From the NCBI RefSeq assembly GCF_000819445.1, contig NZ_CP005286.1, forward strand, positions 1,240,001 to 1,304,000: a stretch of 64,000 bases of DNA, given 5' to 3'. Positions 1-64,000 of this stretch are shown piece after piece. The position numbers and the translations under genes were made by a program. The notes beneath the pieces are model-generated. The model was not told the origin of the DNA, ran no database searches, and saw only the letters and a program-made list of their open reading frames with translations. The stretch's first letter is position 1. Every line of letters begins with the position of its first letter. This DNA is from Corynebacterium humireducens NBRC 106098 = DSM 45392 (GTDB lineage Bacteria; Actinomycetota; Actinomycetes; Mycobacteriales; Mycobacteriaceae).

Positions 1-13
1 GTAGTACCCCAGA

Positions 14-49
14 CGGCCCCGGAACCAGGTGGTTCCGGGGCCGCCTTGT
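14..49 (+). terminator. Hairpin terminator at the left edge
   Basis: A perfect stem (CGGCCCCGGAACC at 14-26 with its complement at 31-43) around a four-base loop is followed by a T-rich stretch. On the plus strand it would end transcription coming from a gene left of the window. It also lies beyond the stop of the minus-strand helicase gene. Confidence 0.7.
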
Positions 50-73
50 TGTGTCACTGCTCTTACGTGCCCG

Positions 74-115
74 TTGAGCGCTTTGGTGTTGATTGATCAG
101 CCCCAAAGTGCTCAA
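74..115. repeat. Inverted repeat, 13-base arms
   Basis: TTGAGCGCTTTGG at 74-86 and CCAAAGTGCTCAA at 103-115 form a stem with a single G-U wobble around a 16-base loop. No T run follows, so it is not a typical terminator. It lies in the gap after the helicase gene and its role is unknown. Confidence 0.5.
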
Positions 116-152
116 AGCGGGCGGAAGAGCGCGGACATAATGCCGGGCCGAG

Positions 153-2357
153 CTACACCGGCCACTCGCCCACGACGGTGAGAGTCTGCGTCGCGCGTGT
201 CACGGCGACGTAGAGGTCCTGCCAGCCCTGCGGCGAGGCCTCGACGATCGCGGAGGGTTCGAGGACGATGACGTGGTCGAACTCCAGGCCCTTGATCTCG
301 GAGACGTTGGCTGCGGTGATGACCTGGGTGAGGCCGTCGTCACGCACCTCCGGCTTCGTGCCGGCGGGCAGCCAGGTGACCTCGTGGCCGGACTCGCGGA
401 TCGCGACCGCCGGCGTCGCCTCCGGGTCGATCACGGCGAGGACCTCGTTGGCCACCTCCATGATCTCCACCGGGGTGCGGTAGTTGACGGTCAGTTCGTG
501 GTGGCGGAAGCGCGTGCCCACGTATGGTTCCAGCGTCGCGGCCCAGGTGTCCACGCCGGCGGGGGAGCCCGTCTGGGCGGTGTCGCCGACGAGGGTCATC
601 CAGCGGGCGGGGCTGCGGCGGAACACCATGCGCCACTCCATGGGGGAGAGTTCCTGCGCCTCGTCGACGATGACGTGGCCGTAGGCCCACTGCAGGTCCT
701 CGCGGGCGCGCTCGGCGGTGGAGCGGGAGTCGCGGATGATCTGACGCTGGGCGAGGGTCTTGGCGTCGATGACGTCGGTGGCGGCGAGGTGCTCGGCGTC
801 GAAGATGTCGCCGAGGTCGTCGTCGTCGACGGAGCCGGAGGACTCGAGGATGTCGAGCAGGTCCTGGGCGTCCTCGATGTCGTCCTCGGTGGTGAGGGCG
901 TCGTCGTCGAGGTCGGGGAGGCCGATGAGGACGGCCAGTTCGTCGAGAAGCGCGGCGTCGGTGGAGGCCCACGCGGAACCCTCCGGGCGCAGCAGGGCCC
1001 CGCGCGTCTCGTCGTCGTAGCCGGCGGCGGCGACGTCGATGGCATCGGCGGATTCGAGCAGGCCGCGGAGCACACCCTCGGGGGTGAGCTCCGGCCAGAA
1101 CTCCTCGATGAGCTTCTCGACGCCCGGTTCCTCACTCAGATCATCATGGAGCTGGTCGATGTCCGCCCGGGAGAGCAGGTTGGCGCCGCCCAGCGGGTCG
1201 GCGCCGATGCGCTCGGCGAGCTGGTCCGCCAGCTGCCCGATGAGGTGCTCGGCGAAGACGGCGCGTGCCTCGTTGTGGGGGCGACGCGAACGGCGGGCGC
1301 GGGTGCGGGCGGCCTTGACCATGGGGGCGTCGACACGCAGACGGAGGGAGCCGTGGGGGAGTTCCACCGGGGTGTCGGGAAGCGACTGGTGGGCGAGGAC
1401 CGCCTCCTTGAGGATGGTGACCATCTCCGCGGAGCCCTTGATCTCCCTGGTCAGCAGGGATTCCGGCGCGGTGCCGGAGACGCCGGGGTACATGTCGCCG
1501 ATGGTGGACAGCACGACGCCGGTCTCGCCGAGCTCAGGGAGGACGCGGGAGATGTACTCGAGGAAGGTCGAGTTCGGGCCGACGATGAGCACACCGGTCT
1601 TCGACAGCTGCTCACGCGCGGTGTAGAGGAGGTACGCGACGCGGTGGAGGGCGACGGCCGTCTTACCGGTCCCCGGGCCGCCCTCGACGACCATGACGCC
1701 GCGGGTGGAGTCACGGATGATGAGGTCCTGCTCGCGCTGGATCGTCTCGACGATCGACTTCATGTGCCCCGTGCGCGCGGCCTGCATCGCCTGGAACAGC
1801 GCCGACTCACTGCCGACGCCCTCGCGTCCGCCGCCGGCCTCGGCGCCGGAGAGCCACTCGTCGTCGATGCCGGTGACCTCCCGGCCCTTCGTGCGGATGT
1901 GCCGGCGCAGGTGGACGCCCTCGGGTTGCGCGGTCGTCGCCAGGTAGAAGGGGCGGGCCATGGGGACCCGCCAGTCGAGGAGGAGCGTGCGGTAGCCCTC
2001 CTCGCGGACGTCGAGTCCCATGCGGCCGATGTAGCGGCGGTCGAGCTCCGGCTGCCCCGGGACGGGATTCTCCGGCCCGACGGCGGGGTCCTCGATGTCG
2101 ATGCGGCCGAAGACCAGGCCCAGCTGGGCGAGGTTGAGACGGTCGAGCTTCGCGTTGAGGCCGTGGTACTCGGTCTCACGGCGGATGAGTGCGTCGGCGT
2201 CGGGGTTGGCGGGGTCGACCTCCAGCTGCACCTGGCGCAGGCGCTCGTTGGCGTGGGCGACCTCGGCGTCGAGACGCGCGAAAAGACCGTCGACGTAGTC
2301 CTGTTCTCGTGCGAGTTCCTGCTGGTCGTGCGTGACCGGGCCGGACAGACTGCTCAC
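153..2357 (-). CDS. helD: HelD-family RNA polymerase-recycling helicase-like ATPase
   Basis: The 734-residue protein is a UvrD-like superfamily 1 ATPase of the HelD/HelR type. Members of this family push stalled RNA polymerase off DNA, and some actinobacterial members protect against rifamycins. The N-terminus (about 1-75) is a predicted coiled-coil arm, as in HelD, where it enters the polymerase. The Walker A motif GGPGTGKT lies near residue 226 and Walker B DEAQE near 563. The sequence ending in VAVTRATQTLTVVGEW is the usual C-terminal helicase motif. The start is GTG, about 10 bases after a strong AGGAGG. The gene stands alone on the minus strand. Rifamycin tolerance is not shown by the sequence. 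Confidence 0.85.
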   Translation of the reverse strand: MSSLSGPVTHDQQELAREQDYVDGLFARLDAEVAHANERLRQVQLEVDPANPDADALIRRETEYHGLNAKLDRLNLAQLGLVFGRIDIEDPAVGPENPVPGQPELDRRYIGRMGLDVREEGYRTLLLDWRVPMARPFYLATTAQPEGVHLRRHIRTKGREVTGIDDEWLSGAEAGGGREGVGSESALFQAMQAARTGHMKSIVETIQREQDLIIRDSTRGVMVVEGGPGTGKTAVALHRVAYLLYTAREQLSKTGVLIVGPNSTFLEYISRVLPELGETGVVLSTIGDMYPGVSGTAPESLLTREIKGSAEMVTILKEAVLAHQSLPDTPVELPHGSLRLRVDAPMVKAARTRARRSRRPHNEARAVFAEHLIGQLADQLAERIGADPLGGANLLSRADIDQLHDDLSEEPGVEKLIEEFWPELTPEGVLRGLLESADAIDVAAAGYDDETRGALLRPEGSAWASTDAALLDELAVLIGLPDLDDDALTTEDDIEDAQDLLDILESSGSVDDDDLGDIFDAEHLAATDVIDAKTLAQRQIIRDSRSTAERAREDLQWAYGHVIVDEAQELSPMEWRMVFRRSPARWMTLVGDTAQTGSPAGVDTWAATLEPYVGTRFRHHELTVNYRTPVEIMEVANEVLAVIDPEATPAVAIRESGHEVTWLPAGTKPEVRDDGLTQVITAANVSEIKGLEFDHVIVLEPSAIVEASPQGWQDLYVAVTRATQTLTVVGEWPV

Positions 2358-2411
2358 GTGGGCGTAACCTCCTGGAAAGAACGGACCATCCAGGATACCG
2401 CTTCACGGGGA

Positions 2412-2444
2412 AGACCCCGTCCGGAACCGTTCCGGACGGGGTCT
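2412..2444 (-). terminator. Perfect palindromic terminator-like hairpin
   Basis: Sixteen-base perfectly complementary arms (AGACCCCGTCCGGAAC and its complement) are separated by one base. The hairpin lies between the stop of the DoxX-like gene and the helD start, both on the minus strand. There is no clear T run, so termination is inferred from position and stem strength. Confidence 0.55.
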
Positions 2445-2456
2445 GGGTGCGGGGAT

Positions 2457-3371
2457 CTAGCTGAGGACGTCGCCGATCTTCTTCTGTGCCTTGCCGATGG
2501 CCTTGTCGGCGCGGGCCTGCAGCTTGTCCGCGTTCTTGCGGGCCTGCTTGGCGGCGCGGCCGGACTTCTTCTCGGCGGCGACGAGGGCGTCGTCGGCACG
2601 CTCCTGGGCCTTGGCGGCGGCCTGGACGAAGCTCTTGCGGGCGGTGGCGGCGTTGTCCTGCGCGGCGGCCAGCCAGTCGTCCTTGTTGTCCTGGAAGTAG
2701 TCGGACACCTTGTGGGCGGTGCCGGCGGCCGCGGCGGTGGCGGCTGCGGCGGTCGCGGTGGCGGTGTCCTTCCACTCGTCCTTGTGGTCGACGTAGTAGT
2801 CCTGCGCGCGGTGGGCGTACTCGGTGACCTTGTCGGAGGCCTCCTCGAACCAGTCGCGGGCGGAGTCACCGAACTTCTCCGTCTCGGACTTGGTCGGCAG
2901 GGCCTTCTGGACCTTCTTGTTGGCCACGGCGGCGGCCTTGTTGGCGCGCCACTTCAGGCTCGGCTTACCGGCGGTGTCGACCGAGGTGATGGCCAGGCCG
3001 CCGAGCAGCGCCAGGTTGGTGAGGAAACCGGAGCGGCGGGCGTTGCGCTCGGCCTTGTCCTGGGTCTCCCAGAAGGCGTGGCGGGAGAGCATGGTCGGCA
3101 CGGCCATGGCGGCCAGCACGGTGGCGGACAGGCGCGGCAGGAAGCCGACGGCGAGGGAGGCACCGGAGGCTACCTTGGCGCCGGCGACGGCACGGACGAC
3201 GAGCTCCGGGTCGCGCGGGACGCGGCGCGCGTACTCGCGGGGGAGGATCGCGCGGGCGCGCTTGATCAGCAGCTCGGCGTGCTCCACGTGCTCGGAGGTG
3301 TTGAGGAGGCTGTCGGCTCCGTCGGCGATGTAGACGGAGGCGATCATGGGGCGGGCAATCTTGCGGATCAT
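2457..3371 (-). CDS. DoxX-like membrane protein with lysine/alanine-rich tail
   Basis: This 304-residue protein begins MIRKIARPMIASVYIADG, like the DoxX family of small membrane proteins, with hydrophobic segments roughly at residues 65-105 and 125-150. From about residue 150 to the end it is rich in Lys, Ala, Asp and Glu (repeated KAQERADDAL and KKSGRAAKQA-type stretches), probably a helical or coiled-coil cytoplasmic tail. The ATG at 3371 was chosen because GGGAGA lies just upstream and family similarity begins there; the frame stays open further upstream. Its biochemical role is unknown. DoxX relatives have been linked to redox and sulfur stress. Confidence 0.7.
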   Translation of the reverse strand: MIRKIARPMIASVYIADGADSLLNTSEHVEHAELLIKRARAILPREYARRVPRDPELVVRAVAGAKVASGASLAVGFLPRLSATVLAAMAVPTMLSRHAFWETQDKAERNARRSGFLTNLALLGGLAITSVDTAGKPSLKWRANKAAAVANKKVQKALPTKSETEKFGDSARDWFEEASDKVTEYAHRAQDYYVDHKDEWKDTATATAAAATAAAAGTAHKVSDYFQDNKDDWLAAAQDNAATARKSFVQAAAKAQERADDALVAAEKKSGRAAKQARKNADKLQARADKAIGKAQKKIGDVLS

Positions 3372-3426
3372 GGTTGTTCTCCCTTTATCTATGCGACGTT
3401 TTGTATTCCACTGTACTGAGGAATCG

Positions 3427-4029
3427 TCACCAGCGACGCTCCCACCAGTCGTCCAGGTGGGGCCTTTCCGCGCCGAGGGTGGTGCCTTCGCCGTGGCCAG
3501 GATGGACGATGGCGTCGTCGTCGTACCTGTCGAAGATTCGCTCCGAGACGTCCTTGAAGAGGCGCACGAAGTCACTCTCCGAGGTCGTTTTTCCGAGGCC
3601 GCCCGGGAAGAGGCTGTCGCCGACGAACAGGTGCGTCTGGCCGTCGATCTCGGCGGTGAGGGCGGCGCCGCCCGGCGTGTGGCCGCGCAGGATCGCGATG
3701 GGGAACTCGTGTCCGGCGAACGGCAGGGTGTCGCCGTGTTCGAGCTCCACGTCGACGTCCGCGGGCAGGGCGGGGGCGTCGAGGAAGGGGGCGTAGTGGG
3801 TGGCGCCGGTCTTCTCCAGGACCTCGACGAGCGCCCGGTGGTGGTCCGGGTGGCGGTGGGTGGTGAGCACGGCGGTGATCGTCGCCCCGGCCTCCTCGGC
3901 CATGCGGAGGAGGGCGGGGGCGTCGTCGGCGGCGTCGATGAGCAGGGCCTCGGAGCCGGCGACGAGGAGGTAGCAGTTGTTGTCCATCGGTGAGACGGAG
4001 ATCTGGTGGAGGGTGAGAGTGTCGGTCAT
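3427..4029 (-). CDS. MBL-fold metallo-hydrolase, glyoxalase II-like
   Basis: The 200-residue metallo-beta-lactamase-fold protein carries the metal-binding motif THRHPDHH (His58, His60, Asp62, His63) and later [14 protein letters not shown] and HPGHG, which supply the other metal ligands. This matches the small glyoxalase II/YcbL-type hydrolases that cleave thioesters such as S-lactoyl-thiols; the true substrate is unknown. The start looks leaderless: the minus strand reads TACCCT, seven bases, then ATG. It is divergent from uvrA, whose promoter lies immediately upstream. Confidence 0.82.
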
Positions 4030-4057
4030 GCCACCCAGGGTAGCGACGCGCGGCCTC

Positions 4058-4073
4058 TCGGTACTATGTTCGA
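4058..4073 (+). promoter_or_regulatory. Candidate LexA (SOS) box over the uvrA -10 region
   Basis: TCGGTACTATGTTCGA matches the corynebacterial SOS pattern TCGAA(A/C)ANNTGTTCGA, as I remember it, at 11 of 14 defined positions, with a perfect right half TGTTCGA. It overlaps a -10-like TACTAT at 4062-4067, a position where LexA would block uvrA transcription. Confidence 0.5.
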
Positions 4074-4107
4074 GGGAGACCCGACAACCGGACCGGAGGA
4101 CCCATCT

Positions 4108-6960
4108 GTGGCTGACCGCCTCGTCGTGCGCGGAGCGCGCGAGCACAATCTCAAGGGCGTCGACATCGAACTGCCGCGTGACACGCTCGTGGTGTTCACC
4201 GGACTCTCCGGTTCGGGCAAGTCCTCCCTGGCGTTCGACACGATCTTCGCGGAGGGGCAGCGGCGCTACGTCGAGTCGCTGAGCTCCTACGCCCGCATGT
4301 TCCTCGGGCAGATGGACAAGCCGGACGTCGACTTCATCGACGGGCTCTCCCCGGCGGTGTCCATCGACCAGAAGTCGACCAACCGCAACCCGCGGTCGAC
4401 GGTGGGCACGATCACCGAGATCTACGACTACCTCCGCCTGCTCTTCTCGCGGGCGGGCACCGCCCACTGCCCGGTGTGCGACGAGAGGATCGCCCGCCAG
4501 ACCCCGCAGCAGATCGTCGACCAGGTCCTGGCGATGGAGGAGGGGCTGAAGTTCCAGGTCCTCGCCCCGGTCGTGCGCACCCGCAAGGGCGAGTTCGTGG
4601 ACCTCTTCAAGGATCTCGCGGCGCAGGGCTTCGCGCGCGTGCGTGTCGACGGCGAGGTGTACCAGCTCACCGACCCCCCGACCCTGAAGAAGCAGATCAA
4701 GCACGATATCGACGTCGTGGTGGACCGGCTCCAGGTCAAGTCCTCGCAGCGGCAGCGCCTCACGGACTCCGTGGAGACCGCCCTCGCGCTCGCCGACGGC
4801 CTCGTGGCCCTCGAGTTCGTCAGCCGGCCGGAGGACGACCCGGACCGCTACATGATCTTCTCCGAGAAGCTCGCCTGCCCCAACGGTCACCAGCTCACCA
4901 TCGACGAGCTCGAGCCGCGTGCGTTCTCCTTCAACTCCCCCTACGGTGCCTGCCCCGCCTGTGACGGCCTGGGCACCCGCACCGAGGTGGACCTCGACCT
5001 CATCATCCCGGACATCGACGCCCCCGTGATCCGCGCCGTCCAGCCGTGGACCTCGAGCCCGAACGCCGGCTACTTCGAGAAGCTCGTCGAGGGCCTGGCG
5101 AAGGCCCTCGACTTCGACCCGGAGACCCCGTACTCCGAGCTCACCCCCGCACAGCGCAAGGCACTCGTCCATGGTTCGGAGACCGAGGTCAGCGTCCGTT
5201 ACAAGAACCGCTACGGGCGTGTGCGCAACTGGACCGCCCCCTTCGAGGGCGTCATGGCCTACCTTCACCGCAAGATCGACCAGGTGGAGAGCGAGTGGTC
5301 GAAGGAGCGTTTCCTCGCCTACACCCGTGAGGTCGCCTGCCCGACCTGTCAGGGGACCCGCCTCAAGCCGGAGATCCTGGCCGTGCGCCTGGAGTCGACG
5401 GCCCACGGCGAGCAGTCCATCGCGGGGCTCACCGAACTGTCCATCGCGGACGCCAGCGAGTTCCTCGACACCCTGGTCCTCGGCCGCCGCGAGGAGATGA
5501 TCGCCGGTGCCGTGCTCAAGGAGATCCAGGCCCGCCTGCGCTTCCTCCTCGACGTCGGACTGTCCTACCTCACCCTCAACCGCGCCGCCGGCACCCTCTC
5601 GGGCGGCGAGGCCCAGCGTATCCGCCTGGCCACGCAGATCGGCTCCGGCCTGGCGGGCGTGCTCTACGTCCTCGACGAGCCCTCCATCGGACTGCACCAG
5701 CGGGACAACCAGCGGCTCATCGCCACCCTCAAGCGGCTGCGGGACATCGGCAACACGCTCATCGTCGTCGAGCACGACGAGGACACGATCCGGGCGGCCG
5801 ACTGGCTCGTCGACATCGGCCCCCGGGCCGGCGAGTACGGCGGCGAGATCGTCTACCAGGGTGAACCCGCCGGAATCCTCGAGGCCGCGGACTCCGTCAC
5901 CGGCGACTACCTCGCCGGCCGTCGCGTGCTCGGGGTGCCCGAGGAGCGGCGCCCCGTGGACCCGGAGCGGCAGCTCACGGTGATCGGGGCGCGGGAGAAC
6001 AACCTGCAGGACATCGACGTGTCCATCCCGCTCGGCGTCCTGTGCTGCGTCACCGGCGTGTCCGGCTCGGGCAAGTCGACGCTGATCAACCAGATCCTGG
6101 CGAAGACGCTGTCCAACGAGCTCAACAAGGCCCGCCAGGTCCCGGGCCGCGCGAAGCGGGTCGAGGGTACCGGGCACCTGGACAAGCTGGTCCAGGTCGA
6201 CCAGTCGCCCATCGGCCGCACCCCGCGGTCCAACCCGGCGACGTACACGGGCGTGTTCGACAAGATCCGCAAGCTCTTCGCCGAGACCACCGAGGCCAAG
6301 GTGCGCGGCTACAAGGCCGGCCGCTTCTCCTTCAACGTCAAGGGCGGCCGCTGCGAGGCGTGCCAGGGTGACGGCACCCTGAAGATCGAGATGAACTTCC
6401 TGCCGGACGTCTACGTCCCCTGCGAGGTCTGCGACGGCGCCCGCTACAACCGGGAGACACTCGAGGTCCGCTACAAGGGCCGCACCATCGCCGAGGTGCT
6501 CGACATGCCGATCTCCGAGGCGGCCGTGTTCTTCGAACCGATCAGCTCGATCCACCGCTACCTGCAGACGCTTGTCGACGTCGGCCTCGGCTACGTCCGC
6601 CTCGGGCAGTCCGCCACCACGCTGTCCGGTGGTGAGGCCCAGCGCGTGAAACTGGCCTCCGAGCTGCAGAAGCGCTCCCAGGGCCGCACCGTCTACATTC
6701 TCGACGAGCCGACGACCGGCCTCCACTTCGAGGACGTGCGCAAGCTCATGCTCGTCATCCAGGGCCTGGTGGACAAGGGTAACTCCGTCATCGTCATCGA
6801 GCACAACCTCGACGTGATCAAGGCTGCAGACTGGATCATCGACATGGGGCCGGAAGGCGGCTCCGGTGGTGGCCGCGTCGTCGCGGAGGGCACCCCGGAG
6901 CAGGTCGCCGAGGTGGAGGGCTCCTACACCGGGCAGTTCCTGGCTACCGTGTTGGCATGA
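4108..6960 (+). CDS. uvrA: Excinuclease ABC subunit A
   Basis: UvrA is the damage-sensing ATPase of nucleotide excision repair and works with UvrB and UvrC. The 950-residue product has the usual length. It has two ABC ATPase modules: Walker [10 protein letters not shown] near residue 32 and GVSGSGKST near 650, and signatures LSGGEAQRI near 497 and LSGGEAQRV near 840. Zinc-binding cysteine modules are visible, including CEACQGDGT and [10 protein letters not shown]. The GTG start was preferred because GGAGGA lies seven bases upstream and the family N-terminus ([17 protein letters not shown]) begins there. An in-frame ATG at 4066 sits inside the -10 region and is unlikely. Confidence 0.95.
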
Positions 6961-7682
6961 CACCCCCACCCGATCTGCCGCGCATCCGGGTCAACTGGTG
7001 GTGGATCCTGGCCACCGTCGCCGTGAGCGCCCTGGTGGCCGGCCACCTCCTCCGGGAGGTCTACCCGGGGCTCCCGGACCCGATGCCCGTCCACTGGAAC
7101 GCCCGCGGGGAGGCGGACGGTGTCGCCGCGAAGTCGGTGGCCGGATTCCTGGGCATCGTGCTGATCGGGCCGGGGACCATCGTGCTGACCATGCTGGCGG
7201 TCGCCGGGCTGATCTCCCTGCAGTCGGCGTCGATCACCGAGAGGGGAGGGGCACGCACCCCGGCGGAGGCACGTCGCACCTGGCACACCCTCCGGGCGGC
7301 GCAGACCCACCTGGGCTGGTACCTGTTCGGCGTCAACGCGTCTGTGCTGGCGCTGCTGGTGCGCACCTACACCGGCGCTGACCAGGGGGTTGACCTGCCC
7401 GTGTTCCTGGCGGGGCTGGCGGGACTCACCGCGCTGCTCCTGCTGGTGCTCTACCGGGCGCAGCGGACCGCCGAGGAGAAGCACCCGCGTCCCGCCGCGG
7501 AACAGTCCCACTGGCGGGGTGGCATCTACCGGAACCCCGATGACCCGCGGCTGCTGGTCCCCAACGACTCAGGGATGAACCTCACCGTCAATCTCGGTCA
7601 CCCGTCCGGGAAGCTCGTCCTCGGGCTGATCCTGGGTGGCCCGCTTCTCCTCGTGCTCGGCCTGCTGCTCGTGCTCCTGTGA
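6957..7682 (+). CDS. Membrane protein with DUF1648 and DUF5808-like regions
   Basis: The 241-residue membrane protein starts with ATGA overlapping the uvrA stop, so it is translationally coupled to uvrA. Residues about 12-65 carry the DUF1648 signature ([22 protein letters not shown], a Pro-x-His-Trp pattern after a transmembrane segment). Further helices lie near 60-80, 115-135 and 148-168. [20 protein letters not shown] stretch near residue 182 resembles DUF5808, and a last helix lies at the C-terminus. Relatives include SdpI-like immunity proteins, but no partner toxin is seen. Its last 114 bases overlap the end of the convergent gene. Confidence 0.72.
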
Positions 7683-9491
7683 GGGGCGTGCCCGGCGCGT
7701 CCGCAGGGACGCCATCGCCAGCAGCGCGACACCGGACACGAGGAAGGCCATGGCCCGTGGGAGCCCCTCCAGCGTGCCCAGGTCGAAGAAGACCAGCTTG
7801 ACCACTCCGGCGACCGCCAGCACCATGCCCGCGCCCAGGGAACCCCGGTCGCTGAGGCCCGGGGCGGCGAGCAGGATCCACGCCGCCAGGACCATCCACA
7901 GGATGCTCACCAGGGCGTGGCCGACGAGGTAGCCGAGCCACATGCCGGAGGTCCCGGAGATGAGGTTGCCCAGCCAGGTGGCGGCGGTGACGAGGGCGAC
8001 CATCGACAGGTGCAGCCCCGCGACGGCGAGGACGATCTGCGCCCACACGGGCAGAGGAGCGAGAGCCTTCCGCCGCGAGATGACCACCCCGAGGAAGACC
8101 GCGATGAGACCCGCCTGGACCAGCGCGATGTGGTCGGTGAGCCACAGCGGGGACTTGCCCAGCACGTTCCGGGAGAGGTCGAAGGTGACCGTCAGGGCGG
8201 CGCCGAGCCAGAAGGCCCACGGCCACACCCGGCCCTCCCCGCTGGCCTCCAGCCAGAGGACGGTGACGACGGCCGCGAGGAAGAAGAGGGCGACGACGAT
8301 GGTGGCGTCGATACGCGCGCCCGCCCCGAAGGGTGGGGTGTTCTCCCAGACGAGGACGAAGGCGACGGCCGTGGCGCAGACCGCGACCATCTCGAGCAGT
8401 TGCTCGTGCCGGTGGCCGAGGAAGGCCAGGGCGACCGTGGCGGGGACGAGCAGCCAGATCGCCCAGGCGTCGGCGGCGACCGGGGTCGCGAACAACAGCA
8501 GGAGCAGGGGCACCACGAAGACGGTGAGCAGGTCCGCACGGTCGTCGGGGCTCGGTTGACGCAGGGTGACCGTCGCGAAGGCGAGGGCGGAACCCATGGC
8601 GAGCAGCGCGAGGACGATCGCCGTGGTCTGCGTAGGACCCGACCAGGTCGAGAGGACGTCCATCGACAGCCAGAGCTGCACGAACAAGGCCGCGACGCCG
8701 GACATGACCCGGATCGCCGGACGCCGGAGGACGGTGGTGACGGCCAGCAGCGTGAGCGGCATGAGAGCGACGATCCACGTCGTCGGGGTGAAGGCCTCGA
8801 AGAAGGTGGGGACGACGAGGAGCGTCGACAGGCCGGCGAAGAACGCCACCCACTCCAGTCGGCGGATGACCGACACCGCCAGGAACACCACCCACACCGC
8901 CATGAGGGCCAGGGTGGCCGCCCACGCCGGCCACCACTCGAGCACCAGCCAGAGGGCGGCGAGGATGACCGCCGACGCCAGCCAGGAGGTGACGAAGAGG
9001 GCGGTCACGCCGGCGGCCATGCCGGCGGTGTCACGATCCGTGACCCGGTGCCGGTAGCCGTCCAGCCACAGACCTGCACCGAAGAGGGCGAGGGCCAGCA
9101 GCGTCGACAGCAGCACCCTGCCCAGCGGGCCGAGCAGACCCATCTGGATGGCCAGGGCCACCGCCAGTCCCACGCCGGCGACCGTGATGAGCGATCCCGC
9201 CACGGCGACCGCACGGATGACCTTCGTCTCGGTCGGCACCGGAGGCTTGGACGGCTTCGGGGGCTTGGCTGGCTTCCCGTACTTAAGGGGCGGGGGAGGC
9301 GGACCCTGGACGGGGGCCATCACCGGCACCTCCGCCGGGGCCTCTGTCGGGGCCTCGGCCCGCGCCGCCTCGGACTGCCGGTTGAGGACGGCGTCGAGCG
9401 AGCGACGGGCGTCGGCAAGCGCTGCCTCGGCGGCCTCGAGCCGTCGCAGGGTGAGTCGCAGTTCCATGGAGTCGCGGGGATCGACGGTCAT
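7569..9491 (-). CDS. DUF2339-type polytopic membrane protein
   Basis: The 640-residue protein begins with a short coiled coil (about 8-45), followed by a Pro/Ala/Lys-rich linker (60-95) that includes KPAKPPKPSKPP. The rest is almost entirely transmembrane helices (roughly 14-18) up to a basic tail. This is the architecture of DUF2339 proteins, whose function is unknown. The start is leaderless-like: the minus strand reads CATAGT, eight bases, then ATG. Its C-terminal coding end overlaps the plus-strand DUF1648 gene by 114 bases, tail to tail. Confidence 0.75.
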   Translation of the reverse strand: MTVDPRDSMELRLTLRRLEAAEAALADARRSLDAVLNRQSEAARAEAPTEAPAEVPVMAPVQGPPPPPLKYGKPAKPPKPSKPPVPTETKVIRAVAVAGSLITVAGVGLAVALAIQMGLLGPLGRVLLSTLLALALFGAGLWLDGYRHRVTDRDTAGMAAGVTALFVTSWLASAVILAALWLVLEWWPAWAATLALMAVWVVFLAVSVIRRLEWVAFFAGLSTLLVVPTFFEAFTPTTWIVALMPLTLLAVTTVLRRPAIRVMSGVAALFVQLWLSMDVLSTWSGPTQTTAIVLALLAMGSALAFATVTLRQPSPDDRADLLTVFVVPLLLLLFATPVAADAWAIWLLVPATVALAFLGHRHEQLLEMVAVCATAVAFVLVWENTPPFGAGARIDATIVVALFFLAAVVTVLWLEASGEGRVWPWAFWLGAALTVTFDLSRNVLGKSPLWLTDHIALVQAGLIAVFLGVVISRRKALAPLPVWAQIVLAVAGLHLSMVALVTAATWLGNLISGTSGMWLGYLVGHALVSILWMVLAAWILLAAPGLSDRGSLGAGMVLAVAGVVKLVFFDLGTLEGLPRAMAFLVSGVALLAMASLRTRRARPSQEHEQQAEHEEKRATQDQPEDELPGRVTEIDGEVHP

Positions 9492-9564
9492 GGGTCCAGA
9501 CTATGGCTTTTCACGGTGGCGTGGCGACCGCTGCGACGAATACTGTCCTGCGCGCCTGAGAGGG

Positions 9565-9581
9565 TATAGTTCCCGCACGTG
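9565..9581 (+). promoter_or_regulatory. Leaderless promoter of the serine-hydrolase lipoprotein gene
   Basis: TATAGT at 9565-9570 lies eight bases before the GTG start at 9579, with no ribosome-binding site between them. This spacing places the transcription start at the start codon. Confidence 0.6.
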
Positions 9582-10400
9582 AACACGTGGTTTTCGGGTC
9601 TCGCGCGGGTGGCGTCACGCGCCGTGCCGGCGCTTCTCGGCGTCGGCCTGCTGGCCGGTTGCGTCTCCGACGGCGCGGCGGAGGAGAACGTGTCGCCGGA
9701 GTCGGCCGCGGACTCCTCCCTTCTCACCGCGGAGGAGCTGCGTCAGGAGCTGCGTGCCCTGGCCCGGGAGGTCGGTGACGGGTACGGCGGGCGCGTCGGC
9801 ATCGCCGTGGCCACCGCGGACGGCGTCACGCACGTCGGTCTGACCGGGAACTCGTGGTCCTGGTCGACTATCAAGGTGCCCGTGGCCGTGGTGGCGGACC
9901 GGGAGGAGGTGGCGACGGAGGCGTTGATCGGGGCGTCGATAAGCAGTTCCGACAACGCCGCCGCCTACCAGCTCTCCCGCGCCATCGACGGTGACCTGGG
10001 GGACCTCCCGCACACGCCCGAACTGGAGGCGTTGCCGGGGGAGACGAAGTGGTCGCTCGTGGAGCAGGCGCAGTTCGCCGCGGAGCTGCCGTGCCTGGAC
10101 ACGGTCGGGACGACGTACGCGGCGATGGCGGACATCGTCGACTGGCAGCAGTACGGGCTGGCGGAGATCCCGGACGCGCACTTCAAGGGCGGCTGGGGCG
10201 GTGACACGTCAAGGGTGTACACGGTCCGGCAGCTCGGCACGGTGCCGGTGGGGAAGGGGGTCGTCGGGCTGGCGGTGATCACGCACCCGGACGACAACTC
10301 GCATGACACGGCCGTGGAGATCCTCGACGCGGTCGGCAGTGGACTCGCGGAACTCATCGAGGCTGGCGCGATCGGTCCGGCGGTCACCTGCACGTCGTGA
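9579..10400 (+). CDS. Serine-hydrolase lipoprotein, class A beta-lactamase-like fold
   Basis: The 273-residue protein has a signal peptide with lipobox LLAGC (Cys28), so it is probably anchored outside the membrane. The body has the order of motifs of penicillin-recognising serine enzymes: Ser96-Thr-Ile-Lys99 (SxxK), Ser124-Asp-Asn126 (SDN) and Lys203-Gly-Gly205 (KTG-like). No obvious class A ExxLN motif is seen, so efficient beta-lactam hydrolysis is doubtful; a peptidoglycan-related or other esterase/peptidase role is equally possible. The GTG start follows a TATAGT box at a leaderless spacing. It stands between a divergent DUF2339 gene and the infC leader. Confidence 0.75.
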   Translation: MNTWFSGLARVASRAVPALLGVGLLAGCVSDGAAEENVSPESAADSSLLTAEELRQELRALAREVGDGYGGRVGIAVATADGVTHVGLTGNSWSWSTIKVPVAVVADREEVATEALIGASISSSDNAAAYQLSRAIDGDLGDLPHTPELEALPGETKWSLVEQAQFAAELPCLDTVGTTYAAMADIVDWQQYGLAEIPDAHFKGGWGGDTSRVYTVRQLGTVPVGKGVVGLAVITHPDDNSHDTAVEILDAVGSGLAELIEAGAIGPAVTCTS

Positions 10401-10401
10401 T

Positions 10402-10430
10402 TTGGCTTCCGCGTCAGGGGATGTTAAGGT
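10402..10430 (+). promoter_or_regulatory. Promoter of the infC-rpmI-rplT operon
   Basis: TTGGCT at 10402-10407 and TAAGGT at 10425-10430 are 17 bases apart, and a TGN extended -10 precedes the second box. Transcription would start near 10437, which gives infC a leader of about 236 bases. Confidence 0.65.
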
Positions 10431-10538
10431 ATTCCCCACTACCACCCGTGCGCCTTCTCCAGGGGCTCGGGCCACAAGCGGAGATCATCCCACCTCAGGC
10501 CGCCGGTTCAGCCGGTTGGATACAGGTCAAGAGTAGGT

Positions 10539-10606
10539 CAGCCCCTCGGGCTGTCTTATTTTGAGAGATCTCCCGCCGTCGGACAGTAAACGACAGGCGG
10601 GTTTTT
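10539..10606 (+). promoter_or_regulatory. infC leader with two hairpins, the second an attenuator-like terminator
   Basis: Hairpin 1 is CAGCCC at 10539-10544 with GGGCTG at 10548-10553, followed by TCTTATTTT. Hairpin 2 is CCCGCCGTCG at 10572-10581 with CGAC-A-GGCGGG at 10591-10601, followed at once by five T. Hairpin 2 has the form of an intrinsic terminator, yet it lies after the operon promoter and 68 bases before the infC start. It is therefore probably a regulated attenuator. Ribosomal-protein leaders control this operon in other bacteria; the effector here is unknown. Confidence 0.6.
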
Positions 10607-10673
10607 CTCGTGGGGGAAATCCTCGCAGGTGGCACGGTATGTTTCACGAAACCCGCTACTTGAGGAGTCACAC

Positions 10674-11195
10674 ATCAGCGCTGAAGCTCGCATTAATGAG
10701 CGTATCCGAGTTCCCGAGGTCCGCCTTGTCGGCCCGGGCGGTGAGCAGGTCGGTATCGTCCGCACGGATGATGCCCGCAAGCTCGCATACGAGGCAGATC
10801 TCGACCTGGTTGAGGTCGCCCCGAACGCGAAGCCGCCGGTCGCGAAGATCATGGACTACGGAAAGTTCAAGTACGAGCAGGCCCAGAAGGCCCGCGAGTC
10901 CCGCAAGAACCAGCAGCAGACTGTGGTCAAGGAGCAGAAGTTCCGTCCCAAGATCGACGACCACGATTACGAGACGAAAAAGGGCAACGTGATCCGCTTC
11001 CTGGAGAAGGGATCCAAGGTCAAGGTGACCATCATGTTCCGCGGTCGTGAGCAGTCGCGTCCGGAGCTCGGCTTCCGGCTCCTGGAGCGCCTGGCAGAGG
11101 ATGTCAAGGAGTACGGCATCGTCGAGACCCGCGCCAAGCAGGACGGCCGCAACATGACCATGGTGATCGGACCGCTCCGCAAGGGCAAGAAGTAG
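10674..11195 (+). CDS. infC: Translation initiation factor IF-3, AUC start codon
   Basis: IF-3 binds the 30S subunit and checks start-codon pairing. From the AUC codon the product is 173 residues. The N-terminal domain ([28 protein letters not shown]) and C-terminal domain ([22 protein letters not shown]) are both intact. The AUC at 10674 is chosen because TGAGGAG lies six bases upstream and the reading lines up with the usual actinobacterial IF-3 N-terminus (MSxExRxNERIRV). An in-frame GTG at 10629 would add 15 non-conserved residues and has no ribosome-binding site. A rare start codon is the classical device for IF-3 autoregulation in E. coli (AUU). First gene of the infC-rpmI-rplT operon. 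Confidence 0.9.
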
Positions 11196-11231
11196 ACACC
11201 GTTCCAACCGGGATTTAAGGACTTAATTCTC

Positions 11232-11426
11232 ATGAAGCAGAAGACCCACAAGGGCACCGCCAAGCGCGTGAAGATCACCGGCTCCGGCAAGCTGCGCCGC
11301 GAGCAGGCCGGCCGTCGCCACCTCCTCGAGGGCAAGCCGTCCACCCGCACCCGTCGCCTGAAGGGCACCGTTGACGTGGCCCCGGCCGACGTCAAGCGCA
11401 TGAAGCGCCTCCTCGGCAAGGCTTAA
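11232..11426 (+). CDS. rpmI: Ribosomal protein bL35
   Basis: The 64-residue, strongly basic protein begins MKQKTHKGTAKRVKITGSGKL, the typical bL35 sequence. It is a structural protein of the 50S subunit. It lies between infC and rplT in the conserved order and is read from the same leader-controlled transcript. Confidence 0.96.
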   Translation: MKQKTHKGTAKRVKITGSGKLRREQAGRRHLLEGKPSTRTRRLKGTVDVAPADVKRMKRLLGKA

Positions 11427-11478
11427 GACAAGCCGCCTTTCCACCCCACACCCCGAAATCGTTTAAGGAAGTATCACC

Positions 11479-11865
11479 GTGGCACGTGTCAAGCGGTCCG
11501 TCAACGCCAAGAAGAAGCGTCGCGCAATCCTGAAGTCCGCCAAGGGCTACCGCGGCCAGCGCTCCCGCCTTTACCGCAAGGCCAAGGAGCAGTGGCTGCA
11601 CTCCATGACCTACTCCTACCGCGACCGTCGCGCTCGCAAGTCGGAGTTCCGTAAGCTGTGGATCCAGCGCATCAACGCTGCCGCCCGCATGAACGACATC
11701 ACCTACAACCGCCTCATCCACGGCCTGCGCCTGGCTGAGATCGATGTCGACCGCAAGATCCTCGCCGAGCTGGCCGTCAGCGACTTCGCTGCCTTCTCCG
11801 CTCTCTGCGAGGCTGCCAAGGCTGCCCTGCCGGAGGACGTCAACGCTCCGGTCGCCGCTGCCTAA
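11479..11865 (+). CDS. rplT: Ribosomal protein bL20
   Basis: The 128-residue protein begins [19 protein letters not shown], typical of bL20, which binds 23S rRNA early in 50S assembly and represses this operon in several bacteria. The GTG start at 11479 follows TTTAAGGAAG. The C-terminus carries a short Ala-rich extension ([11 protein letters not shown]). A terminator follows directly. Confidence 0.96.
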
Positions 11866-11876
11866 AGCTGCTTTTC

Positions 11877-11917
11877 GACGCCCCGCTGGTCCCTGATCAG
11901 CGGGGCTTCGGCGTTTT
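11877..11917 (+). terminator. Terminator of the infC-rpmI-rplT operon
   Basis: CCCCGCTG at 11881-11888 pairs with CAGCGGGG at 11898-11905; a second short GC stretch and TTTT at 11914-11917 follow. It lies 15 bases after the rplT stop. Confidence 0.75.
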
Positions 11918-11928
11918 CGTCACACGGC
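11915..11928. repeat. 14-base direct repeat, left copy
   Basis: TTTCGTCACACGGC occurs here and again at 12956-12969, on either side of the AbiEi-like gene. A GTGTGACG sequence near 11972-11979 is the inverse of part of it. Confidence 0.5.
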
Positions 11929-12028
11929 CCGGTGGGGGAGAGGGGTGTTGGGCGGTCTGGGGCGCCCAGGGTGTGTGACGTTGTGGTCGGGCGGGAACCT
12001 ATCGCCCGGGGTGGCAGTCCAATAGGGC

Positions 12029-12949
12029 ATGACACCCGAGGGGGACTACTGGACCACAGACGACCTCAGACGGCAGGGGCTGAGTGACAGCGACATCCGC
12101 CGACTGCACCGGCAGGGGCGGATCCACCGGCTGGTGCACGGGCTCTACACGAGGGAACCACCCGAAGGGGTGACGGTCGCCCGGGCGCTGGCCCACCGCT
12201 ATCCGGACCTGACGTTCACCGGACACACGGCGTTGAGCATCCGCGGGCACCGTGCGACCTTCCTCCTGCCGACGACCGGGGTGGTGCCGGCGGGCCACCG
12301 CGCCCTGGACTCCGGGTACCTCGTCGCGCCCCGGAGCCGCGCGATCCAACGGCACACGCACGACGGGCTGCCCGTAGTGTCGTCGGTCGCGGCGGTCGCC
12401 GGGGACACCTGGCTGAACAGGCTCTCGCGTATCGAGGCACTGGAGAAGGACTACGCCGGTTTCGACGGAAGAGACAGGTTCGAGACCGACTGTCAGGCGT
12501 TGTCCGCGGGGCAACGGAGAAACCTGGAACCGCTGCTGAAGAGGACCGTCATCGGTGCCTCGAGCCGGATGGAGCGGCTCTTCCACCTGGATGTCCGGGG
12601 GATGGGGCTGGACGCCATCCCGAACTTCCGTTTCGGGCCGTACACGTGGGACCTCGGCTTCCCTGAGGCCACGACGCTGGTTGACCTGGACAGCGCCCGA
12701 TTCCACACCTCCGAGAATGAACGCAGCTTCATGATCGACCGGTGGAAGGCGAACCACGCCGAGATGGCGGGCTGGGGCCATCTGCAGTTCACCGACCTCT
12801 GCCTCGATGACCCGCTGGCCCGGAAGGCCGCCCTGCAGGAGATTCGGGCTCTGGTGGAGCATCGGCGGCACCTTCCGGCGCCGACGGGAGTGCCCGGTCG
12901 GGTGACCGAGGGTCTGTGGGACATCCACGGAGGGCTGAAGGGGACGTGA
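12029..12949 (+). CDS. AbiEi-like N-terminal domain with DUF559-like C-terminal region
   Basis: The 306-residue protein begins with a winged-helix segment (YWTTDDLRRQGLSDSDIRRLHRQG, residues about 7-31) typical of the AbiEi antitoxin N-terminal domain. The C-terminal half (about 180-290) contains TLVDLDSARFHTSENERSFMIDRWKAN, similar to the Vsr/DUF559 restriction-endonuclease-like fold in which Asp residues and a Phe-His pair form the core. Proteins of this build occur in several copies in actinobacteria without a defined function. No AbiEii-type nucleotidyltransferase lies next to it, so a complete toxin-antitoxin pair is not supported. It stands alone between two conserved housekeeping units and is flanked by a 14-base direct repeat. 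Confidence 0.6.
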   Translation: MTPEGDYWTTDDLRRQGLSDSDIRRLHRQGRIHRLVHGLYTREPPEGVTVARALAHRYPDLTFTGHTALSIRGHRATFLLPTTGVVPAGHRALDSGYLVAPRSRAIQRHTHDGLPVVSSVAAVAGDTWLNRLSRIEALEKDYAGFDGRDRFETDCQALSAGQRRNLEPLLKRTVIGASSRMERLFHLDVRGMGLDAIPNFRFGPYTWDLGFPEATTLVDLDSARFHTSENERSFMIDRWKANHAEMAGWGHLQFTDLCLDDPLARKAALQEIRALVEHRRHLPAPTGVPGRVTEGLWDIHGGLKGT

Positions 12950-12955
12950 GTGCCG

Positions 12956-12969
12956 TTTCGTCACACGGC
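12956..12969. repeat. 14-base direct repeat, right copy
   Basis: An exact second copy of TTTCGTCACACGGC, seven bases after the stop codon of the AbiEi-like gene. See the copy at 11915. Confidence 0.5.
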
Positions 12970-13058
12970 GTGGTTCGAGAGGAGTCCTGCGGGGCCGATA
13001 TAGAGGGGTGGGCGTGCGACAGAACGGCAGCCCGGGGCCCGCTGCTAGCCTGAGATCC

Positions 13059-13877
13059 ATGACTCTCGACTTCACTGAACCCTTCACAGAGCGCACCCCG
13101 CGCGTCGTCAATGCGGCGAAGCTGCAGCGGGCGGCGGGGCGTCGTAAAGCCAACCAGTTCATCGTCGAGGGGGAGAACGCGGTCGAGGCCGCCGTGGCGA
13201 CGGGGGCGGCGCGGGACGTGTTCGTCACCGAGCAGGCGGCCCGGCGCTTCGAGGAGATCCTCATCACCTGCGGGCACATGGGCGTGTACGTGCACCCCAT
13301 CAGCGACAGGGCCGCGAAGTCGCTGTCCGACACCGTGACCACAACCGGCATCTTCGCGGTCTGTGAACCGGTGCTGTGGACCGTCGGCAAGGCGCTGCGG
13401 GGGCGTCCGCGCCTGGTGTCGGTGCCGGTGGAGACCTCCGAGCCCGGCAACGCCGGCACGCTGATCCGGGTGGCGGACGCGATGGGCGCCGACGCCGTCG
13501 TCTTCGCCGGCGAGACCACCGACCCGCAGTCGAGCAAGTCCGCCCGCGCCTCCGCCGGGTCACTGTTCCACCTGCCGGTGGCCCGCAACACCAACGTGAA
13601 GGACGTCCTCGGGCAGCTGCGTTCGGCGGGCCTGCAGATCCTCGCGACCGCCGCCGACGGGGAGGTGGAGCTGGACAATGCGGAGGAGCTGCTCACGAAG
13701 CCGACCGCATGGCTGTTCGGCAACGAGGCCCACGGGCTGGGGGAGGAGCTGCTCGGTCTCGCGGACCACCGGGTGCGCATCCCGATCCGGGGGCGCGCGG
13801 AATCCCTCAACCTGGCGACGGCGGCGTCGATCTGCCTCTACGAGTCCGCCAAGGCCCAGGCGCGTGCGAACCGCTGA
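13059..13877 (+). CDS. TrmH/SpoU-family RNA 2'-O-methyltransferase
   Basis: The 272-residue protein has an N-terminal substrate-binding domain (RRKANQFIVEGENAVEAA) and a SpoU knot-fold catalytic domain. The knot motifs are NAGTLIRVADAMGADAV, LFGNEAHGLGEE and IPIRGRAESLNLATAASICLYE. It uses S-adenosylmethionine to methylate ribose 2'-OH groups of rRNA or tRNA; the exact target cannot be read from sequence. The ATG at 13059 sits seven bases after TAGCCT, a leaderless spacing, which is preferred over the upstream in-frame GTG at 13008. Its position just before pheST is the usual one. Confidence 0.85.
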   Translation: MTLDFTEPFTERTPRVVNAAKLQRAAGRRKANQFIVEGENAVEAAVATGAARDVFVTEQAARRFEEILITCGHMGVYVHPISDRAAKSLSDTVTTTGIFAVCEPVLWTVGKALRGRPRLVSVPVETSEPGNAGTLIRVADAMGADAVVFAGETTDPQSSKSARASAGSLFHLPVARNTNVKDVLGQLRSAGLQILATAADGEVELDNAEELLTKPTAWLFGNEAHGLGEELLGLADHRVRIPIRGRAESLNLATAASICLYESAKAQARANR

Positions 13878-13929
13878 CGTAGGTATGCTGTACAGGTCTG
13901 AAATTTAGCGCCGATCGTGAAAAGGGTAA

Positions 13930-14982
<1,053 letters not shown>

Positions 14983-15010
14983 ACCCCCGGTTCAGAGAGG
15001 AACATAAGTA

Positions 15011-17521
15011 ATGCTGCTTGCACAGAACTGGGTCACCGGACTGCTGCGTCACGCCAACCCGTCCTTCGGCGTCTCCGCCGAGGAGCTCGACGCCGGCTAC
15101 GTCCGCGTCGGCTTCGAGACCGAGGGCTACGAGGCCATCCCCGAGACCACCGGACCGCTGGTGTTCGGCGTGGTCAAGGACATCAAGGAGCTCACCGAGT
15201 TCAAGAAGCCCATCCGCTACTGCCAGGTCGACGTCGGCGACGCCAACGGAACCGGCGAGCTGCAGGGCATCGTCTGCGGCGCCACCAACTTCGTCGAGGG
15301 CGACACCGTCGTCGTCGCGCTGCCGGGCGCCGTGCTGCCGGGCAACTTCCGGATCGCCGCCCGCAAGACCTACGACCACATCTCCGACGGCATGATCTGC
15401 TCCGCCGCGGAGCTGGGCCTCACCGACAAGTCCGCCGGCATCCAGACCTTCGACCCGACCTCAGGCCAGCCGGGCGAGGACGCCCGCGAGGCCCTCGGCC
15501 TGGCCGACACCGTCTTCGACGTCAACGTCACCCCGGACCGCGGCTACGCCCTGTCCGCCCGCGGCCTGTCCCGCGAGCTGGCCTCCGCCTTCGACCTGCA
15601 GTACACCGACGTGGCCCACGAGCCGGGCGTCGCCGGCATCGACCTGTCCGGCGTCCCGGAGGCGACCGGCGAGCTGCTGAACATCGACGTGCGCCCGGAG
15701 ACCAGCACCGTCCGCTTCGGTCTGCGCAAGGTCACCGGCATCGACCCGCAGGCGCAGTCCCCGTTCTGGCTGCAGCGTGAGCTCATGCTCTCCGGCCAGC
15801 GCCCGGTCAACGCCGCCACCGACGTGACCAACTACGTCATGCTGCTGCTGGGCCAGCCGATGCACGCCTTCGACGCCGCGAAGATCTCCGGCGGCCTGCT
15901 CGTTCGCAACGCCTCCGCCGGCGAGAAGTTCGAGACCCTCGACCACGTCGAGCGCACCCTCGACGCCGCCGACGTGGTCATCTGCGACGACACCGGCATT
16001 CAGTCGCTGGCCGGCGTCATGGGCGGCACCCTCTCCGAGATCGCCGACGACACCACCGACGTCTACTTCGAGGCCGCCACCTGGGACCCGCTGACCGTCG
16101 CACGCACCTCGCGCCGTCACAAGCTCACCTCCGAGGCGTCGCGACGCTTCGAGCGGGGCGTCGACCCGGCTGTCGTCGAGGTCGCCCTCGACATGGCCTG
16201 CGCCCTGCTCGTCGACATCGCCGGCGGAGAGATCGCGGCCGAGCGCACCATCGTCGGTGACGTCCCGGCCATGCCGACCATCACCATGGACGTCAACCAC
16301 CCGGCCGACCTCGCCGGCGTGGACTACTCCCGGGAGACCGTCATCGCCCGCCTCGAGGAGGTCGGCTGCACCGTCGCCGTCTCCTCCTGCGGCGGTAAGC
16401 TCGAGGTCACCCCGCCGACCTGGCGCGGCGACCTGACGATCCCGGCAGACCTGGTCGAGGAGGTCCTGCGTCTCGAGGGCCTCGAGGACATCCCGCTGGT
16501 CCTGCCGACCCCGGTCGGTGGCCGTGGCCTCACCCCGGCGCAGCGCCGCCGCCGTGCCGTCGAGCACGCGCTGGCCTACAACGGCTACGCGGAGATCCTG
16601 CCGAGCCCGTTCATCGCCAACGACACCTTCGACGTGTGGGGCCTGGACGCGGACGACGAGCGTCGCAACGCCGTGAAGGTGCAGAACCCGCTGGAGGCCG
16701 ACCGCGCGATCCTGGGCACCACGCTGCTGCCGACCATGCTGGACGCCGTGGTGCGCAACGTGGCCCGCGGCCGCAACGACGTCGCCCTCTTCGGTCTGCA
16801 GCAGGTGGCCTTCAAGCGTGCCGACGCCTCCCCGATGCCGTCGGTCGCCGCCCGCCCCTCGGAGGCGGAGATCACCGAGCTCGTCGAGTCCCTCCCTTAC
16901 CAGCCGCTGCACGTGTCCACCGTCGCCACCGGCCAGATCGAGTACGAGGGTCCGTGGGGTGAGGGCCGCGACTACACCTGGGCCGACGCCATCGAGTCCG
17001 CCCGCGTGGTCGCCCGCGCCGCCGACGTCGAGCTCGACGTGCAGTCCGTGGAGCACCTGCCCTGGCACCCGGGCCGCTGCGCCGCCCTGCTTGTCGACGG
17101 CGTCGTCGTCGGCCACGCCGGCGAGCTTCACCCGCAGATCCTCGAGGCCCTCGGCCTGCCGGCGCGCACCTGCGCCATGGAGATGGACCTCACCGCGGTG
17201 CCGCTGACCGAGAACTTCCCGGCCCCGGTCCTGTCGAGCTACCCGGCCCTGCACCAGGACATCGCCCTGGTCGTCGACGAGTCCGTCCCGGCCGAGGACG
17301 TCCGTCGGGTCGTCGCCGAGGGTGCCGGTGATCTGCTGGAGGAGGTCGAGCTTTTCGACGTCTACCGTTCCGAGCAGCTCGGCGAGGGCCGGAAGTCGCT
17401 CGCCTTCTCCCTCCTTTTCCGCGCCGGTGACCGCACCCTCACCGATGAGGAGGCCAACGAGCGTCGTCTCGCGGCCGCTGAACTGGCGAAGGTGCGCTTC
17501 GGCGCAGAAATGCGTGCGTAG
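15011..17521 (+). CDS. pheT: Phenylalanine-tRNA ligase beta subunit
   Basis: The 836-residue subunit has the complete set of domains: an N-terminal tRNA-binding OB domain (about 40-155, CQVDVGDANGTGELQGIVCGA), the B3/B4 editing domain, the B5 DNA-binding-like domain near 405-480 and a C-terminal ferredoxin-like anticodon-binding domain (about 740-836). It lies 28 bases after pheS with GAGAGGAA before the ATG, so the two are co-transcribed. Confidence 0.95.
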   Translation: MLLAQNWVTGLLRHANPSFGVSAEELDAGYVRVGFETEGYEAIPETTGPLVFGVVKDIKELTEFKKPIRYCQVDVGDANGTGELQGIVCGATNFVEGDTVVVALPGAVLPGNFRIAARKTYDHISDGMICSAAELGLTDKSAGIQTFDPTSGQPGEDAREALGLADTVFDVNVTPDRGYALSARGLSRELASAFDLQYTDVAHEPGVAGIDLSGVPEATGELLNIDVRPETSTVRFGLRKVTGIDPQAQSPFWLQRELMLSGQRPVNAATDVTNYVMLLLGQPMHAFDAAKISGGLLVRNASAGEKFETLDHVERTLDAADVVICDDTGIQSLAGVMGGTLSEIADDTTDVYFEAATWDPLTVARTSRRHKLTSEASRRFERGVDPAVVEVALDMACALLVDIAGGEIAAERTIVGDVPAMPTITMDVNHPADLAGVDYSRETVIARLEEVGCTVAVSSCGGKLEVTPPTWRGDLTIPADLVEEVLRLEGLEDIPLVLPTPVGGRGLTPAQRRRRAVEHALAYNGYAEILPSPFIANDTFDVWGLDADDERRNAVKVQNPLEADRAILGTTLLPTMLDAVVRNVARGRNDVALFGLQQVAFKRADASPMPSVAARPSEAEITELVESLPYQPLHVSTVATGQIEYEGPWGEGRDYTWADAIESARVVARAADVELDVQSVEHLPWHPGRCAALLVDGVVVGHAGELHPQILEALGLPARTCAMEMDLTAVPLTENFPAPVLSSYPALHQDIALVVDESVPAEDVRRVVAEGAGDLLEEVELFDVYRSEQLGEGRKSLAFSLLFRAGDRTLTDEEANERRLAAAELAKVRFGAEMRA

Positions 17522-17548
17522 GCAAGCATGTGTCAGTAGGGTCGGGGC

Positions 17549-18022
17549 ATGACCAACTCACGTCGTGCCCTGACCCTTCTCTCTGTCCCCGTCATGTCCG
17601 CCGCCGTGCTGGTGGGCGGCGCCTCCGCCGCCTCCGCCGCGGAAGGTGACGTGCAGTTCACCAATGCCGCCGGTGACGTCCGTTGCGACGTCGTCATGAC
17701 CGAGGGCGGGCCCCACGTCATCTGCGTCAGTGACGGGGCCCGCAAGACCATGCCCGAATGCAACCCGCCGGAGGAGAAGATCCCGGCCGTCATCGTCGAG
17801 CCCGGCGCCGCCGGCGTCGTCGGCTGCTGGAACCAGGGGCTGACCGGCCCCGAGCAGGCACTCGGCCCCGGCCAGCTGGGCAACGCCCACGGGGTGAGCG
17901 TGTTTGCCGACCCGTTCGGTGGCCTGCACGTGCTCTCCGAATCCCTCAACTACGTCGCCTACGCGGGACCGACCGTGGTGGGCAACAACGTCACGTCGAT
18001 GAGCTCGCAGCTGAGCTCCTAG
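17549..18022 (+). CDS. Small secreted protein of unknown function
   Basis: The 157-residue protein has a Sec signal peptide (residues 1-31) with probable cleavage after ASAASA. The mature part is about 126 residues with four cysteines (RCDV, HVICV, PECN, GCWN), probably two disulfides, and little charge. No enzyme motif is visible. TAGGGT lies seven bases before the ATG, so the mRNA is probably leaderless. It may be specific to the genus. Confidence 0.6.
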   Translation: MTNSRRALTLLSVPVMSAAVLVGGASAASAAEGDVQFTNAAGDVRCDVVMTEGGPHVICVSDGARKTMPECNPPEEKIPAVIVEPGAAGVVGCWNQGLTGPEQALGPGQLGNAHGVSVFADPFGGLHVLSESLNYVAYAGPTVVGNNVTSMSSQLSS

Positions 18023-18196
18023 CGCTGCCGCGATGCGCCAGGTGACCACGTCCCTGATCCCCCTGTCCGACCCGCGACAGTCCGGTTGCGTTCACCGGGT
18101 TGCCGACGGACGGGGACACGATCGGGGACGTGGACTTTTTGTGCGGGGAACCACCGACCTCCAGCGTGGAGTGAGGGTTCGCAGGGGACCATCAGA

Positions 18197-18598
18197 TCAC
18201 GGTGAGGATCTGTGGAACCTGCGGAATGCAGCGATCAGGGAGAGCACCACCCAGCTCACCCCTGTGACCTGAAAGAACAGGGCCGGGTGAAAGATCGTGG
18301 GGGTGTCGCGGAGGGGAATCGTCCACAGGTAGGAGAAGACCAGGATTCCGCCGCCGACCACCGCTGGAAATACCGACTCGAACCAGAGCGGACGATATCT
18401 GAAGGTGCAGATGATCTGCACGGTCAGCGCGACTGCGAACAGGGCCAGCGATGCAAGAAGGACACTGATGGCCAGGGGTGAAAAGTCCGTTCCGTCGGGT
18501 CCTGTCGACGCGGAGGCTGCGTAGGCACAGGCGGAAGCTGACAACACGAGGATGATTCGTGTGATCGAATGTGGCGGCCTGCCCGTCATGTCGCTCAT
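18197..18598 (-). CDS. Small four-helix membrane protein
   Basis: The 133-residue protein has predicted transmembrane helices near residues 13-31, 42-64, 76-94 and 106-124 and a short basic C-terminus (AAFRRFHRSSP). No family is recognised. The ATG at 18598 is chosen because the minus strand reads TAAGGT, seven bases, then ATG, a leaderless arrangement; a second ATG lies three codons later. It is divergent from argC, with the two starts 81 bases apart. The gap upstream of its stop (18023-18196) holds no gene I can support. Confidence 0.55.
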   Translation of the reverse strand: MSDMTGRPPHSITRIILVLSASACAYAASASTGPDGTDFSPLAISVLLASLALFAVALTVQIICTFRYRPLWFESVFPAVVGGGILVFSYLWTIPLRDTPTIFHPALFFQVTGVSWVVLSLIAAFRRFHRSSP

Positions 18599-18635
18599 GC
18601 CTCCGACCTTAAGTGAGGCAGGGAAATTCACCCGC

Positions 18636-19732
<1,097 letters not shown>

Positions 19733-19766
19733 TCCCACCCCACCAACCCCCCGGAAAGTCACCCCC

Positions 19767-20927
19767 ATGAGCACCACCGGCATCACCGCCCCGGCAGGTT
19801 TCACCGCCGCCGCCCTCACCGCAGGCATCAAGCCCTCGGGCAACCCTGACATGGCCCTCGTGGTCAACAACGGCCCTGAGTTCAACGCCGCCGCGGTGTT
19901 CACCCGCAACCGTGTCGTCGCCTCCCCGGTGAAGATCTCCCGCGAGGCGGTCGCCGACGGGCAGGTCCGGGCCGTCCTCTTCAACGCCGGTAACGCCAAC
20001 GCCTGCAACGGTGTGCAGGGCGACAGGGATGCACGTGCCTCCGTGGAGCAGGTGGCCGAGCTGCTCGGCGTCGAGCCCACCGACGTCGGCGTGTGCTCTA
20101 CCGGGCTGATCGGCGAACTGCTGCCGATGGACAAGGTGCGGGCGGGCGTCGAGAAGCTTGTGCCGGGTCTGGGTGACCACGGCAACGCCGCGGCGGAGGC
20201 CATCATGACCACTGACCTGGTCGCCAAGGAGACCATTGTCAAGGGCGAGGGCTGGACCCTGGGTGGAATGGGGAAGGGCGTCGGAATGATGAGCCCGTCC
20301 CTGGCCACCATGCTCGTCTGCTTCACCACCGACGCATCCGCGACCCCGGAGATGCTCGACGAGGCACTCCGCGCGGCGTCGAAGGTCACCTTCGACACCC
20401 TCGACATCGACGGCTCCACCTCCACGAACGACACCGTCTTCCTCCTCGCCTCCGGCGCCTCCGGCGTCACCCCGAGCCAGGAGGAGCTCAACGCCGCGGT
20501 GCTTGAGGCCAGCGAGGACATCGCCCGCCAGATGCAGGCCGACGCCGAGGGAGTGACCAAGCGCGTCACCGTCACCGTCGAGGGCACCTCCACCGACGAG
20601 CAGGCCGTCAACGCGGCCCGCACCCTGGCCCGCGACAACCTGTTCAAGTGTGCGATGTTCGGCTCCGACCCCAACTGGGGCCGTGTGCTCGCGGCCGTCG
20701 GCATGGCCGACGCCGACATGGACCCGGACCGGATCTCCGTGTACTTCAACGGCCAGGCCGTGTGCGAGAACACCACGGGCACGCCGAACGCCCGCGAGGT
20801 CGACCTCTCGGGCGCGGACATCGACGTGCTGGTCAACCTGGGCGTCGACGGCCCGGGCCGCGCGACCGTCCGCACCACGGACCTCAGCCACGACTACGTC
20901 CACATCAACTCCGCCTACTCCAGCTAG
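19767..20927 (+). CDS. argJ: Bifunctional glutamate N-acetyltransferase / ornithine acetyltransferase
   Basis: The 386-residue ArgJ recycles the acetyl group from N-acetylornithine to glutamate. It is made as a precursor that cuts itself into alpha and beta chains at an Ala-Thr bond; the nucleophile is Thr181 in the conserved ATMLVCF. The ATG at 19767 has GGAAAG ten bases upstream; an earlier in-frame start inside argC would add non-conserved residues. Confidence 0.95.
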
Positions 20928-20936
20928 GAACCAGAC

Positions 20937-21874
20937 ATGGAAACCCTGAAGAAGCTCAGCAACGAGGCCCGCGCGCATGTGCTGGCCGAGGCCCTGCCCT
21001 GGCTGCAGCACTTCCGCGACAAGATCGTCGTGGTCAAGTACGGCGGCAACGCGATGGTCGACGAGGACCTCAAGGCCGCCTTCGCCGCGGACATGGTCCT
21101 GCTGCGCACCGTCGGCGCCAAGCCGGTCGTCGTCCACGGTGGTGGCCCGCAGATCTCCAGCATGCTCCGCCGACTCGGCCTGGAGGGGGAGTTCAAGGGC
21201 GGATTCCGCGTGACCACCCCGGAGGTCATGGAGATCGTCCGCATGGTGCTCTTCGGCCAGGTCGGCCGCGACCTCGTCGGACTGATCAACTCGCACGGCC
21301 CCTACGCCGTCGGCACCTCGGGCGAGGACGCTGGCCTGTTCACCGCGCAGAAGCGCCTGGTCGAGGTCGGGGGAGTCCCCACCGACATCGGCCTGGTCGG
21401 TGACATCGTGGACGTCAACCCCGCTGCGCTCATGGACATCGTCGAGTCCGGGCGTATCCCCGTGGTGTCCACCATCGCCCCCGACGAGAACGGCGAGGTC
21501 TACAACATCAACGCCGACACCGCCGCGGGAGCCCTCGCGGAGGCCATCGGCGCGGAACGTCTGCTCATCCTCACCAACGTGGAGGGCCTGTACACCGACT
21601 GGCCGAACAAGGACTCGCTGCTGTCGAAGATCGAGACCTCCGAGCTGGAGGCGATCCTGCCGAAGCTGGACTCCGGGATGATCCCCAAGATGGAGTCCTG
21701 CCTCCGGGCCGTGCAGGGCGGGGTCTCCGCCGCCCACGTCATCGACGGCCGAATCGCCCACTCCGTCATTCTCGAGCTGCTCACCATGGGCGGCATCGGC
21801 ACCATGGTGCTGCCCGACAACTACGACCGCGAGAACTACCCCGCCGGCACAGTCTTCAGAAAGGACGCCCAGTG

Positions 21875-21875
<1 letters not shown>
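20937..21875 (+). CDS. argB: Acetylglutamate kinase
   Basis: The 312-residue kinase phosphorylates N-acetylglutamate, usually the arginine-feedback-inhibited step in corynebacteria. It has the amino-acid-kinase motifs VVKYGGNAM and VHGGGPQI near the N-terminus and a long N-terminal helix ([21 protein letters not shown]), typical of arginine-sensitive hexameric forms. It follows argJ by nine bases. Confidence 0.96.
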
Positions 21876-24515
<2,640 letters not shown>

Positions 24516-24521
24516 GCCCCC

Positions 24522-24553
24522 GGTATCCTCGGATACCAGATACTTCCCATAAT
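24522..24553 (+). promoter_or_regulatory. argG upstream palindrome and -10 box
   Basis: GGTATCC at 24522-24528 and GGATACC at 24531-24537 form a perfect seven-base inverted repeat with two bases between. A GATAC motif repeats directly after it, and CATAAT at 24548-24553 is a plausible -10. The palindrome covers the -35 position, as expected of a repressor site; it could equally be a weak hairpin ending argR. An AT-rich ATAATTCATTCA stretch follows and resembles an ARG half-box. Confidence 0.45.
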
Positions 24554-24577
24554 TCATTCACCCAAGGAGAAACCCAC

Positions 24578-25780
24578 ATGTCTGCACGCGTCGTCCTCGC
24601 CTACTCCGGCGGCCTCGACACCACCGTCGCCATCCCGTACCTGGCCAAGATGACCGGCGGCGAGGTTGTCGCCGTGTCCCTCGACCTCGGTCAGGGCGGC
24701 GAGGACATGGAGTCCGTGCGCCAGCGCGCCCTGGACTCCGGTGCCGTCGAGTCCATCGTGATCGACGCCCGCGACGAGTTCGCCGAGGAGTACTGCCTGC
24801 CGACCATCAAGGCCAACGGCATGTACATGAAGCAGTACCCGCTCGTGTCCGCCATCTCCCGCCCGCTGATCGTCAAGCACCTCGTCGAGGCCGCCAAGGA
24901 GCACGGCGGCACCCACGTCTCCCACGGCTGCACCGGCAAGGGCAACGACCAGGTCCGCTTCGAGGTCGGCTTCCGCGACACCAACCCGGACCTGGAGATC
25001 ATCGCCCCGGCCCGCGACTACGCCTGGACCCGTGACAAGGCCATCGCCTTCGCCGAGGAGATTGACCTGCCGATCGAGCAGTCCGCCTCCTCCCCGTTCT
25101 CCATCGACCAGAACGTGTGGGGCCGCGCCATCGAGACCGGCTACCTCGAGGACCTGTGGAACGCCCCGACCAAGGACATCTACGCCTACACCGAGGAGCC
25201 GACCCTGGGCAACGCCCCGGATGAGGTCATCATCTCCTTCGAGGCCGGCAAGCCGGTCGCCATCGACGGCCGCCCGGTCACCATGCTGGAGGCCATCGAG
25301 GAGCTCAACCGCCGCGGCGGCGCCCAGGGCGTCGGCCGTCTGGACATGGTCGAGGACCGCCTCGTCGGCATCAAGTCCCGCGAGATCTACGAGGCACCGG
25401 GTGCCATGATCCTCATCAAGGCCCACGAGGCCATGGAGGACGTCACCCTGGAGCGTGAGCTCGCCCGCTACAAGCGTCTCGTCGACGCCCGCTGGGCCGA
25501 GGAGGTCTACGACGGTCTGTGGTTCGGTCCGCTGAAGCGCTCCCTCGACGCCTTCATCGAGTCCACCCAGGAGCACGTCACCGGCGACATCCGCCTGGTG
25601 CTGCACGCCGGTTCCATCACCGTCAACGGCCGTCGTTCCAACCACTCGCTGTACGACTTCAACCTGGCGACCTACGACTCCGGCGACACCTTCGACCAGA
25701 CCATGGCGAAGGGCTTCGTCAAGCTGCACGGCCTCTCCTCGGAGATCGCCAACAAGCGTGACCGCGAGGCGCAGAACTAA
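24578..25780 (+). CDS. argG: Argininosuccinate synthase
   Basis: The 400-residue ATP-dependent ligase joins citrulline and aspartate. The ATP-pyrophosphatase P-loop SGGLDTT lies at residues 10-16, and [15 protein letters not shown] is conserved. The ATG at 24578 follows AAGGAGA by seven bases. It is separated from argR by 62 bases that hold a palindrome and a -10-like box. Confidence 0.96.
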
Positions 25781-27214
<1,434 letters not shown>

Positions 27215-27261
27215 TTCCCGCTCGAGTGGCCGACCTGCAGGAAGCGTCATAAGCTTCGTGC

Positions 27262-28413
27262 ATGAGTAAGGCGAAAAACAGATCAGGCCGAGGACCGTCA
27301 GTTGTCGTCGGCCTGATCTTGTTGGTTGTGGCGGTGGTGGCGGTGCTCGTGGGGCGGGGCACGCTGAGTGTCCCGACGCTCGGGGGTGTCGGCCCGGCCC
27401 CGGAGACACGCCAGATCACCGGCGTCATCGGTTCGGAGAAGCGGGGGTTCTTCGAGGACCCGGAGGTGCGGAGGAAGCTGGCGGAGCACGGGCTCGAGGT
27501 GGCCGTCGACACCGCCGGATCGCGCCGCATCGCCACCGACGTGGACCTGTCCACCTACGACTTCGCCTTCCCCTCCTCGGCGCCGGCGGGGGAGAAGATC
27601 GTCTCCCGGGAGGCCAACCGCGGAGTGTTCACCCCCTTCCACTCGCCCATGGCGGTGGCCACCTTCACCCCGATCCTCGAGGTCCTCGAGCGGGAGGGTG
27701 TGGCCCGGCAGGAGGCCGGCCACTGGCTGATCGACATGTCCCGCTACGCGGAACTGGCGGGCAGCGGGCAGCGGTGGCGTGACCTCGGCCCCGAGTACCC
27801 GTCCCCGCGGACGGTGCAGATCTCCTCGACGGACATCCGCACCTCCAACTCGGCGGCGATGTACCTGTCGATCCTGGCCTGGGTCGTGCGTGACGGCGGG
27901 GTGGTCACCACCGACTCCCAGGTCGCCGAGGTCATCGAGGCCGTCAGTCCGCTGTTCCTGGGGCAGGGCTACACCGAGTCGACCTCCGCCGGCCCCTTCG
28001 CGGACTACCTGGCGCAGGGCATCGGCGCCCGCCCGATGGTCCTGGTGTACGAGGCGCAGTTCCTGGGGGAGAAGATGGCGAGGAACTCCCGTATCCGCGA
28101 CGACATGCAGCTCGCGTACCCGGAGCCGACGATCAATTCCACCCACATGCTCGTCGCGCTCACCGACGACGGGGCCGAGCTCGGACGGGCGCTCAGCAAC
28201 GATCCCGACCTGCAGCGTCTGGCCGCCGAGCACGGGTTCCGCCCCGGTGACCCGGCGCTGTTCGCGGGCACGCTCGGCGACCACGGCATCGGCGAGCCGC
28301 CGACCTTCCTGGCCACCGTCGACCCGCCCGTCTTCGACCGCCTGGAACAGCTCATCAACGGTGTCGGTGCCCGCTACTCCAGCCCCCAGCCTCCGGAGGA
28401 CAGTGAAGAATGA
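27262..28413 (+). CDS. Membrane-anchored binding-protein-like protein (operon gene 1)
   Basis: The 383-residue protein has one N-terminal transmembrane anchor (about 13-33) and an extracytoplasmic domain that reads like a type 2 periplasmic-binding-protein fold: ITGVIGSEKRGFFEDPEVRRKLAEHG, a central YPSPRTVQISSTDIRTSNSAAMYLSIL and a late NSTHMLVALTDDGAELGRALSND. No ligand motif is clear. TAAGCT six bases before the ATG suggests a leaderless start. It overlaps the next gene by ATGA, so the products probably work together. The assignment rests on overall pattern, not on a signature. Confidence 0.55.
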   Translation: MSKAKNRSGRGPSVVVGLILLVVAVVAVLVGRGTLSVPTLGGVGPAPETRQITGVIGSEKRGFFEDPEVRRKLAEHGLEVAVDTAGSRRIATDVDLSTYDFAFPSSAPAGEKIVSREANRGVFTPFHSPMAVATFTPILEVLEREGVARQEAGHWLIDMSRYAELAGSGQRWRDLGPEYPSPRTVQISSTDIRTSNSAAMYLSILAWVVRDGGVVTTDSQVAEVIEAVSPLFLGQGYTESTSAGPFADYLAQGIGARPMVLVYEAQFLGEKMARNSRIRDDMQLAYPEPTINSTHMLVALTDDGAELGRALSNDPDLQRLAAEHGFRPGDPALFAGTLGDHGIGEPPTFLATVDPPVFDRLEQLINGVGARYSSPQPPEDSEE

Positions 28414-30020
28414 CCCGTCGTACCCTTTCCACCCTGGTGGCGCTGATCCTGTCCCTCGGACTCGTGGCCTGCGGGGACTCCGTCAGTCTGCCCGGCGGCG
28501 ACAGCCCTGACCGCCCCGGCCGTTCCGGCCTCTCCGACCTCGATGACACGCCGCTGCGCATCGTCGCGGCGACGGAGCTCGAGGATCTGCAGCCCGTCAT
28601 CGAGGACGCCGCCGACGACCTCGGCTTCCCCATCGAGCTGAGCTTCCCGGCCGGCACGCTGGACAACTCGCAGTCGCTCCTCGACGGCGCCTTCGACCAG
28701 CAGCACGACGCCACGTGGTTCGCCACAAACCGTTACGTCGACATCCTCGGCGCCTCGTCGAAGCTGGCCGACAGCACCCCGATCGGGCATTCCCCGGTCG
28801 CCTTCGGCATCACCTCGTCGAAGGCCGCCGAGCTGGGCTGGGACTCCCGCCAGCCGACGTGGGCGGAGATCGCGGAGACCGCCGCCGACGGGCAGGTCAC
28901 CTTCGGCATGACCGACCCCTCGGCGTCGAACTCGGGCTTCTCGGCGCTGGTGTCCGTCGCCACCGCGCTGTCCGACACGGGCTCCGCCCTCACCTCCGCC
29001 GACATCGACTGGATCTCCCCGCAGCTGCAGGGCTTCTTCTCCGGGCAGACGCTGACCTCCGGGTCGTCGGGCTGGCTCACCGAGACCTGGCTCGCGGACC
29101 GTTCGCGTGCCGACGCCCTCATCAACTACGAGTCCGTCCTGCACACCCTCGTGCAGGAGCACCCGGACGTCAGCGTCATCGTGCCGGCGGACGGCGTGGT
29201 CTCCGCGGACTACCCGCTGTCGACCCTTGCCGCCCCGGCGCAGCCGCAGGCCCGGGAGAAGGTCGCGGCCCTGAGCGGGTGGCTCCTCGACCGTCCCGAG
29301 GTGCTCACCGACAGCTTCCGACGTCCCGTCGACCGGGGCGCCGAACTGCCCGCGGAGCTGGACGTCCCGCTGCTCATCGAGCTGCCCTTCCCGGCCAACC
29401 GCACCATCACCGACCAGCTGGTTGCGGCCTTCCACAACGAGCTGCGTACGCCCGGTGACACCGTCTTCATCCTGGACACCTCGGGCTCCATGGAGGGGGA
29501 GCGTCTCGCCCTGCTCAAGGACACGATGCGTTCGCTCATCGACGGTTCCGCCCGGGGTGCCGCCGGGGGAGTGGGCTTCCGCGACCGCGAGCGTCTCACC
29601 CTGCTGCCCTTCGCGGACGAGCCCGCCACCCCGCTCACCCTCCGCTTCTCGACGACCGACCCCGCCCCCGCCGACCAGCTCACCGGAGAGGTCGACGGGC
29701 TGGTGGCCGAGGGGGCGACCGCGATCTACTCCGCCCTCATGGAGGCCTACGGCCGTGTCGACGCCCGGGAGGGGTCGATCCCGTCGATCGTGCTCATGAG
29801 CGACGGTGAGGTCACCGCCGGTGCCGGCCTCGCCGAGTTCCGCGCCTTCCACGCCGGTCTCCGCGGACCGGCCGCCGACATCCCGGTGTTCGTCATCCTC
29901 TACGGCGAGGCCAACGTCGCCGAGATGACCGCCATCGCCGAGATGACCGGCGGCAAGGTCTTCGACGCCCTCGACGGGGACCTCGACTCAGCATTCAAGG
30001 AGATCCGTGGCTACCAGTGA
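28410..30020 (+). CDS. Lipoprotein with binding-protein and VWA domains (operon gene 2)
   Basis: The 536-residue protein has a signal peptide with lipobox LVAC (Cys21). Residues about 48-320 resemble an extracellular solute-binding domain (PLRIVAATELEDLQPVIEDAA). Residues about 350-530 are a von Willebrand A domain with a complete metal site: DTSGS near 359, the Thr in GATAIYSAL and the Asp in VLMSDGE. VWA domains bind protein or ligand through a divalent metal. The fusion of both on one lipoprotein, next to a second binding-protein-like gene, suggests an extracellular sensing or assembly complex. Similar fusions are seen in actinobacteria, often near tellurite/toxic-anion resistance genes. 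Confidence 0.7.
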   Translation: MTRRTLSTLVALILSLGLVACGDSVSLPGGDSPDRPGRSGLSDLDDTPLRIVAATELEDLQPVIEDAADDLGFPIELSFPAGTLDNSQSLLDGAFDQQHDATWFATNRYVDILGASSKLADSTPIGHSPVAFGITSSKAAELGWDSRQPTWAEIAETAADGQVTFGMTDPSASNSGFSALVSVATALSDTGSALTSADIDWISPQLQGFFSGQTLTSGSSGWLTETWLADRSRADALINYESVLHTLVQEHPDVSVIVPADGVVSADYPLSTLAAPAQPQAREKVAALSGWLLDRPEVLTDSFRRPVDRGAELPAELDVPLLIELPFPANRTITDQLVAAFHNELRTPGDTVFILDTSGSMEGERLALLKDTMRSLIDGSARGAAGGVGFRDRERLTLLPFADEPATPLTLRFSTTDPAPADQLTGEVDGLVAEGATAIYSALMEAYGRVDAREGSIPSIVLMSDGEVTAGAGLAEFRAFHAGLRGPAADIPVFVILYGEANVAEMTAIAEMTGGKVFDALDGDLDSAFKEIRGYQ

Positions 30021-30615
30021 CACCAGCTTCTTCCGCTCCCGGAAGAACCTCGTCGGCATGATCATCGCCGTGCTCGTCGTCGGGCTCCATCTCGTCGTCG
30101 GACTCGGAGTGCTGTGGCCCGTGGTGGCCCTGGCCGGCTGGGGCGCCGGGGTGGCACTCACCCCGGGCCGACAGCAGCCGGAGCTTCCGCCGGCCCCCGC
30201 CCGCCCGTCCGCCGAGGAACTGCGGGACCGCATCAGGCACGAGACCCACTGGCTCTACGGGAGCGGCCCCGCCCACGAGGTGGTCGACTCGATGGCGGCG
30301 CTGAAGGTCTCCCTCGACGATGTTCTCGCGGAGTGGGACAGGCTTGCCGACGTCCCCGAGCAGCGGGTCGTCGTCGAGACGATCGTCAACGACTATCTGC
30401 CGGGCACCCTCGGGCGGTACCTGGCGGTCAGCGACCGGACGCACCCCACCGCGGTCACGGAGACCGCCGAGTCGCTCACGATCCTCCGTGAGGAGGTGGA
30501 GCGGATCCGGGAGGCCGTGGTCAGCGACACTCTGCGTGATCTGGAGGACCAGACCCGCGCACTGCGTATCCAGTTCGGGCGGCTTCCGGGCGCCGGGTAC
30601 GATACTGAGTCATGA
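30007..30615 (+). CDS. XpaC-like membrane protein (operon gene 3)
   Basis: The 202-residue protein has a hydrophobic hairpin (about 14-52) and a helical domain (about 68-195). The stretch VVVETIVNDYLPGTLGRYLAVSDR followed by a long helix resembles the XpaC family (5-bromo-4-chloroindolyl phosphate hydrolysis protein), usually encoded beside the toxic-anion-resistance protein TelA. No TelA gene is in the window. The GTG start overlaps the VWA gene by 14 bases and the stop overlaps the Trm112-like gene by four, so all are one transcript. The XpaC match is by eye. Confidence 0.55.
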   Translation: MATSDTSFFRSRKNLVGMIIAVLVVGLHLVVGLGVLWPVVALAGWGAGVALTPGRQQPELPPAPARPSAEELRDRIRHETHWLYGSGPAHEVVDSMAALKVSLDDVLAEWDRLADVPEQRVVVETIVNDYLPGTLGRYLAVSDRTHPTAVTETAESLTILREEVERIREAVVSDTLRDLEDQTRALRIQFGRLPGAGYDTES

Positions 30616-30794
30616 GTCTCGATCCGAAGTTGCTGGAAGTCCTCGCCTGTCCGAAGGACAAGGGCCCACTGACATGTATCAGGGACCGTGAGGTCCTGGT
30701 CAATGAGCGGCTCGGTCTCGCCTATCGCATCGATGACGGCATCCCCGTGATGCTCATCGACGAGGCGACGCCCTGGCCGCCGGCCGCCGACTAA
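30612..30794 (+). CDS. Trm112-like protein
   Basis: The 60-residue protein ([21 protein letters not shown], then a [24 protein letters not shown] end) belongs to the Trm112/YcaR family. Family members with four cysteines bind zinc and activate methyltransferases; here only two cysteines remain (ACP and LTC), so zinc binding is doubtful. It overlaps the XpaC-like gene by ATGA and precedes tyrS by 41 bases. Confidence 0.8.
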
Positions 30795-30835
30795 CCCTTC
30801 CACATCCTCTACTTCTGATACTGCGAGATACACAC

Positions 30836-32101
30836 ATGAACATCATTGACGAGCTGGCCTGGCGCGACCTCATCAACCAGTCCACCGACCTGGACTCCCT
30901 GCGTGAGGTGACCGAGGCCGGCCCCATCACCCTGTACTGCGGTTTCGACCCGACCGGTCCGTCCCTGCACGCCGGCCACCTGGTCCCGCTGCTCATGCTC
31001 CGCCGCTTCCAGCAGGCCGGCCACCGCCCGATCGTCCTGGCGGGTGGCGCCACCGGCATGATCGGCGACCCCCGCGACGTGGGCGAGCGCTCCATGAACT
31101 CCGCCGACACCGTCGCCGACTGGTCCGAGCGCATCTCCGGCCAGCTCTCCCGCTTCGTCTCCTTCGAGGGCGAGAACGCGGCCCTGCTGCTCAACAACAA
31201 CGACTGGACGAAGGACCTCACCGTCATCTCCTTCCTCCGGGACATCGGCAAGCACTTCCCGCTGAACACGATGCTGTCCCGCGACACCGTGAAGCGCCGC
31301 CTCGAGTCCGACGGCATCTCCTACACCGAGTTCTCCTACGTCCTGCTCCAGGCGAACGACTTCGTGCAGCTGCGCCGCAACTACGACTGCGTCCTGCAGG
31401 TCGGCGGCGGCGACCAGTGGGGCAACCTCGTCGCCGGCGTCGACCTCAACCGCCGCATGGACGGCGAGTCCGTCCACGCGCTGACGGTTCCGCTGGTCAC
31501 CGACTCCGAGGGCCAGAAGTTCGGCAAGTCCACCGGTGGCGGCTCCCTCTGGCTCGACCCGGAGATGACCAGCCCGTACACCTGGTACCAGTACTTCATC
31601 AACGCCTCCGACGCCGACGTCATCCGCTACCTCCGCTGGTTCACGTTCCTCACCGCCGAGGAACTCGCGGAGCTGGAGACCGAGGTCGCGGAGCGTCCTT
31701 TCCGACGCGAGGCGCAGCGCCGACTGGCCCGCGAGATGACCAACCTCGTCCACGGCGAGGAGGCCACCGCCGCTGTCGAGCTGGCCTCCCAGGCACTGTT
31801 CGGCCGCGCCGAGCTCACGGACCTGGACGAGAAGACCCTGGCCTCCGCCGTCTCCGAGACCGAGGTTCTCGAGGTCAACGGTGGCGATGACCGCTCTATC
31901 GTGGATCTGCTCGTCGGCACCGGCCTCGTCGACTCTCGTGGTGCGGCCCGTCGTGCCATCAAGGAAGGTGGCGCGTACGTGAACAACGTGCGAATCGAGA
32001 GCGAGGACTGGGAGCCGGCCGCAGAGGATCTGCTGCACGGATCCTGGCTCGTTCTGCGCCGTGGCAAGAAGAACTTCGCCGGCGTGAAGGTCAACAACTG
32101 A
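30836..32101 (+). CDS. tyrS: Tyrosine-tRNA ligase
   Basis: The 421-residue class I synthetase has the HIGH-equivalent HAGH at residues 45-48, KFGKS (KMSKS-equivalent) near residue 228 and a C-terminal S4 RNA-binding domain (about 355-415, [21 protein letters not shown]). No T-box leader is present. Confidence 0.96.
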
Positions 32102-32121
32102 CCGATACGTTCCCCAGATAC

Positions 32122-32155
32122 CCCACCTGACCAGGCGATTTGGTGAAGGTGGGGG
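32122..32155 (+). terminator. Hairpin after tyrS
   Basis: CCCCACCT at 32122-32129 pairs with AGGTGGGG at 32148-32155, with further ACCA/TGGT pairing inside. It lies 20 bases after the tyrS stop and before the rRNA promoter. There is no T tail, so termination strength is uncertain. Confidence 0.5.
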
Positions 32156-32239
32156 ACATGGGTAACTTAATGGAGGTCGCCGAGAGCGCCGCGGAGAACA
32201 CCGCGGGAAGCTCAGAGTGACAGAGAGATTACAACGAAG

Positions 32240-32268
32240 TTGACACCGTGAAAACGATCAACTACAGT
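32240..32268 (+). promoter_or_regulatory. rRNA operon promoter
   Basis: A perfect -35 TTGACA at 32240-32245 and TACAGT at 32263-32268 are exactly 17 bases apart, which places the start near 32275, about 470 bases before mature 16S. A TATGAT at 32407 could belong to a second, weaker promoter. Confidence 0.75.
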
Positions 32269-32326
32269 AGGATCTCCAGCCGCTGAGACGAAGCCCGGTA
32301 GAACGGGTCAGAATCCGGCGTGCGGA

Positions 32327-32360
32327 TGTTGTGTGAGAACTCAATAGTGTGCCAATGTAC
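32327..32360 (+). other. rRNA leader: boxA-like element and 16S processing stem, left arm
   Basis: TGTTGTGTGAGAACTCAATA resembles the mycobacterial and corynebacterial boxA antitermination sequence. The following 32346-32360 is complementary, with a few G-U pairs, to 34418-34432 after 16S, and so makes the stem that brackets pre-16S RNA for RNase III. The rest of the 32102-32742 gap holds hairpins at 32479-32495 and 32600-32615 but no gene. Confidence 0.6.
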
Positions 32361-32742
32361 TTTTGTTTGTGGTCTATTGGTTGTGTGTGCCGGCCAGTCT
32401 CGGGCGTATGATGTTCGGGTTGGTGGGTGTGTGCCGGGTGGTACCTTTCTATGACAGGGTGCCACTGGAAATAATGCGCACCAGCGTGTCTGGTGTGAGT
32501 TGTTGTGGCGCAGACATGATCATGACCGTGAATTTTTTCCGGCCTCCTTCTTCTTCCTCGTCGAAGTGGTGGGGGCCGGGTTGCGGACATGTCCCCGGGC
32601 CAGCGTTTGCGCTGGTGTGGGGGTGTTTGTGAATCATCATTTTGGACAATCATTTTCATCATCGCCTCGTTGGGTGGTGGTGTGCTGGTTGTTTGTTTTT
32701 GGTTGGGTTTGGGCTTTCCTGCCTGATTCTTCTGATAGAAGT

Positions 32743-34272
<1,530 letters not shown>

Positions 34273-34417
34273 AGCTTTTTTCAAAGTCCACGTCTGACAG
34301 TTGTCGTCGGTGGCGTCGGTCGGTTGGTGGTCACGAGTGTTGACCCGCCGGCCACAAGTGAATCGGGTGGACGCACACCGTAGCGGTTCACACGACCAGG
34401 ATTTGATCACAGGCTTT

Positions 34418-34432
34418 GTATGTTGGCACGCT
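34418..34432 (+). other. 16S processing stem, right arm
   Basis: GTATGTTGGCACGCT pairs with 32346-32360 upstream of 16S, allowing G-U pairs. Together they would form the RNase III stem around pre-16S RNA. Confidence 0.5.
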
Positions 34433-34533
34433 GTTGGGTGTCTGGGACAACATGGTTGTTTCCGGTGATCACCTATTCTTCCCGGGTGCCGGTGAGACGT
34501 TGACGTCTGCTGGTGGTTTCGGGGGTGGGTGGT

Positions 34534-34566
34534 GTGTTGTGTGAGAACTGTATAGTGGACGCGAGC
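34534..34566 (+). other. 16S-23S spacer: boxA-like element and 23S processing stem, left arm
   Basis: TGTTGTGTGAGAACTGTATA repeats the boxA-like element of the leader. Bases 34548-34566 are complementary over 19 positions (one G-U) to 37816-37834 after 23S, which is the expected pre-23S RNase III stem. The spacer (34269-34680) contains no tRNA gene, as is usual in Corynebacterium. Confidence 0.75.
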
Positions 34567-34680
34567 ATCTTTATTTTTTGTGTGCCGCACATCCCTGGCT
34601 CCTTTTGGGGGTTGGGTGGTGTGTGGTGGTTTGTTCAAGTTGTAGTTCACCGGTCGGCCGTGTCGTTACGCGGTCGGCTG

Positions 34681-37758
<3,078 letters not shown>

Positions 37759-37815
37759 ACTAACCCTGTGGGGTGTGTGCAACGCAACGTAACAACACAT
37801 AGCAACACATGGTTT

Positions 37816-37834
37816 GCTCGCGTCCACTATGCAG
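37816..37834 (+). other. 23S processing stem, right arm
   Basis: This 19-base stretch between 23S and 5S is complementary to 34548-34566. See the left arm in the 16S-23S spacer. Confidence 0.7.
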
Positions 37835-37882
37835 TGTCTGACACAACACACATGCCGGTCACCCTAGGGGTGTCCCAGAGGT

Positions 37883-38001
37883 GTGTCGGTGGTTGATAGC
37901 GGCAGGGAAACGCCCGGTCCCATTCCGAACCCGGAAGCTAAGCCTGCCCGCGCTGATGGTACTGCACTCGGGAGGGTGTGGGAGAGTAGGTTGCCGCCGA
38001 C
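37883..38001 (+). rRNA. rrf: 5S ribosomal RNA
   Basis: The 119-base gene is bounded by the complementary ends GTCGGTGG and CCGCCGAC, with the conserved internal CCCATTCCGAACCCGGAAGC and GGTACTGCACTCGGGAGG. It closes the rRNA operon. Confidence 0.95.
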
Positions 38002-38027
38002 GCTAAAATTTAAAAGAGGAATGTAAG

Positions 38028-38077
38028 GCGCCGCCTGTCGAGTTGAGAAACATCTCCTCGGCAGGTGGCGCTTTCGT
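38028..38077 (+). terminator. rRNA operon terminator
   Basis: A 15-base stem (38028-38042 with 38057-38071, two G-U or mismatched positions) is followed by TTTCGTCGTTTC, 27 bases after 5S. Confidence 0.75.
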
Positions 38078-38119
38078 CGTTTCTGCCCCCGGGCAGAACT
38101 TATGGGAGAATATAGTCTT

Positions 38120-39121
38120 ATGTCTGATCGCCCGAATCGTGACCACCAGAACAACCCCCGCGGAGGCCGTCCGCAGCGCGGGGGAGCGCCCCGTCGCCGT
38201 AGTGACCACACTGACCGTGACGGTCGTGACGGCCGTGACTGGCGCGAGCGGCGTGACAGCCGTGGGGAGCGAGGCGAGCGCGGTGATCGTCGGGAGGGAC
38301 GCCGGGACGAGCGCTGGGGTGAGCGCGGCAACCGGGACAACCGACGCGGGGGTGGCGGCGAGCGTCGTCACGCGCAGCGGGCCGGCGCCGAGCGTTCCAG
38401 CCACAACCGTTCCGCCCCGCAGCGTTCCGGTTTCCGTGAGGAGCGCATCAACAAGCGGATGACGGAGCCGGATCTGCCGGACGACATCGACATCCACATC
38501 CTGGACCCGATGGTGCTGCAGGACCTGAAGGTGCTGTCGAAGGACAACGCGGAGGCCGTCGCCAAGCACATGTTCATGGCGGCGACCCTGATGGACGATG
38601 ATCCGAAGCTGGCGCTGCGCCATGCCCGTGCCGCGAAGGACCGGGCCGGCCGTGTGGCCGTGGCCCGGGAGACTAACGGCATCGCCGCCTACCGGGCCGG
38701 CGAGTGGCGGGAGGCGCTGTCGGAGCTGCGGGCCGCCCGCCGCATGTCCGGTGGTCCCGGATTCATGGCCGTCATGGCCGACTGCGAGCGTGGTCTCGGC
38801 CGCCCGGAGAAGGCCGTCGAGATGGGCCGTTCCGATGAGGCCCGCATGCTGGACCGGGAGGGTGCCATCGAGCTGGGCATCGTCATCGCGGGTGCCCGCC
38901 TGGACATGAACCAGCCGGAGAGCGCCGTGATCACGCTGCAGCGTCTCAACCCGGACCTGTCCTCGAAGGGGGCGGTCAACGCCCGTCTGTCCTACGCCTA
39001 CGCCGATGCCCTGGTGGCGGCGGGCCGCGTCGAGGAGGCGAAGCAGTGGTTCGCCCACGCCGACAAGATCGACGAGGACGACATGCTCGACGCCGCGGAG
39101 CGTCTGTCGGAACTGTCCTGA
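38120..39121 (+). CDS. TPR protein with an Arg/Gly/Asp-rich disordered N-terminus
   Basis: The 333-residue protein has two parts. Residues 1 to about 110 are low-complexity, rich in Arg, Gly, Asp and Glu (many RDGRD, RGERG and DRREGR repeats), like RGG RNA-binding tails. Residues about 120-333 are helical repeats with TPR spacing (ALRHARAAKDR, AYRAGEWREALSELRAARR, ARLSYAYADALVAAGRVEEAKQWFAHADKID). No enzyme motif is seen. The ATG at 38120 lies after GGGAGA and near TATAGT/GAATAT; an upstream in-frame start at 38102 is less likely. It sits directly behind the rRNA operon. A role in RNA or ribosome metabolism is a guess from composition. Confidence 0.6.
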   Translation: MSDRPNRDHQNNPRGGRPQRGGAPRRRSDHTDRDGRDGRDWRERRDSRGERGERGDRREGRRDERWGERGNRDNRRGGGGERRHAQRAGAERSSHNRSAPQRSGFREERINKRMTEPDLPDDIDIHILDPMVLQDLKVLSKDNAEAVAKHMFMAATLMDDDPKLALRHARAAKDRAGRVAVARETNGIAAYRAGEWREALSELRAARRMSGGPGFMAVMADCERGLGRPEKAVEMGRSDEARMLDREGAIELGIVIAGARLDMNQPESAVITLQRLNPDLSSKGAVNARLSYAYADALVAAGRVEEAKQWFAHADKIDEDDMLDAAERLSELS

Positions 39122-39149
39122 TCACCGCCAGCCACTAAGCTTGGACACC

Positions 39150-40133
39150 ATGAGTCTCCTGAGCGCACACGATGCCCTTCTCCTCGACCTCGACGGAACT
39201 GTCTGGGAAGGAGGACGCGCCGTCGCCGGAGCGGTGGAGGCGGTCAACGCCGCCGGGGTGCCGGCCCTGTACATCACGAACAACGCCATGCGCTCCCCGG
39301 AGTCCGTGGCGGAGAAGCTGCAGGGCATCGGTCTGCAGGCGGAGGCGGCGGACGTCGTCACCGCGGCGCAGGCCGCCATCGACCTGGCCGCGGAGCACCT
39401 GCAGCCCGGCGACGCCGTCTACGTGATCGGCACCGCCTCCTTCCGGGAGCTGGTCCGTGCCGCCGGCTACCGGGTCGTCGACTCAGCCGCCGAGCAGCCG
39501 CGGGCCGTCCTCCAGGGTCTGGATCCGGAGGCCGGGTGGGCGGAGCTGTCCGAGGCGGCGCTCGCGATCCGTGGCGGTGCCACCTACTTCGCATCCAACC
39601 TGGACACCACTCTGCCGTCCGAGCGGGGTCTGCTCGTGGGCAACGGTTCGATGGTGGCGGCGGTGGTCTCCGCGACGGAGGTCACCCCGACCTCGGCGGG
39701 CAAGCCGGAGCCGGCGATGTTCCTCACCGCCGCCCGTCGCCTCAACGCGCAGCGTCCGCTGGTGGTCGGTGACCGCCTGGACACCGACATCGAGGGCGGC
39801 AATGCCGCCGGCATGCCGACCCTCCACGTCCTCACGGGTGTGTCCGGCCACATCGCGCTGCTGGAGGCACCGAAGGAGCTGCGTCCCACCTACGTCGCCG
39901 AGGACCTCGGCGCGCTGACCGCGGACCCTACCACCCTGCGCCCGGGCGCCCAGGGTGGTTTCACCGCCCGCGTCGACGGCAACGACATCCTGCTCGACCG
40001 CGGCCGCCCCGAGTCCACGTCGATCGAGGCGCTGCGCACCGTCCTCGAGGTCGCCTGGGCCATGAAGAGGCCCGCCGACCTCATCCGTCCGATCAGCGAG
40101 CACGCCGCCCGGGCCGTCTCCGACTGGTGGTGA
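39150..40133 (+). CDS. HAD-superfamily (IIA) phosphatase
   Basis: The 327-residue protein carries the HAD motifs DLDGT (Asp13 nucleophile, Asp15), the class IIA motif ITNNAMRSPE, the lysine in GKPEPAMF and VVGDRLDTDIEGG. Relatives include NagD and phosphoglycolate/4-nitrophenyl phosphatases; the substrate is unknown. The ATG at 39150 is eight bases after TAAGCT, so it is probably leaderless. Confidence 0.85.
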   Translation: MSLLSAHDALLLDLDGTVWEGGRAVAGAVEAVNAAGVPALYITNNAMRSPESVAEKLQGIGLQAEAADVVTAAQAAIDLAAEHLQPGDAVYVIGTASFRELVRAAGYRVVDSAAEQPRAVLQGLDPEAGWAELSEAALAIRGGATYFASNLDTTLPSERGLLVGNGSMVAAVVSATEVTPTSAGKPEPAMFLTAARRLNAQRPLVVGDRLDTDIEGGNAAGMPTLHVLTGVSGHIALLEAPKELRPTYVAEDLGALTADPTTLRPGAQGGFTARVDGNDILLDRGRPESTSIEALRTVLEVAWAMKRPADLIRPISEHAARAVSDWW

Positions 40134-40138
40134 CGCCC

Positions 40139-40297
40139 ATGGTCAACCCGGCTGACCTGGTACGGCCGCGGCCGGAGGACGTCGAGAAGCAGGTGGCGGA
40201 GATCCTCTCGGAGACACCCGCCACACCGGCCGAGGAGGCCGATCAACTCACGCGCGCGCATGCGGTCCTGCAGCGCGCGCTCCAACAGGGACACTAG
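40139..40297 (+). CDS. Conserved small protein, 52 residues
   Basis: This short ORF (beginning MVNPADLVRPRPEDVEKQVAEI, ending RALQQGH) starts five bases after the HAD gene stop and ends nine bases before tlyA, in an evidently continuous operon. It is rich in Glu and Ala and mostly helical, and its codon use matches the neighbours. Function is unknown. The tight packing is the main support. Confidence 0.6.
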   Translation: MVNPADLVRPRPEDVEKQVAEILSETPATPAEEADQLTRAHAVLQRALQQGH

Positions 40298-40306
40298 GAG
40301 GCTTCC

Positions 40307-41128
40307 ATGGCTCCCACCCGTAGGCGGCTCGACGCTGAGCTCGTCCGCCGGAAGATCGCCCGCTCGCGTGAGCAGGCCGTCGACATGATCAAGGCCGGCC
40401 GCGTGTACGTCGGCGGATTCCAGGCGCTGAAGCCGGCGACCGTCGTGGAACCGGAGGTGTCCATCCGCGTGGAGGAGGCCGCCGACGAGGACTGGGCCTC
40501 GCGGGGCGCCCACAAGCTGCTCGGGGCGCTCGAGGCCTTCGAGCCGCAGGGGCTGAGCGTCGCCGGGAAGAAGGTGCTCGACGCGGGTGCCTCGACCGGC
40601 GGGTTCACGGACGTCCTGCTGCGTCGCGACGCCGCCGAGGTCGTCGCCGCCGACGTCGGTTACGGGCAGCTGCTCTGGCGTCTGCAGAATGACCCGCGGG
40701 TGACGGTGCTGGACCGGACGAACGTCCGCACGCTCACCCCGGAGATGTGCGGAGGGCCCTGCGACATGATGGTCGGTGACCTCTCCTTCATCTCCCTGCG
40801 TCTGACGCTGCCGGCGATCGCCGACTCGCTGCGGGAGGGGGCGGATCTGCTGCCGATGGTGAAGCCGCAGTTCGAGGTGGGCAAGGACCGCCTCGGTTCC
40901 GGGGGCGTGGTCCGGAGCCCGCAGCTGCGGGCCGAGGTGACCCGCGAGGTCGCCGAGTTCGCCCTCACGCTGGGCCTGAGCTGCCGTGGAGTGGTGGCCT
41001 CACCGCTGCCCGGTCCCAGCGGAAACGTAGAATACTTCCTATGGCTGGTCAAGGACGGCGGCGCCACCGCTCCGGACCCTGAACAGCTGGAGTCCATGAT
41101 CACCACTGCCGTGCAGGAGGGTCCTTAA
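40307..41128 (+). CDS. tlyA: TlyA-type rRNA 2'-O-methyltransferase
   Basis: The 273-residue protein has an N-terminal S4 domain (about 6-65) and an FtsJ-like methyltransferase domain with the AdoMet loop DAGASTGGFTDVLLRR. In mycobacteria TlyA methylates 16S and 23S rRNA and its loss gives capreomycin resistance; it was earlier called haemolysin A. AGGAGG precedes the ATG. It abuts nadK with no gap. Confidence 0.92.
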   Translation: MAPTRRRLDAELVRRKIARSREQAVDMIKAGRVYVGGFQALKPATVVEPEVSIRVEEAADEDWASRGAHKLLGALEAFEPQGLSVAGKKVLDAGASTGGFTDVLLRRDAAEVVAADVGYGQLLWRLQNDPRVTVLDRTNVRTLTPEMCGGPCDMMVGDLSFISLRLTLPAIADSLREGADLLPMVKPQFEVGKDRLGSGGVVRSPQLRAEVTREVAEFALTLGLSCRGVVASPLPGPSGNVEYFLWLVKDGGATAPDPEQLESMITTAVQEGP

Positions 41129-42058
41129 ATGACCGACCGTCAGGTGCTGCTCGTCCCGCACACGGGCCGCAGTAAGAACCTCTCCGCCGCGGAACGCACC
41201 GCCGAGCTTCTCGACGCCGCCGGCATCACCGTCCGCGTCCTCGTCCACCAGGACGGCCGCCCGCTGGAGGGCAGCCGGATCCTCGCCCCGCTGGAGCGGG
41301 TCACCCACACCGCGGACGCCGCGGAGGGCTGCGAGCTGGTGCTCGTCCTCGGTGGCGACGGCACCTTCCTCCGCGCCGCCGACCTGGCGCACGCCGTGGA
41401 CGTGCCCGTGCTGGGCATCAACCTCGGGCACGTCGGCTTCCTCGCCGAGTGGGAGGCGGAGTCCCTCGACGCCGCGATCCAGCGCGTCATCGACCGCTCC
41501 TACCGGGTGGAGGACCGGATGACGGTGGACGTCACCGTCCTGGACAACGACCTCGAGGTCATCGGCCGGGGCTGGGCGCTCAACGAGGTGAGCGTGGAGA
41601 ACCTCAACCGGCGTGGCGTCCTCGACGCGATCCTGGAGGTGGACGGCCGCCCGGTCTCCTCCTTCGGGTGTGACGGCGTGCTGATCTCCACGCCGACCGG
41701 TTCCACCGCCTACGCCTTCTCCGCCGGCGGGCCGGTGCTCTGGCCGGAGCTCGACGCGATCCTCGTCGTCCCGAACAACGCGCACGCGCTGTTCACGAAG
41801 CCGCTGGTGGTGTCGCCGTACTCGACGGTGGCGGTGGAGTCCAACCCGGGCGCCTCCCCGGCGATGGCGGTCATGGACGGTTTCCGTCCGATCCCCATGC
41901 CGCCCGGTTCGCGCGTCGAGGTGGTGCGGGGTGCCCGTCCGGTGCGGTGGGTGCGTCTCGACGAGTCGACGTTCACCGACCGTCTGGTGACCAAGCTGCG
42001 GCTCCCTGTCTCCGGTTGGCGGGGTCCGCGTACGACGCCGACTCCCAAGGAGAACTAG
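41129..42058 (+). CDS. nadK: NAD kinase
   Basis: The 309-residue enzyme makes NADP from NAD with ATP or polyphosphate. It has GGDGT at residues 75-79 with the catalytic Asp, NLGHVGFLAE, NEVSVEN and TPTGSTAYAFSAGGP. It is part of the tlyA-nadK-recN series common in actinobacteria. Confidence 0.95.
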   Translation: MTDRQVLLVPHTGRSKNLSAAERTAELLDAAGITVRVLVHQDGRPLEGSRILAPLERVTHTADAAEGCELVLVLGGDGTFLRAADLAHAVDVPVLGINLGHVGFLAEWEAESLDAAIQRVIDRSYRVEDRMTVDVTVLDNDLEVIGRGWALNEVSVENLNRRGVLDAILEVDGRPVSSFGCDGVLISTPTGSTAYAFSAGGPVLWPELDAILVVPNNAHALFTKPLVVSPYSTVAVESNPGASPAMAVMDGFRPIPMPPGSRVEVVRGARPVRWVRLDESTFTDRLVTKLRLPVSGWRGPRTTPTPKEN

Positions 42059-42071
42059 CACAGTTGTTCGG
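42056..42071 (+). promoter_or_regulatory. Candidate LexA (SOS) box before recN
   Basis: TAGCACAGTTGTTCGG matches the corynebacterial SOS consensus, as remembered, at 11 of 14 defined positions. It ends two bases before the -10-like TAGGGT (42073-42078), so LexA bound here would block the promoter. Confidence 0.55.
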
Positions 42072-42085
42072 GTAGGGTGGTCTGC

Positions 42086-43813
42086 ATGCTTGCAGACATC
42101 GCCATCGAGAACCTCGGTGTCATCCCAGCCGCCTCCGCCGAACTCTCCGCGGGACTCACCGTGCTGACGGGTGAGACCGGCGCCGGCAAGACGATGGTCG
42201 TCACCGGCCTGCGTCTGCTCGCCGGGGGCCGCGCCGACGCCTCCCGCGTGCGCGGCGGCGCACCGCAGGCGGTGGTCGAGGGGCGTTTCGTCACCACGAC
42301 ACTGGCGCCCGAGGTGTCCGCGCAGGTCACCGAGCTGGTCGACGCCGCCGGCGGCGCCGCCGACGAGAACGGCGAGTTCATCGCCTCCCGCACCGTCAAC
42401 GCGTCCGGGCGTTCCCGTGCCCACCTGGGGGGCCGTTCCGTCCCGGCCGCCACCCTCGCGGAGTTCACCTCCCCGCTGCTCACCATCCACGGCCAGAACG
42501 ACCAGCTCCGGCTGCTCGCCCCGGGCCAGCAGCTGGCGGCGCTGGACCGTTTCGACCCGGCCATCGCCCCGCTGCTCTCCGACTACCGGGAGGCGTGGCG
42601 CACCTGGCGGGACCTGGCCCGTGACCTGCGGCAGCGCACGGAGTCCCGCCGTGAACTGGCCCAGGAGATCGACCGTCTGCAGTTCGCCCTCGACGAGATC
42701 GACGCCGTCGACCCGGAGCCGGGGGAGGATGTGGAACTGCTCACGCAGATCCGGCGGCTCCAGGATGTCGACACGCTCCGGGAGGAGGCCTCCACCGCGC
42801 TGGCCGCGATCGACGGACCGGAGGCCCTGGGCGGCTACTCCGAGGAGGACCCCGCCTCCACGCTGCTCGGACGCGCGGAGGCCGCCCTCACCGCCTCCGA
42901 GGACACACAGCTCACGGAGCTGGGGGCGCGGCTCACGGAGATCACCAGCCAGCTCAGCGACATCGCCGTCGAGCTGGGCGGCTTCCTCGCCGACCTGCCC
43001 GCGGACCCGTCCCTGCTGGAGGAGTCCCTGCAGCGTCAGCAGCAGCTCAAGATGCTCACCCGCAAGTACGCCCCCGACATCGACGGCGTGCTCGCGTGGC
43101 GGGACAAGGCCCGCACGCGGCTGGGACGCATCGACATCTCCTCCGAGGCCCTCGACGAGCTGAAGAAGCAGGTCGCCGCCGCCGAGAAGAAGATGAAGGC
43201 GGCCGCCCGGAAGCTGAGCACGGCGCGGGGGAGGGCCGCCGCCGCGCTGGCGGACGCGGTGACCGCCGAGCTGCAGGGACTGGCAATGGCGAAGGCCCGG
43301 CTCACGGTCGATGTCCGCCGTGTCGCCCCGGGGGTCGACGGCGCGGACGAGGTCGAGCTCATGCTGGCCCCCAACGCCGCCACCGAACCCCGCCCCCTGG
43401 CGTCGAGCGCCTCGGGCGGTGAGCTCTCCCGCGTCATGCTGGCGTTGGAGGTCATCCTCTCCGCCGGGACGCAGGGCGCGACGCTGGTCTTCGACGAGGT
43501 CGACGCCGGTGTCGGTGGCCGGGCGGCGGTGGAGATCGGGCGGCGTCTGGCGCGGCTGGCGACGCGGAACCAGGTGATCGTCGTGACGCACCTCCCGCAG
43601 GTGGCGGCCTACGCCGACACGCACCTGCACGTCGCCAAGAACGTGGGCGATGAGGCGGTGACCTCGGGTGTGCTCACCCTCAGCCCGGAGGAGCGTGTGG
43701 AGGAGCTGGCCCGCATGCTCGCGGGACTCGACGACACCGACACCGGACGTGCCCACGCGGCGGAGCTGCTGGAACGGGCCCGCAGCGAGCGGCGCGCCTT
43801 CACCACCGGGTAG
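42086..43813 (+). CDS. recN: DNA repair protein RecN
   Basis: The 575-residue SMC-like ATPase acts in double-strand break repair. Walker A is GETGAGKT at residues 29-36, two coiled-coil arms span about 150-370, and Walker B with signature is SASGGELSRVMLALEV...LVFDEVDAGVGG. The ATG at 42086 is seven bases after TAGGGT, so the transcript is probably leaderless. A candidate LexA site overlaps the promoter. Confidence 0.95.
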   Translation: MLADIAIENLGVIPAASAELSAGLTVLTGETGAGKTMVVTGLRLLAGGRADASRVRGGAPQAVVEGRFVTTTLAPEVSAQVTELVDAAGGAADENGEFIASRTVNASGRSRAHLGGRSVPAATLAEFTSPLLTIHGQNDQLRLLAPGQQLAALDRFDPAIAPLLSDYREAWRTWRDLARDLRQRTESRRELAQEIDRLQFALDEIDAVDPEPGEDVELLTQIRRLQDVDTLREEASTALAAIDGPEALGGYSEEDPASTLLGRAEAALTASEDTQLTELGARLTEITSQLSDIAVELGGFLADLPADPSLLEESLQRQQQLKMLTRKYAPDIDGVLAWRDKARTRLGRIDISSEALDELKKQVAAAEKKMKAAARKLSTARGRAAAALADAVTAELQGLAMAKARLTVDVRRVAPGVDGADEVELMLAPNAATEPRPLASSASGGELSRVMLALEVILSAGTQGATLVFDEVDAGVGGRAAVEIGRRLARLATRNQVIVVTHLPQVAAYADTHLHVAKNVGDEAVTSGVLTLSPEERVEELARMLAGLDDTDTGRAHAAELLERARSERRAFTTG

Positions 43814-43836
43814 GTCCCGACCGTCACAATAGCCAC

Positions 43837-45021
43837 ATGAGTCTGTTCTCCCGCACCGCCGACCTGCCCGGTCTGCAGGGCACCCTCCGCGACTGCACCG
43901 CCGGGGGCAAGGGTCTCCAGCGCCTGCGCGCCGGTGACATCGCCGTCATCAACACCGCCGACATCTCGCGCCGTGACGCCCAGCTGCTCATCGACGCGCG
44001 CCCCGCGGCCGTCGTGAACATGTCGCGGTTCTCCACGGGAGCGGTCCCCAACTTCGGCCCCCACATGCTTCTCGACGCCGACGTCCTCCTCATCGAGGAC
44101 ACCGGCCTCGAACTGGCCGCCGGCATCCGGGACGGCAAGAAGGGCCGCATCACCGAGGACGGCGCCGTCCACCTCGCGGACCGGCAGATCGGTGCCGGCC
44201 GGGTGGTCACCGCCGAGGAGGTGGAGGCCAGCTTCACCGAGGCGCAGCAGTCCCTGGTGGACCACATGGAGGCGTTCTTCGGCAACACCATCCAGTTCAT
44301 CCACTCCGAGGGGCCGCTGCTCATCGACGGCCTCGGCATCCCGGACACCGGCGCGGACATCTCCGGCCGGAAGGCACTCGTGGTCAGCCCCGGCCCCGAC
44401 CACCGCAACGAGGTGAAGCTGCTGCGCAACTTCATCCGCGAGTACGACCCCGTCATCATCGGCGTCGACGCCGCCGCGGACACGCTGCTGGAGCTCGGCT
44501 ACAAGCCGGACCTCATCGTGGGCAACCCGGCGGGCATCGGGGCGGACACGCTGCGCAGCGGCGGTCGCGTCATCCTGCCGGCCGACCCGGACGGCCACGC
44601 GGCCGGCCTGGAACGCATCCAGGACCTCGGCGTCGGAGCCATGACCTTCCCGGCGGCGACCGACTCGGCCACCGACCTGGCGCTGCTGCTCGCCGACTAC
44701 CACGGGGCGCAGATCATCGTGAACGCGGGCAGCCCCTTCGACCTGGACGCGGTCTTCGCCAACGATCCGGCGGCCACGCCGACCGCGCTGCTCACCCGTT
44801 CCAAGCTGGGGGCTCGCCTCGTCGACGCCTCCGCCATCTCCGACCTGTACACCGTCAACTCCGGCCGCGGCACGGCCTGGCTGTGGGCGGTCCTCGGCAT
44901 CCTCGTGGCCGCCGCCGCGATCGTGCTCATCGTGGGACTGTCCGGCTCGGGGACCTTCAGCGACAATCTCATCGACACCTGGAACAGCATCGCGCTGACC
45001 TTCCAGGGCTGGTTCAAGTAG
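43837..45021 (+). CDS. steA: Cytokinetic ring protein SteA
   Basis: The 394-residue protein matches SteA, a corynebacterial cell-separation factor that acts with SteB at the septum and promotes activity of the RipA peptidoglycan hydrolase. It has a large cytoplasmic domain with a thiamin-pyrophosphokinase-like part (ALVVSPGPDHRNEVKLLRNFIREYDPVIIGVDAAADTLL) and a C-terminal transmembrane helix at about 348-370. The assignment comes from recalled family similarity and the steA-steB order. It follows recN by 23 bases. Confidence 0.85.
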   Translation: MSLFSRTADLPGLQGTLRDCTAGGKGLQRLRAGDIAVINTADISRRDAQLLIDARPAAVVNMSRFSTGAVPNFGPHMLLDADVLLIEDTGLELAAGIRDGKKGRITEDGAVHLADRQIGAGRVVTAEEVEASFTEAQQSLVDHMEAFFGNTIQFIHSEGPLLIDGLGIPDTGADISGRKALVVSPGPDHRNEVKLLRNFIREYDPVIIGVDAAADTLLELGYKPDLIVGNPAGIGADTLRSGGRVILPADPDGHAAGLERIQDLGVGAMTFPAATDSATDLALLLADYHGAQIIVNAGSPFDLDAVFANDPAATPTALLTRSKLGARLVDASAISDLYTVNSGRGTAWLWAVLGILVAAAAIVLIVGLSGSGTFSDNLIDTWNSIALTFQGWFK

Positions 45022-45032
45022 GGGAGCAGATC

Positions 45033-45950
45033 ATGGGTTCCACCACCGGCCGCGCAGGCTGGCTCATCGGCGGCCTCGGTTTCGGCGTCGCCGCCGGCGT
45101 CGCACTGGGCACACTCGTGCTCGCCCCGAACATGCCGGAGGGCTCCGGGCGGAACACCGCCGAGCTCGCGGCCGCCCAGGAGCGGGCCGACATCGCCGAG
45201 GCCCAGGCGGCCTCCGCGGACAGCGTCGTCGGCGACCTCGCCGCGGGCGCGGTCCATGACACCCTCGGCGACCGCCCGGTCCTGGTCCTGCGCACCGCGG
45301 ACGCGGCGGAGGAGGACGTGGCGGGCGTCGCGACGCTGCTCGCCGAGGCCGGCGCCGTCGACGCCGGCACGATCACCCTGGCGGAGCAGTTCCTCACCGC
45401 CGAGGGCGCGGACCAGCTGAAATCCATCGTGGCCAACACCCTGCCGGCCGGTGCGCAGCTCTCCGAGGACCGCCTCGACCCGGGCCTGCACGCCGGGGAG
45501 GCACTCGGTTCGGCGCTCCTGCTCGCCCCGGAATCGGGTGAGGAGCAGGCCAGCTCCGAGGAACGCGGCCTGCTGCTGCGTGCCCTACGGGACGCCGGTT
45601 TCCTCGACTACGAGGACGGGACGATCCTGCCGGCCCAGGTCGCCGTGGTGATCACCGGCGACTCCGACGGCACGCAGGGCATCGCCGCCCGCACGCTCGC
45701 CGACTTCGTCGGGGCCCTCGACGCCCGCGGCAACGGGGCCGTCCTGGCCGGACGCATCCACACCGCCTCCGACACCGGCGCCGTCGGCCTCGTGCGCGCG
45801 ACGGCCGACAACGGCGTGTCCACCGTCGACTCCGTCGACCGGGCCGTCGGCCGGATGGCCACGGTGCTCGCCGTGCGGGAGCAGCTGGCGGGGGAGACCG
45901 GCGCCTACGGCTCCGCGGAGTCCGCCGAGGCGGCCAGCCCGGCGCCCTAG
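45033..45950 (+). CDS. steB: SteB (MctB-family) cell-separation protein
   Basis: The 305-residue protein has an N-terminal transmembrane segment (about 10-32), a coiled coil (about 42-65) and an extracytoplasmic domain of the MctB/copper-transport-like family. In C. glutamicum SteB partners SteA in daughter-cell separation; 'copper transporter' in databases is a family label only. It begins 11 bases after steA. The ATG at 45033 is preferred because the transmembrane anchor follows directly. Confidence 0.82.
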   Translation: MGSTTGRAGWLIGGLGFGVAAGVALGTLVLAPNMPEGSGRNTAELAAAQERADIAEAQAASADSVVGDLAAGAVHDTLGDRPVLVLRTADAAEEDVAGVATLLAEAGAVDAGTITLAEQFLTAEGADQLKSIVANTLPAGAQLSEDRLDPGLHAGEALGSALLLAPESGEEQASSEERGLLLRALRDAGFLDYEDGTILPAQVAVVITGDSDGTQGIAARTLADFVGALDARGNGAVLAGRIHTASDTGAVGLVRATADNGVSTVDSVDRAVGRMATVLAVREQLAGETGAYGSAESAEAASPAP

Positions 45951-45964
45951 GTAGATTAGTGGGC

Positions 45965-46624
45965 ATGACCACACCCGGAACCCACCAGTTCGACGTCCTC
46001 GACTCGGAGCTCCTGCACGAGTCGCCCATCCTCGCCCTGCGCCGCGACACCCTCGCGATGCCTGGCGGAGGCACCGGGAGGCGGGAGATCGTCGAGCATT
46101 TCGGGGCCGTGGCCGTCGTCGCCGAGCGGGACGGGGAGATCGCCCTGGTCCGCCAGTACCGCCACAGCGTGCAGGACCGCCTGTGGGAACTGCCCGCCGG
46201 CATCCTCGACATCGACGGCGAGGACGAGCACGTCACCGCCCGCCGCGAACTCGCCGAGGAGGCGGGCCTGGCCGCCGACCGGTGGGAGGTCCTCTGCGAC
46301 CTGGTGACCTCGCCCGGTTTCTGCGAGGAGACTGTCCGCGTCTACCTCGCCCGGGACCTGCACGAGGTCGACCGCGGCGAGGCGGAGCACGAGGAGGCCG
46401 ACATGACCTTCTCGTGGACGCCCCTGGAGGAGGCCCGCGCGATGGTGCTGCGCGGCGAGATCATCAACTCCATCGCCATCGCCGGCATCATGACGGCCGC
46501 CGAGGTCCTCGCCGGGCGGGGGGAGGCCCGGCCCGTCGACACGCCCAACCCGTGGCGGCCGCAGGCCCTGGCCGCGCGGCGTCGTGCAGCGGGCGTCGGA
46601 CCGGACCTGAAGAAGATGCCGTGA
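45965..46624 (+). CDS. Nudix hydrolase, ADP-ribose pyrophosphatase-like
   Basis: The 219-residue protein carries a Nudix box, [26 protein letters not shown], with the one-residue-longer spacing seen in ADP-ribose pyrophosphatases, and FSWTPLEEA downstream. It would hydrolyse ADP-ribose or a similar nucleotide. The ATG is seven bases after TAGATT, so it is probably leaderless. Its stop overlaps the xerD GTG. Confidence 0.85.
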
Positions 46625-47520
46625 GGGCCCGGGGCATCGCGGACACCTGGCTCGACCACCTCGCCGTGGAACGTGGCCTCTCCGAGAACACCCTCACCAA
46701 CTACCGCCGCGACCTCAACCGCTATCTCGACTGGCTCGAGGAGGCGGGGCGCACCGACCTGGCGGACGTCTCCACCACGGACGTGGAGGCCTACGTCGCC
46801 GACCTGCGGCGCTCCGGCCTGGCGGCGAGTTCCGCGGGCCGCGCCCTGGTGGTCGCCCGGGGGCTGCACAAGTTCGCCGTCCGCGAGGGCGTGCTCGGCG
46901 TCGACGTCGCCGCCGAGGTCTCACCCCCGAGCACCGGCCGCCACCTGCCCGACACCCTCTCCGTCGACGAGGTGGCCACGCTCATCGAGTCCGTGCCCAC
47001 CGATGACCTGGCCACCCCGCTGGACCTGCGCGACCGCGCGCTGCTGGAACTGCTCTACGGCACGGGGGCCCGCATCTCGGAGGTCACCGGGCTGCTTGTC
47101 GACGACGTCACCGACACCGACGGCATCCTGCGGATCTCCGGCAAGGGCGGCAAACAGCGGCTCGTCCCCGTGGGCTCCAAGGCACTCGAGGCGGTCGAGG
47201 CGTACCTCGTGCGCGCCCGCCCGGTGCTGGCGCAGGGCAAGTCGCACGCCCTGCTGCTCAACACCCGCGGGGGAGCCCTGTCGCGGCAGAGCGCGTGGGC
47301 GGTGCTGAAGAAGGCCGCCGAGCGGGCGGGGCTGGACATGGACATCTCCCCGCACACGCTGCGGCACTCCTACGCCACCCACCTGCTGGAGGGTGGGGCC
47401 GACGTCCGCGTCGTGCAGGAGCTGCTCGGCCACTCCTCCGTGACGACGACGCAGATCTACACCCACGTCACCGCGGAGAACCTCCGCCAGGTGTGGCGGG
47501 AGGCGCATCCGCGGGCCTGA
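46621..47520 (+). CDS. xerD: Site-specific tyrosine recombinase XerD
   Basis: The 299-residue recombinase resolves chromosome dimers at dif together with XerC. The catalytic residues are complete: Arg151, Lys175, His245, Arg248, His271 and Tyr280 (IYTH). The N-terminal core-binding domain spans about 1-95. The GTG at 46621 overlaps the Nudix stop. Its last 53 bases overlap the convergent ABC-F gene. No dif site was recognised in the window. Confidence 0.92.
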
Positions 47521-48958
47521 GCTCCAGGCGCGGCCAGTGGGCCGTGTCCGCCAGCAGCTGCCGGTCGTGCGTGACCAGGACGACCGCGGCCTCCGTCCCC
47601 TCCAGCGCCTGCGTCAGTTGGGTGACGGCGTTGATGGAGAGGTGGTTCGTGGGTTCGTCGAGAAGCAGGACGGACGGACCGGCGCCGAGCACGCGGGCGA
47701 TGTCGCGGCGTCGCTGCTGCCCCATGGACAGCGGCTGATCCGTGTCCGCGGACTCCTGGGGGAGGAATCCGAGGGCGGAGGGGTCGGGCACGTGGACCGT
47801 GCCGGTGGTGGGCGCGAGCCGGCCGGTGAGGATGTCGATGAGGGTCGACTTGCCGGCCCCGTTGGGGCCGGTGATCACCAGCCGGTCGCCGCCGCGGACA
47901 GCCAGGTCGACGGGGCCGCGGAGCCGTCCCTCCAGCGAGAGTCCCTCGGCACGCAGGTAGGTGCGCGTGGACTTCGCGTGGAGACGCGGGAAGGTGAGCA
48001 CCGGCGGTGGCGGCGGCAGGGTCACGGCGTGGGCCGCGAGTGCCTCCTGCCGACGCCGGACCGCCTGCACCACGCCGGGGGCGCGTGACTGGCGGGCGTG
48101 CTTGCCGGTTCCCTTCGGGGGACGCCAGCCGGTGCTCAGCCGGGACTGCGCCTGCTGCAGGTCGGACTGCAGCCGGGCCTGGCGGGCGGTCTGGGCGGCG
48201 TAGTCGTCCGCCCACGCCTGCTCGAGGGCGGCGCGTCCGGCCCGGTAGCCCTCGTAGCCGGTGCCCCACACACGCGGCAGGCCGTCGGGGGTGGGGTCGA
48301 GGTCGAGGACGGTGGTGGCCAGGTCGGCCAGCAGTGCCCTGTCATGGGTGACGACGAGCACCGAACCGGCGCGACCGCGGAGCTGTTCCGTGAGGAAGGC
48401 GAGTCCCGCGTGGTCGAGGTGGTTGGTGGGTTCGTCGAGGAGCAGGTGATCGTGGTGGCCGGCGAGCAGGCACGCCAGACGGACGCGGTAGCGCTGTCCG
48501 ACGGACAGGTCGGCGAGGGCCACCTCGTCCGGGAAGTCCGCGTCGAGGGACGCGAGGGCGGAGCGGACGCGGCGGTGGGCGTCCCAGGCGTCGAGACGCT
48601 CGGCCTCGGCGAGTGCCGCCTCGTACTCCCCGGGGTCGGACTCGATGGTGGGGAGGGCGGCGTCGAGACGCGCGAGGGCGAGTTCCGCCGGGCGGATGAT
48701 CTCGCGGACGGCGTCGCCGACGGTGCCGGAGACGTCCATCTGCTGTTCGGCGACCGCGAGGCTGCCGTGGCAGGTGACGTGTCCGGAGTCGGGGAGCAGG
48801 CGTCCGGTGAGGAGGTGGATGAGCGTGGTCTTGCCGCGGCCGTTCTCGCCGACGACGAAGAGGCGGTCACCCCGGGAGAGGGTGAACGAGAGGTCGGTGA
48901 ACACGGTGCGTGTGCCACGGGTGGCGGAGACTGATTCCGCGCGGAGATGAGCGGGCAT
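47468..48958 (-). CDS. ABC-F ribosome-associated ATPase, resistance-type
   Basis: The 496-residue soluble protein has two ABC ATPase domains without membrane segments: Walker [10 protein letters not shown] and GPNGAGKST, signatures LSVGQRYRV and LSMGQQRRR, and two Walker [11 protein letters not shown]. The inter-domain linker (about 235-320) is rich in Gln, Arg and Ala, as in ABC-F proteins that enter the ribosomal E site. Some give resistance to macrolides, lincosamides or pleuromutilins; others regulate translation. The ATG at 48958 fits family length; an open frame continues upstream but through the regulatory leader. Expression is probably controlled by the uORF and hairpins upstream. Confidence 0.85.
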
Positions 48959-48980
48959 CGGGGTGCTTTCTGTACGGGGA

Positions 48981-49048
48981 TGTGCAGGAACGACGAGGCA
49001 CACGCCGACGTCACGGCTGGGCCGGAGGGCGTGTGCGGGGGTGTTCCT
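48981..49048 (-). promoter_or_regulatory. Attenuator-like leader of the ABC-F gene
   Basis: On the minus strand GCACACGCC (49036-49028) pairs perfectly with GGCGTGTGC (49006-48998). Outer arms AGGAAC (49048-49043) and GTTCCT (48991-48986) can extend the stem and include the last bases of the uORF. The second arm can instead pair, through TGTGC, with GCACA at 48985-48981. These are mutually exclusive folds that a ribosome on the uORF could switch. No T run is present, so control may act on translation, or termination may be factor-dependent. Confidence 0.55.
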
Positions 49049-49067
49049 ACAGGAAGTACAGATGCAT
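49047..49067 (-). CDS. Leader peptide uORF, MHLYFL
   Basis: A six-codon ORF (Met-His-Leu-Tyr-Phe-Leu, then TAG) begins exactly seven bases after the TATTAT box of a good promoter, so it would be the leaderless 5' end of the ABC-F mRNA. Its length and aromatic/leucine composition resemble the MsrD leader peptide MYLIFM, where a macrolide-bound ribosome stalls and turns on an ABC-F gene. The stop overlaps the outer hairpin arm. Coding was inferred from position, not measured. Confidence 0.6.
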   Translation of the reverse strand: MHLYFL

Positions 49068-49074
49068 GACGCAG

Positions 49075-49103
49075 ATAATAAACGATTCAGCATGAGTTGT
49101 CTA
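49075..49103 (-). promoter_or_regulatory. Promoter of the uORF/ABC-F transcript
   Basis: The minus strand reads TAGACA (49103-49098), 17 bases, then TATTAT (49080-49075), which is one of the best sigma-A promoters in the window. Seven bases later comes the uORF ATG. Confidence 0.7.
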
Positions 49104-49227
49104 CGTCAAGTCCTTGGCATTGACTTTTCGACGTTGCGTCGTGTCGTCGAAACCCGCGGGAATCACGATGTACCCTGTGTGACAACGGCGTAATTAGCCT
49201 GTAGTCGATTCAGTCAAGGAAGAGGGT

Positions 49228-50109
49228 ATGACTGTGAGCGGAGAGGGACTGTCCCAGGAGCCCGGTGTCGAGGTCGGCCTGACCGGCCGCCCGGTGCGCG
49301 AGCTGCCGCAGCCTGCTCCCCTGGACCGGCACGGGCCCGCGACGATCATCTCGATGTGCAACCAGAAGGGCGGCGTCGGCAAGACGACGTCGACCATCAA
49401 CCTGGGCGCCTGCCTCGCGGAGATCGGCCGCAAGGTCCTCCTCGTCGACCTGGACCCGCAGGGCGCCCTCTCGGCGGGCCTCGGCGTCCCCCACGACGAG
49501 CTCGACATCACGGTCTACGACCTGCTGCTCGACAACCAGACCTCGATCCACTCGGCGATCCACCAGACGGCCGTGCCCGGCATGGACCTGGTGCCCGCCA
49601 ACATCGACCTCTCGGCGGCGGAGATCCAGCTCGTCAACGAGGTGGGCCGCGAGCAGACCCTGGCCCGTGCCCTGCGTCCGGTGATGAAGGAGTACGACTT
49701 CATCATCCTCGACTGCCAGCCCTCCCTCGGCCTGCTGACGGTCAACGCGCTGGCCTGCTCCCACGGGGTCATCATCCCGATGGAGTGCGAGTACTTCTCG
49801 CTGCGTGGCCTGGCGCTGCTCACCGACACGGTGGAGAAGGTCGCGGACCGTCTCAACTTCGACCTGGAGATCCTCGGCATCCTGGTCACCATGTTCGACC
49901 GGCGCACCTCCCACGCCCGCGAGGTCATGTCGCGCGTGGTGGAGGTGTTCGGTGACCGGGTCTTCGACTCGGTGATCACCCGCACGGTCCGGTTCCCGGA
50001 GACCTCCGTCGCCGGCGAGCCGATCATCACGTGGGCGCCTTCCTCCCAGGGGGCGGAGCAGTACCGCAACCTGGCCCTCGAGGTCCTGGAGCGGACCGCG
50101 CTCCGGTGA
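49228..50109 (+). CDS. pldP: Orphan ParA-family ATPase, PldP-like
   Basis: The 293-residue protein has a ParA/MinD Walker A (CNQKGGVGKTT, residues 44-54, with the signature lysine), LVDLDPQGAL and ILDCQPSLG. In C. glutamicum the ParA-like protein PldP is encoded just before scpA and influences division-site selection, and the same order is seen here. No parB follows, as expected for an orphan. The ATG follows AAGGAAGAGGG. A TAGCCT box at 49195-49200 is a possible -10. Confidence 0.85.
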   Translation: MTVSGEGLSQEPGVEVGLTGRPVRELPQPAPLDRHGPATIISMCNQKGGVGKTTSTINLGACLAEIGRKVLLVDLDPQGALSAGLGVPHDELDITVYDLLLDNQTSIHSAIHQTAVPGMDLVPANIDLSAAEIQLVNEVGREQTLARALRPVMKEYDFIILDCQPSLGLLTVNALACSHGVIIPMECEYFSLRGLALLTDTVEKVADRLNFDLEILGILVTMFDRRTSHAREVMSRVVEVFGDRVFDSVITRTVRFPETSVAGEPIITWAPSSQGAEQYRNLALEVLERTALR

Positions 50110-50909
50110 CGGGGGAGCAGGCGGAGGTCCCGGGGTTCCGGGTCGCGCTCACCAACTTCGAGGGGCCGTTTGACCTGCTGCTGCAGCTCATCGGCTCCCG
50201 GCGTCTCGACGTCACCGAGGTGGCCCTCTCCGCGGTGACCGACGAGTTCATCGCCTACACCCGCGCGCTGGGGGAGACCGCGGACCTCGACGAGACCACC
50301 GAGTTCCTGGTCGTCGCCGCCACCCTGCTGGACCTCAAGGCCGCCCGGCTCCTGCCGCGCGGCGACGTCGAGGATCTTGAGGACCTCGCCCTCCTGGAGA
50401 CCCGGGACCTGCTCTTCGCGCGCCTCCTCCAGTACCGGGCGTACAAGCAGGTGGCCGACCTGTTCGCCACCTGGCAGAAGAAGGCGCAGCGCCGCTATCC
50501 GCGGGCGGTGGGCATGGAGCCGCAGTTCGCGGACCTCATGCCGCCGGTGGTTCTGGGGCTCACGCCCGCCGGTTTCGCGGAGGTGGCCGCGGGGGTGTTC
50601 CGCCCCCGCCCGCCGGAGGAGGTGGGCACCGCACACCTGCACCAGGTGGCGGTGTCGGTGCCGGAGCAGGCGGGGCGCATCCTCGACACCCTGCGGCTCA
50701 TGGGGGCCGGGCACTGGCTGACCTTCCAGGCGCTGACCCGTGACTGCACGGTGTCCATGGAGGTGGTCGGCCGCTTCCTCGCCCTGCTGGAGCTCTACAA
50801 GGCGCAGGCCGTGGAGGCCATGCAGGAGGAGGCCCTGGGGGAGCTGTCGGTCAGCTGGACGGGCCTGGAGGTGGATCCGACGGTGGTGGCCGCGACCAAC
50901 TGGGACTAG
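50106..50909 (+). CDS. scpA: Segregation and condensation protein A
   Basis: The 267-residue kleisin bridges SMC heads together with ScpB. It has the N-terminal FRVALTNFEGPFDLLLQLI motif and a C-terminal winged-helix stretch. The GTG at 50106 overlaps the pldP stop (GTGA). scpB is not next to it but about 4.9 kb away, after an inserted biotin module; the last four bases overlap the convergent transporter gene. Confidence 0.92.
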   Translation: MTGEQAEVPGFRVALTNFEGPFDLLLQLIGSRRLDVTEVALSAVTDEFIAYTRALGETADLDETTEFLVVAATLLDLKAARLLPRGDVEDLEDLALLETRDLLFARLLQYRAYKQVADLFATWQKKAQRRYPRAVGMEPQFADLMPPVVLGLTPAGFAEVAAGVFRPRPPEEVGTAHLHQVAVSVPEQAGRILDTLRLMGAGHWLTFQALTRDCTVSMEVVGRFLALLELYKAQAVEAMQEEALGELSVSWTGLEVDPTVVAATNWD

Positions 50910-52408
50910 CCCTCCCCGGGGCATTCGGAGGTGAGGTGGCGCCGCAGTGCCCGGGAGGCCGCGAGGCAGACGACGCCGATGAGGATCGCGGCGGCCGCGA
51001 CCGAGAGGAAGTAGGTCCGCTCGCTGTCGGCGGAGGTGGAGTCGTAGAAGGTGGACAGCGTGCCGGCCAGGGAGGTGCCGATCGCCAGGGTGAGGAAGTA
51101 GAGAGCGGAGAAGCGGGTGGCGAAGGCCCGCGGGGCGTGGATGGCCGTGGAGGCCATGCCGATGGGGCCGATGAGCATCTCGCCGAGGGAGAGCGTGCCG
51201 ATCGCGGCCGCGAGGACGAGGAAGGGCGTGGAGTTCTCGCCGCCGCCGACAAACGGCAGCATGATGAGCATGCTCGATCCGGCGATGATGACGCCGACGC
51301 CCATCTTCGTGGAGGAGGCGGGGCCGCGGGAGCCGAGGCGGACCCACAGCCAGGCCAGGGGGAGGGAGAAGGCGAGGATGTAGAAGGGGTTGAGGGACTG
51401 GGTCCAGGCGGCGGGGATCTCGTGGCCGGCGACGGTGCGGTCGAGGCGGACGTCGGAGTAGACGGCCAGGACGCCGTAGATCTGAGACTGCAGCGCCCAG
51501 TAGGTGGTGGAGGCGAGGAAGAGGGGGACGAAGGCGAGGACGCGGCGTCGTTCGCCCGGGGTGACGGCGGGGGAGAGGAACATCTGGCCGAAGAGGAGCA
51601 GGGCCGCGGCGACGGTGATGACGAGGAAGGTGGCGGCCAGGCGGGCCGGGGTGATCACGCCGACGGCGAGCAGGGCCACGACGAGGGCGACGGCCGCGAC
51701 CGCGGCGATGATGATGAGCCGGGCGCGGGCGGGGGCCAGCGGCTGGGTGGGGCGGGTGAGCAGGCGGGCGGTCTCGGCGCCGAGGGACGCCATGAGCCGG
51801 GGACGCATCGCCAGGTAGACGACCAGCCCGAGGACCATGAGGGCGGCGGCGGCCGCGAAGCCGGCGTGGAATCCGTGACGTTCGGCGAGCCAGCCGGTGA
51901 TGAGGGGGCCGAGCAGGGCGCCGACGTTGATGCCGAGGTAGAAGATCTGGAAGGCGGCGTCGCGACGCGGGGAGGCGGCGGGGTAGGCCTGGCCGAGGAC
52001 GGTGACGGCCGCGGTCTTGAGCAGGCCGGATCCGGCGGCGATGAGGAGCAGTCCCGGGATGAGTCCGAGGAAGCCGGGGAGGGCGGAGAGTGCGACGTGT
52101 CCGCCGACGAGGAGACCCGCGCCGGTGAGGAGGGTGCGTTCGGCACCGAGGACGCGGTCGCCGATCCAGCCGCCGGCGAAGGTGCACAGGTAGAGGAAGG
52201 CGCCGTAGGCGCCGACGAGGGCGGTGGCCTCGGCGGTGGCCATGCCGAGGCCGCCGTCGGTGGCCTGGAAGTAGAGGTAGTAGGCGAGGATGGCCTGCAT
52301 GCCGTAGAAGCTGAAGCGCTCCCACATCTCGATGCTCACCATGGAGGGCATGGCGATCGGGTGGGTGTCCCGACCTGCCGCCCTTGAACGCTGTTCAAGA
52401 ATGGTCAT
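50906..52408 (-). CDS. POT/PTR2-family proton-coupled transporter linked to biotin genes
   Basis: The 500-residue protein has 12-14 transmembrane helices and the POT hallmarks: ExxER (Glu27 to Arg31 in EMWERFSFYG), GGWIGDRVLGAERT and YLGINVGALLGPLI. POT transporters import di- and tripeptides with protons. The gene is divergent from bioA and carries a BioQ-like box inside its first codons and another over its -35 region, so the substrate may be biotin-related, such as biocytin or a precursor. The minus strand reads CATAAT, eight bases, then ATG, a leaderless start. Confidence 0.82.
   Translation of the reverse strand: MTILEQRSRAAGRDTHPIAMPSMVSIEMWERFSFYGMQAILAYYLYFQATDGGLGMATAEATALVGAYGAFLYLCTFAGGWIGDRVLGAERTLLTGAGLLVGGHVALSALPGFLGLIPGLLLIAAGSGLLKTAAVTVLGQAYPAASPRRDAAFQIFYLGINVGALLGPLITGWLAERHGFHAGFAAAAALMVLGLVVYLAMRPRLMASLGAETARLLTRPTQPLAPARARLIIIAAVAAVALVVALLAVGVITPARLAATFLVITVAAALLLFGQMFLSPAVTPGERRRVLAFVPLFLASTTYWALQSQIYGVLAVYSDVRLDRTVAGHEIPAAWTQSLNPFYILAFSLPLAWLWVRLGSRGPASSTKMGVGVIIAGSSMLIMLPFVGGGENSTPFLVLAAAIGTLSLGEMLIGPIGMASTAIHAPRAFATRFSALYFLTLAIGTSLAGTLSTFYDSTSADSERTYFLSVAAAAILIGVVCLAASRALRRHLTSECPGEG
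52384..52398. promoter_or_regulatory. BioQ-like operator 1
   Basis: TTGAACGCTGTTCAA is a perfect 6-3-6 palindrome. It lies within codons 4-9 of the transporter gene, just after its transcription start. It fits the BioQ motif TGAAC-N3-GTTAC as I recall it. Confidence 0.65.
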
Positions 52409-52438
52409 GGGGGATGATTATGCCGTGCCGCGGCGTAG

Positions 52439-52453
52439 TTGAACGTTGTTCAA
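52439..52453. promoter_or_regulatory. BioQ-like operator 2
   Basis: TTGAACGTTGTTCAA is a perfect palindrome that overlaps the -35 region of the transporter promoter and lies upstream of bioA. Confidence 0.68.
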
Positions 52454-52484
52454 CCCTCATCGGGGGTGTCCGGGGCACGCATGA

Positions 52485-52499
52485 TTGAATGGTGTTCAA
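52485..52499. promoter_or_regulatory. BioQ-like operator 3
   Basis: TTGAATGGTGTTCAA, the third copy with one changed base, extends to longer symmetric arms (52482-52502). It overlaps the likely bioA start region just after CATGAT (52480-52485). Confidence 0.65.
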
Positions 52500-52528
52500 T
52501 CATGGCCCCGAACTGCAGGAGAGTCACC

Positions 52529-53767
52529 ATGCGCCCCGCTGAGATCACTGAGATTATTGCGCTCGACCGCGCCCACGTGTGGCACCCCTATGCCCCGGCA
52601 CACACCACCAACCTGCCGGTCTCCGCGACCGCGGGCATCCACCTCGAACTCGCCGACGGCCGCCGTGTCATCGACGGCATGAGCTCCTGGTGGGCCGCCA
52701 TCCACGGCCACGGACACCCCGCGCTGGTGGCCGCCGCGACGGAGCAGATCGGCCGCATGAGCCACGTCATGTTCGGCGGACTCACCCACGAACCGGCCGT
52801 CACCCTCGCTGGCCGGCTCGCCGACATGACGGGCCTCCCGCACGTCTTCTTCTCCGACTCCGGCTCCGTGTCCGTCGAGGTCGCCGTCAAGATGGCCCTC
52901 CAGTACGCCCGCGGCACCGGCCACCCCGAACGCACCCGCCTGCTCACCTGGCGTTCCGGCTACCACGGCGACACCTTCGCCGCGATGAGCGTCTGCGACC
53001 CCGACGGCGGCATGCACTCCCTGTGGGAGGGCACCCTCGCCGAGCAGATCTTCGCCCCGGCCCCGCCCACCGGGGAGCCCGGCGACTACCTCACCCGCTT
53101 CGAGATGCTTGTCGACGCCTCCGTCGCCGCCGTCATCGTCGAGCCCGGCGTCCAGGGCGCCGGCGGCATGCGCTTCCACGACCCCGCCCTGCTGCGCGGG
53201 CTGCGGGACATCTGCGACCGCCACGGCATCCTGCTCATCGTCGACGAGATCGCCACGGGCTTCGGCCGGACCGGCGAGCTCTTCGTCAGCACCGGGGCCG
53301 GGGTGCGGCCCGACATCATGTGCGTGGGCAAGGCGCTGACCGGCGGATTCATGACCCTGGCCGCCACGCTGTGCACCGCCGAGGTGGCCGCGGGCATCGG
53401 CACGCTCATGCACGGACCGACCTTCATGGCCAACCCGCTCGCCTGCGCCGTCGCCACCGCCTCCCTCGACCTCATCGCCACCGGCGGGTGGCGCCGTGAC
53501 GTCGCCCGCATCGAGGCCGGGCTGCGCGCCGGCCTGGCGCCCCTGCGGGAGGCCCCCGGGGTGGCCGACGTGCGGGTGCGTGGGGCGATCGGGGTCGTGG
53601 AGATGGAGCAGCCCGTGGACATGGAGGCCACCACGCAGGCCGCCCTCGCGGAGGGGGTGTGGCTGCGACCCTTCGGCCGGCTCATCTACACGATGCCGCC
53701 GTACATCTGCACCGACGACGACGTCGCGCAGATCTGCCGCGGCATCCGGGCGGCGGTGGCGGCATGA
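52529..53767 (+). CDS. bioA: Adenosylmethionine-8-amino-7-oxononanoate aminotransferase
   Basis: The 412-residue PLP enzyme converts KAPA to DAPA using AdoMet as amino donor. It has [10 protein letters not shown] and [15 protein letters not shown] near the start, a PLP lysine in [11 protein letters not shown] near residue 268 and [15 protein letters not shown]. The ATG at 52529 lies after CAGGAGAG. It is co-transcribed with bioD and preceded by BioQ-like boxes. No bioF, bioH or bioB gene lies nearby, in keeping with precursor-dependent corynebacteria. Confidence 0.95.
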
Positions 53768-54429
53768 TCATCGTCGTCACCGGCACCGGCACCGACGTGG
53801 GCAAGACGGTCGCCACCGCGGCCGTCGCCTCCGTGCTCCGCGACCGCGGACACACCGTGCTCCCCGTCAAGCCGGTGCAGACCGGGGAGCCGGAGGGCAG
53901 TGGGGACGTGGTGAGCGTCGAGAAGCTCACGGGGCTGCGGGGCGTGGAGCTCGCCCGCTACCCGGAGCCGCTGGCCCCGAACATCGCGGCCCGGCGCGCC
54001 GGAATGCCGCAGGTGGAGAGGGCGGACCTGGTCGCCCGGATCCGGGAGCTCGACGGGCCGGACCACACCGTGCTCGTCGAGGGGGCGGGCGGACTGCTCG
54101 TGCGCCTCGCCGACGACCTGACCATCGCCGACGTGGCCGCGGACCTGGACGCCCCGCTCCTGGTGGTGACCTCACTGGGGTTGGGCAGCCTCAACGCCGC
54201 CGAGCTGACCGTCTCGGCGGCGCACGCACGGGGCCTGCGCGTGCTGGGCCTCATCGGGGGCAGCCTCCCGGCGGAGCCGGACCTGGCCACCCGGGAGAAC
54301 CTCGCCGAGCTGCCGCGTGTGACCGGGGTGCGGCTGCTCGGCTGCCTGCCCGAGTCGGCGGGCACCCTCGACCGCCGGAAGTTCGGTGAGAGTGCCCGCC
54401 GGGCGCTGGACCTCAGGGACGTGCCTTGA
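53764..54429 (+). CDS. bioD: Dethiobiotin synthetase
   Basis: The 221-residue ATPase closes the ureido ring of dethiobiotin from DAPA and CO2. It has the P-loop GTGTDVGKT at the N-terminus, KPVQTG and [11 protein letters not shown]. It overlaps bioA by ATGA and, at its end, overlaps the convergent acetyltransferase gene by 17 bases. Confidence 0.95.
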
Positions 54430-54976
54430 GGAACTCGAGGATCTCCTCCGGCAGCTCACGGTCCGCGTAGATGCGGACGTCCGGCTCGGAGGGGTCGTCG
54501 CCGGTGCCCACACGGCGCCCCTCCCACACCGGACGGAGCCCGACCTTCTCCAGGACGCGGGCCGAGGCCGGGTGGTTGGTGGTGATGCGCGCGGTGACCG
54601 GGGTGTCCGGGTCGAGGCGCCGCGCCGCCTTGAGGGCGGCCTCCGAGACCTCGGTGGCGAAGCCGTTGCCCCACTTCTCGGGGCGGAAACGGTACTTGAG
54701 GTCCCACACGCGGCCGTCGACAAGTTCGATGCCGCCGACGCCGATGAACTCGGTCGGCTGGTCGCGCATGTAGACGCCCCACGGGCCGAGGCCCTTCGCG
54801 GCCCAGGACGCCTGGGTGCGGCCGATGAGCTGGTGGGTCTCTTTGACCGTCTCGTGACGGGCCTGCGGGCGGTGCTCCCAGATGCGCTTGTCGCTGTAGA
54901 CCTTGTAGGCCTCGGCGTCGTGACGCGCGCTCAGGGGCATGAGGATGAGTCGTTCGGTTCTCGTGACAGTAGCCAT
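54413..54976 (-). CDS. GNAT-family N-acetyltransferase, RimJ/RimL-like
   Basis: The 187-residue protein has the RimJ-type pattern TERLILMPLSARHDAEAYKVYSD, LKYRFRPEKWGNGFATEVSEAAL (acetyl-CoA loop) and NHPASARVLEKVGLRPV. It transfers an acetyl group to an amine; the target is unknown. The minus strand reads TAACAT, six bases, then ATG, a leaderless start overlapped by a CRP/GlxR-like site. Confidence 0.8.
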   Translation of the reverse strand: MATVTRTERLILMPLSARHDAEAYKVYSDKRIWEHRPQARHETVKETHQLIGRTQASWAAKGLGPWGVYMRDQPTEFIGVGGIELVDGRVWDLKYRFRPEKWGNGFATEVSEAALKAARRLDPDTPVTARITTNHPASARVLEKVGLRPVWEGRRVGTGDDPSEPDVRIYADRELPEEILEFLKARP

Positions 54977-54983
54977 GCGGCGA

Positions 54984-54999
54984 TGTTACACAGATCACA
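54984..54999. promoter_or_regulatory. Candidate GlxR (CRP-type) binding site
   Basis: TGTTACACAGATCACA matches TGTGA-N6-TCACA at nine of ten defined positions. It overlaps the acetyltransferase -10 on the minus strand and lies about 23 bases upstream of the sulfurtransferase -35 on the plus strand, so it could repress one and help the other. Confidence 0.5.
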
Positions 55000-55045
55000 T
55001 TTCTACGTACAGCTTTTCCGGTGACTTTTTCGGCGGCATTTTTCC

Positions 55046-55061
55046 TACACTGGCACTCATG
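55046..55061 (+). promoter_or_regulatory. Leaderless promoter of the sulfurtransferase gene
   Basis: TGACTT at 55022-55027 and TACACT at 55046-55051, 18 bases apart, are followed seven bases later by the ATG at 55059. Confidence 0.55.
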
Positions 55062-55823
55062 AACCCGCTGATCTCCGTCGATGAACTGGTCACGCTGCGT
55101 GAATGGAGCGATCCGGTCGTCCTCTGCGCCTCCATGGGGCCGACCCCGCCCACCCACGGCATCCCCGGTTCCCACCTGGCCGACCTGGAGGGGGACTTCT
55201 CCGACCCCACCGACCCGCTGCCACACACCGTCCCCGCGGACCTGACAGCGCTCTTCGCCTCCTACGGCGTCTCCGACGGCACGCCCGTCGTGGTCTACGA
55301 CGACCAGGGAGGGGCGACCGCGCCCCGCGTGTGGTGGCTCGCGCAGGTCGCGGGCGTCCGGGCGCGCGTCCTCGACGGGGGACTGCCCGCCTGGCGGGCC
55401 GCCGGCCACGACGTGGCGGAACTCCTCGCCCCGACCACGCGGGGCACCCTCACCGCCGCGACCCGCCCGGAACTGCTCCGCGACAGGTCCCAGGTGGAGT
55501 CGGACGGTCGACTCGTCGTCGACGCCCGCTCCGCCGGCCGTTTCGCCGGCACCGAGCCGGAGCCGCGTCCCGGCCTGCGCTCCGGGCACATCCCGGGCGC
55601 CGTCAACCTGCCCTTCACCGAGGTCTACGACGACACCGGCCGCATGCGTCCTGCCGCTGAGCTGCAGGAACTCTTCCGTGAGCGGGTGGGGGAGCGCACC
55701 GACCTCACCTTCTCCTGCGGCTCCGGGGTGACCGCCTGCGTCGACGCCCTCGCCGCCACCGTCGCCGGCTACGAGGACCTCGCGGTCTACGAGGGCTCCT
55801 GGTCGGAGTGGGGGCGCCTGTGA
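55059..55823 (+). CDS. sseA: Sulfurtransferase with two rhodanese domains
   Basis: The 254-residue protein has an inactive N-terminal rhodanese domain and a C-terminal one with the active Cys in SCGSGVTAC (near residue 220). CGSGVTAC is typical of 3-mercaptopyruvate/thiosulfate sulfurtransferases. TACACT seven bases before the ATG indicates a leaderless start. It overlaps scpB and precedes it as in C. glutamicum. Confidence 0.88.
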   Translation: MNPLISVDELVTLREWSDPVVLCASMGPTPPTHGIPGSHLADLEGDFSDPTDPLPHTVPADLTALFASYGVSDGTPVVVYDDQGGATAPRVWWLAQVAGVRARVLDGGLPAWRAAGHDVAELLAPTTRGTLTAATRPELLRDRSQVESDGRLVVDARSAGRFAGTEPEPRPGLRSGHIPGAVNLPFTEVYDDTGRMRPAAELQELFRERVGERTDLTFSCGSGVTACVDALAATVAGYEDLAVYEGSWSEWGRL

Positions 55824-56374
55824 CGCCGCTGCCGCTGATCAGCCAGCTGCGCTCGCGCCTGGAGTCGGTGCTGCTGGTCCTCGACTCACCGGCCACGGCG
55901 GCGACCCTCGCGCGGGCGCTCGACACCGAGGAGGCTGCCGTGCAGGACCTGCTGCGCACCGTCGCCGCGGAGTTCGACGAGCGTGGCTCCGGCTTCGACC
56001 TGCGCGAGTCGGAGGACGGCTGGCGCCTGTACACCCGGCCGGCGAATGCGCCCGCCGTGGAGCAGTTCCTCCTCGACGGCTCCCAGACCCGGCTCTCCCG
56101 CGCCGCCCTGGAGACCCTGGCGGTGGTGGCCTACCGGCAGCCGGCGACCCGTTCGCAGATCTCCGCCGTGCGCGGCGTCAACGTCGACGGCGTCATGCGC
56201 ACCCTCCAGCTGCGCGGTCTCATCCGGGAGGTGGACGTCGAGCCGGGCACCGGCGCGCACCGCTACGAGACGACCGGACTCTTCCTCGAACTGCTGGGCA
56301 TCGACTCGCTGGACAGGCTCCCGGACCTGGCCCCGCTGCTGCCCGACGTCGAGTCCATCGACGAGGAGTTTTAG
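55820..56374 (+). CDS. scpB: Segregation and condensation protein B
   Basis: The 184-residue protein has two winged-helix domains; SRAALETLAVVAYRQPATRSQISAVRGVNVDGVMRTL is the family hallmark. It binds ScpA in the SMC complex. The GTG at 55820 overlaps the sulfurtransferase stop (GTGA); a GTG at 55808 is also in frame. Confidence 0.93.
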   Translation: MTPLPLISQLRSRLESVLLVLDSPATAATLARALDTEEAAVQDLLRTVAAEFDERGSGFDLRESEDGWRLYTRPANAPAVEQFLLDGSQTRLSRAALETLAVVAYRQPATRSQISAVRGVNVDGVMRTLQLRGLIREVDVEPGTGAHRYETTGLFLELLGIDSLDRLPDLAPLLPDVESIDEEF

Positions 56375-56434
56375 GGGTTCGTCCGCTAAAGTGGAGCGGA
56401 ACCAATTTCATACCCCAGATAGGACACGATTCAC

Positions 56435-57370
56435 GTGACCCCACCCGCTCGCCGTGACGGCACACCGGACAAGGACCAGCAGCCCAGGAAGCTGCGGGCC
56501 TCCGAGATTCCGCTGTCCAACGCCCGTCCCGCCCGCCGTCAGAACGTCTCGCCCGGGCAGCGCCGGGCCTCCGCCCGCTCCGTCGCCGAGAGCCTCGGGG
56601 CCGACTGGCTCTACGAGGGGGACGCCCCCGCCACCGGAGACGGCGTCCGCCTGCAGAAGGTGCTCGCCCAGGCCGGCGTCGCCTCCCGACGTCACGCCGA
56701 GGTCCTCATCGACAAGGGCCGCGTCGAGGTCAACGGGAAGATCGTGACCAAGCAGGGCATGCGCGTCAACCCGAACGTCGACGTCATCCGCGTCGACGGC
56801 GTGCGCATCCACGTCAACGAGGACCTCGAGTACTTCATCCTCAACAAGCCGCGGGGCGTGCTGTCGACCATGTCCGACGACGAGGGCCGCCTGTGCGTCG
56901 GTGACATCGTCGCCGAGAAGATCGCCTCCGGCCAGCGCCTCTTCCACGTCGGCCGCCTCGACTCCGACACCGAGGGCCTGCTGCTGCTCACCAACGACGG
57001 TGAGCTGGCCAACCGCCTCATGCACCCGCGCTACGAGGTCTCCAAGACCTACCTGGCCACCGTGCAGGGCGAGGCCGACCGTCGCCTCATCACCACCCTG
57101 AAGAAGGGCGTCGAGCTGGAGGACGGCCCCGCGAAGGCCGACTACGTGCAGATCATCGACACCCACGAGGGCGAGTCGCTCATCAAGATCGAGCTGCACG
57201 AGGGCCGCAAGCACATCGTGCGCCGCATGCTCAAGGCCGCCGGTTTCCCGGTCCAGCGTCTGGTGCGCACCAAGATCCACACCGTGCAGCTGGGCGAGCA
57301 GAAGCCCGGCTCCCTGCGCGCCCTCAACAACTCCGAACTGACCTCCCTGTTCAAGGCGGTGGAACTGTGA
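56435..57370 (+). CDS. rluB: 23S rRNA pseudouridine synthase RluB-type
   Basis: The 311-residue protein has a basic N-terminal extension (about 1-65), an S4 domain (about 70-120) and a pseudouridine synthase domain with the catalytic Asp in GRLDSDTEGLLLLTNDGEL. It modifies 23S rRNA. A TAAAGT -10 box at 56387-56392 gives a 36-base leader to the GTG. It overlaps cmk. Confidence 0.92.
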   Translation: MTPPARRDGTPDKDQQPRKLRASEIPLSNARPARRQNVSPGQRRASARSVAESLGADWLYEGDAPATGDGVRLQKVLAQAGVASRRHAEVLIDKGRVEVNGKIVTKQGMRVNPNVDVIRVDGVRIHVNEDLEYFILNKPRGVLSTMSDDEGRLCVGDIVAEKIASGQRLFHVGRLDSDTEGLLLLTNDGELANRLMHPRYEVSKTYLATVQGEADRRLITTLKKGVELEDGPAKADYVQIIDTHEGESLIKIELHEGRKHIVRRMLKAAGFPVQRLVRTKIHTVQLGEQKPGSLRALNNSELTSLFKAVEL

Positions 57371-58062
57371 CCCTCAGCAACATGCCCGACGGCGGACTGA
57401 TCCTGGCCGTCGACGGTCCCTCCGGCACCGGCAAGTCGACGACCTGCCGCGCGCTGGCCAAGCGTCTCGACGCCAAGTACGTCGACACCGGCGCCATGTA
57501 CCGCGTCGCCACCCTCGCGGTGCTCCGCGCGGGCGTCGACCCGCAGGACACCGCCGCCGTCATCGAGGCGACCCGTGACCTGCCGCTGTCCGTCAACGAC
57601 GACCCGGACTCCACCGAGGTGCTTCTCGACGGCGAGAACGTGGCCGCCGAGATCCGCGAACGTGAGGTCACGCAGAACGTCTCCGCCGTCTCCGCCGTGC
57701 CCGAGGTCCGGGAGAACCTCGTCGCCCTGCAGCGCCGCCTCGCCGCCGACGCGCACCGCGCCATCGTCGAGGGACGCGACATCGGCACCGTCGTGCTTGC
57801 CGACGCCCCCGCCAAGGCCTACCTCACCGCCTCCGCGGAGGTCCGGGCCCGGCGCCGCTACAACCAGGACCGCTCCGCCGGCCGGGAGGCGGACTTCGCC
57901 ACCGTGCTCGCTGACGTCATCCGCCGTGACGAGCTCGACTCCTCCCGCGCCACCTCGCCCCTGCGCCCCGCCGAGGACGCCCACATCATCGACACCTCCG
58001 AGATGACCCTCGACCAGGTGCTCGAGACCCTCATCAACATCGTGAAGGAGTCAGACCGATGA
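57367..58062 (+). CDS. cmk: Cytidylate kinase
   Basis: The 231-residue kinase phosphorylates CMP and dCMP. It has the P-loop GPSGTGKST (17-25), YVDTGAMYR and [10 protein letters not shown]. The GTG start overlaps the rluB stop (GTGA), and its own stop overlaps der (ATGA). Confidence 0.95.
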
Positions 58063-59582
58063 CCGAAGAGAACATGCCTGAGGAGCAGGAGACCGAGTTC
58101 GTCTTCCCCGGCGAGCACGACATCGACGAGTCCGAGCTCACCGACGCCGAGCAGTGGTCCGCGGAGGACTTCGACACCGAGGACTTCGACTTCGACGACA
58201 TGACCGAGGAGGAGTGGGCCGCCCTCGAGGCCCGCCTGGGCATCGAGCACCGGGAGCACCTCGAGGAGGAGCTGTGCACCGTCGCCATCGTCGGCCGGCC
58301 CAACGTCGGTAAGTCGACGCTGGTCAACCGCTTCCTGGGGCGTCGTGAAGCAGTCGTCGAGGACTTCCCGGGCGTGACCCGCGACCGCATCTCCTACCTC
58401 GCGGAGTGGGGCGGACGCCGTTACTTCGTGCAGGACACCGGCGGCTGGGACCCCAACGTCAAGGGCATCCACGCCGCCATCGCGCGGCAGGCCGAGGTCG
58501 CGATGGAGACTGCCGACGTCGTCGTCATGGTCGTCGACACCAAGGTCGGAATCACCGAGACCGACGCCGTCATGGCCAAGCGCCTGCAGAAGTCGAAGGT
58601 CCCCGTGATCCTCGTGGCGAACAAGTTCGACTCGGACTCCATGTACGCCGACATGGCGGAGTTCTACGCCCTCGGCCTCGGCGACCCGTGGCCGGTGTCC
58701 GCACTCCACGGCCGCGGCGGCGCCGACGTCCTCGACGAGGTGCTGCGTCTGTTTCCGCAGAAGCCGCGCGCCACCTCGATCACGGAGGGGCCGCGCCGTG
58801 TGGCGCTCGTCGGCAAGCCGAACGTGGGCAAGTCCTCCCTGCTGAACAAGGTGTCCAAGGAGGAGCGCTCCGTCGTCGACAACGTGCCCGGCACCACCGT
58901 CGACCCGGTCGACTCCCTGGTCCAGCTGGACCAGAAGCTGTGGCGCTTCGTCGACACCGCCGGTCTGCGCAAGAAGGTGAAGACGGCGCAGGGCCACGAG
59001 TTCTACGCCTCCCTGCGCACCCGCGCCGCGATCGACGCCTCCGAGGTCTGCGTCATGCTCATCGACGCCTCCGAGCCGATCTCCGAGCAGGACCAGCGCG
59101 TCCTGTCGATGGTGCTCGAGTCCGGCAAGGCCCTGGTCATCGCGTTCAACAAGTGGGACCTCATGGACGAGGACCGCCGCGACGAACTCGACCGCGAGAT
59201 CGACCAGCAGCTCACCCACCTCCCGTGGGTGACCCGCATCAACATCTCCGCGAAGACGGGCCGCGCCCTGCAGCGCCTCGAGCCCGCCATGATCGAGGCC
59301 CTCGAGAGCTGGGACAAGCGCATCTCCACCGGCCAGCTCAACAACTGGCTGCGTGAGGCCATCGCCGCGAACCCGCCGCCGATGAAGGCCGGCCGCCTGC
59401 CGCGCGTCCTGTTCGCCACCCAGGCGTCGACCCGCCCGCCGGTCATCGTGCTGTTCACCACCGGCTTCCTAGACGCCGGCTACCGCCGTTACCTGGAGCG
59501 CAAGTTCCGTGAGCGTTTCGGCTTCCACGGCTCCCCGGTGCGCATCGCCGTGCGCGTGCGGGAGCGCCGCACCCGAAAGTAG
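58059..59582 (+). CDS. der: Ribosome-assembly GTPase Der
   Basis: The 507-residue protein has two consecutive GTPase domains (GRPNVGKST near 79 and GKPNVGKSS near 252) and a C-terminal KH-like domain. It acts in 50S maturation. An acidic N-terminal extension of about 65 residues ([20 protein letters not shown]..., rich in Glu and Asp) is not part of the core fold and is typical of actinobacterial members. Confidence 0.95.
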
Positions 59583-59584
59583 GG

Positions 59585-59596
59585 TTTCCGCGGAAA
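59585..59596. promoter_or_regulatory. Perfect palindrome over the lipoprotein promoter -35
   Basis: TTTCCGCGGAAA is a 12-base perfect palindrome that ends exactly 17 bases before the TAGACT -10 box of the following gene. It is a good candidate repressor site; the regulator is unknown. Confidence 0.4.
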
Positions 59597-59625
59597 ACAA
59601 GGACGCGGCGGAATAGACTCAGGTC

Positions 59626-60594
59626 ATGAGCCTCTTCCGCCGCGTCCTCGCCGTTCCGGCGGTTGCCGTGCTGCTCGTCTCCTGCACCCCCGGGGACGGT
59701 GGGGAGGTGGTGGTCACCGAGGTGGTGACGGTGACGGACCAGGGACCCGCCCCGACCACCGGCGCAGATCCGACACCGGACCCGGTGACCGGGAAAGCCC
59801 GCGACTCCGTCCCGGGGGCGTTGTACCGGGAGGTGTCCGCAGAGCCCTTCCTCCGCGACCGGGGACACTCCCTGTCCTCCTCCGACGGGGTCACCGAGTG
59901 CGACGTGTGGCCCGCCCCCGGCGGGAGGGGCGGGAGCCTCGATCCGCGGAGCGGGGAGTGCTACTCCTGGAGCCTCGGCCGTGACTACGAGTCGCTCATC
60001 GTCTTCTCGCAGTCCGGGGACGGGCAGTTCTCCCACGACACGAGCCCCTCGAGGCCCCAGCGGTGGGGCAACAGCTACCACCGGCTGGAACCCGGCGAGC
60101 TGGTCCGCTTCGGCCCCCTCACCTGCGTGAGCCCCCGCCACAACTCACTGGCGTGCTTCGACGCCTACGGGTCCGAGGGGTTCGAGCTGGCCGACGAGAA
60201 CTACCGCCGGTTCGACTGGGACCTGCCCGTGGACATCCTCACCCACCGCGACGGGACCCGCGAGATCATCGGCGAACTGATGCGGCTGGACTTCGACAAC
60301 GGCGGCCACGTCTTCTGCGACCACAACGGGAACTACGTCAACTGCGGCGGGGCCCGAGGCCTGGACTTCCCTCCCCGGTCGAACTCCGTGACCTTCCTGC
60401 GTGGCCAGGTGGACAGCGACGGACCCGGTGACATGGGGGAGTTCCAGTCCCAGGCGCAGGGGGCGGGGAAGGGCCAGTTCCTGTTCGAGGGGCTGTGGGT
60501 GGAGAACACCGGCACCCGGGCGATCTTCACCACCCCGGAGGGCCGGAACTTCTGGGTCGGCATCGACGGCTTCGGCGACGGCCGGGGAGACTAG
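59626..60594 (+). CDS. Secreted lipoprotein, paralogue 1 of a tandem pair
   Basis: The 322-residue protein has a signal peptide with lipobox LVSC (Cys20), then a valine/threonine-rich GEVVVTEVVTVTD linker. The extracytoplasmic domain contains paired cysteines (VTECDVW, GECYSW, LTCVS, LACFD, VFCDHNGNYVNCGG) and ends GRNFWVGIDGFGDG. It is clearly related to the following gene. No known enzyme or binding motif was recognised. TAGACT six bases before the ATG implies a leaderless start. Confidence 0.6.
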   Translation: MSLFRRVLAVPAVAVLLVSCTPGDGGEVVVTEVVTVTDQGPAPTTGADPTPDPVTGKARDSVPGALYREVSAEPFLRDRGHSLSSSDGVTECDVWPAPGGRGGSLDPRSGECYSWSLGRDYESLIVFSQSGDGQFSHDTSPSRPQRWGNSYHRLEPGELVRFGPLTCVSPRHNSLACFDAYGSEGFELADENYRRFDWDLPVDILTHRDGTREIIGELMRLDFDNGGHVFCDHNGNYVNCGGARGLDFPPRSNSVTFLRGQVDSDGPGDMGEFQSQAQGAGKGQFLFEGLWVENTGTRAIFTTPEGRNFWVGIDGFGDGRGD

Positions 60595-60604
60595 GCTCAG
60601 GAGA

Positions 60605-61588
60605 ATGAGGTTGCGTACATCGGTGGTGGGAGTCCTGGCCGCGGGAGCCCTGTTCCTGGCGGGCTGTGCACAGGAGGGCGAGCGAGAGGTCGTGGTGGTC
60701 ACCGAGGTGGTCACCGAGTAGGCTGAGAGCACCGTGCCCGAGTCCACGCCCGAGTCGACGCCGCGCGGGGCACCGCCGGCTGCACCGCGGTTCACGCTCG
60801 TGCGCGATCACCGGCCGTTCACCGACGGCTCGGACACGTATCTCTTCCGGACCGTCAGCGGTGACATCACCTGCCAGATGCTCGACGACGCTGCCGCTCC
60901 CGCCTACGGGTGGGTGGGCGGCTGCGTGAACGGGCGGGTGGACGCTCCGCGGGGTGCGACCGTCATGTTCTCGACGGACAGTGGGTCGTCGGTCTGGGAG
61001 CTGCCGGACGGGGGCTACCCCGGCTTCTTCTTCGGCAGCAACGGGGCACCTGTCCTGCAGCCCGGCGAGGTGCTCGACCGGGGAGCCGCCGCCTGTTTCG
61101 CCCCGGATGAGGACTCCCTCGGGTGCGTCAACCTGCGCGACCAGGAGGGCTTCCTCATCTCCGGTCCGGACGTGCGCCGCTTCGGGGCGGGCGACTACCC
61201 GGAGATCTTCGGCCGCGACGGCGTGATGGACGTCATCGCCCCGTACGTCCGCCTCCAGTTCACCAACGGAGGCTCGGTGATCTGCTACGAGTCGCGCAAC
61301 GACGGTCTGTACACGTGCGGCGACGCCCTCGACCTCGACTTCCCCCTCATGGACGGGGTCGACATGCAGTCCAACGCCGTGTTCTTCGACGTCAGCGGCG
61401 CCACGCCCGTCATCCACGGCCACAACGCGTCGAACGTCGGCCAGGCGGGGGAGAACGCGCAGACCGTCACCCGCGGCACCTACGCCCACTACGGGCACCT
61501 CATCGACCACGACGGGAGTCGGGCGACGTTCACCACGCCGCAGGGCGGCACGTTCTGGGTGGGCGTCGACGGGTTCGGCGTGGGCTAA
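60605..61588 (+). pseudogene. Secreted lipoprotein, paralogue 2, split by an in-frame amber codon
   Basis: Read through, this is a 327-residue lipoprotein parallel to the gene before it. It has lipobox LAGC (Cys21), EVVVVTEVVTE linker, a cysteine-rich domain (ITCQM, GCVNG, AACFAPDEDSLGCVN, VICYESRNDGLYTCGD) and the same end, GTFWVGVDGFGVG. A single TAG at 60719-60721 separates the 38-residue signal-peptide part from the body; both parts stay in the same frame. A GTG at 60734 could restart translation, but the product would lack a signal peptide. The rest of the frame is intact, which suggests a recent mutation, a sequencing error or read-through. Confidence 0.6.
60719..60736 (+). other. Amber codon inside a -10-like hexamer before an internal GTG
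   Basis: The stop codon is the first half of TAGGCT (60719-60724), identical to the -10 box of the gene itself (60592-60597). A GTG start follows nine bases later. The change that made the stop may also have improved an internal promoter. Confidence 0.4.
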
Positions 61589-62364
61589 CGCTCCAGCACG
61601 AACGCGTCCGTGCGGTAGGGGACCGGCAGCAGCTGCCCCTCCTGGAACTCCAGCCGGTCGAAGAGGTACCAGCGCAGGTTCTCCGTCATGCGTTCCCGCA
61701 CGGCCGGGCCCGACTTCAGCCAGTAGGAGCGGGTGGCCATGAGGTCGAAGAGCTGGCCGGTGCGCAGGTGCTGCACCCAGCCGGTGCGCAGTTCCCGGGT
61801 GATCCGCCACGGTGCGTGCACCGCCGGGAGGAAGCCGGGGCGCTGGATGTCGCCTGAGTGCATGATGCGGGCCAGCCGCAGGATCCACGGGTGAGAGACG
61901 TCGAGGTTGTTCCACACCAGCACCACCCGCCCGCCGGGGCGCACCACCCGGTCGAGCTCCCGGCAGGCCTCGGCGGCGTCGACCCAGTGCCAGGTCTGGG
62001 CGCAGGTGACGGCGTCGACGCTGCCCTCCCGCAGCGCGGTCGCCTCGGCGGTGGCCCGCCACACGGGGACGTCGAGGCGGGAGCGCAGCACACGCACCAT
62101 GTCGGCCGACGGGTCGGAGGCCAGCACGTCATGGCCCGCGGCGACGAGCGCGGCGGTGAGTTTGCCGGTGCCGGCGCCGAGGTCGGCGACGGTCCGGTGG
62201 GCGTCGAGAAGCTCGAGGACCGCGGGCGGGTAGCCGGGCCGGACGTCGTCGTAGGTGTCCGCGCCCGTGCGGAAGGCCCAGGCGGACTCCCGCCGGTGGG
62301 CGGCGTCGGCGAACTCCGGGGTGTCCTTTGTGGAGGCCTTGCGGAAGGCGGGGGAAACTGTCAC
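61585..62364 (-). CDS. Class I SAM-dependent methyltransferase
   Basis: The 259-residue protein has the AdoMet loop VADLGAGTGKLTAAL, the following LASDPSADMVRVL acidic turn, CAQTWHWVDA and VVRPGGRVVLVWNN. It resembles small-molecule methyltransferases of the UbiE/Methyltransf_11 group; the substrate is unknown. The GTG start is seven bases after TATCTT on the minus strand, so it is leaderless. Its stop overlaps the lipoprotein-like gene by four bases, tail to tail. Confidence 0.82.
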   Translation of the reverse strand: MTVSPAFRKASTKDTPEFADAAHRRESAWAFRTGADTYDDVRPGYPPAVLELLDAHRTVADLGAGTGKLTAALVAAGHDVLASDPSADMVRVLRSRLDVPVWRATAEATALREGSVDAVTCAQTWHWVDAAEACRELDRVVRPGGRVVLVWNNLDVSHPWILRLARIMHSGDIQRPGFLPAVHAPWRITRELRTGWVQHLRTGQLFDLMATRSYWLKSGPAVRERMTENLRWYLFDRLEFQEGQLLPVPYRTDAFVLER

Positions 62365-62370
62365 GACAAG

Positions 62371-62377
62371 TAAGATA
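62371..62377. promoter_or_regulatory. Overlapping divergent -10 boxes
   Basis: The seven bases TAAGATA read TAAGAT on the plus strand (for the ATG at 62385) and TATCTT on the minus strand (for the GTG at 62364). Both genes would be leaderless, with only 20 bases between their start codons, so RNA polymerase can open only one promoter at a time. Confidence 0.6.
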
Positions 62378-62384
62378 GCGGATC

Positions 62385-63833
62385 ATGACACGACTTCCTG
62401 CGGCCGATGACCCGCGTTGGCTGCCCAAGACCGTGTTGTCCCGTTGGCGCTGGACTGTGCCCGCGGGCGTCCTCATGGCGGTCAGCTTCCTGTCCAACGG
62501 TCTGTCCCCCGTGATCATCGGCCGGGCCATCGACGAGGCGGTCGCGGACCTCGACCTCCGCCGTCTGCTCACCTGGATCGGCGTGCTGGCCGGGACCTTC
62601 GCGGCGGGCATGGTGGCCAGCTGGTTCGGCCGGCGTCTGCTCAACCGCTCGATCCTGGTCATCGGGCACGACCTGCGCATGGAGGTCACCGACCGCATCC
62701 AGCATCCCCGCGGCGTCGGCGGGCGGCGCCGCACGGCGGGGGAACTGCTGTCGGTCGCGTCCTCCGACACCCAGCGTGTCGCGGACGCCGTCATCATGGT
62801 CGTCTTCCCCGTCGCCGAGGTGGCGTCGGTGCTCTACGTGGGCGTCATGATGCTGACGATCAGCGTGCCGCTGGGGGTGGCGGTGCTCATCGGCGGTCCG
62901 CTGCTCGTGTGGATCGCGCTGCTGGCCGCCGGGCCGCTGCGCCGCCGCTCGGGCAGGCGGCAGGCGGCCCTCGCACGGGCGGCCGCGACGGCCACCGACG
63001 TGGTACAGGGGCTGCGGATCATCAAGGGGCTCGGCGCGGTGGACACCGTGCGCGGCCGCTACACCGACGTCTCCCACGACGCCTACCGACGCACCGTCGA
63101 CGCCAACCTCGCCCAGGCCCGCCTCAACGCCGTCACCGAGATCTCCGGCGCGCTCTACGTCATCGCCGTGGCCGTCGCCGCGGCGTGGCTGGCGCTGCAG
63201 GGGCGGATGAGCATCGGTGAGCTCATCACCGCGATCGGCCTGACGCAGTTCGTCATCATGCCGATGACGATGCTGGGCCGGAACATCGCCTCCCGGTGGG
63301 CGGCCGCCCAGGCCTCCGCCGCCCGCATCCGCGAGGTGCTCTCCGCGCCCTTCGCCCTCGACGAGGAGCGCACCACCGTCCCGGACCTGCCGCCGGGCCT
63401 GACGGTGGTCACGGATTCCGCGCCCGGGGAGAGGATCATCCTCGCTCCGCGGGACCGGGTGATCGTCGCCCCGCGGTCGGCGGACCTGTTCGACGGTTCC
63501 GTGCTGGACAACGTCCACCCCGATCCCGCCCGGGCCCGGGCCGCCCTCCACTGCGCGGCGGTGGAGGACATCCCCGGGGGACCGGAGCGTGAGGTGGGGG
63601 AGAACGGACGCAATCTCTCCGGCGGGCAGCGGCAGCGCGTGGCCCTGGCACGCGCCCTCGCCGCCGACGCGGAGGTGCTCGTGCTGCACGACCCGACCAC
63701 GGCCGTCGACTCGGTGACCGAGGCCCGGATCAGCGAGCGTGTCGCCACCAGCCGGCGGGGGCGGACCACCGTCATCTACACCGACGCCCCGGCCTGGAAG
63801 GCCGTCGCCGACCGTGTGCAGGAGGTGCTCTGA
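62385..63833 (+). CDS. ABC exporter half with degenerate ATPase domain
   Basis: The 482-residue protein has six transmembrane helices (about 20-300) of the type IV exporter fold and a shortened nucleotide-binding domain (about 320-482). Walker A is absent: the segment between about 330 and 370 (GLTVVTDSAPGERIILAPRDRVIVAPRSADLFDG) replaces it. The signature LSGGQRQRVALARAL is intact near 410, and the Walker B line reads LVLHDPTTAVD, with the usual Asp-Glu changed to His-Asp. It can therefore work only with a second, competent half, presumably the next gene, which overlaps its stop by TGATG. Confidence 0.82.
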   Translation: MTRLPAADDPRWLPKTVLSRWRWTVPAGVLMAVSFLSNGLSPVIIGRAIDEAVADLDLRRLLTWIGVLAGTFAAGMVASWFGRRLLNRSILVIGHDLRMEVTDRIQHPRGVGGRRRTAGELLSVASSDTQRVADAVIMVVFPVAEVASVLYVGVMMLTISVPLGVAVLIGGPLLVWIALLAAGPLRRRSGRRQAALARAAATATDVVQGLRIIKGLGAVDTVRGRYTDVSHDAYRRTVDANLAQARLNAVTEISGALYVIAVAVAAAWLALQGRMSIGELITAIGLTQFVIMPMTMLGRNIASRWAAAQASAARIREVLSAPFALDEERTTVPDLPPGLTVVTDSAPGERIILAPRDRVIVAPRSADLFDGSVLDNVHPDPARARAALHCAAVEDIPGGPEREVGENGRNLSGGQRQRVALARALAADAEVLVLHDPTTAVDSVTEARISERVATSRRGRTTVIYTDAPAWKAVADRVQEVL

Positions 63834-64000
63834 TGCGTTTCCCCCTCGCGGATCTCCCGCAGGTCCGGCGTGAGGTCGGCCGGCAGATCGCCCGGGTGCC
63901 CGGCGCGCGTCGCCAGGCGGTGACCGCCCTGCTCCTGCTCAGCCTGGGGGCGGCGGCGACGGTCGCGGTGCCCTGGCAGCTGGGCCGGATCGTCGACACC
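63833..64000 (+). CDS. ABC exporter partner subunit, N-terminal part
   Basis: The gene runs off the right edge; 56 codons are visible. They encode a basic N-terminus (RREVGRQIARVPGARRQAV) followed by the first hydrophobic helix (TALLLLSLGAAATVAVPWQLGRIVDT), typical of the start of an ABC exporter membrane domain. ATG overlaps the previous stop. It probably supplies the ATPase activity missing from its neighbour. Confidence 0.7.
   Translation, partial: MRFPLADLPQVRREVGRQIARVPGARRQAVTALLLLSLGAAATVAVPWQLGRIVDT

Follow-up and report, generated by a model that had tools for sequence, protein, structure and literature searches.

Attenuation by a leader peptide ahead of ABC-F genes is already known, and the nearest described case is the streptococcal mefA/msrD operon, in which a hexapeptide uORF, MsrDL (MYLIFM), precedes the ABC-F gene msrD (PMC10314930). 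According to that report, the ribosome stalls at the MsrDL stop codon in the presence of erythromycin or azithromycin, resulting in the induction of msrD, and induction by erythromycin requires Leu3 and Ile4; msrDL is described there with a ribosome-binding site and as controlling an intrinsic terminator (PMC10314930). At ermC, a ribosome stalled on the ErmCL leader ORF is described as freeing a masked ribosome-binding site, while ErmDL stalls at Arg-Leu-Arg with erythromycin or telithromycin (PMC13410324).

In the stretch of Corynebacterium humireducens DNA analyzed here (the window, 64,000 nucleotides), a six-codon uORF encoding MHLYFL stands before an ABC-F gene, in the manner of MsrDL and msrD. 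Leu3 and Phe5 are common to both peptides, and in both the stop codon follows directly after residue 6, whereas residue 4 is Tyr in MHLYFL and the critical Ile in MYLIFM. Unlike msrDL, the MHLYFL uORF is not preceded by a ribosome-binding site, and no terminator was found between positions 48900 and 49240. Because of Tyr4, the missing Shine-Dalgarno (SD) sequence, and the absence of a nearby terminator in that interval, we do not file MHLYFL as MsrDL; the likeness to the MsrD leader claimed in the original prediction thus stands for the hexapeptide length, Leu3, and Phe5 and fails for Ile4 and the terminator. The MHLYFL leader would work like MsrDL or ErmCL, yet it is not MsrDL. The ErmCL-ermC system differs in both peptide and gene and is not known to be leaderless. 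In mycobacterial polycysteine attenuators, a leaderless short uORF reportedly controls the downstream genes, as we propose here, although the signal is said to be cysteine and not a drug.

Closer in phylogeny, are5sc and tiaA of Streptomyces coelicolor are likewise actinomycete ABC-F genes with drug-stalled uORFs; these encode MLV and MVGDDDISG, have ribosome-binding sites, and, as far as described, stall ribosomes at the start codon in response to LSAP drugs but not to erythromycin (PMC12421871). A search of literature text, largely of papers available without subscription, returned no match to the exact leader peptides. We propose, with a probability of roughly 0.8, that the MHLYFL leader is a leaderless, drug-sensing leader-peptide attenuator controlling an ABC-F ribosome-protection gene. 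The sequence evidence is strong for the uORF, its conservation at the peptide level, its leaderless type of promoter spacing, its association with the gene, and the pairings.

Layout of the leader and its promoter

The promoter TAGACA-17-TATTAT of the original prediction is present, with the uORF ATG 7 nt after the -10 hexamer, and it is the sole promoter-like site in 48900-49240 (mean of 0.1 in shuffled sequences). The MHLYFL-stop ORF upstream of the ABC-F gene was confirmed as well, running from its ATG at 49067 to the TAG at 49049-49047, with 109 nt separating the uORF ATG from that of the ABC-F gene at 48958 (Table 1). The SD-like AGAAAG of the ABC-F gene recurs in all 7 compact loci. A scan of the window against Rfam at gathering scores gave rRNA matches only. 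The ABC-F frame also continues without a stop through 49068-49093, where another ATG (at 49093) precedes the -10 box, and this alternative start, lying where it does, would be missing from a transcript beginning at 49067. A gene caller could pick it, thereby hiding the leader.

Table 1. Features of the MHLYFL leader and its ABC-F gene (positions in the window)
Feature	Position	Strand	Basis or remark
-35-like hexamer TAGACA	49098..49103	-	Promoter scan; 17-nt spacer to -10
-10 hexamer TATTAT	49075..49080	-	7 nt before uORF ATG
Leaderless-type uORF ATGCATCTGTACTTCCTGTAG (MHLYFL-stop)	49047..49067	-	Sequence, peptide conservation, pairing
Outer stem, 5' arm TCTGTAC (uORF codons 2-4)	49056..49062	-	Fold, arm-by-arm pair count
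Middle stem, 5' arm GGAAC (from last base of uORF stop)	49043..49047	-	Fold, pair count
Nine-base inner stem, 5' arm GCACACGCC	49028..49036	-	Fold, arm-by-arm pair count
Nine-base inner stem, 3' arm GGCGTGTGC	48998..49006	-	Fold, arm-by-arm pair count
Middle stem, 3' arm GTTCC	48987..48991	-	Fold, arm-by-arm pair count
Outer stem, 3' arm GTACAGA (overlaps SD-like site)	48969..48975	-	Fold, arm-by-arm pair count
SD-like AGAAAG of ABC-F gene	48966..48971	-	Complementary to 16S rRNA 3' end CCTCCTTTCT
ABC-F ATPase gene, 496 codons then TGA	47471..48958	-	ORF, model and structure matches

In 18 loci chosen by the peptide pattern alone, without a promoter criterion, every ATG follows a TANNNT box, at a distance of 7 nt in 16 loci and of 6 nt in 2, the background frequency of such a box being 0.0021 per position. 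An SD-like core upstream of the uORF occurs in only 1 of the 67 loci of the wider family presented below and is absent from the other 66. On these grounds, the MHLYFL uORF is probably leaderless, i.e., translated from the 5'-terminal nucleotide of its mRNA. Leaderless mRNAs are reported to make up 33% (707 of 2,147) in Corynebacterium glutamicum, with AUG or GUG as the start codon (PMC3890552), in agreement with the ATG and GTG starts of the uORFs found here.

Attenuation could instead operate at transcription, through intrinsic or Rho termination, and not at the ribosome-binding site. This is the case for msrD, which uses a terminator (PMC10314930), and vmlR, vgaA, lmrC, and others have been described in these terms, with cplR being controlled at both levels. 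However, a simple scan of the interval 48900-49240 at the window locus revealed no intrinsic-terminator-like site between leader and gene, and the conserved pairing presented below reaches the SD region, leaving transcriptional control as a minor possibility. Control at the ribosome-binding site by a leaderless attenuator is the reading that we retain.

The ABC-F protein

The protein is a single chain with two ABC ATPase domains, as in EttA, VmlR, and MsrE, and ABC_tran matches it in 3 stretches. Among the 25 of 188 NCBIfam matches listed, the top model is the general ribosomal-protection ABC-F model NF000355 (271.7 bits, cutoff 380), followed by the TlrC/CarA/OleB/SrmB producer model NF000171 (253.1 bits, cutoff 800), then by the housekeeping EttA (~193 bits) and Uup (~191 bits) models and by CarA; the Msr, Sal, Vga, and Lsa models score below EttA and Uup, and none of these 25 reaches a resistance-family cutoff. 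The best matches among solved structures are the housekeeping proteins YheS and EttA (E about 1e-44), with VmlR (7e-41) and MsrE (1e-31) lower. The model and structure scores thus indicate an ABC-F protein whose nearest specific model is that of macrolide producers, below the resistance cutoffs of the matches listed. The gene product is likely a ribosome-protecting resistance ABC-F.

Conservation of the hexapeptide

A degenerate DNA pattern without any promoter condition located MHLYFL-stop in 16 of the 242 genus genomes searched (0 with the pattern reversed), and an ABC-F homologue lies downstream in 16 of 16. At the order level, the pattern was present in 3 of 397 genomes, the window's own included, and the other two matches also precede ABC-F genes. 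Since an ABC-F protein search in the genus, which matched 43 genomes, recovers all 16 of these as well, the MHLYFL set does not depend on the peptide pattern. Eighteen of these 43 genomes have a leader of the short type, namely, 16 with MHLYFL, 1 with MLLYFL, and 1 (G105) with a different peptide, VNYLFFVYWG. The residue changed in MLLYFL is at position 2, and in MsrDL it is the Ala mutant at this position that is reported to have retained induction best (PMC10314930). In a further protein-found set of 9 loci, in which leaders were read apart from L035-L039 (25 to 33% identity), all four relatives, a Corynebacterium MAG, C. pollutisoli, C. hylobatis, and C. lemuris, carry MHLYFL before ABC-F genes of 77 to 92% identity. 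In locus L055, an alternative start two codons earlier is possible, giving MPMHLYFL.

Across 17 genus loci (16 MHLYFL, 1 MLLYFL), all in genomes that the ABC-F protein search also finds, departures from the commonest codon were synonymous in 22 cases and nonsynonymous in 1, and all three stop codons are in use (TAG in 8, TAA in 7, and TGA in 2). Adding four loci from outside the genus (21 in total) brings the count to 27 versus 1, which is partly circular because it includes loci picked by their peptide. Peptide conservation before corynebacterial ABC-F orthologues, which had been proposed as a check, is thus borne out by the 16 of 16 genus matches and by the 22:1 ratio.

These counts also bear on whether the peptide matters at all, as the uORF could sense any block of translation at its start codon (by drugs of the lincosamide, streptogramin A, or pleuromutilin type), like the uORFs MIN, MRI, and MLV, in which case the sequence of the peptide would be unimportant. 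Such stalling at a uORF start codon is described for the LSAP-induced ARE5 ABC-F genes of Streptomyces (PMC12421871). A ribosome on the AUG would presumably cover nt 6 to 12 of the leader as well. The synonymous bias of the 17 genus loci nevertheless points to the nascent chain, as do the recurring Phe/Tyr-Leu-stop or RLR endings of the leaders, and we consider a sensor of this kind improbable. We keep to a leader whose nascent hexapeptide would itself arrest the ribosome.

Leader hairpin and pairing with the ribosome-binding region

For the 115-nt leader piece (49064-48950), the predicted folding energy is -45.2 kcal/mol (z, -6.1), a stability attained by 0 of 200 shuffles, and both its minimum free energy (MFE) and centroid structures are a single nested hairpin made of outer, middle, and inner stems. 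In the outer stem, uORF nt 6 to 12 (codons 2 to 4) pair with GTACAGA, which overlaps the SD-like AGAAAG. The nine-base perfect stem of the original prediction exists, and the hairpin arms extend into the uORF, as had been noted; the alternative pairing said to compete with the nine-base stem was not found in the window among the structures looked at (MFE, centroid, and ribosome-masked folds), the MFE and centroid showing no competing hairpin.

Stem pairs were tallied arm by arm with a script, a MAFFT alignment of the compact leaders having misplaced an inner-stem arm. In 7 close species, none of the 7 inner-stem pairs examined (of 9) is broken and 2 of them show double changes; the outer stem differs by a single G-U change, without double changes, and one middle-stem pair is broken. 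Pairing between uORF and SD region was compared with permuted combinations: matched duplexes came to -272.6 versus a permuted mean of -232.9 (sd, 9.2) in 21 loci and to -161.5 versus -133.1 (sd, 8.0) in the 12 less related loci, with 1 of 20,000 permutations as low as the matched duplexes in either set. The expected conservation of pairings in other corynebacteria thereby largely holds, with uORF and SD region covarying and the inner stem unbroken, the middle stem being the exception.

The longest complement between uORF and SD region is UCUGUAC:GUACAGA in the window, GUAUUUCCU:AGGAAAUAC in L040, L053, and L069, ACUUCCUCUAA:UUAGAGGAAGU in L051, ACUUCCUGU:ACAGGAAGU in L043, and UUCCUUUAAA:UUUAAAGGAA in L045, while in L041, L042, L044, L083, L094, and L095 it is just 6 to 7 nt long and lies at the first codons. 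The paired register thus varies among loci (nt 6 to 12, 9 to 17, or 11 to 21) with the peptide unchanged, so that the peptide is not explained by pairing alone. That the short ORF is a by-product and the conserved nucleotides only an RNA hairpin, as codon 5 being TTC in 21 of 21 loci and the pairing with the SD region might suggest, is very hard to reconcile with this shift of register, with the alternation of three stop codons, and with VHLYFL, which starts with GTG and retains the remaining residues of the peptide.

For the proposed arrest-peptide attenuator, a stalled ribosome was simulated by masking nt 1 to 33, the stretch expected to be covered when codon 6 occupies the P site. Predicted SD accessibility rose by at least 0.10 in 10 of 21 loci, the rise being matched by at most 2 of 30 shuffles in 8 of 21, and was flat or lower in the other 11, including 3 of the 7 compact loci; in 3 of 7 window-type loci, the SD site re-pairs under the mask. 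A gain in masked SD accessibility in every one of the 7 compact loci requires that the inner hairpin be forced to form, a constraint that presupposes an order of folding. In longer leaders, an ErmC-like rearrangement may be needed. Ribosome-mediated attenuation, as originally predicted, thus has the conserved peptide, the uORF:SD pairing, and the 18 of 18 promoter spacings in its favor, and against it that masking has the expected effect in only about half of the loci.

A wider family of leaderless-type uORFs

The family was assembled from 69 distinct genomes, comprising 43 from the genus (E <= 1e-60, of 242), 25 from the class (E <= 1e-80, of 394 genomes, G000 among them), G047, and G278. A short ORF 6 to 7 nt after a TANNNT box and within 500 nt before the ABC-F match is present in 67 of 69 genomes, or in 66 of 68 when G278, picked by its peptide pattern, is excluded; the two genomes without such a uORF are G143, an outlier at 35% identity, and G322. 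The spacing of 6 to 7 nt in all 67 is circular, being the selection rule itself, and its noncircular form is the 18 of 18 pattern-found loci. Applied to controls, the same rule matched 1 of the 21 ABC-F paralogues and 23 of the 706 control windows (500 nt each), which contain the uORF under study as their single short Phe-Leu match.

The 67 loci encode 34 distinct leader peptides. Thirty-six uORFs are short (6 to 8 residues, one of 10), and 35 of them end in Phe-Leu or Tyr-Leu, with MHLYFL occurring 20 times, followed by MLLYFL, VHLPLYL, VQYLFFL, MQYLYFL, VHYYFL, and others. The remaining 31 are longer and contain Arg (MYSGIASMKLRSAR, MHTGVASMRLRIRR, MTDMGFSIARIWGHR, and others); 25 loci fit a loose script rule for RLR (R or K, one to three residues, R or K), not all being strict RxR, and 6 further leaders ending in Arg were placed here on visual inspection. 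We considered an ACGGC stem near the stop as a family-wide element and rejected it, as it occurs in only 32 of 67 loci and is missing from those of the window type.

A second class of leaderless-type leaders, many with KLR or RLR, belongs to a sister ABC-F clade (L004-L009, L070-L080, L084-L091, L093, L100, L102, L106, L107, and L111). Many of these leaders have Arg directly before the stop, and TGACGGC is often found at the stop codon.

In the ABC-F tree (50 family rows and 2 paralogues), the 16 Arg-type rows fall into one group (99/98), and the leader-type labels require 2 changes versus 15.6 in shuffles. The tree input was 61 loci (57 of the 69 genomes and 4 plasmid-collection loci), from which the extraction rule dropped 11; L099 has an extreme branch and was probably misread, L045 is long, and L057 and L120 are partial. 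Related arrangements are found across many Actinomycetes. We see about even odds that they form a family of leaderless arrest peptides that sense macrolides throughout the Actinomycetes, in which start codon, nascent-chain drug sensor, and the element masking the ribosome-binding site would share approximately the first 21 nt of the mRNA. The two arrest-peptide classes, short Phe/Tyr-Leu-stop and Arg type, may then be separated by one switch that follows ABC-F phylogeny.

Mobility and genomic neighborhood

Thirteen plasmid-collection records contain an ABC-F homologue at E <= 1e-60, and among the 6 that were read, L116, L117, L120, and L121 fit the leaderless rule, while L118 and L119 fall outside it, their TANNNT box lying at 8 nt. 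A VHLYFL leader, the ABC-F gene, and a following MFS transporter gene are found on Gordonia and Microbacterium plasmids (L116:2462-5364, L117:2462-5364); VHLYFL also precedes the ABC-F gene on a chromosome-sized Nonomuraea record, and a Streptomyces record has the leader MSFCMKPWFCR. The two records with the box at 8 nt are from Prescottella equi and carry the leader MYASTGFMKPWSLR; in one of them (L118:2483-6117), erm(46) starts ~1.2 kb after the ABC-F gene. In L118, the leaderless rule also matches a 14-codon ORF (VGNTNIAVTEFRRF) before erm(46).

In the window, the minus-strand ABC-F gene is flanked by plus-strand ORFs (46600-50909), one of them ParA-like by NCBIfam. The other plus-strand neighbors are presumably a tyrosine-recombinase-like ORF on one side and an ScpA-like gene beside the ParA-like one.

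Proposed mechanism and significance

We propose a model in which the first transcribed base would be the A of the uORF ATG, leaving ribosomes to initiate on a bare 5' AUG. Without drug, the hexapeptide would be completed at once and the leader would form one long hairpin, in which the uORF codons are paired with bases that overlap the ABC-F SD, keeping translation low. With a drug bound in the exit tunnel, most likely a macrolide, the nascent MHLYFL would block termination at the stop codon, and the stalled ribosome, covering approximately the first 33 nt, would open the outer and middle stems, exposing the SD and allowing the ABC-F protein to be made. Of this scheme, we infer where transcription starts, that the ribosome stalls, which drug acts, and that the gene is induced. 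The inducer is probably a macrolide, an assignment based on the likeness to MsrDL, on the ErmDL type of Arg-Leu-Arg arrest in leaders of the sister-clade type, and on the nearest specific ABC-F model. Altogether, our analysis supports the interpretation given in the original prediction.

If this model is true, inducible drug sensing in actinomycetes can make use of 5'-AUG initiation without a ribosome-binding site, and uORF finders based on SD sequences may miss such leaders; uORF4u, for instance, is described as including an SD search for prokaryotes (PMC10219788). The 34 distinct peptides constitute natural candidate arrest peptides for comparing how the drug-bound ribosome recognizes them. 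Moreover, the model, if true, suggests that a little-characterized ABC-F clade, plasmid-borne too and once found near erm(46), is inducible.
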